Positions 1 to 64,000 of a stretch of DNA of 64,000 nucleotides are shown piece after piece. Source of the stretch: Thermincola carboxydiphila. Lineage in GTDB: Bacteria; Bacillota; Thermincolia; Thermincolales; UBA2595. Position numbers and translations under genes: made by a program. The DNA lies in the NCBI GenBank assembly GCA_016841045.1, contig JAENZX010000004.1, positions 1 to 64,000 on the forward strand, in the 5' to 3' direction. Within the stretch, counting starts at the first letter, position 1. Each line of letters opens with the position of its first letter. Below the pieces are notes generated by a model. The model was not told where the DNA came from and did no database searches. It saw only the letters and a program-made list of their open reading frames with translations.

Positions 1-2290
1 CATTATCTGTAATATTGTATGTATTCCCGTCTGTTGGTACTGCCCCTCCTGTATTTGTATTTCCATCATACGTTACTGTATAGTCTATAGGGATCCACTG
101 TGCATATAGTGTTACATTGCTGCTTCCGAGTGCAAAGGTATCTCCTCCCGCATAGCTGATTCCGCTTCCGTCTGTTGCGGTGTTCCACCCGCTGAAGGTA
201 TATCCTGTTTTCACCAGTGTTCCTGTGTTCCCCAACACCGTTGCAGTATCTCCAAAATTATAATTAACTCCGTCCGTCGGAACTGTTCCACCTGTTTTTG
301 CATTCCCATTGTATATTACCGAGTATGTGGGAACATTATTAATAACAGCTAGGGCTCCGAAGCTTGCCAATATACCTGTATCTGCTGCCAATACATCCCC
401 GGCTGTATAAGCTATTGTAATAACCTGCCCCGATATTATCGGTATGGTTAAGGTTAACTCTAATGTTTTATTATTATCTGCATTAGACACAGCGGTTACC
501 GGATTTTCCTCCCCATCTACCTGTATGTTAAACTGCGTCTCTTTCCCACTGAGGTCTGTCATCATATTTTTATCGAATGTCACAATTACCTGAGTCCCCA
601 AGGCATTTGTCGCCGCACTCATAAAATTCGGTGCTGCCGCCTCAACAGCTATTGTGCGTATATCCTGACCAGAACTACCTGCAAAGTCAGTCCCTGTAAA
701 AGTAACAGTTCTGGTTCCTTCCCCTGCCTCAGTGGTTGAAAAACGTAATGACTGCAAAACTTCCTGGACAATGGAGTTTGTGGCTGTGCTCTCAAAAGTT
801 ATTGTCAACTTAGTTGTGTTGCTTACATTTCCATTAACACTGGAAAGTACCCCTATATTAACCCCATCAGCTCTCAAGATTGTGGTTCCCGGAACCACAG
901 CAATAAGCGGAGCACTTCCATCAGTATCAGAAATACTGATTATATCCGCAGCATTCGCATTACCGGTAACTTGTACACCAAGAGTTCCGTTGTTCCAATG
1001 ACTGTCACCATCATTGTCACTTATTGTTCCGGTAGAGTCTATTTGAACAGCTGCCGTGCCCGCAGTATAATTTAACAAATCATTATTTGTGCTGACAACC
1101 GGCGGAGCATTTGGAAGGCCAATATTACCCGCATCATTTATTAAATCTCCAATAGCAACATTAATAAGATCAATGTTACAACCTTGGAAAACAATTCTGG
1201 TATCATCTAAATCGCCATCACCATCATAATCATTTGTTGAACCGGTAGCTAAGATGGCATCAACGTCCAGTGCTTGTATTAAATTCCCACCTGTTTTTAG
1301 TTGTAGTACATCACCGGGTTTAAAATCCCAAATCCGGTTTGCAGCGGGAGAATCATCAGATTCAACAACAAAAGTATTGCTGCCTCCCAATCCGAAAAGC
1401 TCGTTACTTCCGCTTCCCCCATCAATAACATCATTTCCGGCACCATAATTAGGATAATTGCTTAAAACTGCACGAAGTACCGACTCAGTAAAATAGGACC
1501 GAATAGAGCTATCTGTATCAATGTATTGGTGTACATTCGTATCACCATCTTCCCCTGCAGCTCCTCTTCCCGTTCCCGTGCCGCCTGCGCCTCCTGCTGC
1601 TCCACCGAAACCACCTCCACCGCCGCCGGAGTATATTCCTGGAGCACCACCCAAACCGGTGACACCCCCAACGGTAGTTGCACTGTCTCCACCTGGGCCG
1701 GCACCGTTCCCACCACTATTGCCGATTCCTGGGATAAGCGTACCTCCACCTAAACCGTATGAAGTGTTGTTGGTTATAGAACCACCTCCGCCACCTCCAC
1801 CACCTATTCCACCGATACCGGCATTAGGTGCAGTTCCAAAGTTTCCTCCAGTGGCTCCACCACCTCCACCACCGAGGCCCCCTTTTACACCATTCCAACT
1901 GGTATAGTTCTGTCCGTGAAAACCGTCACCAAATATTATATCATCGCCGTCTGCACCGCTAATAGTATCATTACCGCCGCCACCAAAGCCACCTCTGGTG
2001 TTGATTACATCAAACGACACGCTTCGGCCCCCGGCACCGCCGCCGCTGCCATCGCCAAAAATAATGTCGTCACCGCCCCCACCATTAAGAGTATCACTGT
2101 CACCGCCACCATTACCGCCAGCCCCGCCGGATCCTGCACTCTGCTGACTTCCACCACCTCCACCACCGCTGCCGTCTCCAACAATTAATAAGCCCGCAGT
2201 GAGTGCCCTTGCGTCTGTTGGCAACATAAGCATAAGTACTATACTCAAAACAAATACCCAACTTAAAGCTTTAATTAGTCTCTTTTTCAT
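1..2290 (-). CDS. Large Gly-rich secreted/surface protein, C-terminus off the window
   Basis: An uninterrupted minus-strand frame of 763 codons starts at ATG 2290 (GGGGG Shine-Dalgarno about 2299-2305) and is still open at base 1. It begins with a signal peptide (MKKRLIKALSW, hydrophobic core, cleavage near ARA). Next come about 230 residues of glycine-rich sequence with RTX-like calcium-binding nonapeptides such as GGGGDDIIFGDG and GADGDDIIFGDG. A further nonapeptide (NDVIDGGSGSNELFGLGG) lies near base 1430. Ig/cadherin-like beta domains follow. The last 110 codons hold two InlB-type (Listeria-Bacteroides) repeats with YTFSGWNT and LYAQW motifs. The likely role is an extracellular, calcium-stabilised adhesin or matrix protein. 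No anchor is visible because the C-terminus is missing. The exact function is unknown. Confidence 0.85.
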   Translation of the reverse strand, partial: MKKRLIKALSWVFVLSIVLMLMLPTDARALTAGLLIVGDGSGGGGGGSQQSAGSGGAGGNGGGDSDTLNGGGGDDIIFGDGSGGGAGGRSVSFDVINTRGGFGGGGNDTISGADGDDIIFGDGFHGQNYTSWNGVKGGLGGGGGGATGGNFGTAPNAGIGGIGGGGGGGGSITNNTSYGLGGGTLIPGIGNSGGNGAGPGGDSATTVGGVTGLGGAPGIYSGGGGGGFGGAAGGAGGTGTGRGAAGEDGDTNVHQYIDTDSSIRSYFTESVLRAVLSNYPNYGAGNDVIDGGSGSNELFGLGGSNTFVVESDDSPAANRIWDFKPGDVLQLKTGGNLIQALDVDAILATGSTNDYDGDGDLDDTRIVFQGCNIDLINVAIGDLINDAGNIGLPNAPPVVSTNNDLLNYTAGTAAVQIDSTGTISDNDGDSHWNNGTLGVQVTGNANAADIISISDTDGSAPLIAVVPGTTILRADGVNIGVLSSVNGNVSNTTKLTITFESTATNSIVQEVLQSLRFSTTEAGEGTRTVTFTGTDFAGSSGQDIRTIAVEAAAPNFMSAATNALGTQVIVTFDKNMMTDLSGKETQFNIQVDGEENPVTAVSNADNNKTLELTLTIPIISGQVITIAYTAGDVLAADTGILASFGALAVINNVPTYSVIYNGNAKTGGTVPTDGVNYNFGDTATVLGNTGTLVKTGYTFSGWNTATDGSGISYAGGDTFALGSSNVTLYAQWIPIDYTVTYDGNTNTGGAVPTDGNTYNITDN

Positions 2291-2379
2291 GTAAAAATCC
2301 CCCTTGAGCGACTTATTTCGACAAAATTATACATTTATTTGATTCCATACAAATTATGCTAATCCTTCCTTTAATTTAA

Positions 2380-2417
2380 GAAAAGTAAAAAGACCCTCAA
2401 ACACATAAGTTTGAGGG
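2380..2417 (-). terminator. Intrinsic terminator of the CPBP protease gene
   Basis: A 9-bp perfect stem (2394-2402 with 2409-2417, loop ACATAA) is followed on the minus strand by CTTTTTACTTTT. It sits 75 bp after the protease stop. Confidence 0.85.
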
Positions 2418-2492
2418 ATATAAAAGAGACTTTTAATTCATAATCCTCTATAGAAAACCAGGGATGGAAAGATTTCGTAGTCCTCCCTTCTC

Positions 2493-3224
2493 TTATACTA
2501 CAACAAAATAGTATCCGGACAGCATCATGAAATTCCATGTGGCATGAGCAATGATCGGAACAATAAGCGAATCATGCTTTTCGTAAAGATGTGCTAAGAC
2601 GGCACCCCCTGCGGCAATCGGGACAAGACGAAATAGATCAAAGTGGACTACGCCAAAGAAAATTCCGGAAAGAAGTATTGCCCAAAGACGACCAAAACTC
2701 TTACGTAAAACCGGGTAAACCATGGCCCGGAAATAGAGTTCCTCACTTACGGGGGCTAGAATAACAACGGCTATAAAAGGAAGCAGTAAATCTGCGGCAG
2801 TTTTGATCCCGGTAAACATTTTTTCAACATCCTGAGGCGGTGGCGGGCCTGTTAGGAGAGCAATAATTATGCCAATACCCCAAACAAAAATTCCAACAGC
2901 AAAACCTCCATAAAGACCGCTGAAGATATTCTTTAGAAGCTTGTCAGTTTTCAGTCCCAGATCTATTAAAGTTGCACCCTTGCGGCGGGTAATTATCAAA
3001 ACAGAAGAGGTAATAATAGAAGCCTGCAAAAAAGTAGTAATAAACAGAAGAACAGTCTGCAGGTGTTCTCTTTCTATACCCGAAGCCAGTACAAGACTTC
3101 GTATAGAATTTCTAAACAGAGCCACAAAAGCAAGGGTAACGACAAGTATCAAAATAACCAAAAACAAGTCCCACCAGGACCACTTAGGACGTTGTTCCAC
3201 ACTTGTTTCTCCAATATACTCCAT
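2493..3224 (-). CDS. CPBP (CAAX/ABI-type) intramembrane metalloprotease
   Basis: A 243-residue polytopic membrane protein with about seven hydrophobic segments. The three family motifs are visible: EELYFR at residues 161-166 (catalytic Glu pair and Arg), FFGVVHF with His194, and HATWN at 227-231. Such proteins cleave near membrane segments or process peptides such as bacteriocins; the substrate here cannot be told from sequence. The start is supported by GGGAG upstream. It forms a single-gene unit with its own terminator, next to the divergently read surface-protein promoter region and downstream of the GH15 gene. Nothing ties it clearly to the glucan genes. Confidence 0.9.
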   Translation of the reverse strand: MEYIGETSVEQRPKWSWWDLFLVILILVVTLAFVALFRNSIRSLVLASGIEREHLQTVLLFITTFLQASIITSSVLIITRRKGATLIDLGLKTDKLLKNIFSGLYGGFAVGIFVWGIGIIIALLTGPPPPQDVEKMFTGIKTAADLLLPFIAVVILAPVSEELYFRAMVYPVLRKSFGRLWAILLSGIFFGVVHFDLFRLVPIAAGGAVLAHLYEKHDSLIVPIIAHATWNFMMLSGYYFVVV

Positions 3225-3353
3225 GTATATCTCCCATTTAATAATAAACTTTATTTAATAATACTCTTAATACTATGAGTTATTAGTAATTGTATAATTT
3301 TCTTCTGTTTAATTATATAATCATTATTCTTTAATAACCATACTTTATTAATA

Positions 3354-5327
3354 TTAATGAAAACTGCCTTTGAGCCTTTTGAACTTCTCAAGATATTTCT
3401 CCACTGCGAGAACAAATGTTGAATGGGACCAGGTAAGAGGAGAAACTGATAATTCTTCTCCGGTATATGGATGCACCTGCTCAGGCAGCACACCGCTCGG
3501 GAGGGCATATCTGACAGCCCATTCTATGAAACTTTTGCTCATGTTCAGCTCATCAAATGTTAGTGCTTTATCAGCATACCATTCTGCCAGCCATAATGTA
3601 CAAATCACCCACGGATTTCCCGGGACGTTCTCAATATCGTCACTTTTCTTGCTATAATAATCATTAGTATACCGGGCTATTCCGCCTATCTCGGTTTTGA
3701 CCCATAAATCTTTTCTAATAGCTTCCATGGTTCCTGCAACTTTAATATCTGAAGCCGGAAAAGCACCAAACTCAAATAAACCATACATACTGCTGTCAAT
3801 GGTGTAATCATTATCGATACTGCCCGATGGGCTTAAATTTATTCCACGTAGAAATCTGCCATTTTCCGGGCTATACAGGTATTTTACCATGGCTGTCTGC
3901 AGCTCTTCGGCGGCTTGACCGTATTTTTCAGCGGCAGTCTTGTCTTTAAACAAAGATGCAAACACCTTAGCTGCCTTTAGGGCCCCATAAACAGCTGAAC
4001 AGGTAAAACTAAATATCCCCCACCTCTCTTCCCATAAGTCAAAACTGGGCAGGGGCAGCTTAGTTACAGGATCCCTGTAAGAGACAAGGAATTCGGCTGC
4101 TTTTTTAATCAGGACCTGATAAAGAGACTCAATAAATTCAACATCGCGATACTTTCTATAGTGAGCCCCTAATGCAAAGAGCACAAGGGCTGTCTCATCT
4201 TCCTGGATAGGAAGCTGCGACCTGCCCTCTTTCCACCACGGGTGCCAGCTCGAACCTAAGGTTCCGTCAGAATTATATTTATGCAGAAAGAACCCACCTT
4301 CAGAAATAATCTTTGTACAGAATTCATAGAACCTAGCCGTTAATTCGGGATAACCGGCATAATCCAAGGCATATGCTACCAGTGCTCCATCCCTTGGCCA
4401 GACATAACTATAATGATCGGGGTAGCTAAGAAGAACATCGGAATCATTGGCTGCTAAGATTGCACCATCATTATCCGTTTGAGTCCTTATCACCAGCAGG
4501 CTTCGATGATACATCTCAATAACATCATCAGATAGGTCAAAAAAGCTGTGATCTTTTCTGTGAACCCATGCATTCCAGTAAGAACTTATTTCGTCAAATA
4601 TTTTCTCAGGTCTCTGTTCTATAATGAAGTCATTTAAGTCCCAGACTTTACGAATATTCTCACCGGCTGCAATCCAGTAATAAAGTTCAGCTGATTCACC
4701 GCCCCCAATCACAGCCCGAAAGCTGACAGCACTGTCAATTAAACCGTGGGAAATGGGATGCTGTTCCAAGATACCATCTTCGGCATCCCGCCAGGTGCCT
4801 TCAGCCCCACCAAACCTTTTTGTTCCAATAGAATACTGATACATACCCTCGCTGCCAAAAAAACCATTAATTAAAAAATACCTGTCTCTTTTATAATGGC
4901 ATAAGCAGTGACGGGAAGGCTCATATATTGCAGTATCACCAACTCCGGATTCATTTATGGTAAAGTCATGACTAAAAAACACCCTTATCTCTCTGCTATG
5001 AGAGCTGTTATTAAAAACGGTTATTTTTTTTAGCAGGAAATTCTTTCTGTAATGTACAGTGTCATTTATGTTAAGTGATATCTGAATATTATCATTAATT
5101 GCTTCTGCTCTGCTTGTTAGAGTATCTTTCGTATACCCAAGTTTTATCTGCCAACTCCCGTCATCAGTCCATGAGAAATTTCCGTCTGTCCAGATTCCAA
5201 TCTTATTACGATGTCCGGAAATATGATTGCTCAAACCAACCCTTGGATAAAACAAATCCCTAACATTAAGTTTCCTGTCTATGTTAACTAACATCGAACC
5301 ATTGCCCAGAACAATGTCTCTTGGCAT
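3354..5327 (-). CDS. GH15 glucoamylase / glucodextranase-like enzyme
   Basis: 657 residues from ATG 5327, which is preceded by GGGGGTGAAAGG. A longer frame starts at TTG 5390 but has no ribosome-binding site, and GH15 proteins of this type typically begin MPRDI.GNG. An N-terminal beta-sandwich (about 1-260) leads into an (alpha/alpha)6 barrel. Family motifs include VWPRDG at about 310, QEDETAL at about 372 (region of the general acid) and LPEQ at about 614 (general base), followed by SPLTWSHS. There is no signal peptide, so it probably acts in the cytoplasm, releasing glucose from alpha-1,4-glucan ends. It is divergent from DUF4912-GH57, which suggests a storage-polysaccharide cycle. GH15 trehalases are an alternative specificity. 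Confidence 0.9.
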   Translation of the reverse strand: MPRDIVLGNGSMLVNIDRKLNVRDLFYPRVGLSNHISGHRNKIGIWTDGNFSWTDDGSWQIKLGYTKDTLTSRAEAINDNIQISLNINDTVHYRKNFLLKKITVFNNSSHSREIRVFFSHDFTINESGVGDTAIYEPSRHCLCHYKRDRYFLINGFFGSEGMYQYSIGTKRFGGAEGTWRDAEDGILEQHPISHGLIDSAVSFRAVIGGGESAELYYWIAAGENIRKVWDLNDFIIEQRPEKIFDEISSYWNAWVHRKDHSFFDLSDDVIEMYHRSLLVIRTQTDNDGAILAANDSDVLLSYPDHYSYVWPRDGALVAYALDYAGYPELTARFYEFCTKIISEGGFFLHKYNSDGTLGSSWHPWWKEGRSQLPIQEDETALVLFALGAHYRKYRDVEFIESLYQVLIKKAAEFLVSYRDPVTKLPLPSFDLWEERWGIFSFTCSAVYGALKAAKVFASLFKDKTAAEKYGQAAEELQTAMVKYLYSPENGRFLRGINLSPSGSIDNDYTIDSSMYGLFEFGAFPASDIKVAGTMEAIRKDLWVKTEIGGIARYTNDYYSKKSDDIENVPGNPWVICTLWLAEWYADKALTFDELNMSKSFIEWAVRYALPSGVLPEQVHPYTGEELSVSPLTWSHSTFVLAVEKYLEKFKRLKGSFH

Positions 5328-5549
5328 CCTTTCACCCCCGTGAAATACTGAGATAAATTTCTTTTTTGATAAAATTTCCTTGATATTCAAGAATGCAAAT
5401 AAACATTAACTAAATAAATTTCAAATTCCGTGACATAATAAAAAAGTCGATTTAACCGAACTCATATATCAAAATTCATTATTCCACAAAGTCCGGGAAA
5501 ATATAAAATCTATGATAATTCACCAAAGACATTAAAGGAGGAGTGAAAG

Positions 5550-6224
5550 TTGGAGCTAACAGGCCTACTACTTATGTTCGGTCTGCTGGTACTAGGCGGC
5601 GGAATTTATTTGGCAACTCAACTTCCTAACAGAATCGCAAAAAAACCAGAGCTGCCGCTCAGGGGCGAAGATAACTTTGAAACTGCCGAAGATTTATTTC
5701 CCCCTATTGAATTTCCGCCAGAGCCCGTAGAAGAGTTTGTACCGGAACTCCCGAAAGGGTATAACGAAGACAAAATAACGGTTATGGCCAGAGACCCGGA
5801 AAATATTTTTGCATACTGGGAAGTAACGGAAGAAAAAGAAAATAGACTTAGGCAAAATCATGGCTTACAATGGGATAATTCACATCCTGTTGTCCGCATT
5901 CACGATGTTACCGGAATTAATTATTTTAACGGTGAAAACGCTAACGATTATAAAGATGTTTATGTAGATGATAATGCCGATAGATGGTACTTTCATATTG
6001 GCACTCCGGATAGGGTATTCTGTGCGGAACTTGGAAGAAAGCTGGAAGATGGTACATTTGTAGTTATCGCACGTTCCAATTTGACGCGCACTCCTCGAAA
6101 CACATTATCTGACAAAATAGATCCGGAATGGATGTTGGTAACTGAAGATCAGAAAAAACTATATGCACGCATAGGACAAACCGGTGAATTCAGCTCTTAT
6201 CACCTATTTCAACAGAAACAATAA
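5550..6224 (+). CDS. Membrane-anchored DUF4912 protein
   Basis: 224 residues starting at TTG 5550, set by the strong Shine-Dalgarno AGGAGGAG at 5536-5543. It has one N-terminal transmembrane helix (about residues 4-22) and an acidic, Pro-rich linker. A DUF4912 domain covers about 75-215, with the typical DPENIFAYWEV opening and a sugar-binding-like beta-sandwich pattern. DUF4912 genes commonly sit beside GH57 glucan enzymes, as here (85 bp upstream of the GH57 gene, same strand). I infer a glucan-binding or envelope-tethering role; the biochemical function of the family is not established. Confidence 0.85.
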   Translation: MELTGLLLMFGLLVLGGGIYLATQLPNRIAKKPELPLRGEDNFETAEDLFPPIEFPPEPVEEFVPELPKGYNEDKITVMARDPENIFAYWEVTEEKENRLRQNHGLQWDNSHPVVRIHDVTGINYFNGENANDYKDVYVDDNADRWYFHIGTPDRVFCAELGRKLEDGTFVVIARSNLTRTPRNTLSDKIDPEWMLVTEDQKKLYARIGQTGEFSSYHLFQQKQ

Positions 6225-6309
6225 AAATAACAAATAAAATTAAAAGTAAATTAAAAGTAGAAGAAAATTACAATAAAAGAGTTACACATACAAAGGAAGG
6301 AATGGTCAG

Positions 6310-7932
6310 ATGAATAAAGGTTATCTCGCAATTGTGCTTCACGCCCATTTACCTTATGTTCGCCACCCGGAACATGAGTTTTTTTTGGAAGAGCGGTGGT
6401 TATATGAGGCAATAACAGAATGCTATATTCCCTTGATTCATGTCTTTGAATCTCTGGTTAATGATGGTGTGGATTTTAGAATTACAATGTCCATAACACC
6501 AACACTTATGTCTATGTTTACAGATGAACTGCTACAAAACAGGTATTCCAAACATATTACCCAGTTGATAGAATTAGCTGAAAAAGAAATTGAGCGGACA
6601 AAATGGGAGCCGCATTTTAACAGGCTTGCTCATATGTATAAGAACAATTTTATATCAGCAAGCCAGACATTTCATGACAAGTATCACAAAAACCTGCTAA
6701 ATGCCTTCAAAAGGTTTCAAGATCTTGGAGTCCTTGAAGTAATAACCTGTGGTGCAACTCACGGTTACCTGCCATTAGTTGGAATTCATCGCGAAAGTGT
6801 ACGGGCCCAGATTGGTATCGCAGTTGATTTATATACTAAATTAATGGGCAGAAAACCAAAAGGTATCTGGTTACCGGAATGTGCTTATCATGAAGGTGAT
6901 GACCAAATTCTTGACGAATTCGGTATCAAGTATTTCTTTGTTGATACCCATGGGATAATGTACGCAGATACCAGGCCTAAATATGGAATATATGCCCCAT
7001 TATATTGTCCTTCCGGAGTAGCTGCCTTTGGCCGTGATACAGAGACCTCCAAGCAGGTCTGGAGTTCCCAGGAGGGTTATCCTGGTGATTTTGACTATAG
7101 AGAATATTACCGTGATATAGGCTGGGACCTTGATTATAATTATGTCAAACCATATATTCATCCAAATGGTTTGAGAATAAATACAGGTATAAAGTATTAT
7201 AAGATAACCGGCAAAACAGACGATAAACAACCCTATGATCCTCAGGCAGGTCATTATAAAGCTGCCGAACATGCGGGAAACTTTATGTTCAACAGGGAAA
7301 AACAAGTTGAATTTCTGTCTGAAATGTTCGACCGAAAGCCGCTCATTATATCACCATATGACGCAGAACTATTTGGTCACTGGTGGTATGAAGGACCTAA
7401 CTTCCTTAATTACTTGTGCAGGAAGATAGCTAATGATCAAGACACTATAAAACTTATTACTCCAAGTGAATATCTGGCTGAATACCCTGTTAACCAGATG
7501 ACTGTACCCGGTTCATCCAGTTGGGGACTTAAGGGATATCATGAGGTATGGCTGGAAGGAAGCAATGACTGGATTTACCAGCATCTTCACAAAGCAGGTG
7601 AGCGTATGACAGAGTTATCTTCGATGTTTCCTAATGCCAGCGGCGACCTTTTAAGAGCCTTGAATCAGGCAGCCAGAGAGCTTCTGCTGGCTCAAAGCAG
7701 TGACTGGGCGTTTATAATGAAAACCGGGACCATGGTTGACTATGCTATTAAAAAGACAAAACTGCATCTACATCGTTTTACTGAATTATATGAAGACATC
7801 AAGTGGAACAAAATTAACCCGGAGTGGCTGGGCGAATTAGAATACAGGGATAATATTTTCCCTGATATCGACTACAGGTATTATTTGCCTTATAAGCCTG
7901 TCAGCAGCCGAGGAATTGCAGTCAATTTATAA
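6310..7932 (+). CDS. GH57 1,4-alpha-glucan branching enzyme (DUF1957 type)
   Basis: 540 residues. The start HAHLPYVRHPE is the classic GH57 opening. The nucleophile region is WLPECAY near residue 196, with Glu as nucleophile. The acid/base Asp lies in SPYDAELFGHWW near residue 355. A C-terminal helical DUF1957 domain follows. It transfers alpha-1,4 segments to 1,6 positions, building branched glucan from the linear product of a GT4 synthase such as the one at 12839-14101. AAGGAAGG precedes ATG 6310. No signal peptide is present, so it is cytoplasmic. It is probably cotranscribed with the DUF4912 gene and ends at a terminator. GH57 amylases with other specificities are less likely given the length and C-terminal domain. 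Confidence 0.9.
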   Translation: MNKGYLAIVLHAHLPYVRHPEHEFFLEERWLYEAITECYIPLIHVFESLVNDGVDFRITMSITPTLMSMFTDELLQNRYSKHITQLIELAEKEIERTKWEPHFNRLAHMYKNNFISASQTFHDKYHKNLLNAFKRFQDLGVLEVITCGATHGYLPLVGIHRESVRAQIGIAVDLYTKLMGRKPKGIWLPECAYHEGDDQILDEFGIKYFFVDTHGIMYADTRPKYGIYAPLYCPSGVAAFGRDTETSKQVWSSQEGYPGDFDYREYYRDIGWDLDYNYVKPYIHPNGLRINTGIKYYKITGKTDDKQPYDPQAGHYKAAEHAGNFMFNREKQVEFLSEMFDRKPLIISPYDAELFGHWWYEGPNFLNYLCRKIANDQDTIKLITPSEYLAEYPVNQMTVPGSSSWGLKGYHEVWLEGSNDWIYQHLHKAGERMTELSSMFPNASGDLLRALNQAARELLLAQSSDWAFIMKTGTMVDYAIKKTKLHLHRFTELYEDIKWNKINPEWLGELEYRDNIFPDIDYRYYLPYKPVSSRGIAVNL

Positions 7933-7954
7933 AGATAAAGATTTTATTAGAGTT

Positions 7955-7988
7955 TTAAGGGCCTAGTTTGGGCCCTCTTTTCTTTTGA
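7955..7988 (+). terminator. Intrinsic terminator after the GH57 gene
   Basis: A 6-bp stem AGGGCC/GGCCCT (7958-7963 with 7971-7976) is followed by TCTTTTCTTTT. Confidence 0.8.
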
Positions 7989-8069
7989 CCCCTTAATTAA
8001 TTTGGAAGGACTTGGTCGAAAACTGTCGAAATTTTTATATATTATGTTTTTATGTGAGGAGAGATGATA

Positions 8070-10304
8070 GTGCGTAAATTGTTTATTATTCTGATGTTAA
8101 TTGCAGTATTATGTCTTCAGTTCTTAGTAGGCACCGCCGCCGCTAGTGATTCTGAGTCTAGGATATCTTTTAAGGACATGAGTTCCAGCCATTGGGCCTA
8201 CAAAGATGTTGTAAAATTGAACCTCAGAGGAGTAATTAAAGGTTATAATGATTCAACATTTAGGCCTGATAAACCCGTTACCCAGATTGAGGCCATTTTG
8301 ATGGCTGTCAACAATATGGAAGGTCCAACCGGCGCAACTATTGATGAAGCTTCGGAGTCACTTCCCATTGAAGTGCCTAACTGGGTGGAAGAAAATTGTA
8401 AAAAAGAAGTTTTGTTTAGTTTGCAAAAAGGTCTGATCGTCCCTTCGGAGAACAACTTCAATGCCACTGCTCCGGCCTCCAGGGCATGGATAGCTAAACT
8501 TCTCGTAAGAATGATAAACAAAGAAAAGGATGCTCTTGGAATTAAAGGACCTGTATCAGATATAAAAGACGCCTCTTCAATTCCAGCCTGGGCCAATTCT
8601 TACGTGAACCTGGCTATTAAATACAAATTACTAAAAGGTTATCCAGATAAATCTTTTAAGCCTAGCCAATCAGTTACTCGCTCTGAAATAGTATCTATTC
8701 TTAGTCGCAGTGAACAGTTTCTCCCGCTAGACAAAGTAACACGCGGAAAGCTTCTGGGGGTTTATGATCAAAATTTGTTTATGGTTTCAGATGAAAAATT
8801 AAATATCTATGATTTAGCCGGCAAAATGATAATATTCAATGAAGAAGGAAAACAGACTGATATGCAATCCCTGACAGAAGGCCAGGAAGTGTCTGTGGTG
8901 GAAAACGGCCCATTCATTGATTACCTGGAGGTGCTGCCTGCCAACTTCCCGTTGAAAACATTCGGGGGTACTGCTGCCAAAACCCTGCCCGAAGAAGGAG
9001 TTTTAATTACCAGAGATGAAAACCTAAATGTTTTTGCCTGGACCTTATCAGATAAGGTTTCTATCAATTCACAAGCAGGGGAAATAGAAACCCTAGCCCA
9101 AATCCCATCAGGTATTCCACTAGAAATCGGTATAAATGGTCAAAACAAGATTGTTTATATAATGGTCCTCAATGGGAGTGAAACCGAAGCTCCTCCTTCA
9201 TCAGACAAGCCTGTCAACAACAAACCTGTCGATACAGACAGCATTAGTGTCACAGGAACAGTTGTCAGTGTTAATGATTTAAACAGGACAATTTCTGTTA
9301 TAGATGATGAAGATTATTCCCTTAAAACTTACGAAGTACATAAAAATGCAGAAGTTTATATAGATAACATCAAAATGAACTTAGAAGATATTATGCAGGG
9401 CATGAAAATCCAGATTAAACTTGAAAATAACAGGGCAGTATATCTCGAGAGCACTCATATGGTGTCTGGAATAATTAAATCCATCGATAAGGCCCGTAAC
9501 AAAATTACCTTGAAAATGACTTCAGTCTCACGGACTTTTACCTTCACCGATGATATTGAAATTAATATTGAAGGTCTGTCAAATAGCGATATAGATGACA
9601 TCAATCCACAGGACTATGCCGAATTAAAAATTGAGGATGATGAAGTAACCGAGATTAATGTTCGGACAATGTTCTCCTTTCAGGTTGTCACAGCAACAAA
9701 GGGTGCAGGACAGATCGTAGTGTGGGACGAAAATGGTTTCGCCAAAGAACTAACTCTCGAAAGAAACACTACTGTTGTTATACCGGGCCTGAACACGCCA
9801 TCGCCAGAAGACCTGCTGGTAGGTGATTATATAACAGCAACCTATTTTGGCAGCAAAATTCGGAATGTTGAAGTGGTTCCGGTTACTCGAGGAAAAATCT
9901 CACAAATCAATACTAGTAGGAATACCCTTACAGTAGAAAGCTTCAATGGTAAGACTGAAACTTTTTCATTTAATGCTAAAAGTATGATAATAACAGGCAG
10001 CAGCAAAAATTATGATTTGGATTCCCTGCAGGTTGGAAACCGCCTTGAAATTAGCCAAACAAGTGAAAACGGCTATTCTTTCAAAGTGATGACAAAGGAC
10101 TCGGGAAAAATCCAATCCCTGACTAATACTACCTCCAAAATTACAATTGTAAAAGATTCCTCTTTCCAATTAAACCGTTATCTGGCTTCTGATATTTATA
10201 TACATGAAGGTGAACAAACTAAAGGCATCAGCGACCTGGGACCTGATATCCAAGTAGAAGGTTATTCACTTAATGGAATCATCTATGAGGTTGAAATTAA
10301 ATAA
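8070..10304 (+). CDS. SLH-domain cell-surface protein with beta-rich repeats
   Basis: 744 residues. I place the start at GTG 8070: the AGGAG at 8057-8061 is 8 nt from it but only 2 nt from the in-frame ATG at 8064. A signal peptide (RKLFIILMLIAVLCLQ) precedes three SLH segments in about residues 30-215. The first and third are clear (FKDMSSSHWAYKDVVKL with GVIKGYNDSTFRPD; KLLKGYPDKSFKPS); the middle one is degenerate. SLH domains bind pyruvylated secondary wall polymer. The remaining 500 residues are repeated 70-residue beta-domains (GTVVSVN, GIIKSID, GKISQIN starts), like DUF5666-type modules. It is a structural surface protein of unknown partner, with its own terminator and convergent with the next operon. 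Confidence 0.88.
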   Translation: MRKLFIILMLIAVLCLQFLVGTAAASDSESRISFKDMSSSHWAYKDVVKLNLRGVIKGYNDSTFRPDKPVTQIEAILMAVNNMEGPTGATIDEASESLPIEVPNWVEENCKKEVLFSLQKGLIVPSENNFNATAPASRAWIAKLLVRMINKEKDALGIKGPVSDIKDASSIPAWANSYVNLAIKYKLLKGYPDKSFKPSQSVTRSEIVSILSRSEQFLPLDKVTRGKLLGVYDQNLFMVSDEKLNIYDLAGKMIIFNEEGKQTDMQSLTEGQEVSVVENGPFIDYLEVLPANFPLKTFGGTAAKTLPEEGVLITRDENLNVFAWTLSDKVSINSQAGEIETLAQIPSGIPLEIGINGQNKIVYIMVLNGSETEAPPSSDKPVNNKPVDTDSISVTGTVVSVNDLNRTISVIDDEDYSLKTYEVHKNAEVYIDNIKMNLEDIMQGMKIQIKLENNRAVYLESTHMVSGIIKSIDKARNKITLKMTSVSRTFTFTDDIEINIEGLSNSDIDDINPQDYAELKIEDDEVTEINVRTMFSFQVVTATKGAGQIVVWDENGFAKELTLERNTTVVIPGLNTPSPEDLLVGDYITATYFGSKIRNVEVVPVTRGKISQINTSRNTLTVESFNGKTETFSFNAKSMIITGSSKNYDLDSLQVGNRLEISQTSENGYSFKVMTKDSGKIQSLTNTTSKITIVKDSSFQLNRYLASDIYIHEGEQTKGISDLGPDIQVEGYSLNGIIYEVEIK

Positions 10305-10313
10305 AGGATCGAT

Positions 10314-10341
10314 AAAACAGCACCCCCACGGGTGCTGTTTT
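10314..10341. terminator. Bidirectional terminator between convergent genes
   Basis: A 12-bp perfect stem (10314-10325 with 10330-10341) with loop CCAC. The stem carries AAAA at one end and TTTT at the other, so it can end transcripts of the SLH gene (+) and of the nucleotidyltransferase operon (-). Confidence 0.88.
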
Positions 10342-10351
10342 AGATTTACCG

Positions 10352-12823
10352 CTATTCAGTTTGCAGCTGGTTGATCTTTTGAATATAAAAATCTGCCAGG
10401 CTTTCGGCAAATTCATAAGAAAAGGCTTCCGAAAAAACATTGTAACGTGGTTGTTCTGCATCGGGCAGGACAAGAGCCCAGCCATTATCATGATACACCT
10501 TTATCCCGTCCATCAGCTCAACTTTTTTGTCCTGATTTTCTTCTATTAACCTTCTTATCACTTTCCCCTTCGCTGTCCAGGGACAATCGGTCTCCTTTTT
10601 AATCATGTGAAACTCTGGAATCTCATCAACAATTTGCCCCAGTGAACTTTGCTTTAGAGCCATATATTCAATTATTTTAACAGTAGTCGAAATGGCATCA
10701 TAAATAAGAGTTGACTGGTTAAGCATACCTTGTCCCTTGACAACATCCGGTTTTAAAGTCTCTTTCATCAAGGCTACAGGGGAAGTCTTAGTCCTAATAA
10801 CCTTACCATTTCGTTTTTCAGCCATAATCTCAATTACACCGCTCCCGGTGACCGGTACTGCAACTACCGGTTGTTGAGATGAATCAAGATAAGCAGCAGC
10901 TATAATGGCCTGCAGTAATTCATCTTTAATTATCCTCCCCTGTTCATCGATAATCGAAACAAGTTCCGCATTTTTATCAAGAACTATTCCAAGGTTGGAA
11001 GAAGAATTAACCACTTGGACAGCTGTTAATTCTGCCAAACTTTTGCGGTCTGCGGGCAGTTCTGGGTTTAATCGGCTAGTAGGGATATTTTCAATTGAAC
11101 ATCCCAATAAACTCAAAATACTATTCATAAGCCCTGATACCTTCGGTGTGGCGTATAACACCGTTTTTAGCCGGCTGGCGCTGATTTTTTGAGTGTCAAT
11201 ATTGTTCACCAGGAAACGCATGTAAGCATCTTTAAGCCCCGGAATATAGGACACTGTTCCGATATCTTCTCTTCCACTTCTCTGGAAGTCTTCTCTCTCA
11301 AATAGGTTCTCGATTTTTCTTTCCTTTCCGCGCGAAATCACAGACCCATCACTTTCAAAAAAATTCAGGTTAAGAACATCAGGTTCGTTAGAAGATGCCT
11401 TAATATGAATTCCGCCGTCAGCCTCAAGGGATTTCACCGAATATTTGTGTATAGGTGTAACGACACTTCCTCCGTCAAGAATAGTAATACCTACTGACAT
11501 CAACCCTGCCTGAACTGCTGATTTAATCATCTGGCTACTGGTTTGACCATCACACGTAACAAGTATTTTAGAGCCAGACCCGGCAACGCTGCCATATACC
11601 GCTCCAATTTTGGCAGCACATTCGGGCGTAAGGTTATGATTAACTGTTCCTGATATCCCTTCACTTCCGAATAGGTTTTTACAGGCCTTGGTCCCCCAGA
11701 TTAAATGACTATCCAAAACAGACCCTTTTTCAACCAACTTGCCCGGCCATATTTTGGTATCTGCTTTGACCTTAACATCTTCTTCCAGTATACCCTCATC
11801 ACCTATAACTGCACCTTCAAAAACAGCAGCCCTGTCTTTAACCAGTACTTTGCTGCAAAGCACAGCACCTCTAATCTCAGCCTGCTTTCCGATATACGTT
11901 CCATTCCAGACAACCGACCGCTTTATTGTAGCACCGTTATCAACCCTGCAATTATCTCCCAAGACGGCCTGAGGGCCAATGACGGAGTTTTTGCCTATTA
12001 AGCAGTTATCACCTATTATCACTGGACCTTTAATATCCGCTGTTTCGTCAATCCTGCAGTTCTTACCAATAAATATCTGGCCTTTTTTCATCTCCCCGGG
12101 AATTTTTACTCGGACCTTCCCGTCAATGGCTGCAAATTGTGCTTCCTGATACTGTTTCAGATTGCCTATATCACACCAATAACCATTTAAACTTACCCCA
12201 AACAAAGGCTCTCCATTGTTAAGCAGTAAGGGGAATAGTTCCTGACTAAAGTCAAACTTTTTCCCTTCGGGAATCAAATCGAGTACTTCCGGTTCAAGAA
12301 TATAAATACCAGTGTTAACGGTGTCACTGAACACTTCGCCCCAGCCTGGCTTTTCGAGGAACTGCCGTATCTTACCATCCTCTGCGGTAATAACAACACC
12401 ATACTCAAGAGGAATCTCCACCGGTGTAAGGACTAAAGTTGCTACAGCGCCCTTAGCACGGTGATAGTCAATAGCTTCAGAAAGGTTAAAATCAGTTAAA
12501 GCATCCCCACTTATAACTACAAAAGTGTCTTTTAAAAATGACCCGGAATTTTTGACACTACCGGCTGTGCCTAAGGGAGTTTCTTCAATAAAGTAATTCA
12601 TACTCACCCCAAGCCGGGAACCATCACCAAAATAGCTAATGATTTCCTGCGGCATGTATTGAAGAGTAACTCCAATATCAGTAATACCATGCTCTTTCAG
12701 AAGTTCTACAGTATGTTCCATAACAGGCCGGTTAACCATTGGCACCATCGGTTTGGGCCTGTCACAAGTTAAAGGTCTAAGTCTAGAGCCTTCTCCACCA
12801 GCCATAATTATTGCCTGAACCAT
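10352..12823 (-). CDS. Sugar-1-phosphate nucleotidyltransferase fused to a degenerate phosphomannomutase domain
   Basis: 823 residues. Residues 1-235 are an NTP-transferase domain with [11 protein letters not shown] at 9-19 and PKPMVPM at 24-30. Residues 245-370 form a left-handed beta-helix of hexapeptide repeats. Residues 380-823 follow the phosphohexomutase fold, but every catalytic motif is altered. The phosphoserine loop is KASSNEP (475-481), the metal loop DGDxDR is DKNAEL (616-621), the sugar loop is GQGML (697-701), and the phosphate loop is LPDAEQP (786-792). The first domain probably makes an NDP-sugar (GDP-mannose or a glucose nucleotide) and the mutase domain is likely inactive or regulatory. 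It lies 15 bp downstream of the GT4 gene, in one operon, so supplying the glycosyl donor is plausible. Confidence 0.88.
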
Positions 12824-12838
12824 TTTAAATTCACCTCT

Positions 12839-14101
12839 TTAGTGTGCATGTTGGTTAAAGTTATTCTTGCCTAAACTTCTTATTTTTGCGTATAAAGCGG
12901 ATATTGGGTCTGACGCCATCCATGTATCTGTATGCCAGTTTTCCCTTTTCGACTGTTGAATAACTTCTTCATAGAGTAAAAGAGTTTTTCCGGCAATGTT
13001 GAACCAGCTATATTTGTTTTTAGCCTTATCATAGCCGTTAATTTTGAGCCGTTCAGAAAGGTTTGGTTCACCTAAAACAGCCATAATATTATCCGCCAGT
13101 GAGTCTGAAGAATTTACATAACATTTCATTCCATCATTCCTGTGTTCCACTATCTCGCTTAAGCCACCGGTGTCGGAAACGACTACAGGGGTTTGTGCAG
13201 CCATAGCCTCAAGTGCAACGATGCCAAAGGGTTCATAAAGGCTGGGGAATACGGCAACACTGCTCTGCGCGTAAAATCTGTTTTTCGTCCTGTCATCAAT
13301 ATATCCAGCGAAATAAAAACGATGTTCCAACCTACGCTCACGAACCATAGCCCTAAGATGTTCTTCATAAGGACCTGTTCCTGCCACTATAAACCTGGCC
13401 TCAGGGAAATTTCCAAGAATCTTGGGTGCGGCGTCAATCAAGACCTGCACACCCTTCTCTCTTACAAGCCTGCCGATAAAGAAAATATATTTTTCGTTAT
13501 TTGGTGAGGGGGTAACCTTCTTTGTTGAAAATTCATCCATGCTGACACCATTGGGAATAACTGTAAGTTTATCGGCCGGGAGCCGGAAAAAGCCTTTAAG
13601 TTCTTGTTCCATGTAAGAACTGCAAACAATAACCCTCCAGGCTTCATAAGTAAGCCACCACTCAACATCACTTATATATCTCTGGTCATTATTATGAAGT
13701 CCATGGTTCCTTCCATACTCTGTGGCATGAACTGTTGCAACGAGAGGCAGTCTGAAAGAATGTTTCAACGCTCTACCAGCATATGCCACCAGCCAGTCGT
13801 GTGCGTGTATCATGTCAACTCCCTTGAGCGAATTGATAAGTGTAACTGAGTACTCAAGTAAGCTGAAGTTAAGGTGTAAAATCCATGTCCTAAAATCCGG
13901 TGCAGAAAGACTATACGGATTAACTCTATGTACTTTGACTCCTTCATTCTCCTCATAGGGAACCGCATCTTGTCCTCCAACAGTTATTACGTGAACCTCG
14001 GCCCCATGTTTAGCCAGCGCTTTAGAAAGATAATATACGTGCTGAGCTAACCCACCTACAGTCTGAGGAGGATATTCCCATGACAACATTAAAATTTTCA
14101 A
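12839..14101 (-). CDS. GT4 family glycosyltransferase, probable alpha-glucan (glycogen) synthase
   Basis: 420 residues with a GT-B fold. The N-terminal donor/acceptor loop is SWEYPPQTVGGLAQHV at residues 7-22. VIPNGVSMDEF near 180 and the nucleotide-sugar motif YEPFGIVALEAMA near 290 (the E-x7-E signature region) mark the GT4 family. GT4 enzymes with this N-terminus, next to GH57 branching enzymes, make alpha-1,4-glucan from ADP- or UDP-glucose. Sucrose- or mannosyl-transferase activity cannot be excluded from sequence. It is the first gene of a two-gene operon with the NDP-sugar synthase. No signal peptide. Confidence 0.85.
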   Translation of the reverse strand: MKILMLSWEYPPQTVGGLAQHVYYLSKALAKHGAEVHVITVGGQDAVPYEENEGVKVHRVNPYSLSAPDFRTWILHLNFSLLEYSVTLINSLKGVDMIHAHDWLVAYAGRALKHSFRLPLVATVHATEYGRNHGLHNNDQRYISDVEWWLTYEAWRVIVCSSYMEQELKGFFRLPADKLTVIPNGVSMDEFSTKKVTPSPNNEKYIFFIGRLVREKGVQVLIDAAPKILGNFPEARFIVAGTGPYEEHLRAMVRERRLEHRFYFAGYIDDRTKNRFYAQSSVAVFPSLYEPFGIVALEAMAAQTPVVVSDTGGLSEIVEHRNDGMKCYVNSSDSLADNIMAVLGEPNLSERLKINGYDKAKNKYSWFNIAGKTLLLYEEVIQQSKRENWHTDTWMASDPISALYAKIRSLGKNNFNQHAH

Positions 14102-14202
14102 ATTTTTCCCTCCTTAAAATCTCTCCCGCTTATTTTTCCTAGGTTACTGCCCGTTTATTCCCTAATTACCAAGGAACTGATGTATCTTTGATCAAACAAT
14201 AA

Positions 14203-14229
14203 AAGAAGGCCAGACAAATAGGCCTTCTT
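14203..14229 (-). terminator. Intrinsic terminator of the CBM25 gene
   Basis: A 9-bp perfect stem AAGAAGGCC/GGCCTTCTT (14203-14211 with 14221-14229) is followed on the minus strand by TTTATTGTTTG. Confidence 0.82.
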
Positions 14230-14251
14230 AATCAACCTTTACTTTTCTTTT

Positions 14252-14611
14252 TTACATTTTGCCGTTATGGATTTCATAACTCCAGTTATGGCCATTGTTG
14301 TTATCCCAGTTGTTGGCACTATCCTTGAAGCAGAAGTTTAGCCTGCTTGGGTCATCAACTTCAAACGTCTGCTCCCATCCGCGACCGGTGCGAAGCATTT
14401 TGACATCTCGTACATTATGCCAGTTTTCGTGTCGACCATATCCAACATGCAAGTATAATTCAGTTGCACCTGAGTGAAAAAGGAGCCCGTCATATACAAT
14501 GTTAATATGCTCACCCAAAGTAATGGGAGTCGGGTAAACATTTACTCCTCCGACAAGTTCGTGTCCACTAGGATCACTATGGCTGACATTATCATAGTCA
14601 AGTCTATCCAT
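14252..14611 (-). CDS. Stand-alone CBM25 starch/glycogen-binding protein
   Basis: 119 residues made almost wholly of one CBM25-like beta-sandwich. It has IVYDGLLFHSGATELYLHVGYG, where family members bind glucan through aromatic residues, and the C-terminal signature FCFKDSANNWDNNNGHNWSY. No signal peptide and no catalytic domain are present, so it is probably a cytoplasmic polymer-coating or scaffold protein. A paralogue lies at 28549-28884 with the same closing motif. The Shine-Dalgarno GAGGAAGAG precedes ATG 14611. It is a monocistronic unit bracketed by terminators, upstream of the GT4 operon on the same strand. Confidence 0.85.
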   Translation of the reverse strand: MDRLDYDNVSHSDPSGHELVGGVNVYPTPITLGEHINIVYDGLLFHSGATELYLHVGYGRHENWHNVRDVKMLRTGRGWEQTFEVDDPSRLNFCFKDSANNWDNNNGHNWSYEIHNGKM

Positions 14612-14749
14612 ATCTCTTCCTCCTTAATCTAGTTCGTTCCATTAAAAGCAAGCGGTTCCCATTAATTATTATTTATTTAAGGGTATTTTTTTATTTGTGG
14701 TAAATAATTCACGTAATAAATTACATGTAATCAGCCTGAAATAATTAGC

Positions 14750-14790
14750 CCAAATAACAAATGGACTAACTCTAATTTGAGTCAGCCCAT
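14750..14790 (-). terminator. Intrinsic terminator of the lipoprotein gene
   Basis: An 11-bp stem with G-U pairs (14762-14772 with 14779-14789) is followed on the minus strand by TTTGTTATTTG, 12 bp after the stop codon. Confidence 0.75.
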
Positions 14791-14801
14791 TGAATTGGAA
14801 T

Positions 14802-15734
14802 TTAGTTTTGGGAAAGTTTTACTATTGATCTGACTATGGCATCTATCGAATTCATATTAAACTTCGAATCGATTCGGAAACCTCCAACAAGAAGCCGGTC
14901 AATAGCTTTCTGTGCTCTGGTAATTGTTGCATTGATAGAACTCTGAGCACTGAGGTTTTTAGCATTGGCTTCAATCACCATTAAATTATTACCTGCCTTT
15001 TCACATCCTTTATAGAGAATGAGTCCAAGAAGTTTGTCATATTCTTCAATAACTACTGCACTATGATACAATTGACTCAGCGTTTCTGACTGAAGGTACA
15101 GATTTCTGTAAATGTTGTAAGCCTCAACTTTTTTCCCGGTAAGGTATAGTCCCCACGCATAATTTTCTATCATATCTTTTGTCTTGGTTGGAAAACTATA
15201 AAGCTCTGAGGCCAGTTTAAAACCTTCTCCGGTTTCTCCGACTGCCAACAGCACTTGTGACAAAGCCAGTTTTTTGAATGGGTCAGAAGTATTAATTCTC
15301 CAATGCTCTCTGGCTGTTCGTATGTACAATTCTTTTTCTTTTTCATTTAATCCGTTGATAGTATTTTTATAGTCATATGCTTCGACTAATGTTTCTAACA
15401 GTTTTTCTTTCACCGTAATTAAACTGGGAACTGAAGATTTATTTTTTTGTATTGTTAATTCAGCCTCGGTAAAAGCAGCGTATGCGGACTCACCTACTGA
15501 TATCGCCTTATCCCACTCACCCAAGTTTACTTTTTCAACCATCTGATCAACCAATACATCAGTGTTAGCAATGATTTTCTCAGGTGGGTCACCTACCTGT
15601 TCTTGATTATTAACAGCATTCAATGATGTATCTTTATCTTTTTGAAACCATTTAATTGAGTCTATCGGCGAACAACCTGAAATAATCATGATGCCCAATA
15701 TCATAATAAAAATCAAGAATAACTTTTTCTTCAT
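14802..15734 (-). CDS. Lipoprotein with helical (TPR-like) body, under a c-di-GMP riboswitch
   Basis: 310 residues. A lipobox (IISGC, Cys21) after a hydrophobic leader marks it as membrane-anchored on the outside. The rest is helical, with repeat-like segments such as DKAISVGESAYAAFTEAEL and AWGLYLTGKKVEAYNIYRNLY, typical of TPR or TPR-like folds, probably for protein contacts. I recognise no enzymatic motif. GGGAGGG sits 9-15 bp before ATG 15734. The 5' leader (15860-16085) carries a c-di-GMP-I aptamer and a terminator, so expression should follow the biofilm/motility second messenger. Surface attachment or pilus assembly would fit but is inference. Confidence 0.8.
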   Translation of the reverse strand: MKKKLFLIFIMILGIMIISGCSPIDSIKWFQKDKDTSLNAVNNQEQVGDPPEKIIANTDVLVDQMVEKVNLGEWDKAISVGESAYAAFTEAELTIQKNKSSVPSLITVKEKLLETLVEAYDYKNTINGLNEKEKELYIRTAREHWRINTSDPFKKLALSQVLLAVGETGEGFKLASELYSFPTKTKDMIENYAWGLYLTGKKVEAYNIYRNLYLQSETLSQLYHSAVVIEEYDKLLGLILYKGCEKAGNNLMVIEANAKNLSAQSSINATITRAQKAIDRLLVGGFRIDSKFNMNSIDAIVRSIVKLSQN

Positions 15735-15859
15735 CCTATATTCCCTCCCTCAGGGTTAATTACAAAATATTTAATATAAATTTTGAATTTGATAACACCA
15801 ATATAAAATTTTAAAGCGATTTTATCTAAGATGTTTCACCTCCATAATAACTCCAACCG

Positions 15860-15905
15860 AAAAAACCAGCCCGACTTCGACAAATAGCCGAAGACAGGCT
15901 GGTTT
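15860..15905 (-). terminator. Riboswitch expression platform terminator
   Basis: A 9-bp outer stem AAACCAGCC/GGCTGGTTT (15863-15871 with 15897-15905) and an inner CTTCG/CGAAG stem are followed by six T on the minus strand. It lies between the c-di-GMP aptamer and the lipoprotein start. Confidence 0.88.
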
Positions 15906-15921
15906 GAATAGCACCTGGCTA

Positions 15922-16085
15922 AACTTCGGCAACCCGGCTATCTTTAGTGGGGAGTGGGGAGTGAGTAGTGAGTAGCTTTTGGCTGAAATCTTATGCCCAA
16001 ACACTACCCACTAACCACTACCCACTAATCACTATTAAGACCCGTGGCTTTGCGTCCCTGCCTTTCGACAGGTTTGCCTTTTCGG
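15922..16085 (-). promoter_or_regulatory. c-di-GMP-I (GEMM-I) riboswitch with an extended P3 arm
   Basis: Read on the minus strand, it has the conserved GEMM blocks in order: GGCAAACC, a hairpin CCTGTC-GAAA-GGCAGG with a GNRA tetraloop, GACGCAAAGCC, GGGTCTTA, and after a long arm AAGATAGCCGGGTTGCC. P1 closes with GGCAA (16078-16074) and TTGCC (15932-15928). The P3 arm is normally short but here holds an extra 90 nt of facing repeats (15945-16034). A strong terminator follows, so control is at transcription elongation. The controlled gene is the lipoprotein at 14802-15734. Confidence 0.92.
15945..16034. repeat. Facing-arm AGTGGGG repeat element inside the riboswitch
   Basis: Left arm 15945-15975 is made of TAGTGGGGAGTG-type units; right arm 16002-16034 is made of CACTACCCACTA-type units. 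The reverse complement of one arm matches the other at 24 of 31 positions by eye, so the RNA can fold into one long hairpin continuing P3. Related arrays occur at 28446-28473, 28961-28993 and 48691-48793. Confidence 0.8.
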
Positions 16086-16389
16086 TTATTTTTAAATATG
16101 ATTTCTATGTAAACTCTTTTATATTATATCGTAAATCTTTTTTATTTTCACTATTAATATTCAAATTTTTAGTATTCAATTTTCAAATTTTTTTCAAATT
16201 TATTTCTAAAATTTTTTAATCCAATTATTATATCTTTTTTCGATCTCATCTTATTTAAGAACCATTATTAATAAACCAATAAACAGGAGCTGCATCTTGT
16301 ACTGAAGCCCCTTTAAGGTTAGGAATTGAAGAAGCAAAGCAGTTATGGTAAACTTAAATAAGTTACAACAACAGTTTAGGGAGAAAATT

Positions 16390-17979
16390 ATGAAGCGAAA
16401 AAAGCTGCTAATTTTAGTCGTAACTATAATATTATTATTAACTTTTGCTGCCACAGCAATATTTGCGGACGGTGACGAACCACAGGCCGTTGATTTAGAT
16501 ACCAACGGTGATGGAGCTATAGATTACCGAATAAGTTTCCGCGGCCCGGGTTCCGTAAAATGGAGCCTTGACAGACAGGAAAAAGAATACAAGTTCATGT
16601 CAGAAACCATTTATACTTACCAACTTAAAGAAGATGACGAAAAGGTCGGAACCCTAAGTCTTACCTTGCGTCAGATTGAAGAAAAGGACGTAATTTATTA
16701 CCTTAAGTATGAATATGATAAACCTGTCTCAGACCTAAGAGCGGTTATTACGTCAATAAATGAATCTGCCCGCACAGGTCGTAATGGAGCAACAAAGATC
16801 AAGGGTCACCTAATCAAATACGGCTCAGTAGTAACTAACCAGAATTCATCATGGGGCACTTTTGATCTTTCATATACCCATGGTGAAAATCTTCCTTTGA
16901 ATGCAGTATTTCTTGACAGTCCTACACATCACCTAAGACTTGGACTGGTTGATGTATTCAAACCCTTAAAAAATCAAGTTCGCCAAGAACATATTGAAAA
17001 GTCCCTGCCTATTGAAGTTTCTAGAGTAGAAACAGATCTTAACTACACTATTATTTTCCCAAGGGAACCCGGTTACTTTGTTGAAAACTGGGGGATTCTC
17101 GGAAGCTCTCCCCTAATTGACTGGACAGACCAGTTAGCTGTAAATGCTGCGAAAACGGGCGATCTTGTACGTTACCGTAAACTATCAACTGACGGGATAT
17201 ACTATCTGACGCCATGGAATTACTACCCCAGTGAGAAGGATGCCTTCTGGTTAAACCCCGCTTCAACATACCACGTAGCCGGTATGTTCTCACGATATGA
17301 TTCAGGCAGCTATTTCAGAGATATCGCTATCGTTTCAATGTACAGCGCAATAGAAACCCAGACAAAGGATCACTATTGGGTATCAACCCCCCGTTCAGAC
17401 TGGCTGTATCAGGATTATGGCATACCTTCCGGTTTTTATGATACCCGGTTTAATACAGATGTTGCAACATACCTTTTGGATATGTATGAAAAAACTGGTG
17501 AAAAGCTTGCTTTGGAAGCTGCCGAAAACTACGCTACCTGGCTTAGAAGCTATGTCAAAGATCAGGGAATACCTACTTCAGGTGGGGGCATGTTGGTTCC
17601 TGATTACTTCAAAAAGGGTTATAAACACAAAAAGACCAACGTATCCCTGAATCACCTCGTAGCAGAAATGAACTTCCTTTACAAGCTTTATTTAACAAAT
17701 AATGATTTTGCAAACTTTAAAATTGCCGAACTCATCCGCCGTGGAGTCAGAGACACGGGCAGAAACTGGATAAGAGATGACGGCAACCTGCATTATGCTT
17801 ATCTGGGTGATGGCAAATACGGTATGCAGGACTATCCGTTACTGACTCTCAATGATCTGCGTCTTGGTCAGGAACTTATAATGAAAACCGGCAAGGACGG
17901 TAAGCCTGATGCTGTATTCGAAATGCTGATTAAAGCTAAGGAAAACTACTTGATTAAGAATAACAAGCCAATAAGATAA
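16390..17979 (+). CDS. Exported protein of unknown function with a Ca-binding-like loop
   Basis: 529 residues from ATG 16390, chosen because AGGGAG lies 6 nt upstream; an in-frame ATG at 16345 has no such site. A signal peptide (MKRKKLLILVVTIILLLTF, cleavage near IFA-DG) is followed by DTNGDGAID, which resembles a dockerin or EF-hand calcium loop. The middle part is beta-rich. The C-terminal half (YDTRFNTDVATYLLDMYEKTG onwards) looks like an alpha/alpha-toroid, the fold shared by several polysaccharide lyases, epimerases and glycosidases. I cannot name the family. It is divergent from the c-di-GMP-controlled lipoprotein and has its own terminator. An envelope polysaccharide role is conjecture. 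Confidence 0.8.
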   Translation: MKRKKLLILVVTIILLLTFAATAIFADGDEPQAVDLDTNGDGAIDYRISFRGPGSVKWSLDRQEKEYKFMSETIYTYQLKEDDEKVGTLSLTLRQIEEKDVIYYLKYEYDKPVSDLRAVITSINESARTGRNGATKIKGHLIKYGSVVTNQNSSWGTFDLSYTHGENLPLNAVFLDSPTHHLRLGLVDVFKPLKNQVRQEHIEKSLPIEVSRVETDLNYTIIFPREPGYFVENWGILGSSPLIDWTDQLAVNAAKTGDLVRYRKLSTDGIYYLTPWNYYPSEKDAFWLNPASTYHVAGMFSRYDSGSYFRDIAIVSMYSAIETQTKDHYWVSTPRSDWLYQDYGIPSGFYDTRFNTDVATYLLDMYEKTGEKLALEAAENYATWLRSYVKDQGIPTSGGGMLVPDYFKKGYKHKKTNVSLNHLVAEMNFLYKLYLTNNDFANFKIAELIRRGVRDTGRNWIRDDGNLHYAYLGDGKYGMQDYPLLTLNDLRLGQELIMKTGKDGKPDAVFEMLIKAKENYLIKNNKPIR

Positions 17980-17988
17980 ATTAACAGC

Positions 17989-18038
17989 ATACAGCAGGCT
18001 TGCTGATGTTCCTAACAGTAAGCCTGCTGTATTTTTTT
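17989..18038 (+). terminator. Intrinsic terminator after the exported protein
   Basis: A 13-bp perfect stem (17989-18001 with 18020-18032) is followed by seven T. Confidence 0.92.
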
Positions 18039-18052
18039 GAGAGGTGTTTTTC

Positions 18053-18628
18053 ATGAAAATATCGCGGCGTAAATTTATAGAGATTGCCGGGTTTGGCGTT
18101 TTTTTCTCCCTAATGGCCCCTGGAGCCTTAAAACAAGCTGAGAGCACCCCTTTAAGGCCTCCTGGCTCACTTCACGAGAAAGATTTCGTACGGAAATGTA
18201 TTAGATGCTTTAGATGCGGTCAGGTATGCCCGACCAGAGCAATTCAGTTTGGGGAGTGGCAGGATGGTTCCTTAGCGGAAACCCCAATTTTAGCAGACTT
18301 GCAGACTAATCCTTGCAACCTCTGTATGGAATGCACCAATATCTGTCCCTCCGGGGCTATTAGAAGTCTGGAGCCGACAATTTCTGATGTCAGAAACTAT
18401 GTAAAAATTGGTGTAGCACAAATTAAAGAATGGGAATGTGTGCTCATAAATGGTAGGCGACGAATCTGCGGCTTCTGTCTCAGAGCTTGTCCGCTTATGG
18501 GAGAAGCTATATATATAAATGAGCAAGGATGGCCGGAAATCTCCTCTAAGTCCTGTGTTGGGTGCGGTCTTTGCGCCCAAGTCTGCCCCCCTAAAGCTAT
18601 CGACATCCGGGGGATATCCTATGAATAG
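18053..18628 (+). CDS. NapG/MauM-type ferredoxin, Tat-exported
   Basis: 191 residues from ATG 18053, with GAGAGG about 8 nt upstream. The N-terminus SRRKFIEIAGFGVFF is a twin-arginine signal. Four 4Fe-4S cysteine groups are visible: CIRCFRCGQVCP, CNLCMECTNICP, CGFCLRACP and CVGCGLCAQVCP. NapG proteins pass electrons from quinol-linked NapH to periplasmic or extracytoplasmic reductases. No napA or other catalytic subunit is present here, so the acceptor is unknown. It overlaps the next gene by 8 nt. TatA-type genes lie at 62548-63275. Confidence 0.88.
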   Translation: MKISRRKFIEIAGFGVFFSLMAPGALKQAESTPLRPPGSLHEKDFVRKCIRCFRCGQVCPTRAIQFGEWQDGSLAETPILADLQTNPCNLCMECTNICPSGAIRSLEPTISDVRNYVKIGVAQIKEWECVLINGRRRICGFCLRACPLMGEAIYINEQGWPEISSKSCVGCGLCAQVCPPKAIDIRGISYE

Positions 18629-19568
18629 AAATACGCCAAGGATTATGGTGCAAGTAGTCTCCATACTTTTCCTAGTACTACTTCCGGCTATGGAGAGCTA
18701 CCGAATATTACTGTTTTACCTGCCTCCCGGTCAAACAGGACTGTTAGCTGAGAATTCTGCATATCTTTCATTTAATTTTCCTGATTATTTAAACGGGGGT
18801 TATATATCCTGGCTTGTTAAATTTCTGGACTATGCTGCAGGTATTTTTTCACTAGATACGCAATTGGTTCAGGACTTTCTTTCGTATTTCGGTGGCACAT
18901 ACTGGTCCGTCACTCTGGCCGGCATAACAATTGTTGATCCTCTGGCTTTTCTACAGACGTTACCATTTACGCAACCTTTACCTGCTAAATTTATTCTTGC
19001 TGCAGGTATTCCGGTTGCTTTGGCAGCAATTCTGGGAAGATTCTTTTGCGCCTGGATCTGTCCGGTAAATTCAATATTTCAGTTTAGCAGATTGGTTTTT
19101 ACTAAAATCGGCTCAACACCCAATAAAAAATTGGTCTCAGGTGATCATATTCGCCCCACTTTACTGGTTGTCGGAATAATTGCTCCTCTGGCAGGTGTTG
19201 CGATTTTCCCGTTCATTTTACCTTACCTTTCATTAGGAAGGTTTTTGTACAGCCTTTCCATTGGAGATTTTTTGTGGAGCGCCCTCGTCTTTATCATAAC
19301 CCTGGTAATAATTGATACATTTATACAAAGAGGGTTTTGGTGTAACTTCATCTGCCCGACCGGACTTCTGCTGGCCTTGTTAGGTAAAAGAAGGTTGATT
19401 AATATAAAGTATAATAAAGACGTGTGTTTAGGTAATTGTTCTTTATGCGTAAAGGCCTGCCCCTGGAACGCAGACCCCAAAGAACAGTATTCAACAAACT
19501 GTACCAACTGTATGAGATGTATTGATAAATGTCCTGTCGGTGCCCTTTCCTATAAAACTAAATTGTAA
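18621..19568 (+). CDS. NapH-type membrane ferredoxin
   Basis: 315 residues from ATG 18621 (GGGGGAT upstream); an upstream in-frame start at 18519 would run through napG and is not credible. Several transmembrane helices carry the paired CxxxCP motifs CAWICPVNS and CNFICPTG. The C-terminus has two 4Fe-4S sites: CLGNCSLCVKACP and CTNCMRCIDKCP. NapH-like proteins oxidise menaquinol and feed a NapG partner, here translated with an 8-nt overlap. Lack of a terminal reductase in the window leaves its acceptor open. Confidence 0.88.
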   Translation: MNRNTPRIMVQVVSILFLVLLPAMESYRILLFYLPPGQTGLLAENSAYLSFNFPDYLNGGYISWLVKFLDYAAGIFSLDTQLVQDFLSYFGGTYWSVTLAGITIVDPLAFLQTLPFTQPLPAKFILAAGIPVALAAILGRFFCAWICPVNSIFQFSRLVFTKIGSTPNKKLVSGDHIRPTLLVVGIIAPLAGVAIFPFILPYLSLGRFLYSLSIGDFLWSALVFIITLVIIDTFIQRGFWCNFICPTGLLLALLGKRRLINIKYNKDVCLGNCSLCVKACPWNADPKEQYSTNCTNCMRCIDKCPVGALSYKTKL

Positions 19569-19612
19569 CATGCAAAACAAAATTGTAACATGAGAGGAAT
19601 CGACCCATAAAT

Positions 19613-19679
19613 GTGATATGCTCCTTCTATAGAAACAGTTTTTTTATTTCAACTGTCTCCTATAGAGGGAGCATATCAC
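19613..19679. repeat. Long inverted repeat between convergent genes
   Basis: GTGATATGCTCC at 19613-19624 faces GGAGCATATCAC at 19668-19679. Pairing continues through TCTATAG and ACAGTT for nearly 28 bp with loop TTTTTATTTC. It may act as a two-way terminator for napH and icd, but the lack of a proper T tail outside the stem also fits a small mobile palindrome. Just upstream, AAATTGTAACATG is directly repeated (19560-19572 and 19580-19592). Confidence 0.7.
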
Positions 19680-19718
19680 TTTGGACACTTATTTTTGAAT
19701 GTATTTATAATGTCATTA

Positions 19719-21014
19719 CTATAAATTCTTTATTAGCTCGTCTGCAAACCCAGAGCAGCTTACTTCAGTTGCATTTTCCATGAGTCGGGCAAAGTCGTAT
19801 GTTACAACTTTGCTGGTAATTGTCTTTTCCACCGACCTGTAAATCAGATCTGCTGCTTCCTGCCAGCCCATATATTCCAGCATTAACACACCTGAAAGAA
19901 GGACTGAACCTGGGTTCACTTTATCCAAGCCAGCATATTTGGGAGCTGTCCCATGAGTTGCCTCAAAAACGGCGTGACCTGTAACATAGTTGATGTTTGC
20001 TCCCGGAGCAATCCCTATTCCTCCAACTTGTGCCGCAAGAGCATCAGAAACATAATCCCCGTTAAGGTTCAATGTTGCTATCACATCATACTCTGCCGGA
20101 CGTGTAAGAATCTGCTGCAAAAACGCATCAGCAATCACATCTTTAACAATTATTTTACCAGCCGCCTCTGCATCCTTCTGAGCTGTATCAGCCTTCTCAG
20201 CACCCTGTTCTGCCTTAATGCGGTCATACTGTGCCCAGGTAAACACTTGATCTGCAAATTCTTCTTCCGCTAATTCATAGCCCCAGTTCTTAAAGGCACC
20301 CTCTGTAAACTTCATGATATTTCCTTTATGAACGAGGGTTAAACTCTTTCGGTTAAATTTTATGGCATATTCCAGTGCAGCCCGTACAAGCCGTTTGGTC
20401 CCTTCTTTTGATACAGGCTTTATACCAATTCCCGAGGTTTCCGGGAAACGTATCTTCTTAACACCCATTTCACCGGTTAAAAATCCAATTACTTTCCTGA
20501 CTTCATCTGTTCCCTCAGACCACTCGATACCGGCATAAATATCTTCAGAGTTTTCTCTAAAAATAACCATATCAACTAATTCAGGTCTCTTGACCGGGGA
20601 CGGAACTCCATCAAAATACCGCACAGGTCTAAGGCACACATAAAGGTCAAGTTCCTGGCGAAGTGCTACATTCAGTGAACGTATACCTCCGCCAACAGGC
20701 GTGGTTAGTGGTCCCTTAATTGCCACTATATACTCGGTGATTGCCTTCAGTGTATCAGCAGGAAGCCATTCACCAAATCTATCATAGGCTTTTTCCCCTG
20801 CGTATACTTCGTACCATGCAATTTTTCTCTTTTCGGCATACGCCTTTAATACGGCAGCATCTAAAACCCTTGATGCTGCAGCCCAGATATCCGGGCCAAT
20901 TCCATCTCCTTCGATGAAAGGAATAATGGGATTGTCAGGGACGTTTAATTTACCGTCCTTTAGTGTAATTCTTTCTCCTTCTTTCGGCAAATCGTATTTT
21001 TCAAATGAAGCCAT
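19719..21014 (-). CDS. icd: Isocitrate dehydrogenase, NADP type
   Basis: 431 residues, close to the usual length for bacterial NADP-IDH (about 415-430). The substrate loop is [24 protein letters not shown] (Ser and Arg ligands), with [14 protein letters not shown] holding the catalytic Tyr. [17 protein letters not shown] has the Lys-Tyr pair that marks NADP preference. It makes 2-oxoglutarate for glutamate synthesis in a partial TCA cycle. GAGGTGAG precedes ATG 21014. The homocitrate/citrate synthase-like gene is 165 bp upstream with a terminator between, so they are neighbours but perhaps separate transcripts. No aconitase is present. Confidence 0.95.
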
Positions 21015-21104
21015 GTTTTCTCACCTCTTATAGATTTTAACTCATCTTATACATTTTAACTTATTGGACAAAATTATTCCACAAAAAATCCTATCAAACT
21101 ATAA

Positions 21105-21158
21105 ATTGCAACAAATAAAATTATAACGGGGCCAAATAGAATAACTACTTGGTCCCGT
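21105..21158 (-). terminator. Intrinsic terminator after the homocitrate synthase-like gene
   Basis: A 10-bp stem with one G-U pair (21126-21135 with 21149-21158) is followed on the minus strand by TTATAATTTTATTTG. Confidence 0.82.
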
Positions 21159-21179
21159 CAGAAATAACTTTATATCATC

Positions 21180-22316
21180 CTAGGCATGTTTAACCACTGA
21201 TTCTTCGTAAATATACATCAGTTCTTTATCAAATAGTGTCCTTTTTAATTCGACCGCCGTTGATCTAACTCTTGCCAGAATTTCCTCAGCTTCTGCTTCA
21301 GTAAGATGAATGCCATACTCGGAGAATTTCATCTTTATGGAAGCGGTTCCTGAGTGTTTCCCTATTACAATCTGTCTGGTCAAGCCTACCTCTTCGGGAG
21401 TAAACACCTCATATGTTTTAGGATTTTTAATTGCTCCGTCGGCATGAATACCTGATTCGTGAGCAAACATATTTGATCCTACGATTGCCTTCCAAGCAGG
21501 AAGTTCACGACCTGATGCAAGAGAAACATATTCGGCAAGTGAACGGAACATTTCAGTTTTAAAACCAAGGTCGATGTTCTCAAGGTGTTTTAAAGCCATA
21601 ACCACTTCTTCCAATGCTGCATTGCCGGCCCGTTCACCCAAGCCAAGTACAGTTACTCCAACATGATTGGCGCCCGCCTTTATTCCCGCCAGTGCGTTGG
21701 CAGTAGCCATACCAAAGTCATTATGTGTATGCATTTCTATATCTATTCCTACTTGTTCCTGCAAGGTTTTGACACGTTCGAAGATTGTAAAAGGTTCAAG
21801 AATACCAACTGTATCACAATAACGAAGCCTGTCAGCACCTGCCTTTTTAGCTTCATTAGCAAACTGTATAAGAAAATCCATATCACTTCTTGAAGCATCC
21901 TCTGCGTTAACAGATATGTACATACCTGCCTTTTTGGAAAATTCAACTGCCTTTATCATGCTCTCCAATACCCATTCACGGCTGGTTCTAAGTTTATGTT
22001 TAATATGTATATCAGAAGTGGAAATTGAGATAGCCACAGCATCTACACCACAATCAATACTATGCTGAATATCAGAGACCACAGCTCTGTTCCACCCCAT
22101 AATACTCGCTTTCAGGCCAAGCTTAACTATATCTTTAATGGCTTGCTTTTCGTCACCACCCATAACTGGTACACCAACTTCTATCTGGTGAACACCAACC
22201 TCGTCCAAAAACCTCGCGATTCGTACTTTTTCTCTATTTGCAAATACCACTCCGGCTGTTTGCTCCCCATCCCTGAGTGTAGTGTCAACAATTTTAATAT
22301 CTTTATTAAGCACCAT
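21180..22316 (-). CDS. Homocitrate synthase-like (NifV / DRE-TIM) enzyme
   Basis: 378 residues. DTTLRDGEQTAGV at 11-23 is the DRE-TIM metallolyase opening, with catalytic Arg and metal-binding Asp. HTHNDFGMA near 197 gives the other metal ligands. The C-terminal part ends in a short regulatory-like region, as in NifV. It condenses acetyl-CoA with 2-oxoglutarate to homocitrate (for nitrogenase cofactor) or, in some clostridia, a relative acts as Re-citrate synthase. Being next to icd and with no nif gene in view, a citrate-forming role is worth testing. GGGGTGG precedes ATG 22316. Isopropylmalate synthase is less likely because it usually exceeds 500 residues. Confidence 0.82.
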   Translation of the reverse strand: MVLNKDIKIVDTTLRDGEQTAGVVFANREKVRIARFLDEVGVHQIEVGVPVMGGDEKQAIKDIVKLGLKASIMGWNRAVVSDIQHSIDCGVDAVAISISTSDIHIKHKLRTSREWVLESMIKAVEFSKKAGMYISVNAEDASRSDMDFLIQFANEAKKAGADRLRYCDTVGILEPFTIFERVKTLQEQVGIDIEMHTHNDFGMATANALAGIKAGANHVGVTVLGLGERAGNAALEEVVMALKHLENIDLGFKTEMFRSLAEYVSLASGRELPAWKAIVGSNMFAHESGIHADGAIKNPKTYEVFTPEEVGLTRQIVIGKHSGTASIKMKFSEYGIHLTEAEAEEILARVRSTAVELKRTLFDKELMYIYEESVVKHA

Positions 22317-22454
22317 AAATCCACCCCTTTTGTGAAAATCATTAAATTGGACCGTCTGTTAGAGAGCCATTTGTTAATATTGTATCATGAAAATTATGTT
22401 TTGAGAAGATAAAATTTCTATTTGCAGGAATAAATGGCATGTCACATTTTTTCC

Positions 22455-22488
22455 CAAAATAAAATTGGCACCTTCAAGATGGTGCCAA
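22455..22488 (-). terminator. Intrinsic terminator of the serine protease gene
   Basis: An 8-bp perfect stem TTGGCACC/GGTGCCAA (22465-22472 with 22481-22488) is followed on the minus strand by TTTTATTTTG. Confidence 0.88.
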
Positions 22489-22501
22489 TATATATAATAG
22501 A

Positions 22502-23515
22502 CTATAATGTTATATCTAATATATCCATCACATTTTGAATTCTGTTAAATACCGTTGTTTTATCCGACCCTGCAAACAATAAACCTACAGCCCTGCGCTG
22601 CTTATCAAGTACCAACGATCCGCTGTCCCCCCCCTGAGACATCGGTGTAGCTATTATCTGATCACTGAATACAGCCTCTTCTCCATCTCCCATATCTACC
22701 TGAACAGTGGCATGAAGAGCTTTAATTGTTCCTGTTGTTACTCCCGTAGTGCGACCGCTTTTAACAACATCCATTCCGACTTCAGCTTCTACAACACCAT
22801 TTACTTCACCAATTTCCAGTATGTTGGCACTGATTCGCTTTGGGTCAACAGGTTTTGCCAAAGCTGCGTCAATTGTGTTACCGTTTTGAGACTGCCTTAC
22901 AAGATTTACTTTATAAGCGGGGGCAAAAACGCTGACCATTGCATTGGCCCAAAGCTGGAATGCAGCCGCCTTGGGGCAGGATGACTGGGTATATATCTTT
23001 TGAACCGGCTGGAATCTGTAGAGCCTGCCTATTACATTATCCTCCAGAGTTCCTCCATCATGGGGTCCTGGCAGCAGTATGGGGTCACCCAGTTTAGCTT
23101 TGTTATCCTTCCCCGAACTTCCATTGGCCAGAACGTGATTGTTAGAGAGTATTAAGGGCTCACCTGTCTTTTTGTCTTTTACTACAGCCCCAAAAGTTCC
23201 TGCAGTAATTTTGTAATGTCCGATACTTACCCCGGGTTGTGCCGGGACATTACGATCAACTCTGTTCAGCAGCCTCAAATCACCAACTTCAATAACATCG
23301 GTGACAACTCCGTCAACATTCTTAGGTACTATGTTGCGTGCCTCCAGCTGGGCTTCAGGTAATTTTTGTTTAACCAGAACCACAATGCCAGGTTTTGGCT
23401 TTTCACCCGTAGAAGCCGCTACCGCTTCTTTATATCCTACACCTACACCAACAACATTCTTAAGACCGAGCAGCTTTTTTTTATGCTTGTTCATTGCTGA
23501 CTTAGCTTTATCCAT
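22502..23515 (-). CDS. Trypsin-like (S1-fold) serine protease
   Basis: 337 residues. The triad is visible: His in LSNNHVLA near 128, Asp in GNTIDAALAK near 216 and Ser in QGGDSGSLV near 299. There is no signal peptide; the start is MDKAKSAMNKHKKK, positively charged. About 90 residues precede the protease core and contain GVGVGYKE, a segment common to this clostridial and bacillary family. The lack of a leader suggests a cytoplasmic or spore-associated role, unlike secreted DegP types; there is no PDZ domain. Substrate unknown. AGGAGGG precedes ATG 23515. It is monocistronic. Confidence 0.85.
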   Translation of the reverse strand: MDKAKSAMNKHKKKLLGLKNVVGVGVGYKEAVAASTGEKPKPGIVVLVKQKLPEAQLEARNIVPKNVDGVVTDVIEVGDLRLLNRVDRNVPAQPGVSIGHYKITAGTFGAVVKDKKTGEPLILSNNHVLANGSSGKDNKAKLGDPILLPGPHDGGTLEDNVIGRLYRFQPVQKIYTQSSCPKAAAFQLWANAMVSVFAPAYKVNLVRQSQNGNTIDAALAKPVDPKRISANILEIGEVNGVVEAEVGMDVVKSGRTTGVTTGTIKALHATVQVDMGDGEEAVFSDQIIATPMSQGGDSGSLVLDKQRRAVGLLFAGSDKTTVFNRIQNVMDILDITL

Positions 23516-23554
23516 TTTATTCCCTCCTGCCGCTAAAATTCAATACATTATATG

Positions 23555-23569
23555 AAACGACAGTCGTTT
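23555..23569. promoter_or_regulatory. Perfect palindrome upstream of the protease gene
   Basis: AAACGAC-A-GTCGTTT is a 15-nt palindrome 40 bp upstream of the protease start, between divergent genes. The one-base centre argues for a protein-binding operator rather than a hairpin. The regulator is unknown. Confidence 0.4.
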
Positions 23570-23686
23570 TGGATAATGCCAAGATGTACTAAAGGGCAAT
23601 AGCCATACTTTAATAAGGCATATTTTATTGAAGAGGAGGCATAATGTAACTACTAAAACCTGCACCCCTTAAAGGAGAGAGTAAAA

Positions 23687-23860
23687 ATGAATCGTAATTC
23701 AGTCAAATATGGTATTGACCGTTGTCCAGCCACAAAAAATTACAGCAGCCAAGTTTCTTGCCGAAATTGTGATTTTAGGAACAGCGAAGGAAAAGACTGT
23801 TGTGAATGCTCATATATAAAGTTTAAGCAGGAAAGCAAGAATGACCACCGGCTGCATTAG
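23687..23860 (+). CDS. Small Cys-rich protein, 57 residues
   Basis: ATG 23687 is 7 nt after AAAGGAGAG (23671-23679), a strong site that supports translation. The 57 residues hold six cysteines arranged as one Cys at 13, CRNC at 25-28 and CCEC at 38-41, a pattern suited to a zinc or Fe-S site. The C-terminal third is Lys-rich. I recognise no family. It is divergent from the serine protease. A short start-stop unit (ATG TAA at 23644-23649 after GAGGAGG) lies in its leader. Confidence 0.6.
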   Translation: MNRNSVKYGIDRCPATKNYSSQVSCRNCDFRNSEGKDCCECSYIKFKQESKNDHRLH

Positions 23861-23912
23861 TAAAAGATGTCACAGAGAAAAGATCGCGGTGCTTACTTTA
23901 GGGCGGAAAAGA

Positions 23913-23941
23913 TTGAACCGCAAAGGACGCAGAGGACGAAA
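23913..23941 (+). repeat. CCGCAAAGGACGC-type dispersed repeat
   Basis: GAACCGCAAAGGACGCAGAG lies in the gap between the Cys-rich gene and gatB. The same core CCGCAAAGGACGC occurs at 58665-58677 upstream of purL. The rest of the 23861-24104 gap has the gatB terminator. Confidence 0.65.
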
Positions 23942-23979
23942 AGAAAGATTGTCCGGGATTGGATTTGGAGTGCAAATAA

Positions 23980-24027
23980 AAAGGAAAAAGATAAAACCGG
24001 TAAAGTATATTGCAACTTACCGGTTTA
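23980..24027 (-). terminator. Intrinsic terminator of the gatCAB operon
   Basis: A 10-bp perfect stem AAACCGGTAA/TTACCGGTTT (23995-24004 with 24018-24027) is followed on the minus strand by TATCTTTTTCC, 78 bp after gatB. Confidence 0.8.
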
Positions 24028-24104
24028 CCTGTTACTAAATCTTAAGATTCGAAATGCAGAAATTTTTTGTAATTAAGTCTTAGGACTCGTAAGGAATAAG
24101 ATAA

Positions 24105-25556
24105 CTATTGCATTCTTTCTCTTAACAGTTTATTTACCAGCTCAGGGTTTGCCTGGCCCCGGGTGGCTTTCATTACCTGGCCCACCAGGAAGCCGATGGC
24201 TCTCTCGTTCCCGCTCCTAAAATCCTCAACGGGCTGTGGGTTTTTGGCCAGAACCTCATCAACGATTGCAATAATGGCACCCTCGTCACTTATCTGTTTA
24301 AGTCCTTTGGCCTCAACTATTGCAGCAGGCTTTTTGCCACTTTCGGCCATGTCTTTGAAAACCTCTTTGGCGATTTTACCACTTATTTCACCCTTGTCTA
24401 TCAGCTCAACAAGTTCTGCAAGGTTTGCCGGCGGAATAGGAAAATCTTCATCCGCTGCACTATGGTCTGACGAGTTAACGAACTTCAGCAGTTCACCCAT
24501 AACCCAGTTACTAAGTGCCTTGGCATTTTTGGTAAACTCGAGTCCCGCATCAAAGTAGTCGGAAATTTCTTTAACCCCGGTGATAACTTCAGCATCGTAT
24601 TCAGGCAGACCATATTCCTGGACATATCTTGCTTTTCTGGCATCGGGAAGTTCAGGAAGGGATTCTTTTATTTCATTAACCCAGTCCCGGGAAATCACCA
24701 TGGGAACCAGGTCAGGGTCAGGAAAATACCTGTAATCATGAGCTTCTTCTTTGCTCCTCATAGAAAGGGTAATTCCTTTGTTTTCATCCCAAGTACGGGT
24801 TTCCTGAATAACCCGCCCACCTTCTTCTACGACTTCTATTTGCCGATCTATCTCATATTCAAGGGCCTTCTGCAGGGCTCTAAATGAGCTCATGTTTTTA
24901 AGCTCTGTCCTTGTACCAAACTCCTTCTGCCCTACCGGTCTAATGGAAACGTTAGCGTCACAGCGAAGGGAGCCTTCTTCCATTTTACAGTCAGAAACTT
25001 CCGTATACTCAAGAATGGCCTTAAGTTTTTGCAAATAAAGCACCGCTTCCTCAGCAGAGCGAAGATCCGGCTCAGAAACAATCTCAATCAAAGGAACCCC
25101 GGTCCGGTTGTAGTCAACCATTGAGTACTTAGAGGAGATTATTGTTGCCCCTTGATGAAGAAGTTTGCCTGCATCTTCTTCCATGTGAACCCTTGTTATT
25201 CCAATCCTTTTAGGATTACCGTCAACATTAATTTCAAGATATCCGTGTTCAGCTATCGGGAGGTCATACTGGGATATCTGGTAGTTTTTCGGGAGGTCCG
25301 GATAATAGTAATTTTTCCGGTCAAATTTGCTGAATTCTGCGATTTCGCAGTTTAAGGCCAGACCGGCCTTTATTCCGAACTCAACTACCTTGTTGTTAGT
25401 TACCGGCAGAGTTCCAGGCAGACCAAGACACACTGGACAAACGTGAGTATTGGGGTCACCGCCGAACTCTGTGGAGGAACAGCAGAAAATTTTGGACTCT
25501 GTTTTTAATTCAGAGTGTACTTCAAGACCTATAACTACTTCGTAATCTGTAGACAT
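24105..25556 (-). CDS. gatB: Asp-tRNA(Asn)/Glu-tRNA(Gln) amidotransferase subunit B
   Basis: 483 residues from ATG 25556; GAGGTG lies 7 nt upstream, better than GTG 25565. It opens with [13 protein letters not shown], has the Zn-site/cradle segment and [14 protein letters not shown], and ends with the helical GatB/YqeY tail (YqeY-like, about 330-483). GatB binds the misacylated tRNA and activates its side chain with ATP before amidation with ammonia from GatA. It is the last gene of gatC-gatA-gatB. Full length. Confidence 0.97.
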
Positions 25557-25570
25557 TATTTTCACCTCAC

Positions 25571-27028
25571 TTAAAGGTTGGGTTTCATCTTGTAATAGCC
25601 TGTGCTTTGTTCAAAGGCATGTGCCGCCTTAAACAAAGTTCCCTCACCAAAGGGCTTGCCCATCAACTGAAGTCCTACCGGCAGTCCATTACTGAACCCG
25701 CACGGTATTGAAATCCCCGGTATCCCTGCAAGGTTTAAGGAGATAGTAAATACATCTGATAAATACATCTGAATCGGGTCGTCCGCCTTTTCACCAAATC
25801 TGAAAGCAGGTGTTGGTGAGGTCGGTGAAATAAGTAAATCAAATTTTTCAAAAGCCCTGTCAAAGTCCTGCCTGATAAGGGTACGTACCTTGAGAGCTTT
25901 AAGATAATAAGCGTCATAGTAACCAGAGCTTAACGCATAAGTCCCCAGCATAATCCTTCTCTTAACTTCTGTCCCGAACCCTTCGCTTCTGGTTCGCTTA
26001 AACATGGTTATCATATCCTCAGCCGTTTCATCCCTGTAACCATAACGAACCCCGTCATAGCGGGCAAGGTTTGAACTTGCTTCTGCAGGGGCAATTAGAT
26101 AATATACCGGCAGCGCATACTCAGTATGTGGAAGAGTAGCTTCTTCACAAACAGCCCCCATTGCCTCAAATTTATTTATTGCATCCTGAACCAGCTGCAG
26201 CACCTTGGGGTCTGTACCTTCTATGAAATATTCTTTGGGTATTCCTATTCTGAGTCCTTTTACATCACCAGTTAGAATAGAGGTGTAGTCAGGCACTTCG
26301 AATTCCGCGGAAGTTGAATCCTTGGGGTCATGCCCTGCAATTACATTAAATATCTGGGCACAGTCCCTGACATCTTTTGCAAAGGGACCAATCTGGTCCA
26401 AAGATGATGCATATGCAATCAGACCATACCTGGATACCGTGCCATAAGTAGGCTTAAGGCCAACTACCCCACAGAAAGAAGCCGGCTGGCGAATTGATCC
26501 CCCCGTATCTGAACCCAGAGAATATATAGTTTCGTCAGCTGCTACCGAAGCTGCACTGCCTCCGCTGGAACCTCCCGGTACACAATCTGTATCCCATGGA
26601 TTGCGTGTTGAGAAAAATCTGGAGTTTTCGGTGGAAGAGCCCATCGCAAATTCATCCATATTAGCTTTACCTACGATTACTGCACCAGCGGCCTGCAGTT
26701 TCTCTACAACTGTAGCACTGTACGGCGGCACAAAATTGTGCAGCATTTTAGAAGAGCAGGTAGTCAGCACTCCTTCGGTACACATATTATCCTTTATGAC
26801 TACCGGAATCCCCTCAAGGGGCCCGATTTTATCTCCTCCTGAAATCCTGGCATCGACCTCAGCCGCTTTTGCCAGAGCCTGTTCTTTGGTAAGTGTGACA
26901 AAAGCTTTAACTTTATCATCAACCTGATCTATCCTTTTAAATACATCTTCTGTTATTTCAACAGAGCTTACTTCTTTATTAACCAGCTTATCATGCAATT
27001 CATGAGCAGTTAAACTGTTGAGCTGCAA
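25571..27028 (-). CDS. gatA: Asp-tRNA(Asn)/Glu-tRNA(Gln) amidotransferase subunit A
   Basis: 485 residues starting at TTG 27028, placed by GGAGGGG 8 nt upstream. It is an amidase-signature enzyme: Lys in [10 protein letters not shown] near 77, cis-Ser and nucleophile Ser in [13 protein letters not shown] and [14 protein letters not shown] near 150-178. It hydrolyses glutamine and channels ammonia to GatB. The gap to gatB is 14 bp, consistent with one transcript. Confidence 0.97.
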
Positions 27029-27058
27029 AATTTTCCCCTCCTCAACAAATCAAAATTG

Positions 27059-27349
27059 CTACTGTATCTTCGGCACCCTAAAACAGTTTTCTTCTTTGTC
27101 AGGTGCATTTGACAGAGCCTTTTCATTAGGCAGATGCTCACATACACTATCTTCCCTAAATACATTCTTAAGCGGAAGAACGTGCGCAGTAGGTGGAACA
27201 TTTTCAGTATCCAGTTTTTCCAATGCATCAATATATTCGAGAATAGCGCTCAACTGAGTTGCGTACATCTCTTTTTCCTCTTCATTGAGCTCAAGTCTTG
27301 CCAGCAAGGCAACATGTTCTACCTGTTTTTTCGTAAGCACAGATATCAC
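27059..27349 (-). CDS. gatC: Asp-tRNA(Asn)/Glu-tRNA(Gln) amidotransferase subunit C
   Basis: 96 residues, the usual length. It starts with VLTKKQVEHVALLARLELNEEE, the standard GatC helical opening, and ends with RVPKI, the strand that wraps GatA. It stabilises the A-B pair. AAGGAAGGTGAT precedes the start. It is the first gene of the operon, behind the promoter at 27444-27472 and a leader hairpin. Confidence 0.96.
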   Translation of the reverse strand: MISVLTKKQVEHVALLARLELNEEEKEMYATQLSAILEYIDALEKLDTENVPPTAHVLPLKNVFREDSVCEHLPNEKALSNAPDKEENCFRVPKIQ

Positions 27350-27385
27350 CTTCCTTTGAAATTATTCATATGTATTCATATAAAA

Positions 27386-27407
27386 TGCACTGCATCTCCG
27401 CAGTGCA
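27386..27407 (-). other. Hairpin in the gatCAB leader
   Basis: TGCACTGC (27386-27393) pairs with GCAGTGCA (27400-27407), followed on the minus strand by TTTTATATG. It lies in the predicted 5' UTR of gatC. It could be an attenuator or just an mRNA-stabilising stem. Confidence 0.5.
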
Positions 27408-27443
27408 CGCAAATGCCTTTGGGACAGGCTTCCACGATATTTT

Positions 27444-27472
27444 ATTATATCAGAAACAGGGTATGATGGCAA
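27444..27472 (-). promoter_or_regulatory. Sigma-A promoter of gatCAB
   Basis: TTGCCA (27472-27467), a 17-nt spacer and TATAAT (27449-27444) give a near-consensus promoter about 95 bp upstream of gatC. Confidence 0.8.
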
Positions 27473-27510
27473 GTTATGGGCGTGTTTCTGGTTTTTCTTT
27501 GTATTGTGAA

Positions 27511-27949
27511 GAGTTCATCCGTTTACTCCGATTTTTCAGGTGTCTCTAGCTGGGGTTGGGTGTTGTACTATAGCATAAGTTTAAAGTAAGGGAGTTAGCC
27601 ATTTACTCCGGTTTCATGGGTTCCCATCTGGTCAACTAAAACCGTCTCAATTTTCAAATCCTTGGGTCCCCGCCCCAAGCGCCCTCCTAGCGCTGGGCGG
27701 CTCCGGCCATCCGTGGCCTTCGCCCTGCGGATTTGAAAATTGAGGCGGTAAGTTGACAAACGATGGTAACCCAAATGAAACTCTCCGCAAATGGCTAACT
27801 CCCAAAGTTTAAGCAATTTTTAGAAAACACCCAACCCTAGGATTAGGTCTCCCTTATTCATTTGGACGAATCCTCTATACAGAATTGAAAATTGCTATAT
27901 AGGAGACCTGATACTGACACAATCGAAGCCTCTGCAAACGGCTAAACTC
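27511..27949. repeat. Nested palindromic element, about 440 bp
   Basis: The stretch between gatC and the 50-residue ORF holds no gene but two concentric inverted repeats. Outer arms: GAGTTCATCCGTTTACTCCG (27511-27530) against CTCTGCAAACGGCTAAACTC (27930-27949), plus AGGTCTCC/GGAGACCT (27846-27853 with 27902-27909). Inner arms: GGGTTGGGTGTT (27553-27564) with its complement at 27826-27837, GGGAGTTAGCCATTT (27590-27604) with 27789-27803, and CTCAATTTTCAAATCC (27646-27661) with 27729-27744. The centre (27662-27728) is GC-rich with small hairpins. Inner and outer arms resemble each other. It could be a miniature element or a structured RNA. Confidence 0.75.
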
Positions 27950-28087
27950 TCTATTTTAACTAAAAAACCAGTAACAACCAACCTGTGGAGTGACAGAAGA
28001 AAAAAACCTCCTCAAACAGCCAGCCGTTAGATATGTATGATATTTTTTGTCTAAATAGGTAAAAATATCTGTATGGAGGCGAGCGAG

Positions 28088-28240
28088 ATGTTTGAGCTTA
28101 AGTATGTTACGATTAGGGATAAAAAGACCGGGAAAAGCAGGAGAAGGTATTATGCCGAGGTACATCTGTCCCATGGGCGGAAGATACCGTTGATTCTGTG
28201 TGAACGTCCTATGGATTTTCTACAGAAACTACCCCGGTAA
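28088..28240 (+). CDS. Small basic protein, 50 residues, unknown
   Basis: ATG 28088 follows GGAGGCGAGCGAG. The 50 residues (start MFELKYVTIRDKKTGKSRRR) are basic and contain RRRYYAEVHLSHGRK; no known motif. It could be a true small gene or a remnant of a larger one. No neighbour on the same strand gives a clue until the CBM25 gene 308 bp on. Confidence 0.4.
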   Translation: MFELKYVTIRDKKTGKSRRRYYAEVHLSHGRKIPLILCERPMDFLQKLPR

Positions 28241-28548
28241 ACCCAAAAAACGAATCAACACAGAGAAAAATTTGATTCATCTAGGGCTACAAGCAAGAGA
28301 GGGCACAGAGTACACAGAGAGTTACTGCTTTCCCCGACATTCGCCCTTCTTCCCAAATAAAAACTATTCGGTTAACGTATTTTGAAAATCATTTAATAAA
28401 CATACCCTTAATGTTTATTAGAATTTAAAACAACGCTTTAACCTACACTACCCACTCCTCACTCTCCACTCTATTGCCATATATTTTCAGGGTAAAATTT
28501 ATTGGAGAGGGAAAAATATGGACTGAAATTTTATTTGGAGGTGCTTAT
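28241..28548 (+). other. Non-coding stretch with CACAGAG-type repeats
   Basis: No gene seen. It contains CACAGAG-type units (28258-28265 and 28300-28322), an AT-rich 9-bp hairpin AATAAACAT/ATGTTTATT (28395-28403 with 28411-28419), and one arm of the AGTGGGG repeat family at 28446-28473. The CBM25 promoter must lie here but no clear -35/-10 pair was found. Confidence 0.5.
28446..28473 (-). repeat. Single arm of the AGTGGGG repeat family
   Basis: The plus strand reads CACTACCCACTCCTCACTCT and continues CCACTC. It is the same unit type and orientation as the copy at 28961-28993, so the two flank the CBM25 gene as direct repeats. Confidence 0.7.
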
Positions 28549-28884
28549 ATGTTTCTAAGAGCTAACCATGGCCAGGGAGACTATCAGGCTTTTTCAGGAA
28601 TTAAAGTGGAGCCCCAGTCAACCGACGGTAAGGATGTCAAAGTAATCTACGATGGTCTCCTTTTCAAATCAGGTGCCCAGGAACTCTACATGCACACCGG
28701 TTTCGGTAAGAGACATCAATGGGAAAACGTATATGACCATCGGATGGAGAGAACCGGTCGCGGCTGGGAGAAAACAATTCATATTGAACAGAACCATAAT
28801 CAGCTGAACTTTTGCTTTAAAGATTCTGCCAGTAACTGGGACAACAACAATGGAGAAAACTGGACTTATGCAGTAACTCAATAG
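28549..28884 (+). CDS. Second stand-alone CBM25 glucan-binding protein
   Basis: 111 residues from ATG 28549, set by TTGGAGGTG 7 nt upstream; a longer frame from 28474 lacks a site. A single CBM25-like domain with VIYDGLLFKSGAQELYMHTG, RTGRGWEKT and FCFKDSASNWDNNNGENWTY. It is clearly a paralogue of the 14252-14611 protein, with most residues identical in these blocks. No leader, no enzyme domain. It lies 14 kb from the other glucan genes and is flanked by direct copies of the AGTGGGG repeat. The likely role is binding intracellular glucan. Confidence 0.85.
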   Translation: MFLRANHGQGDYQAFSGIKVEPQSTDGKDVKVIYDGLLFKSGAQELYMHTGFGKRHQWENVYDHRMERTGRGWEKTIHIEQNHNQLNFCFKDSASNWDNNNGENWTYAVTQ

Positions 28885-28892
28885 TAAAACTA

Positions 28893-28919
28893 AATTGGCT
28901 GGCGAAAGCCAGCCCAATT
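28893..28919 (+). terminator. Terminator after the second CBM25 gene
   Basis: A 7-bp stem GGCTGGC/GCCAGCC with GAAA loop (28897-28903 with 28908-28914), extended by AATT pairs past one bulge. The T tail is weak. Confidence 0.65.
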
Positions 28920-28930
28920 TATCTAATCAG

Positions 28931-33268
<4,338 letters not shown>

Positions 33269-33368
33269 CAAAAATCCTCCCTTTGTCTCTCCCTTTAAAC
33301 TGGTTACAGCACACTCAAAATCAATGCGCCCCAGCATTTCTATAAAAATCTAGTGTTTTATTCCGATT

Positions 33369-33725
33369 CTAGTGAGTTAGTCCGGGGATGAAAAGTCCAA
33401 ATACTAAAACTGCCAGAACCCCCAGGGCAACAAAACCGAACACTTTATCTCTCTCAATAAATAAAAAAGAAAAAAAGGCTCCCGCAACTCTTAGAAATGG
33501 TGTGGAAATGAGAATGATAATACCAAGAGTCATCATTTCAAGAGGTTCCAGCTGAAGTGCTCCGGCCAGAACCTCCCTAAAAGGTACCTCACCAGTTCGC
33601 GAAGACATCTGCTCCGGTTTTGACAAAAACAGTACCAAGCCCACAGCCATTAAAAACATGCTGAGCCCTGAACTAACTTTTAAAACAAGAGAAATAACCC
33701 GGTTTAATTCTTCAGATTCCTTCAT
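33369..33725 (-). CDS. DUF1634 membrane protein
   Basis: 118 residues with three predicted membrane helices (about 17-35, 61-80, 94-113) and the GIIILISTPFLRV core typical of DUF1634. It starts 2 bp after the TauE gene stop, so the two are translationally linked. DUF1634 genes regularly follow TauE/SafE-type exporters; it is probably an accessory subunit. No enzymatic motif. Confidence 0.85.
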   Translation of the reverse strand: MKESEELNRVISLVLKVSSGLSMFLMAVGLVLFLSKPEQMSSRTGEVPFREVLAGALQLEPLEMMTLGIIILISTPFLRVAGAFFSFLFIERDKVFGFVALGVLAVLVFGLFIPGLTH

Positions 33726-33727
33726 TT

Positions 33728-34549
33728 TCAGCTCCCAATCCCTTTAATAATCATTTGTAAAGCAACATACAGAAAAACAATTATAAAAAGCCTTTTTAGA
33801 GTCCTTACAGAAAAAGCCTTGTTAAACCGCAGTCCCATATTTGCCCCTACAAAAACCCCAAGGGCCACAGGAACAGTCTCCACCGGGCTGACGTTTCCAC
33901 TTAAATAATAGATAGAGGCACTTGCAGCCGCAGTTACACCAATCATAAAATTACTGGTAGCGACTGCGGTTTTAAGGGGAACACCCATTAAAGTGTACAT
34001 CACAGGTATTTTTATAAGGCCCCCTCCTATTCCCAGCAACCCTGACAAGATACCGGCAATTCCCGAGAATGCCAATCCTAGAGGTAGATTTTTGACTTCG
34101 TATTCAGGTGTATCAACACCCTTCAATACAGGCTTAACTCCCCCCGCAGCAGGCTCAGGCCCACCCGCCGCTGCAATCTGACCTCTTGCCGGCTCATCTT
34201 TACGGTACATGGCATATGCATTATACAGCAGCAGAAGGGAAAACAGCAGGTAAAGGACTCGTGAACTTACAAAAGCCGCTATAATAGCCCCAACTATTGC
34301 GCCAACAGTCGTACCAAGCTCCAGAAGCATTCCCAGCCTGATATCAACCCTTCCCTCACGTACATACACAACAGCCGCACTGGTAGAGGTTGCAATTACA
34401 GCTATTAAGCTTATTCCAATGGCACTATGTATAGGCATATGAAACAGTATGGTGAGTACAGGTATTACCAGAAAGCCGCCTCCAAGACCTAAAAGGGCCC
34501 CGAAAACTCCTGCCGCCAGACCAACTGCTAACAAAAGTAAGGTTGTCAT
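33728..34549 (-). CDS. TauE/SafE family sulfite/sulfur-anion exporter
   Basis: 273 residues from ATG 34549 (AGAGG upstream); a longer frame from 34636 adds an uncharged tail without a site. The two family repeats are visible as GVFGALLGLGGGFLVIP near residue 13 and GILSGLLGIGGGLIKIP near 160, within about eight helices. The family exports sulfite, sulfoacetate or related anions; the exact substrate is unknown. It is paired with DUF1634. A sulfur link would fit the YedE-TusA genes at 60034-61481, but they are far apart. Confidence 0.88.
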   Translation of the reverse strand: MTTLLLLAVGLAAGVFGALLGLGGGFLVIPVLTILFHMPIHSAIGISLIAVIATSTSAAVVYVREGRVDIRLGMLLELGTTVGAIVGAIIAAFVSSRVLYLLFSLLLLYNAYAMYRKDEPARGQIAAAGGPEPAAGGVKPVLKGVDTPEYEVKNLPLGLAFSGIAGILSGLLGIGGGLIKIPVMYTLMGVPLKTAVATSNFMIGVTAAASASIYYLSGNVSPVETVPVALGVFVGANMGLRFNKAFSVRTLKRLFIIVFLYVALQMIIKGIGS

Positions 34550-34609
34550 TTTAAAAATCCTCTCAGAGATTCTTTTCCTATTATAGCATATCCTGCTTTG
34601 CTTATTCCA

Positions 34610-34651
34610 TAACATGAGACAAAGTAAAACCGGCACGTATTATGCCGGTTT
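34610..34651 (-). terminator. Intrinsic terminator of the his operon
   Basis: AAACCGGCA/TGCCGGTTT stem (34627-34635 with 34643-34651) starts in the stop codon of the SHOCT gene and is followed on the minus strand by TACTTTG. Confidence 0.82.
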
Positions 34652-34883
34652 ACTTTTTCAATAATTCATTTTTTATTTTGTTGTACTCTTCAATAGTAAT
34701 CTCGCCTTTAGCCAACCTCTGTTTTAGGAGTTCTAGAGCATCGGGTGACTTTTCAGTAACAAACGCCGGTTCGGATCTTCTCAACAATATCATGAGGCCG
34801 TATAAAGCAAATACAACCACAGTTGCCATGATTATCCAGCCAACTACCATCCATATTCCCATTCCATAACCGTAGCCGTACAT
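34650..34883 (-). CDS. Small SHOCT-domain membrane protein
   Basis: 77 residues. One helix (about residues 10-33) is followed by a C-terminal SHOCT domain (LLKQRLAKGEITIEEYNKIKNEL). GGAGGTG sits about 9 nt before ATG 34883; GTG 34886 is also possible, and a longer ATG start at 34907 overlaps the site itself. SHOCT domains are oligomerisation tags at the ends of many small membrane proteins. It lies 68 bp below the hypothetical gene and closes the his transcript. No known role. Confidence 0.8.
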   Translation of the reverse strand: MYGYGYGMGIWMVVGWIIMATVVVFALYGLMILLRRSEPAFVTEKSPDALELLKQRLAKGEITIEEYNKIKNELLKK

Positions 34884-34951
34884 CACATCAATCACCTCCA
34901 ATTTCATAATAAACCTTAATTGTGGTGAAATTGTGATGAAATGTTGGATTT

Positions 34952-35362
34952 TTAGTTATTTAATCCTTCTGGTTCCTTATAAACTGCATCTCTTATAATT
35001 ACTGCATCATCCATATCAAAGAAGTCCCGTCCGCTCCTCTGAGCTTTTTGGACCAGCAGATTGATGGGGGTTGCAGTTATTATAAGATTCTTCGGCGTAT
35101 TCAGGCTTTCCACGATAGAATGCTGATTAGGCGGGAAAACCACGGTAATCTCCTCATCGTTAAGCCAGTAAATAAAGAGAAGGTATGAATCCGTATCCTT
35201 CTTGTAAGACCAGGTATAGTAGTACTGCAGTTGTTCGGCTTTGGCAACCCTCGCCAACTGCTCTTTAAATTCTTTAATGTAAAGAATTACTACCGCTTTA
35301 CCGTTATCAAGAGTACCGGCCCCAACTTGTTCAGGGCTGTATCCTTTGGTTGAAGGTTTCAT
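34952..35362 (-). CDS. Conserved-looking hypothetical protein in the his operon
   Basis: 136 residues, no leader, no membrane helix. Mixed alpha/beta with YYYTWSYKKDTDSYLLFIYWLNDEEITVVFP in the middle. I do not recognise the family. GGGGAGA lies 6 nt upstream, and the start is 11 bp from the hisIE stop, so it is in the his operon. Its position does not show a histidine role. Confidence 0.75.
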   Translation of the reverse strand: MKPSTKGYSPEQVGAGTLDNGKAVVILYIKEFKEQLARVAKAEQLQYYYTWSYKKDTDSYLLFIYWLNDEEITVVFPPNQHSIVESLNTPKNLIITATPINLLVQKAQRSGRDFFDMDDAVIIRDAVYKEPEGLNN

Positions 35363-35373
35363 TGATATCTCCC

Positions 35374-35997
35374 CTATCTTCTCTTGGCCAGCTCGTTAAA
35401 AACCTCCTGGGGTTTTATGTCCTGTTCACCAAGCAGTACTAGCAGGTGATATAATAAATCACTAACTTCGTAAACGACTTCTTCCCTACTCCTGTTCTTG
35501 GCTCCAATAATAACTTCAGCGGCCTCTTCACCGACTTTTTTCAGTATCTTATCCAGACCCTTGTTAAACAGATATGTGGTATAAGACCCCTCCGGCATTT
35601 CCCGTTTTCGGCTCATTACCACTTCGTAGACCTCGTTTATAATGTCCGCTCCCACATTTTTTTCTCCCTCAACAGTATGCAGGGGATTATGAAAGCACGA
35701 TCTTTTCCCTGTATGGCAGGCAACACCTGTCTGAATGGCTTTTACCAAAAGGCAGTCGGCATCACAATCATATGTTATATCCTTAACATCCTGAAAGTGG
35801 CCTGAAGTTGCGCCTTTGTGCCATAACTCCTGCCGGCTGCGGCTCCAAAACCAGGTCTGTCCTGTTTCCAGAGTCTTTTTTAATGACTCTTCGTTCATAT
35901 AGGCCATCATCAGGACTTCATTGGACTCAACATCCTGAATAATGGCAGGTATAAGACCATGAGCATCAAAACGAAGGTTCGAAATTTCTACCGTCAT
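35374..35997 (-). CDS. hisI: Bifunctional phosphoribosyl-AMP cyclohydrolase / PRPP-ATP pyrophosphatase
   Basis: 207 residues. N-terminal HisI domain (about 1-115) with CDADCLL and [10 protein letters not shown] Zn/metal ligands; C-terminal HisE domain (about 115-207) with [15 protein letters not shown]. It catalyses steps 2 and 3 of histidine synthesis. Start and hisF stop share one base (TAATG), showing coupling. Confidence 0.97.
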
Positions 35998-36755
35998 TAT
36001 CTGACCACCACTCCTCTTTCCTTTAAGAAATCCTTGGTTTCCCTTATCGAGTATTCTCCAAAGTGAAATATGGAAGCGGCCAGGGCCGCATCAGCCTTGC
36101 CCTCCACCAGACCTTCCCTGATGTGCTCAAGATTGCCCACACCACCTGAAGCTATAACAGGTATATTTACTAGTTCAGCTACAGCCCGTGTCAGCTCAAC
36201 ATCATATCCGTCCTTCGTGCCATCACAGTCCATACTGGTAAGGAGAATTTCCCCGGCACCAAGCTCTTCACCCTTCTTTATCCATTCCAGGACGTCAATA
36301 CCGGTCGGGGTCCTTCCACCATGGATATAAACCTCCCACTTTCCTGGCTCCTGTGCTCTCTTGGCATCAACTGCAAGAACAATACACTGGGTCCCAAACT
36401 TATTGGCCCCTTCGGAAATTAAAGCCGGGTTTTGTACTGCGGCAGTATTTACAGATACTTTATCAGCCCCAGCAGCTAGCATAACCCTGATGTCTTCAAC
36501 AGTTCTGATTCCACCACCGACAGTAAAGGGGATAAACACTTCTTCAGAAGTCCTTCTAACCACATCCAGCATAGTAGCCCGTCCGTCAGAGGAAGCTGTA
36601 ATATCCAGAAACACCAGTTCATCAGCCCCTTCTCTGTCATAAAAAGCAGCCAATTCCACCGGGTCACCGGCGTCTCTCAGGTTGACAAAATTCGTTCCTT
36701 TTACCACTCTGCCCCCTGTAACGTCAAGACAGGGAATAATCCTTTTTGCCAGCAT
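35997..36755 (-). CDS. hisF: Imidazole glycerol phosphate synthase, cyclase subunit
   Basis: 252 residues, TIM barrel. [15 protein letters not shown] carries catalytic Asp11; the second Asp is in VLAVDAKR near 130; GGGIRT and GGVGN bind phosphate. It uses ammonia from HisH to form IGP and AICAR, the latter feeding purine synthesis (PurH at 47126-48667). It starts 2 bp after hisA. Confidence 0.97.
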
Positions 36756-36757
36756 TT

Positions 36758-37486
36758 TTACCCCTCCGTTACTGCCAAAGCTTCTTTCAGGTCAAGCCTG
36801 CCGTCATAGAGGGCTTTTCCTGTTATTACCGAGTCAACCCCATAGGCTTCAAGGGTTTTAAGGGCTATTATATCCTCCAGACTTGAGACTCCTCCTGAAG
36901 CAATGACCTTAAGCCCGGTCTTTTCTGCAATCTCCCTGGTACTTTCAAGGTTCGGACCCTTTAAAGTGCCGTCCCGTGAAATATCTGTATAAATAATTCG
37001 GGTAATGCCCAGTTCCTTCATTTCATTGGCCAGTTCAACTGCCGTCTTGGTTGCCGTTGAGTCCCAGCCGTGTATGGCCACCATCCCGTTTTTGGCGTCA
37101 ACACCGAGGACAATTCTGTCCCCACCGTATTTAGCACAGGCTTCCTCAACCAGTTTAGGATTTGCGATGGCTGCAGTGCCCAAAATAACTCTATTCATCC
37201 CCATATCAAGATAAGCCGAAATGGTATCCATATCCCTAATGCCGCCACCCAGCTCTGCCGGTATTGTTAAAGCGGCCAGGATATCTTTAATTGCTTTCAG
37301 GTTTTGCGGCTTCCCCTTAAAGGCCCCGTCAAGGTCTACCAGGTGGAGGAATTTAGCCCCTAAACCCTCCCATTTCCTGGCCATTTCTGCCGGGTCATCG
37401 GAGTAGACAGTTTCATTCTCAATCTTCCCCTCCACAAGTCTGACACATTTACCGTTACGCAAATCTATTGCAGGTATTACAAGCAT
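36758..37486 (-). CDS. hisA: ProFAR isomerase
   Basis: 242 residues, TIM barrel with [15 protein letters not shown] (catalytic Asp8), GGGIRD and [11 protein letters not shown] phosphate loops, and the second catalytic Asp in IYTDISRDG. Isomerises ProFAR to PRFAR. It overlaps hisH by one base. Confidence 0.97.
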
Positions 37487-38088
37487 TACCTCAACTCCCC
37501 AAAATTCTTAAGTATTCGTAACCCCAAAGTACTGCTTTTTTCGGGATGAAACTGAATGCCGAAAAGATTCTCCGAACTGGCAATGGATGTGAATTTAATC
37601 CCGTAGTCTGTCAATGTGGTACTATCCCCAGAATCACCGGGGTCAACATAATATGAATGAACAAAATAAAAAGCGGACCTGTCAGGTATGTCTTTTAAAA
37701 TAGAGTCGTCTTTTTGAATCTCTATCTGGTTCCAACCCATATGTGGTATCTTAAGCCCCGGAGGGAACATTCTTACATGCCCTGGCAGCAATTTAAGTCC
37801 CTCATGGAGACCAAATTCTTCACTGGATTCAAACATTAGCTGCAGCCCCAGGCAAATACCCAAAAAAGGTTTTCCAGCTTTAACAGTCTCTTCTATAGCT
37901 TCAACCATATGAGTCTCCCGCAGGTTATGCATGGCATCACCAAAGGCCCCCACGCCAGGCAGCACTACTTTATCAGCCTTTCTGACTTCATTGGGGTCTG
38001 AGGAAATCCGGGCATCAAAGCCAACTTTTTCAAAGCCCTTCTGTACACTGCGCAGGTTCCCCATACCGTAATCGATAATGGTTATCAT
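37486..38088 (-). CDS. hisH: Imidazole glycerol phosphate synthase, glutaminase subunit
   Basis: 200 residues, class I glutamine amidotransferase: oxyanion strand MGNLRS, nucleophile Cys in FLGICLGLQLMFE near 79, and His-Glu in FGIQFHPEKS near 179-183. It supplies ammonia to HisF through the barrel. Confidence 0.97.
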   Translation of the reverse strand: MITIIDYGMGNLRSVQKGFEKVGFDARISSDPNEVRKADKVVLPGVGAFGDAMHNLRETHMVEAIEETVKAGKPFLGICLGLQLMFESSEEFGLHEGLKLLPGHVRMFPPGLKIPHMGWNQIEIQKDDSILKDIPDRSAFYFVHSYYVDPGDSGDSTTLTDYGIKFTSIASSENLFGIQFHPEKSSTLGLRILKNFGELR

Positions 38089-38109
38089 AATTTCCTCCTA
38101 ACCGGACCC

Positions 38110-38703
38110 TTAGAGGGACCCCTTGGTGGACATAATTCCTTCAATCCGTTCATCAATAGAAACAGCATCTCTTATTGCCCTGCCCAGAGCCTTAAAAATA
38201 GCTTCTATAATGTGGTGGGTATTGGTACCGGCCATGAGCCTGACATGAAGGTTCATACCGCAATTGTTTGCAAAAGCCCTAAGGAATTCTTCCACTAGCT
38301 CTGTATCAAAATCCCCTACTTTCTGAGCAGGCATTTTTGCATCAAAAGCAAGGTATGCTCTGCCGCTGAGGTCTACAACTACCATGGCCAGTGCTTCATC
38401 CATGGGGACAAAAGCTGTTCCATAACGTTTTATCCCTGCTTTATCCCCTAGCGCACCGCCAATAGCCTGTCCCAGGCATATTCCGATGTCCTCTACAGTA
38501 TGATGATCATCAATGGCAATATCACCTTGGGCCTCAACTTCCAGGTCAAACATGCCATGCCGCGACCAAAGAGCAAGCATGTGATCCATGAAGGGTACTC
38601 CGGTTTCCAGTACGTAACTGCCTTTACCATCCAGGTTTAGTTTCAGATTTATGTCGGTTTCCGTTGTAGTCCTGGTAATCTTACTCTTTCTCTCCTCACT
38701 CAT
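38110..38703 (-). CDS. hisB: Imidazoleglycerol-phosphate dehydratase
   Basis: 197 residues from ATG 38703; CGGGAG is about 9 nt upstream, while GTG 38712 touches the site. Monofunctional form with metal-binding pairs [23 protein letters not shown] and [13 protein letters not shown]. Histidinol-phosphatase is not fused and not in this window. Confidence 0.96.
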
Positions 38704-38739
38704 CAAAAACACTCCCGTTCTAATTAAGGATCAGCCTTA

Positions 38740-39807
38740 TCAGGGAATAAGCCTATTTTTCAATTTCTCCAGAAAGAGGTCATTTTCCTGCCGTGTTCCC
38801 ACAGTCACCCTCAGGCACTTGTCCAGCCCATGGGTACTGCCCGGGCTGTTTCTAACCAGCAAGCCGTCTTCCACCAGTCCCTGGTGCAGTTCTCCGGGAC
38901 TTTGGGGAACCTTAAACAATATAAAATTGGCATCACTGGGATGGTTTTCAATACCAGGTATTTTTGCCAGTTCTTCCTGCAACCTTGTACGTTCAGATAC
39001 AATTTCCTCAATCTGCTGCAGGAAGGCGTTCCAGTTATCCAAAACCACAGCTGCTGCCAACTGTGAAAAAGCATTAACGTTATAAGGCTGCTTTACTTTT
39101 AAAAGCTCTCTTGTTACATCTTTATGAGCCGCCAGGTAACCAACCCGCAAACCGGCCAGAGATACTTTTGAAAAGGTTCGTAAAATAATAAGGTTCGGGT
39201 ACTTGGATAACAGTGGCAGTGCCGTTTCACCGCCAAAATCTATGTACGCCTCATCAACAACCACCAAAGACCCGGTTTCTCTGACCAAAGCCTCAATTTG
39301 ACTGAGAGGCACGCTGTTCCCGGTGGGGTTATTGGGTGTAGCAATAAAAGTTACTCTTGTATCAGGATTGTTCATTTCAGTCAGCAGAAGTTCAGTGTTT
39401 AAGCTGAAATCCTCATTTCTAGGGACCTCTACAGGCTGTGTGCCGGTAATCTGACCATGTATTTTGTACATTGAAAAGGTTGGGACAGGAATGACCACCC
39501 GCTTACCGGGTCCTCCAAAAGTCTGCATAATAAGCTGGATCAGCTCATCAGACCCGTTCCCCAGTACAACATTGTCCGCTTCAGTTTTAATTAATTCAGA
39601 GATTTTAGCTTTTAGTTCCCGCCCCCCGGGATCCGGGTACCTGGTAAAAGTGTCTCCGGATAATCGCTCAAATATCTCCCTGATAACAATCTCCGGAAAT
39701 GTATGAGGATTTTCGTTAGCGTCAAGCTTTATTACATCCGGGTAATCATGTGGTTCATAAGGAATAAGTTTCTTGATATCTTCTCTTACCAAATCACGTA
39801 CATCCAT
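38740..39807 (-). CDS. hisC: Histidinol-phosphate aminotransferase
   Basis: 355 residues, fold-type I PLP enzyme. Family opening LIPYEPHDYP, ATPNNPTGN, and the PLP Lys in RTFSKVSLAGLRVGYL near 225. Converts imidazole-acetol phosphate to histidinol phosphate. It is 10 bp from hisD and 36 bp from hisB. Confidence 0.96.
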   Translation of the reverse strand: MDVRDLVREDIKKLIPYEPHDYPDVIKLDANENPHTFPEIVIREIFERLSGDTFTRYPDPGGRELKAKISELIKTEADNVVLGNGSDELIQLIMQTFGGPGKRVVIPVPTFSMYKIHGQITGTQPVEVPRNEDFSLNTELLLTEMNNPDTRVTFIATPNNPTGNSVPLSQIEALVRETGSLVVVDEAYIDFGGETALPLLSKYPNLIILRTFSKVSLAGLRVGYLAAHKDVTRELLKVKQPYNVNAFSQLAAAVVLDNWNAFLQQIEEIVSERTRLQEELAKIPGIENHPSDANFILFKVPQSPGELHQGLVEDGLLVRNSPGSTHGLDKCLRVTVGTRQENDLFLEKLKNRLIP

Positions 39808-39817
39808 GCTGCCATCC

Positions 39818-41101
39818 TCACTTTTCCAGCCTTACCCGTACCGCATTTGCGTGGGCATCCAGCCCTTCGGTCTCGGCCAATTTTATTATGTCCATGCCGT
39901 GCTTATAAAGCCTTTCCGGCGAATAGGATATTACACTTGACTTCTTCATAAAAGTTTCAACATTTAGCGGAGAATAAAACCTGGCTGTTCCTCCGGTAGG
40001 CAGGACATGGTTTGGCCCTGCGAAATAGTCCCCTACCGGTTCAGGGGTAAAGTGTCCCAAAAATATTGCTCCGGCATTTTTAATCTTCCCCAGTAAAGTA
40101 AATGGTTCATCAACTGAAAGCTCCAGATGTTCAGGAGCATAGGCATTTGCAAGTTCTACTGCCTCGTCAAGGTCTTTGGTTATAATTATGGCACTGTAAT
40201 CCCTAAGAGAGGCAGTCATAATCTCCTTACGGGAGAGGTACCCGACCTGCCTGATGATTTCCTCCCGCACCTGTTCAGCAAGTTCTCGGGAAGGTGTTAA
40301 CAGTATTGCTGATGCTAAAACGTCGTGTTCAGCCTGAGATAACAGGTCAGCCGCAACATACACGGGGTTGCATTCTCCATCGGCTATTACAAGAATCTCA
40401 CTGGGACCGGCCAGCATATCTATATTGACCTGACCATAAACCATCTTTTTGGCTAAAGTTACATAGATATTTCCAGGGCCGGATATCAGGTCAACTTTTT
40501 TAATAGTTTCCGTTCCATATGCCAATGCAGCAATTGCCTGGGCTCCACCCAGCTTATAGATTTCGTTGACCCCCGCTTCGGCAGCAGCAACCAGTGTGGA
40601 GGCCTGCAGTCTGCCATCAGCATGTGGAGGTGCAACCATTACTATTTCACTTACACCGGCTACCTGGGCCGGAACTGCATTCATCAATACAGAGGAAGGA
40701 TAATTTGCCGTTCCCCCGGGTACATATATGCCTACCCGTTCCATGGGCCTTATTACCTGTCCAAGAATGGTCCCGTCAGGACTTGCGTCAAACCACGAAT
40801 TGTTAAGCTGTTTCCTGTGAAACTCAGCTATATTATCTCTGGCCTTTCGAATAGCGTTGACAAAGTCACTTTCCACTTCTTCATAGGCCTCTTCAATTTC
40901 CTCGTTTGAAACCCTGAGAGTCTCCGGAGTTAAATCCGCCCCGTCAAATTTAGCTGTAAACTCAACAAGGGCCTGGTTTCCATGTTCCCTGACCCTAGCC
41001 AGTATTTCCTGTACCCTTTCCTCGTAAACTGCCTGGTCGGAATACTGTTTGTTAATAACACCCTTAACACTGCTATCAGTTGAATCAAGTATCCTGATCA
41101 T
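39818..41101 (-). CDS. hisD: Histidinol dehydrogenase
   Basis: 427 residues, normal length. NAD/Zn motifs [12 protein letters not shown] and DMLAGPSEI, with the late catalytic His-rich APEHLEL and [14 protein letters not shown]. Oxidises histidinol to histidine in two steps. Overlaps hisG by 4 nt (ATGA). Confidence 0.97.
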
Positions 41102-41757
41102 TCTTCAGTACCCCCGTTTTCAACAATTTCCTTTATCTTTTCAATTATGGGGTTTATGCGCTCACTAAGCATGCGATGACTTACCCTGTTTGCTATCAAT
41201 CTGGTTGTGGAGTTAAATATTGGAGCTACCTCAACCAGCTTATTTTCTCTAAGAGTTCGTCCGGTGGAGACAATATCGACAATCAGATCTGAGAGCCCTA
41301 CCATGGGTGCCAGTTCAATGTTACCATGAAGTTTTATAATCTCCATCTGTTTGCCAAGACTGGCAAAAAACTGCTGTGCTACCCTGGGAAACTTGGTAGC
41401 AACCCTTGCATGATCAAGCTGCCGCCAATCCTTTTCCCGCGCTTTCTCTTCAGGCATTGCCACCATAAAACGGCAGAAACCGTATTTCAGATCGAGCAAT
41501 TCAAAAACATCTTTTTTCTGTTCAACAATAGTATCCTTCCCAACAAACCCCAGGTCAGCAGCCCCGTATTCAACAAACGTGGGTATATCGGTAGGACGGC
41601 AGACAATATACTGAACCTCCTGTTCATCATCTGTAAACAGGAGTTTCCTCGTATCATTTTCCATTTCCCCGCAATTCAAACCGGTTTTTTTCAGCAGGTC
41701 TATGGTGGGTTTATACAAAGTTCCTTTGGGAACAGCCATTACAAGATTCTTTTTCAA
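41098..41757 (-). CDS. hisG: ATP phosphoribosyltransferase, short form
   Basis: 219 residues, the short catalytic form lacking the C-terminal feedback domain, so it needs HisZ for activity and histidine control. The PRPP loop region is [16 protein letters not shown] near 170. First step of histidine synthesis, using PRPP. Starts 24 bp after hisZ. Confidence 0.96.
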
Positions 41758-41781
41758 CTACTATCACCTCTGTATAAAATA

Positions 41782-42972
41782 TCAATTTTCACTTTCTTCC
41801 GAAATTATAACAGTTGACTTTGCATTTACCGGCGGGTCTGAGTCACCGCTGCCGTTTATACAGTGAGTGACTACAATATTCCCTTCCCCACGCAGTTCCC
41901 TGGCTTTTTTAAACGCTGCCGGAGCCTGTGCTGCAGTGTAGATTACGAGATAATCGGGAACTGTATTCACATTATTTTGCCCTCCTTGTTTCTCAAGGGA
42001 AAGTAAAAGCCTTTCCATTCCCAGAGCAAATCCCGTAGCCGGACACTCTCTGCCAAATTGCCCCATCAGATTATCATATCTCCCGCCTCCCAGGATAGGA
42101 AAGCCCAGATAAGGCGAATATCCTTCGAACACAACTCCTGTATAGTAATCAAGGCCTCTTAAAACGCCCAGATCTATTTCGACGTGGTCTGTAATTCCGT
42201 AAGCCTCAAGAGCATCATATACCTGTTCCAGGTCTTTTAGGGCTTTTAGAACTTTACCGTTTTCAGTGAGCCCAGCCACTTTGGTCAGGATCTCTTTACC
42301 ACCATGACAGGTAATCACCTGCATAAACTTGTCTTTCTCCGAAACCGCAACATTAAACTCATCAAGAAGTTCCTGCAGCCCAACATAGTTTTTGTTACTG
42401 ACTGCATTCTTGACCCAGCCTTTTTCTTCATTTGGAAGCCCTAATTCCTCAATAATTCCATACAACACGTCAACATGCCCGATACTTAATTTAAAACTCT
42501 TAAGTCCGGAGGTTCTCAATATCTCAACGGCAATGGCGATTACTTCAGCATCTGCAAAAGAGCTGTCATCGCCTATCAATTCAATACCCGACTGATAAAA
42601 TTCCCGCTGTCTGCCAGCCTGAGGGTCTTCAAAACTAAATGCATTTCCCATATAAAAAAGCCTTAAAGGCAATTTCTCATCCTTTAACCGGGTCCCCACA
42701 AGCCTCGCAATTGGAGTGGTCATATCAGGTCTTAAAGCCAGGATATGCCCCTGTCTGTCAATGAATTTATACAATCGAGATTCCTCTTCCGCACCCCTGC
42801 CCATTGACAACGAAGCATAATATTCGAAGGTGGGAGTTACGATCTCTCTGTAACCCCAGGAAACAAAGGTTTCTTCAAAACAATGCTCAAGTTTCCTCTT
42901 ACGCAGGGCCTCTTCTGGCAGTATATCACGTATACCAGCAGGAATCTGTATCTTAAGACGGTCCTTTGTCAA
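41782..42972 (-). CDS. hisZ: ATP phosphoribosyltransferase regulatory subunit
   Basis: 396 residues from TTG 42972, because AGAGGGGG lies 6 nt upstream; the longer GTG 42993 start has no site and lies in the operator palindrome. HisRS-like fold (IPAGIRDILPEEA, ALRPDMTTPIAR, GGGRYDNLMGQFG) without the anticodon-binding domain of true HisRS, about 400 residues rather than 420-430. It pairs with the short HisG. First gene of the his operon. Confidence 0.94.
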   Translation of the reverse strand: MTKDRLKIQIPAGIRDILPEEALRKRKLEHCFEETFVSWGYREIVTPTFEYYASLSMGRGAEEESRLYKFIDRQGHILALRPDMTTPIARLVGTRLKDEKLPLRLFYMGNAFSFEDPQAGRQREFYQSGIELIGDDSSFADAEVIAIAVEILRTSGLKSFKLSIGHVDVLYGIIEELGLPNEEKGWVKNAVSNKNYVGLQELLDEFNVAVSEKDKFMQVITCHGGKEILTKVAGLTENGKVLKALKDLEQVYDALEAYGITDHVEIDLGVLRGLDYYTGVVFEGYSPYLGFPILGGGRYDNLMGQFGRECPATGFALGMERLLLSLEKQGGQNNVNTVPDYLVIYTAAQAPAAFKKARELRGEGNIVVTHCINGSGDSDPPVNAKSTVIISEESEN

Positions 42973-42991
42973 ATCAATCCCCCTCTTTCGC

Positions 42992-43009
42992 ACTTTAACT
43001 AGTTAAAGT
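42992..43009. promoter_or_regulatory. Operator palindrome of the his operon, probable HisR (YerC) site
   Basis: ACTTTAACTAGTTAAAGT is a perfect 18-nt palindrome with CTAG centre, like TrpR-family operators. It begins 9 nt after the -10 box, covering the likely start of transcription, so binding would repress. A TrpR-family yerC gene is at 45416-45727. Confidence 0.78.
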
Positions 43010-43018
43010 AATAAAGTA

Positions 43019-43047
43019 ATGTTAGCATAGTATGCATAAAAAGTCAA
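43019..43047 (-). promoter_or_regulatory. Sigma-A promoter of the his operon
   Basis: TTGACT (43047-43042), a 17-nt spacer and TAACAT (43024-43019), immediately upstream of the operator palindrome. Confidence 0.8.
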
Positions 43048-43077
43048 TTAATTTAGCCTCCCTCTATAAAGGGAGGC
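43040..43077 (-). terminator. Intrinsic terminator of the agr-like operon
   Basis: A 7-bp stem GCCTCCC/GGGAGGC (43056-43062 with 43071-43077) is followed on the minus strand by TAAATTAATTGACTTTTT, 10 bp after the kinase stop. Confidence 0.78.
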
Positions 43078-43087
43078 ATTAGTATTG

Positions 43088-43969
43088 TTAATCTTCTATT
43101 AACATTGGCAATTGAACTCTAAAGCATACACTAAAACCTGGCTCATCCACTAATGAAATACTACCTCCGTAAAACTCTACCAATTGTTTTACGATAAAAA
43201 GTCCCAGACCGCTCCCATTTTTGCCTTTAGTGGTAAATCCCCGCTCAAATATCCGTTGAGTGTTTTCAGCAGGTATTTCTGAACCGGTATTAGCTATTAA
43301 AAAATTGTAGTGGGAATTCTCTTCACTGATTTTGAGCAAAACCTGTCCATTACTAATGGATTGCTCTTTGACTGCAAAAAAGGCATTGTCTATAAGATTC
43401 CCAACTACCCTTACAAGTTTGGTGGCTGGAATTCGCAGTTTCTCAAGATTAGAAAAAATATAAATATCAAACTTTATGCCCTGTTCTGTTGCTAAACTTT
43501 TTTTCTTTATCAGGCAGGCGGCAAATTCTATCTGGGTAAGCCCGCTCAACTTACTGTCTGTATACATATCATCAGTAAGAGTTGAAATGTAAGACATCAT
43601 CTGAGAAGTTTTTTGAAGCTGAGCCAAACCGCAAATAACCTGAATATGGTTCATAAAATCATGACGTTGAACCCGTAAAACATTAAGAAGTTCCTCATTT
43701 TTTTTTAAATTTAAGAGCGTAAATTCAGCTTCTACTTCTTTTTTGGACAGCCGCAAAATTTCTCTAGTTTGAAATATTGCAGTGATAGCAAGTACAACGC
43801 CGGCTAACAATGAAAAAGTTGTTATATAATAACGGGGAATATTTATCGGAAGGTTAGATTCATATACTCCGTAGGTACCATTAATCACTACAACCAGCGT
43901 CTGTGCCAAAATGACATTTATAAGTATAATTGTTTTATGGTTGAGTGTTTTGTTAGGTTCTTGTTTCAT
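43088..43969 (-). CDS. Sensor histidine kinase of the agr-like locus (GHKL type)
   Basis: 293 residues. Two membrane helices (about 13-32 and 47-66), then a Spo0B/AgrC-type phosphoacceptor helix LRVQRHDFMNHIQVICGL with His103. The HATPase domain has VGNLIDNAFFA (N box near 190) and GKNGSGLGLFIVKQL (G box near 255). It should phosphorylate a LytTR-type regulator, but none is in the window: a terminator and hisZ follow. Canonical AgrC has six or seven helices; the missing ones may be in the 166-residue protein just upstream. Weak AAGGATC site before ATG 43969. Confidence 0.88.
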   Translation of the reverse strand: MKQEPNKTLNHKTIILINVILAQTLVVVINGTYGVYESNLPINIPRYYITTFSLLAGVVLAITAIFQTREILRLSKKEVEAEFTLLNLKKNEELLNVLRVQRHDFMNHIQVICGLAQLQKTSQMMSYISTLTDDMYTDSKLSGLTQIEFAACLIKKKSLATEQGIKFDIYIFSNLEKLRIPATKLVRVVGNLIDNAFFAVKEQSISNGQVLLKISEENSHYNFLIANTGSEIPAENTQRIFERGFTTKGKNGSGLGLFIVKQLVEFYGGSISLVDEPGFSVCFRVQLPMLIED

Positions 43970-43999
43970 AATAGATCCTTTACAGTTTCTTTTATAAAA

Positions 44000-44500
44000 T
44001 TAACCCCTTAAACGCAACAGAGAAAAATTAGTCAGAGCAACAAGTAACACAACAAAGATCAGTAATGCATCCCCTACATAGCCTGCCAAAACATGAGTCC
44101 ATGGATTAGCCCATATCTGCTCAACAGGCATTGCGAGAAGCTTATAAAATAAAGGCATAAGTAATGACTCGCCCAAAATAAGGGTTACTATACCTAGAAG
44201 ACTGGCAGTTAGTGAGATACCTCCCGGAAGAAAAGTGAACTTCGAAATTAGATAAGCCATAACAAAAACTAAAACTAAAGTATGAGTCCCAAATGGTATG
44301 CCAAAACTTTTGTAGAAGCCTCTTACCAGGAAAACAGCCAAGCCATGTAAAATACCTATTTTTATAATATTACGGGTTTCGGTTTTAACTCCCAGAAGGC
44401 CTATTCCTGCATAAGCAATGAAGCAGGCTTCAACCCAGTAAAACAAAAGCAAAACTCTGATATCATCGAAATTTGACGCAAGCGTCCTGATTGTTTCCAT
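44000..44500 (-). CDS. Polytopic membrane protein of the agr-like locus
   Basis: 166 residues, almost all in about five hydrophobic helices, with few charges. AGGAGG lies 6-7 nt before ATG 44500. It sits between the AgrD-like peptide gene (19 bp away) and the kinase gene (30 bp away), all in one direction. I do not recognise a family. Its position and topology suggest that it is the peptide-sensing membrane part of AgrC made as a separate chain; a peptide exporter or immunity protein are other options. Confidence 0.72.
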   Translation of the reverse strand: METIRTLASNFDDIRVLLLFYWVEACFIAYAGIGLLGVKTETRNIIKIGILHGLAVFLVRGFYKSFGIPFGTHTLVLVFVMAYLISKFTFLPGGISLTASLLGIVTLILGESLLMPLFYKLLAMPVEQIWANPWTHVLAGYVGDALLIFVVLLVALTNFSLLRLRG

Positions 44501-44519
44501 TTAATTAACCTCCTGTTAG

Positions 44520-44639
44520 TTACGTAAGATGTCGGGGAACCTCGGGTTGGTAGCCATTGCTGCCGGTTGCAGCTGCAATATTAACCTGGGCCAGTATTGA
44601 TAAAATTGTAAACAGAATAAAGAAGATTTTTTTCTTCAT
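44520..44639 (-). CDS. agrD: AgrD-like autoinducer precursor without cysteine
   Basis: 39 residues from ATG 44639 (GGGGG site 6 nt upstream; ATG 44642 overlaps it more closely). Amphipathic N-terminal helix MKKKIFFILFTILSILAQV, a short core AAATGSNG, and the tail YQPEVPRHLT, which matches the conserved AgrD tail (YEPxVPxxL). In known AgrD the ring Cys lies five residues before that Tyr; here Thr25 holds that place and the only other core hydroxyl is Ser27. There is no cysteine at all. The gene overlaps the agrB stop (ATGA) and is followed by the membrane protein gene. Confidence 0.78.
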   Translation of the reverse strand: MKKKIFFILFTILSILAQVNIAAATGSNGYQPEVPRHLT

Positions 44640-45271
44640 CATTTACCCCCTTTCGTTAGATAACTTACCAATGTGTCAACAAAAGCTATGAAACGATAAC
44701 CTGCGGGAGTTAAGCTGAAACCCTGCCAATGAAAACCCAGGACGCTTGCAAGCAAAAATTCGTTGGTAATTCTTATTACTTCGAAATACCCACACAAGAC
44801 CCAAACCACCCATAAAACACTAATGCCAAAAGAATAACGGCGCAGTTTGTTTCTTTGTCCTTTAGTTGTTATTGGCTTACCTGGAGTATCCGCCGGGGCA
44901 AAGCTATACACCGACCAAAAAACGAAAAGAACCACAACTCCCACAATAACGTAAAAAATATCAACCGAACCCGGCGCATGTTTTGCAGTTAAACCAAAAA
45001 CCGGAAAAATAACGGCCCCTGATAAAATACAGTTCTTTGAACAAGACGCATGAGCTCCTCCGGAAAAAATACGAAGTAAAGACCCGGTGACCGCCGCTGC
45101 CAGCGACAGCTTCACAACTCCAAGAGGCCAAGCCGCCAGCACAATGGCCAGATAGCCAAATACCGTAGTTGAATAAACTGTTAGTGAATACTTTACGATG
45201 GCTTTATCATTTTCTCCGAGGTTTAGCTCCTTTACAAAAATACCTGTTATTCTATCAATCGTTCCACCCAT
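44639..45271 (-). CDS. agrB: AgrB-like peptide-processing membrane protease
   Basis: 210 residues from ATG 45271, chosen because GGAGGT lies 5 nt upstream; the longer frame to 45385 runs into the yerC terminator. Several membrane helices; the catalytic pair is in RIFSGGAHASCSKNC: His74 and Cys81, with the H-x6-C spacing of AgrB. It cleaves AgrD at its C-terminal tail and forms the ring through an acyl-enzyme. The stop overlaps the agrD start, so expression is coupled. Confidence 0.9.
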   Translation of the reverse strand: MGGTIDRITGIFVKELNLGENDKAIVKYSLTVYSTTVFGYLAIVLAAWPLGVVKLSLAAAVTGSLLRIFSGGAHASCSKNCILSGAVIFPVFGLTAKHAPGSVDIFYVIVGVVVLFVFWSVYSFAPADTPGKPITTKGQRNKLRRYSFGISVLWVVWVLCGYFEVIRITNEFLLASVLGFHWQGFSLTPAGYRFIAFVDTLVSYLTKGGK

Positions 45272-45374
45272 AATACCTCCAATAGCAAAATCAGTACTCG
45301 CCTGAAGATAGAGTGTTGATTTTAGATTAATTAAATCTATGATTCGACAGTTCTTTAGTTTTTCCTGCAAATTT

Positions 45375-45406
45375 TGGCAAAACAAAAGACCGCTATCAAC
45401 GGCCTT
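45375..45406 (-). terminator. Intrinsic terminator of yerC
   Basis: A 7-bp stem with one G-U pair (45386-45392 with 45400-45406) is followed on the minus strand by TTGTTTTG, 10 bp after the yerC stop. Confidence 0.78.
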
Positions 45407-45415
45407 GTAGTCTTC

Positions 45416-45727
45416 TTATTCTTTTATTCGGCTAAGGACAAGTTTGTAACCATCAGCCCCGTAATTGAGGCATCTCTTAACCCTGCTGATAGTTGCACTG
45501 CTGGCTCCGGTTTTCTCAGCAATCTCACTATAAGTCGAATTTGCCTCAAGCATCTTGGCAACTTCCAGCCTCTGGGCAAGCGATTTAATCTCGGCTACAG
45601 TACATATATCCTCAAAAAAACGGTAGCATTCCTCACGTGTCTTAATTGTCAGTACAGCATCAAAAAGCTTATCAATCAATGGATCTTTCAAACGGTTGTC
45701 ATAATCCAATTCAATCCCCACCCACAT
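45416..45727 (-). CDS. yerC: YerC/YecD (TrpR-family) regulator, probable histidine regulator HisR
   Basis: 103 residues. TrpR-like helix-turn-helix: CTVAEIKSLAQRLEVAKML then YSEIAEKTGASSATISRVKRCLNYG. YerC-type proteins are predicted histidine-responsive repressors in Firmicutes. The CTAG-centred palindrome on the hisZ promoter (42992-43009) is a good candidate site. Start ATG 45727 has no clear site; TTG 45709 with GGTGGGG 6 nt upstream is an alternative. It is downstream of purD on the same strand but separated by a terminator. Confidence 0.88.
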   Translation of the reverse strand: MWVGIELDYDNRLKDPLIDKLFDAVLTIKTREECYRFFEDICTVAEIKSLAQRLEVAKMLEANSTYSEIAEKTGASSATISRVKRCLNYGADGYKLVLSRIKE

Positions 45728-45802
45728 CCCGGTGATTTATATCTTGTAAAACTTGCCTTCATAATTTTACCACCAAAGTACAGATTTAAACAACTGCTTC
45801 AG

Positions 45803-45829
45803 TAAAAAAAAAGCTCTTTTCAGAGCTCT
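45803..45829 (-). terminator. Intrinsic terminator of the pur operon
   Basis: AGCTC/GAGCT stem overlapping the purD stop, followed on the minus strand by nine T (45803-45811 region). Short stem but a strong U run. Confidence 0.72.
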
Positions 45830-47101
45830 TTATAAATGTTTCAACGCTTTCTTTCCGATATCCCGGCGGAATTGTACACCATCCCAGGAAATCTTATCAA
45901 CTGCTTTATATACATTTTCAATGGCTTCAGGTATTGTCTTCCCTAGTGCGGTCACACCCAGTACCCGACCGCCTGAGGCAGCAATCTTCCCGTCCTTTTC
46001 TGCGGTCCCGGCGTGGAATACTGTTGCACCGGTTGCAGCAGCCTCATCCAGTCCGGAAATGACATCACCTTTCTTATAGCTCCCCGGGTAGCCGCCAGAG
46101 GCCATGACCACACAAACGGCTGCCTTGTCATGCCACCTTATATCCATCCCGGCCAGCCTTTTATCAATTACAGCATCAATTATCTCAACAATGTCAGTCT
46201 CAAGGCGCATCAGTACCGCCTGGGTCTCCGGGTCACCAAAGCGGGCATTATACTCGAGAACCTTGGGGCCGTCTTTTGTAATCATTAATCCGGCGTAAAG
46301 GACTCCCTCATAGGTCCGCCCCTCTGTCTTCATGCCTTCAATAGTGGGTAAAAGTATTCTATCATAAACAAAAGGTTCCAAATCTCCGGTATAAACCGGA
46401 GCCGGGGAATATGCTCCCATACCGCCGGTATTGGGGCCCTCATCATTCTCAAAAATCCGTTTATGGTCCTGTGAAGATACCATAGGGATAACTGCCGTCC
46501 CATCAGTAAAGGCGAGGATGCTGACTTCTTCTCCCTCAAGGAACTCCTCAACAACAAGACGGTTCCCAGATTCTCCAAAAGCTTTATCTTCCATAATCAT
46601 TTTGACAGCATCTACAGCCGTCTGCTCGTCCATTGCCACAACAACACCCTTACCGGCGGCAAGGCCGTCGGCCTTAACCACACATGGCGCACCGTTTTGT
46701 TTTATGTAAGCTATCGCCTTAGAAGCATCCGTAAAATCGGCATATTTTGCTGTAGGGATATTATATTTGTACATAAGCTCCTTAGCCAGAACTTTGCTGC
46801 CTTCAAGTTCAGCAGCCTTCTTAGTGGCACCGAAAATCCTAAGTCCTTCAGCCCTAAACTTATCTACTATACCAAGAGTCAGCGGGGCTTCAGGACCGAC
46901 TACCGTAAGGTCAATTTTAGTTTCGAGGGCAAATTTTAGAAGTGCGTCGACATCTTCCGCACCGATGGGAATACAGACAGCATCCCTAGCTATTCCTGCA
47001 TTACCCGGAGCACAAAATACTTCCTTAACTCTTGGGCTCTGCTTTATCTTCCAAACCATAGCATGTTCGCGTCCCCCGCCGCCAACTACGAGTACTTTCA
47101 T
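45830..47101 (-). CDS. purD: Phosphoribosylamine-glycine ligase
   Basis: 423 residues, ATP-grasp: VLVVGGGGREHAMVWKI opening, AAGKGVVVAMD nucleotide loop and NARFGDPETQAVLMRL metal/catalytic block near 285-300. Step 2 of purine synthesis. GGAGGAA precedes ATG 47101. Last gene of the pur operon, 24 bp from purH. Confidence 0.97.
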   Translation of the reverse strand: MKVLVVGGGGREHAMVWKIKQSPRVKEVFCAPGNAGIARDAVCIPIGAEDVDALLKFALETKIDLTVVGPEAPLTLGIVDKFRAEGLRIFGATKKAAELEGSKVLAKELMYKYNIPTAKYADFTDASKAIAYIKQNGAPCVVKADGLAAGKGVVVAMDEQTAVDAVKMIMEDKAFGESGNRLVVEEFLEGEEVSILAFTDGTAVIPMVSSQDHKRIFENDEGPNTGGMGAYSPAPVYTGDLEPFVYDRILLPTIEGMKTEGRTYEGVLYAGLMITKDGPKVLEYNARFGDPETQAVLMRLETDIVEIIDAVIDKRLAGMDIRWHDKAAVCVVMASGGYPGSYKKGDVISGLDEAAATGATVFHAGTAEKDGKIAASGGRVLGVTALGKTIPEAIENVYKAVDKISWDGVQFRRDIGKKALKHL

Positions 47102-47125
47102 TTGAGTAAATTCCTCCTTGCATAA

Positions 47126-48667
47126 CTAATGTTTAAAATGTCTCATTCCTGTCAGTATCATTATCATGCCATGCTCGTCGGCAGCCTGGATGGATTCCTC
47201 ATCTCTCATTGACCCACCGGTCTGGATGATTGCCGCGATTCCTGCTTTAGCGGCTTCGTCAACGGTGTCCCTGAAAGGAAAAAATGCATCAGAAGCCATA
47301 ACTGCACCCTTTACATTATCTCCTGCCTGTCCAATGGCGATGCGCGCAGAGTTGACACGGTTCATCTGCCCGGCACCTACGCCTAGAGTACATTTATCTT
47401 TAGTGATAACAATAGCATTGGATTTTACATGTTTGACGACCTTCCATGCAAAAAGCAATTCTTCGATTTCTGCCTGAGTAGGCTGCTTCTTGGAAACAAC
47501 TTTCAGGTCATCATTACCAATTCGGCCCTTGTCAATATCCTGAACCAGTAGTCCTCCGTTGACAGCTTTCATATCCCATCCCTGCTGCGGTCCTTCCGGC
47601 ATTCCTCCGGTTTTCAGTACTCGGAAATTACCCTTCTGCGCAAAAACCTCAAGGGCATCAGCATCAAAATCAGGAGCAATTACAACCTCAAGGAAGGTCT
47701 TAACCATTTCCTCTGCTGCTGCTTTATCAACCAGGCGGTTACAGGCTACAATACCACCAAAAGCAGAAACGGAGTCGGCATCAAAAGCCCTCTTATAAGC
47801 ATCAACAAGCCGGTCCGCACTAGCTACACCGCAAGGGTTGTTGTGCTTAATTATTACTGCTGTCGGCTCAACGAATTCTCTCACACATTCAAAGGCGGCA
47901 TTACTGTCCATGATGTTGTTAAAGGACAGCTCTTTGCCCTGAAGCTGAACGGCGGTTCCCATCCCGGGTGCAGCCGCTCCAGGCGTACGGTAGAATGCAG
48001 CTTTCTGGTGCGGGTTCTCTCCATAGCGGCAGTCCTGAGCCTTGACAAATGACATGGTCAGCGCCTGAGGAAAAGCATCCTCATTGTTAACAAGCTTGTT
48101 CAAATATGTACTGATATATGAATCATACTCGGCTGTATGGGTAAATGCCTCGGCCGCAAGTCTAAGCCTTGTTTCTGCTGAGACCTGTCCGTTGGCCTTC
48201 AGTTCAGCAATTATTTCACCATACCTCTCTGGGTTTACCACAATGGCAACACTTTCGTTATTTTTGGCTGCAGCTCTGACCATAGTTGGGCCGCCGATGT
48301 CAATGTTTTCAATGGCATCCTGAAAAGTGACATCAGGCTTGGCTATCGTCTCCTTAAAAGGGTAAAGGTTTACTGCTACCACATCAATTGTGCCTATATT
48401 ATGCTCTTCCAGCTGAGCCAGGTGTTCAGGAGTTCTCCGGGCTAAAATCCCCCCATGTACATACGGGTTAAGGGTCTTGACACGACCGTCCAGAATTTCC
48501 GGAAAACCTGTAATTTCGGTAACATACCTTGCCGGAACTCCGGCTTCTTTGATTGTTTTATAGGTACCTCCAGTCGAAACAATCTCGAAACCCAGTTCAT
48601 GCAGTGCTCGGGCAAATTCTACGCAGCCCGCCTTGTTTGACACACTAATTAGCGCACGCTTTGCCAT
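47126..48667 (-). CDS. purH: Bifunctional AICAR transformylase / IMP cyclohydrolase
   Basis: 513 residues from ATG 48667 with GGAGG upstream; the frame continues to 48724 only because the AGTGGGG repeat there is open. N-terminal IMPCH domain ([11 protein letters not shown], about 1-190) and C-terminal AICARFT with KHNNPCG near 260 holding the catalytic Lys-His. Last two steps to IMP, also recycling AICAR from HisF. Confidence 0.97.
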
Positions 48668-48690
48668 TTTAACTAAAACCTCCCTTATCT

Positions 48691-48793
48691 GAGTGGGGAG
48701 TGGTGTGTGTGGAGTGGGGAGCAAAAATCGGATGGTTTGCTTCGCAAACCTTCAATTTTAACACTCTCCACTCTCCACTCCACACTCTCCACT
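48691..48793. repeat. Facing-arm AGTGGGG repeat element between purN and purH
   Basis: Left arm 48691-48721 (GAGTGGGGAGTGG-type units), central hairpin GGTTTGC-TTC-GCAAACC (48734-48750), then TTCAATTTTA and right arm 48762-48793 (CACTCTCC units). On the minus strand the hairpin is followed by ATCCGATTTTTG and could weaken transcription into purH. The right arm encodes the PurN tail and stop. Confidence 0.82.
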
Positions 48794-49396
48794 GATCATT
48801 ACTCTTCTTCCCTCTACCTTAAGCCTTCCTTCAGCATATAACTGAATAGCCTGAGAATATATTTTGTGTTCTTCCTTGATTATCCTGGCCGCCAAAGTAT
48901 CCTCATCGTCATCCTGCATAACAGGTACAACGGCCTGTAATATAATGGGACCTGTATCCATTCCTTTGTCAACGAAATGTACTGTACACCCGGAGAACCT
49001 GACTCCATATGAAACAGCATCCCGCTGGCCGTGAGCTCCCGGAAAAGCTGGAAGGAGGGCAGGATGAATGTTCATTATGCGGCTTGGATAAGCCTCCAGA
49101 AGAACACTCCCCACTAAACGCATGTAACCGGCCAGAACAACAAGTTCCACCCGGTCTTCTGCTAAAATTTGTACAACTGCTTTTTCGTACTCGGCTTTAT
49201 TTGTATACTGCATAGGATTCACATATACCCCGGGAATATTATGGTTTTTAGCCCGCTCCAGAGCATAGGCCTCCGATTTATCAGTGATCACTACTTTTAC
49301 TTCAGCGTCAAGATTACCCGCTTCAATGGTATCAATAATGGCCTGAAGGTTGGAACCGCGCCCCGATACCAGGACTCCCAGCCTTAATTTTGCCAT
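48758..49396 (-). CDS. purN: Phosphoribosylglycinamide formyltransferase
   Basis: 212 residues. LVSGRGSNLQAI phosphate loop at 9-20, IMNIHPALLPAFPG with the catalytic Asn-His near 107-109, and Asp in DKGMDTGPII near 144. Transfers formyl from 10-formyl-THF to GAR. It overlaps purM by one base. The last 11 residues (SGECGVESGEC) and the stop are translated repeat sequence, so the ancestral protein probably ended near RRVMI. Confidence 0.96.
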   Translation of the reverse strand: MAKLRLGVLVSGRGSNLQAIIDTIEAGNLDAEVKVVITDKSEAYALERAKNHNIPGVYVNPMQYTNKAEYEKAVVQILAEDRVELVVLAGYMRLVGSVLLEAYPSRIMNIHPALLPAFPGAHGQRDAVSYGVRFSGCTVHFVDKGMDTGPIILQAVVPVMQDDDEDTLAARIIKEEHKIYSQAIQLYAEGRLKVEGRRVMISGECGVESGEC

Positions 49397-50466
49397 TACA
49401 CTACCTCCCCCGGCCTGAATTCGACTTCACTCTTACCTTCTTCAACTCTGCCTATAAGATAAGCTTTTTCTCCATTGGCCTCCAGGTCTTCTAACATACT
49501 GGCCGCCTGGTCTCTAGGCACAACAATTACCATCCCGATACCCATGTTAAAAGTCTTATTCATTTCCGCTGTTTCAACTCTTCCGATATGTTGGATGAGC
49601 TTAAATACAGGTTTCTCGGGCCAAGATTTAGGGTCAAGGACTACTTTTTTACCTTGGGGCAGGATACGTGGAATATTTTCCGTCAGCCCTCCCCCAGTTA
49701 TGTGAGCCATACCCCGTATTTCGTATTTTTCCATCAGAGGAAGAAGCTGTCTGACATATATCCTGGTTGGTTCCAGCATCTCTTCTCCCACTGTACGTCC
49801 AAGTTCTTCAACATAGGTATCCATCTGGTAACCACTTACTTCCAGAAGAACTTTTCTGGCCAATGAATAGCCATTGCTGTGAAGACCTGATGAAGGCAGC
49901 CCTATTACTGCGTCACCAACACCAATCCGGCTTCCGTTAATTATTTTATCCCTATCAACAACACCGACTACAAAACCTGCCACATCATATTCATCCGGTG
50001 GGTAAAACCCTGGCATCTCGGCAGTTTCGCCGCCAATGAGAGCACATCCTGCCTGGCGGCATCCTTCTGCTATTCCCTTGACAATGTCTGCAACCTTTTC
50101 CGGGACTAATCTTCCCACAGCAAGGTAGTCCAGGAAAAATAAAGGTTCAGCACCCTGAACAAGGATGTCATTGGCACACATGGCAACAGCATCTATACCA
50201 ATTGTATCATGCTTATCCATTTTGAAGGCAACCATAAGTTTGGTACCGACCCCGTCAGTACCTGAAACCAAAACAGGATTTTTGTACCTCGTCGTATTAA
50301 GGGAAAACAGTCCTCCAAAACCGCCCAGTTCTGTAAGAACCTCTGGTCTGAAGGTTCTTTTAACATGCTGTTTCATAAGTTCAACAGCTTCTGCACCGGC
50401 GTCGATATCAACCCCGGCATCGGCGTAGGTAAGCCCCTTCTCGCCCGTCAATTTACTGTCACTCAT
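49396..50466 (-). CDS. purM: Phosphoribosylformylglycinamidine cyclo-ligase
   Basis: 356 residues, AIRS fold: [14 protein letters not shown] opening, GTDGVGTKL near 71, [12 protein letters not shown] near 142 and [13 protein letters not shown] near 258. Forms AIR from FGAM with ATP. 13 bp after purF. Confidence 0.97.
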
Positions 50467-50479
50467 TTAAGAATCCTCC

Positions 50480-51892
50480 TTATTCGAGCATAAACTTGCT
50501 CTCGCTGCCGAGGGCCGGTACCTCGATGGGATAGTTACCGTCAAAACATGCCGTACAGAAGGTACACTGTGACAACTCTTTATTAAATGCTTTAAGCAGC
50601 CCTTCCTGACTGAGATAATGAAGCCCGTCGGCGCCTATAAACTTCCTGATTTCTTCTATACTCATCCGAGCAGCAATCAGTTCCTTGCTGGCCGAGGTAT
50701 CAGTCCCGTAGTAACAGGGATAAATATAAGGTGGTGAGCTGATACACATGTGCACTTCGCTGGCCCCAGCTTCTTTTACCATGGCAACCATCTTTCCGCT
50801 GGTCGTTCCCCTTACTATAGAGTCATCAATCATCAACACTCTCTTACCTCGCAGAACATTCCTGATAGGGTTCAGCTTTAGCCTAACTGCCAATTCCCGC
50901 ATTTCCTGGTTGGGCTGTATAAAGGTCCGCCCAATATAACGATTCTTCATCAGGCCTTCATCAAAAGGAATACCCGATTCCTCAGCATAACCACGTGCGG
51001 CAGCATTGCCTGAATCAGGAACGGAGATCACCAGATCAACATCGACCGGGTATTCGATTGCCAACTGACGGCCCATTTCCCGGCGCACCTGATTTACCTG
51101 AAAACCATCAATTATACTATCGGGACGGGCGAAATATATGAACTCAAAGATGCATGTGGCCTGACTCTTTGCTGCCATTTTCTTTATTGAGCTAATTCCG
51201 TTCTTATCAATAGTCACGATTTCTCCAGGCTCAACATCACGGATAAACTCTGCCCCAATGGTATCCAAGGCACAGGATTCAGATGCAAGAATATAAGCCC
51301 CGCCCATTTTACCAATACAAAGAGGCCGGACCCCATATGGGTCCCTGACACCAATAAGTTTATCCTCGGTCATGACTAAAAGGGAATAAGCTCCCTTGAT
51401 ATCCAGCATACATTTAAGGAGCGCATCTTCAATCTTGTTCTGGTTGTACCTGGCTATAAGATGGACAATGGCTTCACTGTCATTAGTGGTTTGAAAAACC
51501 GAGCCATTTGCAGCAAGAGTATTTCTTAATTCCGCAATGTTAGTTAGGTTACCGTTATGGGCTAGGGCCACCATGCCTTTGGCATAATAGCAAACCATCG
51601 GCTGGGCATTTACAACCAGACTGGAGCCTGTAGTAGAATACCTAACGTGTCCCATGGCCATATTACCGTTCAGCCGGGCTAAGATATCCTCGGAAAATAC
51701 TTCAGGAACAAGCCCCATGTTTTTATGGAGCCGGATACCCTGACCGTCGGTAACGGCTATTCCGGAACTCTCCTGCCCTCTATGCTGCAGGGCATATAAT
51801 CCGTAGTACGTCAATCGCGCCACATCCAGCCCGGGACCGTAAATTCCGAAAATTCCGCACTCTTCTTTTGGCTTATCAGTAATATAGGACAT
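50480..51892 (-). CDS. purF: Amidophosphoribosyltransferase, Fe-S type
   Basis: 470 residues. An 11-residue propeptide ends before Cys12 (EE-CGIFGIYG), the N-terminal nucleophile glutaminase. The PRTase loop is VLMIDDSIVRGTTSG near 350. The 4Fe-4S ligands of the B. subtilis type are visible: Cys in ATCIFEF, in YPCYYG and in CTFCTAC. First committed purine step, using PRPP and glutamine. GGAGGG before ATG 51892. Confidence 0.97.
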   Translation of the reverse strand: MSYITDKPKEECGIFGIYGPGLDVARLTYYGLYALQHRGQESSGIAVTDGQGIRLHKNMGLVPEVFSEDILARLNGNMAMGHVRYSTTGSSLVVNAQPMVCYYAKGMVALAHNGNLTNIAELRNTLAANGSVFQTTNDSEAIVHLIARYNQNKIEDALLKCMLDIKGAYSLLVMTEDKLIGVRDPYGVRPLCIGKMGGAYILASESCALDTIGAEFIRDVEPGEIVTIDKNGISSIKKMAAKSQATCIFEFIYFARPDSIIDGFQVNQVRREMGRQLAIEYPVDVDLVISVPDSGNAAARGYAEESGIPFDEGLMKNRYIGRTFIQPNQEMRELAVRLKLNPIRNVLRGKRVLMIDDSIVRGTTSGKMVAMVKEAGASEVHMCISSPPYIYPCYYGTDTSASKELIAARMSIEEIRKFIGADGLHYLSQEGLLKAFNKELSQCTFCTACFDGNYPIEVPALGSESKFMLE

Positions 51893-51968
51893 TCCATTTC
51901 CCTCCGCCCAAAAATAAAATTAAACACAGCATAAATATAATTAAATGTGTTGAATCATTCTTAAATTA

Positions 51969-52688
51969 TTATTCTGCAGATCCTGTCAGTCTTTTCAATA
52001 CTTCCTGATAAGCTTCTTCAACATTTCCCATGTCCCTGCGGAACCTATCCTTATCAAGTTTCTCCTTAGTTTCTACATCCCAGAAACGGCAGGTATCCGG
52101 TGATATTTCATCAGCCAGGATTACGTCACCTTTATGGGTACCAAACTCAAGCTTAAAATCAATAAGATCTATCTTCTTATCCCTAAGGTATTCCCTGAGA
52201 ATTTCATTAACCTTAAGCGCGACATCAGCAATGTAATTCATCTGTTCAGGAGTAGCAAGATTCAAAGTCTGGATATGATAGTCATTAATAAGAGGATCAC
52301 CTAGCGCGTCGTCCTTATAGTAATATTCAAGTACAGTTTTAGGAAGCATTGTTCCCTCAGGGAGGCCTATCCTCTTAGAGAGAGAACCTGCTGCTATGTT
52401 TCTCACAACTACTTCTACCAAAATTATTTCAACAGCCTTTACAATCTGCTCCCTGTCATTCACCTGTCTGACAAGATGACTGGTTATCCCTTTGCTCTCT
52501 AGAAGTTTAAAGAAATGTGTGCTTATCTTGTTATTAAGAACACCTTTGTTCATTATGGTGCCTTTTTTCTCACCATTAAAAGCTGTTGCATCATCCTTGT
52601 ACTCAATCCAGTACAGGTCAGGGTCATTAGTTTTGTATACCTTTTTTGCTTTACCTTCGTATAAATGTTCTAACTTTTGTACATCCAT
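51969..52688 (-). CDS. purC: SAICAR synthetase
   Basis: 239 residues from ATG 52688 (AAAGGAGG upstream); the frame to 52721 would overlap purB and lacks a site. [12 protein letters not shown] opening, [12 protein letters not shown] and [30 protein letters not shown] block. Condenses CAIR with aspartate. Confidence 0.97.
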
Positions 52689-52701
52689 CACTTTTCCTCC
52701 T

Positions 52702-53994
52702 TTAAAGCCCAAACCGGGCAAATATCATATCAACGTTCCTTAAGTACCAATTGTAGTCAAATAGCTCCCGAAGTTCCGCTTCAGTAATAAGTTCCATTAC
52801 ATCTTTGTCTGCCTGAAGCAGATCCAGATAGTTCTCCTTGGTAGCCCAAACCTGCATGGCATTTCGCTGGACAAGCTCATAAGCACGTTCGCGTAAAATA
52901 CCTTTGTCCACTAGGGCTAATAAAAGCCGTCCCGAGTAAATAAGTCCCCTTGTCTTATTAAGATTATCAATCATGGTATCAGGATAAACCAAGAGGTTAT
53001 CGATAACTCTTATCATTAAGTGCAGCATATAATCTAATAGTATGGTGCTGTCAGGTACAATCACCCGCTCCACAGATGAATGAGAAATATCACGCTCATG
53101 CCACAGTGCCACATTTTCCATAGCGGCCAGCGCATTTCCCCGGAGGACCCTTGCCAATCCCGAAATCCGCTCATTGGTAATAGGATTACGCTTATGAGGC
53201 ATTGCTGATGAGCCCTTCTGGCCCTTACCGAAGAACTCTTCTGCTTCCCGTATATCAGTGCGTTGGAGGTTTCTCAGCTCTGTTGCGATTTTCTCCAGAG
53301 TTGCACCAATCACAGCTATAGTTGACATATACTCCGCATGCCTGTCCCGCTGGATAACCTGTGTTGAAATTGGTGATGGTTTAAGCCCCAGTTTGGAGCA
53401 AACCCTTATCTCAACTTCAGGATTAATATTTGCGTAAGTACCCACTGCCCCTGACAGCTTTCCAACACTTATAGTCTCAACAGCTCTTTTCAGCCGTTCT
53501 AAGTTACGATCTGTTTCAGCCAGCCATAACAGCATTTTCATACCAAAGGTCATGGGTTCGGCGTGAATACCATGAGTACGTCCAATCATCGGAGTATACT
53601 TGTATTCTTTTGCTTTAGCCGCAATTTTTTCCCTTAACTCCTGCAATCGGGCAAGCAGGTGCTCACCCGCTTCTTTCATCAAAAGACACAAAGCCGTGTC
53701 ACCCACATCCGAAGAAGTCATACCAAGATGCACATATTTTGAGTCTTCACCAACATATTCAGCCACACATGTCAGAAATGCTATTACATCGTGATTGGTG
53801 ACAGCTTCAATCTCTTCAATTCTTTGAACATTAAAGTCTGCCTTCTCCCTGATAGTCTTTGCAGCTTCACTTGGTATCTCTCCAAGTTCAGCCATAGCTT
53901 CAGCAGCCGCAATCTCGATATCAAGCCATTTACGAAACTTGTTTTCCAAATCCCAAATCCGCCCCATCTCGGGCCTTGTATAACGGTCTATCAT
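52702..53994 (-). CDS. purB: Adenylosuccinate lyase
   Basis: 430 residues, fumarase/aspartase superfamily: [10 protein letters not shown] near 88, [14 protein letters not shown] near 137-150 and the signature [11 protein letters not shown] near 261. Acts twice, on SAICAR and adenylosuccinate. 13 bp to purC. Confidence 0.97.
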
Positions 53995-54006
53995 TTTGAA
54001 TCCTCC

Positions 54007-54528
54007 TTATTTCTTCTCGGCAAGATAACCTTCGATTCCTAATTTATCCAGCTTGTCTGCCTTAGCATTAACTTCACCAGCAAGCTGTTCTTTATATGCC
54101 TTCAATTTTTCGCGAATTTCCGGATACTTAACACTTAATACCTGAGCCGCGAAAATCCCGGCATTTTTAGCTCCGTCAATAGCCATTGTAGCTACCGGTA
54201 TCCCAGGCGGCATCTGTACAATTGCGTATAAAGCATCAGTTCCGGATAGGGCACCCGACTTGATAGGTACTCCAATTACCGGAAGACTAGTAAATGCTGC
54301 AATTACTCCAGGGAGGTGAGCAGCCATTCCGGCAGCGGCAATAATTACTTCAATCCCGCGTTCTTCTGCTGTTTTAGCATACTGGGCTGTCCTGTCGGGT
54401 ACACGGTGAGCTGATGAAATCACAACTTCACAACCAATCCCAAATTGCTTTAAGATATCAACTGTACCCTTCATTACCGGAAGGTCGGAATCACTGCCCA
54501 TAACTATTCCCACCAAAGTTTTTGTCAT
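54007..54528 (-). CDS. purE: N5-CAIR mutase / AIR carboxylase, PurE
   Basis: 173 residues from ATG 54528; GGAGGG is 7 nt upstream, and an adjacent ATG lies at 54531. GSDSDLPVMKG near 11-21, SSAHRVPDR near 44 and AAAGMAAHLPGVIA near 73. It moves or adds the carboxyl group of CAIR. No purK is found in the operon, so it may act directly on CO2. First gene of the operon behind the ykkC-type leader. Confidence 0.96.
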   Translation of the reverse strand: MTKTLVGIVMGSDSDLPVMKGTVDILKQFGIGCEVVISSAHRVPDRTAQYAKTAEERGIEVIIAAAGMAAHLPGVIAAFTSLPVIGVPIKSGALSGTDALYAIVQMPPGIPVATMAIDGAKNAGIFAAQVLSVKYPEIREKLKAYKEQLAGEVNAKADKLDKLGIEGYLAEKK

Positions 54529-54584
54529 CATTAACACCCTCCATGTATTGCGCCGTTTGAAATCTGGTGCGCCTAATTTATTTC

Positions 54585-54650
54585 CTAAAAACAAAATGCC
54601 CAGACTGGCAGATTTCATTCATAAATCGAGTGAAACCTACCCGTCTGGGC
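54585..54650 (-). terminator. Riboswitch-controlled terminator upstream of purE
   Basis: GCCCAGAC (54650-54643) pairs with GTCTGGGC (54605-54598), followed on the minus strand by ATTTTGTTTTT. The 5' strand of this stem is part of the aptamer, so aptamer folding and termination exclude each other. Confidence 0.85.
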
Positions 54651-54745
54651 TTTTATCCCGTCGGTGTATACCGGCAACAAAACCCGGTACTGTGCCACTT
54701 GGACCTGACCTGAACTCAGCGGAACCCTAGGCACACTTTCCCTCG
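54627..54745 (-). promoter_or_regulatory. ykkC-family riboswitch, probably PRPP-sensing
   Basis: On the minus strand: GTGCCTAGGGTTCCG, then GGTCCAAGTGGCAC, then CGACGGGATAAAAGCCCAG, the conserved blocks of the ykkC scaffold in order. P1 joins 54745-54737 with 54635-54627 (8 of 9 pairs). ykkC-type aptamers bind guanidine, ppGpp or PRPP; the purine operon downstream points to the PRPP class. Ligand binding should hold GCCCAGAC and prevent the terminator, turning expression on. Confidence 0.85.
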
Positions 54746-54792
54746 TTTTGGGCAAATACCAACCCGAAAAACGAGTATTATATTATATTTTA

Positions 54793-54821
54793 ATCTTAAC
54801 AAGACACCCCCTTTATGTCAA
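54793..54821 (-). promoter_or_regulatory. Sigma-A promoter of the purE operon
   Basis: TTGACA (54821-54816), a 17-nt spacer and TAAGAT (54798-54793). Gives a leader of about 255 nt carrying the riboswitch. Confidence 0.75.
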
Positions 54822-54859
54822 GCAAAATAACAATTTGGCACGATTTCAGGATATAAAAT

Positions 54860-57800
54860 TTAATATTTAAAATATCCTACTCCAGCTTCAAATATCTTTT
54901 GGTCTTTCTCACCGGGGACATTCATATAAACACTAGTCCCCATTCTCTCAGAATGCCCCATTTTGCCTAGAACCCGGCCATCAGGGCTTGTTATTCCTTC
55001 AACTGCATGAATAGAGCCATTGGGATTATACGGGATGTCATAAGTGGGCTTCCCCTCATTATCTACATACTGGGTTGCGACCTGCCCGTTTTGTACTAGT
55101 TCTTCCATCACTTTATCACTGGCCACAAACCTGCCTTCGCCGTGCGAAACAGCGATGGTGTGAATGTCTCCTACGTTTACATTACTGAACCAGGGCGAGA
55201 CAGAGGATACAATCTTCGTTCTAACCAAACAGGATACGTGCCGCCCTATATTATTAAACGTTAAAGTGGGACATTCTTCGGTAATATCAACTATTTCACC
55301 ATATGGAACCAGCCCCAGCTTGATAAGAGCCTGAAATCCGTTGCAGATACCCAGCATAAGACCGTCTCTTTGTTTAAGAAGATTCATTACAGCTTCCCTA
55401 ACTTTAGGATTCCTGAACATCGTAGCTATAAACTTCCCAGAACCATCCGGTTCATCACCTGCGCTGAAGCCGCCAGGTATCATCACTATTTGCGAATTAT
55501 TAATAGCCCTGGCCATGGCCTCCACAGATCCTTCAATTTCAGAGGCTGTCAAGTTCCTTATCACAAGGCTATCAACAATCCCGCCTGCCCTCTCAAAAGC
55601 CCTGGCCGAATCATATTCACAGTTGGTGCCGGGAAACACAGGAATAAATACTCTTGGTTTTGCAATATTGACAGCAGGTCTTACCGGTTTTACAGCATCA
55701 CATAATATTTCTACAGGCTTTTCCGTGACAGGCATGGTTTTTGTAGGAAAAACCTTTTCAAGGGGTTTTTCCCATGCATCCTGTGCAGTTTTCAGAGTGA
55801 TTTCAAACCCGTTTATAGATATTATGGGTTTTGCCACGGTTTTACCCATTAGCTTATAGGTTACATCACCAAAAACCTCATCAAGGTTCACAGCCTCATC
55901 GATTTCTAGTACTATGGAACCGTAATCTGGACTAAAAAGTTGGGAGTTATTAAAACTATCTTCAGCAAATACGATACCAACCCTGTTGCCGAAACACATT
56001 TTACTGACGGCTTCCGCAATACCACCGGCTTTAACGGTAGTAGCGGCAAGAACTCTGCCGGTTGTGATAAGCTCATGCACTTTGTTGAAATTAGCAATTA
56101 AATCACCGAAATCCGGTAAACCTTCAGAATTCCTGGTAACAGGTACAAGGACAACCTTGCTGTTGAGCTTTTTAAATTCCTGAGAAACCACTTTCCTTAC
56201 ATCAAGAGCTGCAACTGCAAAAGCAACAAGTGTTGGAGGAACATGCAGATCTTTAAAAGTGCCTGACATGCTGTCTTTGCCTCCTATAGCAGCTATACCA
56301 AGCATCTTCTGTGCGTAAAAAGCCCCTAATAAAGCGCTGAATGGTTTCCCCCACTTCATGGGATCCTTCCCGAGCTTTTCGAAATACTCCTGCAGAGTAA
56401 GACGCACCCTGCGAAAATCACCACCAAGAGCCACTACCTTGGCAGCAGCTTCAACTACAGCATATAGAGCGCCATGGAAGGGACTCCATTTGGCCAAACC
56501 GGGGTTATACCCATAAGTCATGGCTGTTCCGGTGGTAGTGTCCCCGTTTAGCACCGGTATTTTTGCTACCATCCCTTCAGCAGGAGATGACTGGTATTTA
56601 CCTCCAAAGGGCATCAATACACTCCCGGCCCCTATAGTGCTGTCAAACCTCTCAACAAGCCCTTTCTGACTGCAAATATTAAGGTTCTGCAGGTTGACAC
56701 TCCACGCCTTTTCCAAATCCGGCAGGCATCTTTCCACATCTTCAGAAAGGGCATCGAAATAGCTGTCGGCAGTTGGAGCGGCAACAGCTACGCTAGTGGT
56801 CTGTTTTACCCCGTTTGTATTTAGGAAATCTCTGCTAATATCAACAATAGTTTTTCCTCTCCAGACCATTTTAAGCCTGCGTTCCGCCGTAACTCTTGCA
56901 ACAATGGTAGCCTCCAGGTTTTCTGCCCGGGCAAACCTTATAAAACGTTCAGCATCTTCAGACGAAACCACTACCGCCATTCGTTCCTGGGATTCCGAAA
57001 TGGCCAGCTCAGTACCATCTAATCCTTCGTATTTTTTCGGTACTCTATCAAGGTCAATTTCAAGACCGTCTGACAGTTCCCCTATTGCTACTGACACACC
57101 ACCAGCCCCGAAATCGTTACACCGCTTAATAAGGGTACTAACCTCAGGACTTCTGAATAATCTCTGAATCTTTCTTTCTTCCGGAGGATTTCCTTTTTGG
57201 ACTTCAGCTCCACATGTCAGTATAGATTCTTCAGTGTGTTCTTTGGAGGAACCGGTAGCCCCTCCACAACCATCCCTGCCTGTCCTGCCGCCCAGTAAGA
57301 TAACAATATCACCCTCAACAGGCATTTTTCTAACCACATTTTCTCTGGGTGCAGCCGCTATGACTGCCCCTATTTCCATTCTTTTCGCTATAAACCCTTC
57401 ATCGTAAACTTCTGCTACTTGTCCGGTCGCCAGACCAATCTGGTTACCGTAAGAACTATAGCCTGCTGCAGCTCCGGTAGTGATCTTCCGCTGCGGGAGC
57501 TTTCCGGGCAATGTATCCTCCACGCGGACCCTGGGATCACCACTTCCCGTTACCCGCATAGCCTGATAAACATATGACCTCCCGGACAGAGGATCCCTTA
57601 TAGCACCTCCCAGACATGTCGCAGCCCCACCAAAGGGTTCAATCTCTGTAGGGTGATTATGAGTCTCGTTCTTGAACATGACAAGCCACTTTTGAGTTTC
57701 TCCGTTCACATTAACATCAACAACTATACTGCAGGCATTGATTTCATCAGATTCGTCCAAGTCACCAAGAAGACCCTTTTTCCTCAGTTCCTTCATGCCA

Positions 57801-58642
57801 ATTACAGCGATGTCCATCAGACATATATCTTTTCCCTCGCCCCCGTAAACCTCATTCCTGGAAGCAAGATATTCCTGGTAAGCAATTTCAACAGGCTTGG
57901 TAAAATTGCCGGATTCTATATTTACTTCTTTAATTTGAGTCAAAAATGTTGTATGCCTGCAGTGGTCCGACCAGTAAGTATCAATTACCCTTAGTTCCGT
58001 GATGGTCGGGTTTCTTTTTTCCGTGTCCCTGAAATAAACCTGCAGGAACTTCAAATCTTCAAAGCTCATCGCAAATCCCATATCGTCCATTAATCGAAGA
58101 AGAGCTTCCTCATCCTTATTAATAAAATCCTGAACAATTTTTACATCTTCAGGTATCTCAACTGCCAATTCAAGAGAATCAGGTTTCTCCAAAGATGCTT
58201 CACGGGAGTCTACAGGGTTAATGCAGTATGATTTGATTTTGTCGAAATCATCGCTACTAATGCCGCCCTGCAAAACTATTACTTTCGCAGACAGAATGAC
58301 CGGTCGCTCTTTCTGTGTGATAATCTGGATACACTGCGCCGCCGAATCTGCCCTCTGGTCATATTGCCCTGGAAGATATTCCATGGCAAACACCCGGCAT
58401 CCCTCATCGACTTCCAGAAACTCGTCATACACATGGTCAACTGTTGGCTCAGAAAAAATTGTTAAGCGGCAATTTTCGTACTCCTCTCCGGAAATCCCGG
58501 AGATATCGTAACGATTTACAATCCGCACACCTTCAAGCCGTTCAATCCCCAGATTTTCCTTCAAATCATTAAACAGGCTCAATGCTTCGATATCAAACCC
58601 TTTTTTCTTCTCAACAAAAATCCTTCTTACCTCACCTGACAT
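54860..58642 (-). CDS. purL: Phosphoribosylformylglycinamidine synthase, single chain
   Basis: 1260 residues, the large clostridial-type form with all activities in one chain. An N-terminal PurS-like region is followed by two synthetase halves (HNHPTEIEPFGGAATCLGGAIRD near 330; GGKDSMSGTF near 790). The C-terminal class I glutaminase has the Cys in MLGICNGFQALIKLG near 1110 and His in VSHGEGRF near 1190. It replaces separate PurS/PurQ/PurL. It is separated from purE by the riboswitch leader, so it can be transcribed independently. A CCGCAAAGG palindrome lies just upstream. Confidence 0.97.
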   Translation of the reverse strand: MSGEVRRIFVEKKKGFDIEALSLFNDLKENLGIERLEGVRIVNRYDISGISGEEYENCRLTIFSEPTVDHVYDEFLEVDEGCRVFAMEYLPGQYDQRADSAAQCIQIITQKERPVILSAKVIVLQGGISSDDFDKIKSYCINPVDSREASLEKPDSLELAVEIPEDVKIVQDFINKDEEALLRLMDDMGFAMSFEDLKFLQVYFRDTEKRNPTITELRVIDTYWSDHCRHTTFLTQIKEVNIESGNFTKPVEIAYQEYLASRNEVYGGEGKDICLMDIAVIGMKELRKKGLLGDLDESDEINACSIVVDVNVNGETQKWLVMFKNETHNHPTEIEPFGGAATCLGGAIRDPLSGRSYVYQAMRVTGSGDPRVRVEDTLPGKLPQRKITTGAAAGYSSYGNQIGLATGQVAEVYDEGFIAKRMEIGAVIAAAPRENVVRKMPVEGDIVILLGGRTGRDGCGGATGSSKEHTEESILTCGAEVQKGNPPEERKIQRLFRSPEVSTLIKRCNDFGAGGVSVAIGELSDGLEIDLDRVPKKYEGLDGTELAISESQERMAVVVSSEDAERFIRFARAENLEATIVARVTAERRLKMVWRGKTIVDISRDFLNTNGVKQTTSVAVAAPTADSYFDALSEDVERCLPDLEKAWSVNLQNLNICSQKGLVERFDSTIGAGSVLMPFGGKYQSSPAEGMVAKIPVLNGDTTTGTAMTYGYNPGLAKWSPFHGALYAVVEAAAKVVALGGDFRRVRLTLQEYFEKLGKDPMKWGKPFSALLGAFYAQKMLGIAAIGGKDSMSGTFKDLHVPPTLVAFAVAALDVRKVVSQEFKKLNSKVVLVPVTRNSEGLPDFGDLIANFNKVHELITTGRVLAATTVKAGGIAEAVSKMCFGNRVGIVFAEDSFNNSQLFSPDYGSIVLEIDEAVNLDEVFGDVTYKLMGKTVAKPIISINGFEITLKTAQDAWEKPLEKVFPTKTMPVTEKPVEILCDAVKPVRPAVNIAKPRVFIPVFPGTNCEYDSARAFERAGGIVDSLVIRNLTASEIEGSVEAMARAINNSQIVMIPGGFSAGDEPDGSGKFIATMFRNPKVREAVMNLLKQRDGLMLGICNGFQALIKLGLVPYGEIVDITEECPTLTFNNIGRHVSCLVRTKIVSSVSPWFSNVNVGDIHTIAVSHGEGRFVASDKVMEELVQNGQVATQYVDNEGKPTYDIPYNPNGSIHAVEGITSPDGRVLGKMGHSERMGTSVYMNVPGEKDQKIFEAGVGYFKY

Positions 58643-58662
58643 CCGATATCCCCCTTCTTTAT

Positions 58663-58712
58663 AACCGCAAAGGACGCAAAGGGCTTAAAGAAAATTTGCG
58701 ATCTTTGCGGTT
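58663..58712. repeat. CCGCAAAGGACGC palindrome upstream of purL
   Basis: AACCGCAAAG (58663-58672) faces CTTTGCGGTT (58703-58712); inner GCAAA/TTTGC (58676-58680 with 58695-58699) also pair. It shares its core with the copy at 23913-23941 and would lie in the purL 5' UTR. Confidence 0.78.
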
Positions 58713-58886
58713 GTCTTGTCTTTTTATAATCCTAAACATTTTTTATACCTCTGATGGCGCCGTGTAGCGGCATGGCATCTATGTGGTTAAATTTTTTTCT
58801 TCTTTTCTTTACTCTTAAATCTTAACATAATATAATTAATAAGTATAGTTAATAGTACTAATATGTTTTATAAGGTGGGCTAATAT

Positions 58887-59771
58887 ATGGACATAAGTTT
58901 TGAGCTTTATAAAGTCTTTTATTACGTAGCCAAATCACTTAGCTTTTCCGACGCTGCGGATCAGCTTTTTATTTCCCAGTCAGCTGTCAGCCAAAGTGTT
59001 AAGCTTCTCGAGGCAAAAATGAACTGCCAGCTCTTTATAAGGAATACTAAAAAGGTACAGCTGACACAAGAAGGAGAAATCCTTTTTAGGCACGTGGAAC
59101 AGGCCTTCAACTTTATTAAAACCGGTGAACGAAGCATAAGCGAAGTCCGTTCCGGAAAACAGGGAGAAGTTCGTATCGGCGCCAGCGATACTATATGTAA
59201 ATACTACCTGCTCCCATATCTTGAGATATTTAACAGATCCTATCCTCACATCAAGATCAAGGTAACCAATCGGACATCTCCTATTTGTATGGAATTGCTG
59301 AAAAACGGAAGTGTAGATATAGCGATTGTTAATTTACCTGATACGAAATTCGAGAGAACTTTTAGTGTAAAAAAAGTTCGAACCGTTCAGGACATTTTCA
59401 TTGCAGGAAAGAATTTCGATCACTTAAGAGACAAGGTTGTTGATTTAAAAGAACTTAAACATTTTCCCTTGTTAATGCTCGAACAAAATTCAACTTCACG
59501 GGTTTTTTTCGAATCTTTAATGGCCAGCTATAATATTAGCTTCAGCCCTGAAATTGAACTCGGCAGCCTGGACCTTATCATAGAAATGACAAAAATAGGT
59601 CTGGGAATCTCATTTGTCTGTCGTGAATACATCGAAGATGAACTGATAAGTGGCAATCTGTTCGCTGTCAACCTAAAACAAAAAATCCCTAAAAGGCATT
59701 TAGGGATTCTGACAAACCGTGAAATCCCCCTTCCTCCAGCGGCAGGGAAATTTGCGGAGCTATTAGGTTAA
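58887..59771 (+). CDS. LysR-family transcriptional regulator (first)
   Basis: 294 residues. N-terminal winged helix: VFYYVAKSLSFSDAADQLFISQSAVSQSVKLLEAKM. The C-terminal co-inducer domain has the GEVRIGASDTICKYYLLPYL opening. AAGGTGG precedes ATG 58887. It is upstream of, and in line with, the YedE-TusA genes and divergent from purL. The CysB/CbbR-like N-terminus and its neighbours suggest sulfur control, but the ligand is unknown. Confidence 0.9.
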   Translation: MDISFELYKVFYYVAKSLSFSDAADQLFISQSAVSQSVKLLEAKMNCQLFIRNTKKVQLTQEGEILFRHVEQAFNFIKTGERSISEVRSGKQGEVRIGASDTICKYYLLPYLEIFNRSYPHIKIKVTNRTSPICMELLKNGSVDIAIVNLPDTKFERTFSVKKVRTVQDIFIAGKNFDHLRDKVVDLKELKHFPLLMLEQNSTSRVFFESLMASYNISFSPEIELGSLDLIIEMTKIGLGISFVCREYIEDELISGNLFAVNLKQKIPKRHLGILTNREIPLPPAAGKFAELLG

Positions 59772-60033
59772 GTCTAGATATTGATTTTTTTTATAGCCAT
59801 ATTAAGTTCAAGGATAAATATAGTTACTATTTTTTATACAAAAATCCATTGTACAAAGAAGGTAATTCTACTTTTTGTTGGAATATATATATTAGCTTGT
59901 GAAATATTTTATTAGCCCATAACTTTATTCTATGTACCATAAAACAAAAAATGAATGTATAATCACAATGATGGTATCTGTTTTTATGAGCAGTGATGAT
60001 TTTTTATTCGGAAAGATGGAGGCGTTTTTAAGT

Positions 60034-60687
60034 ATGAAAAAATCCTCTCAGTTACTTCCCAAAGTGATAGTTTTATTCGTCATTGCTGCCTTGAGCATTA
60101 ACTTCTATTTGGTAAATAAATTTCTAATTATTATCTGGCTGATAGCTTTATCGACAGGCTTCATTTTACATCGGTCTGGAATATGCTTTTCCGGAGCCTT
60201 TATTGACATAATTCTTTTTCGAAACTACACAATGGCACGTGCGCTGCTGATAATTATAATGGTCTCTCTCTTAGGAATTAGTGCTTTTCAGTCCTATAGC
60301 CTTTCCAAAGGAATGGCTTTACCTGGATTTGTCGGATCCTTAGGAGTAAGCACAGCCATGGGAGCTTTTTTGTTCGGAATAGGTATGGTATTTGCAGGAG
60401 CATGTGGGTTTGGTACCCTGCAGCGCCTGGGCGAGGGATTTTCTCTATACATGTGGGTGCTGATAAGCATAATAATCGGTTCTGTTATAGGCGCTTACCA
60501 TTTCTCCTGGTGGACAAGAACTCTTCCTCGTTTCAGTCCGGTGTACCTGCCTGATATCTTTGGCTGGCCATGGGGAGTTTTGGTTTCTCTGACTGTTCTC
60601 AGCTCATTATACTTATTCACCTTATTTGCAGAGAAAGGCTTTGTATCTTTTCAGAAAGGATTAGAGAAATGGAGCAAAAAAGGATAA
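60034..60687 (+). CDS. YeeE/YedE (TsuA-like) transporter, first half
   Basis: 217 residues from ATG 60034, 9 nt after GGAGGCG; an open frame reaches 59932 without a site. About six membrane helices. Conserved cysteines in HRSGICFSGAF (Cys51) and FAGACGFGTLQRLGEG (Cys124), as in the thiosulfate channel TsuA, where cysteines relay the anion. Full TsuA has about 330-350 residues; here the second half is a separate gene at 60942-61481. Overlaps tusA by 19 nt. Substrate likely thiosulfate, but selenium-related YedE is possible. Confidence 0.85.
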   Translation: MKKSSQLLPKVIVLFVIAALSINFYLVNKFLIIIWLIALSTGFILHRSGICFSGAFIDIILFRNYTMARALLIIIMVSLLGISAFQSYSLSKGMALPGFVGSLGVSTAMGAFLFGIGMVFAGACGFGTLQRLGEGFSLYMWVLISIIIGSVIGAYHFSWWTRTLPRFSPVYLPDIFGWPWGVLVSLTVLSSLYLFTLFAEKGFVSFQKGLEKWSKKG

Positions 60688-60890
60688 ATCTTTGTGGGGA
60701 AGTCTGCCCTGTACCGCTAATGATAATCCAGCAAGAATTAGCCAATATGGCCACCGGTGATACCCTCATAGTTGACATAGACATGGGGCAAACCGTGCGA
60801 AATATCCTCAGGTGGTGTGAAAAAAATAATTATGTGTCCGAAATAGATGAAACCGAAGACGGAGCTTGGCTTATAACCATCACTAAGTAG
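60669..60890 (+). CDS. TusA-family sulfurtransferase (TsuB/YeeD-like)
   Basis: 73 residues from ATG 60669, inside the 3' end of the YedE gene. NLCGEVCPVPLM has the CPxP motif with active Cys13. TusA-like proteins accept or relay sulfur as persulfide; next to YeeE they support thiosulfate uptake or selenium use. The usual beta-alpha-beta length. It sits between the two transporter halves, coupled with both. Confidence 0.92.
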   Translation: MEQKRINLCGEVCPVPLMIIQQELANMATGDTLIVDIDMGQTVRNILRWCEKNNYVSEIDETEDGAWLITITK

Positions 60891-60941
60891 CTCCCAAGTA
60901 CTTATGTACGTCAGATATTTGAAAATTAAGGTGGTCTGTAT

Positions 60942-61481
60942 ATGAAAAAGAAAAAACCATTTACTCAATGGTTTTTTAAGGGGTTTTGGCCTTACTGGGT
61001 AGGAGCCATTCTCGTGGGCGTACTCAATATCATACTAACACTTATATATAGGCCTTTTGGTATTACGAGCAACCTTACTAATACTGGGCTGCACATTTGG
61101 TCAATTCTCGGAGGTCACCCGGATATTCTGACAGATTATCTTAATGAAATCGGAAATGATTTCTTGCTGAAACGGGCATTTTATAATGAAGCAACGGTAC
61201 TTAACCTTGGTATATTATTTGGCTCATTATTTGCAGTTGTTATGGCTTCACATTTTCAGTTTAAAAAGATTAAATCGAGTAGACAATTGTTATTGGGTCT
61301 AACGGGAGGCCTGCTAATGGGATATGGCGCCCGGTTAGCATTAGGCTGTAATGTGGGTGCACTAATCGGCGGGATAGCCTCCCAGTCACTGCACGGCTGG
61401 ATATTTGCCTTGTTTTTATTTTTCGGTTGCCTTGCAGGGTGTTTTATTTTGAAGCTTGTTAATAACCGATTTAATGGTTAA
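60942..61481 (+). CDS. YeeE/YedE (TsuA-like) transporter, second half
   Basis: 179 residues. Four or five membrane helices; GYGARLALGCNVGALIGGIASQSLHGW (Cys136) is the C-terminal YeeE/YedE signature. AAGGTGG is upstream of ATG 60942. With the 60034-60687 protein it would make a complete, two-chain transporter. The stop overlaps the convergent LysR gene by 4 nt. Confidence 0.85.
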   Translation: MKKKKPFTQWFFKGFWPYWVGAILVGVLNIILTLIYRPFGITSNLTNTGLHIWSILGGHPDILTDYLNEIGNDFLLKRAFYNEATVLNLGILFGSLFAVVMASHFQFKKIKSSRQLLLGLTGGLLMGYGARLALGCNVGALIGGIASQSLHGWIFALFLFFGCLAGCFILKLVNNRFNG

Positions 61482-62386
61482 CAAAAAGCATTCCCCTGGC
61501 CCCCAACCAGCCGGACGAACTTCTTTCCCGCACTGTTAAGGGCTTGTTCATTTTTAAATGCTACAAGATAGTTCACTTTAATCGGTATCTCTTCTATGGT
61601 CATAGCATGGACAATTCCGCTTTGAATTTCCTTTCGAACAGCAACACGGCTGCAAATGGACAATCCAAATCCCGCCTCCACTGTTGACTTAATAGCATCG
61701 GTACTGCTCATCTCCGTTTTTACATTAAAATCCTTTAAACTTAACCCCTGGGAAGCAATTGCTTTTTCAAAAGCTTCTCTTATTCCGGAGCCCTTTTCAC
61801 GCATGATTAGAGGGGCTTTTTTAAATTCCTCCAGGGTTATTGTCTGCCTGTCCACCCAGGGCTTTTTAGGAGGGGCTATAACCAATAAGTCATCGCTGGA
61901 AGCAAACTGAGTATTATAGTTTTTAAGCTTATCCGAAAAAGAAGCCTCCAAAAGAGCAAGATCAACTTTGTCGTCTTTTAGTAATGTTAAAATCTTTTCA
62001 GCATTGCCTATTTCAAGATTCACTTCAACATGCGGGAACTTTTCCTTGAAAAACCATATACCACATGGCAGGGCATAACTTCCGAACGAGGAACTGGCAC
62101 CCACCAACAGTTTTTTATTATCTGTTTCTATCAACCTGTCAATCTCCCGTTCCAGGGCTTCATGCTGTTTCAGAATTTCCTTGGCGTATTTATAAACTAG
62201 CTCGCCAAATTCATTTAAAGTAACCCCACTGCTGCTGCGGTTAAACAAGCTTGTACCGTAAAAATGTTCAATAGCCTGAATCTGTGCGCTTACGGCCGGC
62301 TGACTCATGTGCAGCAGTTTTGCCGCTTTAGAAAAACTTTTGACCCTGGCAATCTCACAGAAAAGCTCCAACTGATATCGGTTCAT
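61478..62386 (-). CDS. LysR-family transcriptional regulator (second, CysB-like)
   Basis: 302 residues. LELFCEIARVKSFSKAAKLLHMSQPAVSAQIQAIE helix-turn-helix, then LLVGASSSFGSYALPCGIWFFKE co-inducer domain. Convergent with the YedE half (4-nt overlap). It is distinct from the first LysR (about a quarter identical by eye in the DNA-binding part). Two LysR genes bracketing one transporter suggests dual input; the ligands are unknown. Confidence 0.9.
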   Translation of the reverse strand: MNRYQLELFCEIARVKSFSKAAKLLHMSQPAVSAQIQAIEHFYGTSLFNRSSSGVTLNEFGELVYKYAKEILKQHEALEREIDRLIETDNKKLLVGASSSFGSYALPCGIWFFKEKFPHVEVNLEIGNAEKILTLLKDDKVDLALLEASFSDKLKNYNTQFASSDDLLVIAPPKKPWVDRQTITLEEFKKAPLIMREKGSGIREAFEKAIASQGLSLKDFNVKTEMSSTDAIKSTVEAGFGLSICSRVAVRKEIQSGIVHAMTIEEIPIKVNYLVAFKNEQALNSAGKKFVRLVGGQGNAFC

Positions 62387-62480
62387 GTTTCTCCCCCTTA
62401 AATAACTCTTTCTAAGCTATTAAAATTTATCCTTCCAAAAGAGCCACAGTTCTTTAGATGTAAGTATTCTATTGCTAATA

Positions 62481-62515
62481 AAGACCTTGCATTTCAAAAA
62501 ACAATGCAAGGTCTT
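62481..62515 (-). terminator. Terminator of the tatA-type genes
   Basis: A 13-bp perfect stem AAGACCTTGCATT/AATGCAAGGTCTT (62481-62493 with 62503-62515), with T-rich sequence on both sides; probably works both ways. Confidence 0.85.
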
Positions 62516-62547
62516 TTCTTCTAATCTTATAAATTGGTCCCGGAAGA

Positions 62548-63069
62548 CTACGGCTGATCTTCATTTGCCTTAGCTTGACCAGTTGTTACATTATCACTAC
62601 TAGATATTTCAGTTCCCTGCAGTTCTGCAATTTGTATTCCGTCAGTTAGATCCTTGTTTTCGTTCTCTTCATTAGCAGCCCATTCCGGCATTGACCATTG
62701 TGTACTGTTATTCACCCAACTGAGTCTTGACTCCTCGCCATCAGTTTCTGATATTTGTGAATCCGTCACTTCGTTTTTTTCTGTTGGTGCCTGCGTCTGA
62801 TGATTTGAAGTAATATCAGGACCCATTACCATATCTTTAATGCCAGATTTAATATCTGTTTTTATATCTGTTACTTCCTTTTTAATGTCAGCAACATCTT
62901 TTAGCTCTGATTCGATATCAATTGTTTGCTTAATATCATTCATTGCCTTTTTGAACTCTCTTAGCCCCTTGCCTACTGACCTGCCTACTTCCGGAAGTTT
63001 CTTAGGTCCAAAAACTACCAGACCCACCACTAAAATAAGTATTAATTCCGGAACGCCTAAATTAAACAT
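62548..63069 (-). CDS. TatA/TatB-family protein with long acidic tail
   Basis: 173 residues. The first 55 match the family: [40 protein letters not shown] (one helix, FGPKKLPE hinge, amphipathic helix). The rest is an acidic, Ser/Thr/Gln-rich, probably disordered tail. TatB-like proteins bind the twin-arginine signal; length favours TatB, the FGPKKLPE hinge is shared. The only clear Tat substrate here is the NapG-like protein. No tatC in the window. Confidence 0.85.
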
Positions 63070-63080
63070 TGTCCCACCCC

Positions 63081-63275
63081 TTACTTATCATCCTTTTTTG
63101 CATCGGTGGGTTCCTCGTCTGATGCATCCTTTACTGATGATTTAAACTCCTTTATGCTCGTGCCAATCGCCTTACCCAATCCCGGCAGCTTATTTGCTCC
63201 AAATAATATAACAACGATCCCGAGTATCAGTACTAACTCTGTAACGCCAATACTAGGCAAAAATCCATAAGTCAC
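63081..63275 (-). CDS. tatA: TatA twin-arginine translocase subunit
   Basis: 64 residues, usual for Tat[38 protein letters not shown] then a short acidic tail. Forms the pore with TatC. Starts 11 bp before the 173-residue paralogue, same transcript. Confidence 0.92.
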
Positions 63276-63988
63276 GCTTATACCCCCTTGTTCATATTAT
63301 GCTTGTCCCTCATATCACATTATAGCACTATTACCGAAAATCTGCTATAACTTTGCTTTATAGGGTTACAACTATTTCAAATTCCTTCGGTTTAAACACT
63401 TAACAAACGGGCAAGTCCTGAAGTTTCAACACCTCCATCCAACTTCATAGTCTTTGGTTATATGGGTATCATCTTTTACTAATACCCAACTACTGGATTT
63501 TTAATAAAATTTACATTATGATTCAATTAATAGAAGGATTTTCAGGGATTTACTCCCAGTTTATTAAGATTTTGAACTTATTAAGATTTTAAAGTTTCTG
63601 CAATTTTAGCTTCACATGTCTACTCACCACCCAAATATAAAATTTTTGTTAAAACTGTTAGACCATATCTTGTGATTTTAGCAACAAGAACCTGCAGTTT
63701 TTTCTTTTGTCTTTACATGTTTAAATGTCTTACCGCCTTGGGCAGGGGCGTACAAGTTATTTAAAACCCATTTTTAAAGTTACAAGGGAAGAAGGTGAAA
63801 CACAATAAAGAGTTTGCTTATCACAACCTTTATTCCTTTAAACCTAGCCTTTCAAGGGTGTAAACTCAGTTGACCTCCAGTTTAAAGACTCTTAAATCAA
63901 TTATCCCAGCTTATTACCAGCTGCTGTTGTATTCCGGAATTTCTTTAACTGTAAAAATCGATATGTAAATTAGAAAGGTGAGGAGAAA
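63276..63988. other. Gene-free AT-rich stretch
   Basis: No credible gene. It must hold the tatA promoter (-) and one for the gene starting at 63989 (+). A direct repeat TTATTAAGATTTT occurs twice near 63561-63592. No known riboswitch was recognised. Confidence 0.5.
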
Positions 63989-64000
63989 ATGTCAATTCAA
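63989..64000 (+). CDS. Start of a gene cut by the window edge
   Basis: ATG 63989 follows GGTGAGGAG. Only four codons (MSIQ) are visible, so the product cannot be named. Confidence 0.5.

Follow-up and report, generated by a model that had tools for sequence, protein, structure and literature searches.

A probable four-gene agr-type locus in Thermincola carboxydiphila with threonine at the nucleophile position of AgrD and a predicted two-gene receptor

The stretch of Thermincola carboxydiphila DNA analysed here (the window) comprises 64,000 nucleotides of contig JAENZX010000004.1. Its minus strand carries, in order, yerC (45727-45416), agrB, agrD, an open reading frame (ORF) for a 166-amino-acid protein, a gene for a 293-amino-acid kinase, and hisS followed by his genes. 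An earlier note on this DNA described agrB and agrD, and the two following genes, which it did not mention, complete the agr operon downstream of agrD. The features are as follows.

45386..45406, minus strand: terminator-like hairpin between yerC and agrB, from a pattern scan whose count is at chance level for the region.
44639..45271, minus strand: agrB, membrane peptidase/cyclase of 210 amino acids (PF04647, E=7.1e-35), with Shine-Dalgarno sequence GGAGGT.
44520..44642, minus strand: agrD, 39-40 amino acids, with a leader, a TGSNG core and a YQPEVPRHLT tail, no Cys (TIGR04223), and ribosome-binding site AAAGGGGG immediately 5′ of the gene.
44556..44570, minus strand: predicted five-residue ring T25-G26-S27-N28-G29 (codons ACC GGC AGC AAT GGC), placed by the nucleophile position in 118 AgrDs.
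44000..44500, minus strand: five-helix membrane protein of 166 amino acids, a stand-alone homologue of the sensor half found at the N-terminus of AgrC-like receptors.
43088..43969, minus strand: SPOB-type histidine kinase of 293 amino acids with two membrane helices (SPOB_a and HATPase_c), the putative kinase half of the receptor.

None of the four genes is interrupted, and each is provided with a good ribosome-binding site. Promoter and terminator scans of the region returned no more matches than expected by chance, an Rfam search near the operon gave nothing credible and no T-box, and a plasmid search with the window DNA found no similar sequence. The agr operon lies between yerC and the his operon (region 43088-45727 of the window), a placement shared by G009, a genome of the same order, and it may be connected with histidine regulation.

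The agrB gene is intact. Its product belongs to the PF04647 family, and His74 and Cys81, proposed in the earlier note as the catalytic residues, are invariant across the family alignment. The start of agrD overlaps the agrB stop, and the ORF comprises 40 codons from the first ATG and 39 from the second. The peptide scores 23.5 bits on TIGR04223, above the curated cut-off of 19 bits, and it carries a hydrophobic leader and, in YQPEVP, the [YH][QE]P..P tail that is near-invariant in 118 AgrDs. The description of a 39-residue, Cys-less AgrD overlapping agrB is thereby upheld, and the possibility of a chance ORF was rejected because the leader, the tail, the AgrB neighbour and the ribosome-binding site all fit. 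Instead of the Cys or Ser of a standard AgrD, the position five residues before the tail (-5, relative to Tyr30) is occupied by Thr25 in the 39-residue numbering (codon ACC), and Ser27 is the only other hydroxyl residue of the core, both as originally read. The remark that this core is polar also holds: TGSNG has the second-lowest hydropathy among 118 rings and is one of only three that lack a bulky hydrophobic residue.

The residue at -5 was surveyed with an AgrD profile in which this position was masked, applied to small ORFs in the neighbourhood of 121 AgrB genes from relatives. An AgrD was found beside 118 of these genes, with Cys in 62, Ser in 48, Thr in seven and Leu in one, the profile having been trained on a set chosen by leader and tail motifs. 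One of the three nucleophilic residues Cys, Ser and Thr (C/S/T) is thus present at -5 in 117 of 118 peptides, as opposed to a fraction of at most 0.42 elsewhere between -15 and +11. A Thr-specific DNA pattern contributed four of the seven Thr loci, and when they are set aside C/S/T is present in 113 of 114 peptides, as Thr in three of them. Position -5 therefore appears to be the nucleophile position, with Thr among three accepted residues. The earlier note had taken a Thr-lactone or an uncyclised form to be new and had stressed the missing Cys; its interpretation was overstated in that Ser or Thr takes the place of Cys in 55 of the 118 AgrDs and Ser lactones are by no means confined to S. intermedius.

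Nine further genomes were found to encode Thr-type AgrDs, seven of them with agrB as the immediate neighbour. Since a search with the window AgrB revealed no relative among the genome contigs, the named Thr-type relatives were taken from the DNA pattern, which gave 22 matches, seven of them real and one already found; the remainder are mostly chance matches in unrelated genomes. The predicted rings are TGFWS in G011, TGNWS in UBA2598, TGPWS in both Moorella stamsii and G389, TSVMG in Alkaliphilus peptidifermentans, TSIAA in Peptoclostridium litorale, and TNGIG, TTIAA and TSIWM in metagenome-assembled genomes (MAGs) of two Clostridiales and a member of the Clostridia, respectively. In G389 (locus L187, minus strand) the end of agrB is separated from the Thr-type agrD by a transposase-like frame, the agrB ORF of the TSIWM genome is short (140 amino acids), and no agrB is present on the 8-kb stretch of the TTIAA genome. 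Between M. stamsii and G011, the agrD genes differ by 22 silent and six amino-acid codon changes in 39 codons, and the Thr codon itself differs silently between genomes (ACC, ACT or ACA). Judged from these codon changes, Thr at the nucleophile position is under purifying selection in other genomes; the genus of the window is represented by one genome, and the evidence thus concerns the Thr-type agrDs of those genomes and not the window copy. Thr at this place in agrB neighbours, which the earlier note had suggested looking for, is accordingly both recurrent and conserved. Near relatives exchange Ser and Thr (SGPWG vs. TGPWS), and one clade of the AgrB tree, in which the gene order is agrB-agrD-sensor-kinase, shows swaps among Cys, Ser and Thr. 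At least five changes are needed to account for Thr in this tree, and well-supported branches force at least two of them; the window sequence falls in a weakly resolved part.

These data bear on the explanation that the nucleophile of an AgrD originally of the Cys or Ser type has been lost in this lineage, leaving a decayed or drifting agrD in a non-functional operon. Two circumstances that the earlier note had named as refuting its reading do occur. The locus of G009, the nearest syntenic relative, in which the genes, yerC and hisS among them, are arranged as in the window, encodes an AgrD with Cys (CNVSG|YQPSLP), and a second agr-like locus in the T. carboxydiphila genome itself (contig C7; L028:710-2987) encodes another (CGWLG|GEIEMP); the very polar ring of the window could be added to them. 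Neither locus demonstrates decay, given that other genomes also have Thr-type genes accompanied by an intact agrB. Furthermore, the four genes of the window are open with good ribosome-binding sites, the catalytic residues of AgrB are kept, and the replacement is precisely the Thr that recurs in nine other genomes under purifying selection there. We regard decay as unlikely; the wider set indicates nucleophile swapping, and the window agrD is probably not a decayed allele. Two further observations were made at these loci. After the sensor gene, the G009 locus (L115:5511-7327, plus strand) has two tandem kinases. The contig C7 locus also encodes a 157-amino-acid sensor-like protein, an AgrB and a 277-amino-acid two-helix protein in which no Pfam kinase domain was found.

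The chemistry of the product can be predicted from characterized peptides. In C. thermocellum, LC-MS/MS has established that the AgrD Clo1313_2818 is cut at A24|S25 and yields a Ser25-Phe29 lactone pentapeptide followed in the precursor by Tyr30 (PMC5322536); Ser lactones have also been described in E. faecalis (GBAP), S. pseudintermedius and S. intermedius. The window AgrD shares the residue numbering of the C. thermocellum AgrD, from which a tail-less Thr25-Gly29 ring is directly predicted. At neutral pH, a lactone analogue of the Listeria autoinducing peptide (AIP) that lacks the tail is in part hydrolysed and in part rearranged by O-to-N shift (PMC11297923), and the window peptide may accordingly end up as a homodetic cyclic pentapeptide. 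By analogy, the most probable product is a ring of five residues, Thr25-Gly29 (TGSNG), either as the lactone or as its O-to-N isomer. AgrB would cleave AgrD after Gly29 and hold the peptide on Cys81 as a thioester, the Thr25 hydroxyl would close the five-residue ring, and the leader would be removed near Ala24 to give the TGSNG lactone, or the plain cyclic pentapeptide derived from it by the O-to-N acyl shift. Thr is a modest chemical extension of the proven Ser-lactone pentapeptides, and a Thr-closed ring is the simplest reading because Thr recurs at the nucleophile position and is under purifying selection in the genomes concerned.

Two other outcomes of processing have been weighed. AgrB could only cleave, in which case linear TGSNG, with or without leader residues, would be the functional signal. 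Thr is a weaker nucleophile than Cys, and one other family contains a conserved, AgrB-linked class of peptides without C/S/T at -5, which indicates that AgrB can do without a hydroxyl or thiol at this position in some cases; nevertheless, a linear product has no need of the C/S/T that is kept in 117 of 118 AgrDs, and Ser at the same place is proven to cyclise, which makes this outcome quite improbable. Closure by Ser27 in place of Thr25, for which the presence of a hydroxyl in the core speaks, was rejected as highly improbable. It would produce a three-residue ring, C/S/T is found at -3 in only 3% of AgrDs vs. 99% at -5, and the Thr-type rings TGPWS, TGNWS and TNGIG carry a hydroxyl at neither -3 nor -4.

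The receptor of the window appears to be divided. AgrC usually combines a sensor and an SPOB/HATPase kinase in one chain, whereas the window has two genes for proteins of 166 and 293 amino acids. The 166-residue protein matches residues 7-155, and the kinase residues 160-445, of 441-471-amino-acid kinases encoded beside agrBD in related genomes, and the kinase aligns to positions 134-393 of the 414-position staphylococcal AgrC model. No Pfam or NCBIfam model matches the 166-residue protein. Its AlphaFold2 model has five membrane-length helices (mean pLDDT 92.4) and gave no match with E ≤ 0.001 in a fold search against the PDB, so the sensor role is drawn from homology to the fused receptors. 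Of 398 genomes sampled from the phylum, 148 encode relatives of this protein, in most cases as separate frames. Among the fetched loci, the order is fused receptor-B-D in 12, sensor-kinase-B-D in 17 and B-D-sensor-kinase in eight, and sensor-B-D without a kinase in the fetched stretch was found in 20. The last group and the empty fold search are compatible with an accessory membrane protein (for export or immunity, for example) that became joined to the kinase at a later stage in some lineages. This possibility is rather doubtful, since the 166-residue protein corresponds to the very part of AgrC that is missing from the window kinase, which begins at position 134 of the model, and since the sensor gene, where separate, precedes the kinase gene in the same order as in the fusion. 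For window-like loci, pairing of the two proteins as a receptor is well supported by this fused/split correspondence; the pairing is less clear in the 20 kinase-less loci, where the sensor-like protein may have another or an additional role.

On these grounds, agrB-agrD-sensor-kinase is probably a real and functional four-gene agr-type locus in which threonine is the nucleophile and two genes encode the receptor. We consider it fairly likely that the operon makes a Thr25-closed TGSNG signal and that this signal is sensed by the 166-residue protein together with the 293-residue kinase. No response regulator gene is adjacent to the operon, the next gene being hisS. The two LytTR genes of the genome are on other contigs, one beside a LytS-like kinase gene and one beside a fused AgrC-like kinase gene; the latter pair is on contig C62 (L186:120-2217; kinase of 448 amino acids), which carries neither of the two agrB genes of the genome.

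Several characterized systems resemble this locus in part. Clo1313_2818 shares the cut at A24|25, the ring at 25-29, Tyr30, a conserved Pro35, a hydroxyl nucleophile and the lack of an N-terminal tail, the corresponding window features being predicted; it differs in having Ser instead of Thr and in lying outside any agr operon (PMC5322536). AgrB/AgrD-type processing and ring closure by a hydroxyl, predicted for the window, are common to S. intermedius, S. pseudintermedius and E. faecalis GBAP, whereas these systems have Ser, N-terminal tails, hydrophobic rings, a one-chain receptor and an adjacent AgrA or FsrA. The agrBDCA locus of S. aureus is similar in the His and Cys of AgrB, the leader-core-tail plan of AgrD and an AgrC-kind kinase; by contrast, it has a Cys thiolactone, a one-chain AgrC and an adjacent AgrA. 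The AgrDs of M. stamsii, A. peptidifermentans and P. litorale likewise have Thr at -5 from YQPE[VI]P, usually in the order agrB-agrD-sensor-kinase, but such Thr-type relatives keep one large hydrophobic ring residue (TGPWS, TSVMG, TGNWS).

Neither a Thr-type AIP nor a two-gene AgrC is reported in the open-access literature searched, subscription papers being mostly beyond reach. The wider proposal, to which we give an even chance, is a third AgrB ring chemistry of Thr esters or O-to-N cyclic pentapeptides in several clostridial lineages, served by a two-protein AIP receptor, with a window ring that has no hydrophobic residue and would be recognized otherwise than through the usual hydrophobic contacts. 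If true, any of the three natural side-chain nucleophiles can serve AgrB and lineages exchange them, a point of relevance to the evolution of thiolactone and lactone signals and to the mining of AIPs by their Cys. The split receptor would provide a handle for studying ligand binding apart from kinase control, a separation that is difficult in one-chain AgrC, and together with the unusually polar ring it gives the locus an interest beyond a small step from Ser lactones.

The family without C/S/T at -5 (f23; loci L272-L282) has, as at L273:914-1620 (plus strand), an agrB with intact His and Cys followed by a gene for a 39-amino-acid peptide. Lys25 is invariant in 11 of 11 of its peptides, within [ILMA]K[P]xx[HY]SP[EK].P, and their product would be closed as a lactam or else remain linear. 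In L273, as read from the sequence, a 238-amino-acid membrane protein is encoded upstream of the peptide gene, and a 110-amino-acid ORF downstream (L273:1642-1974, plus strand) resembles a stand-alone LytTR DNA-binding domain.
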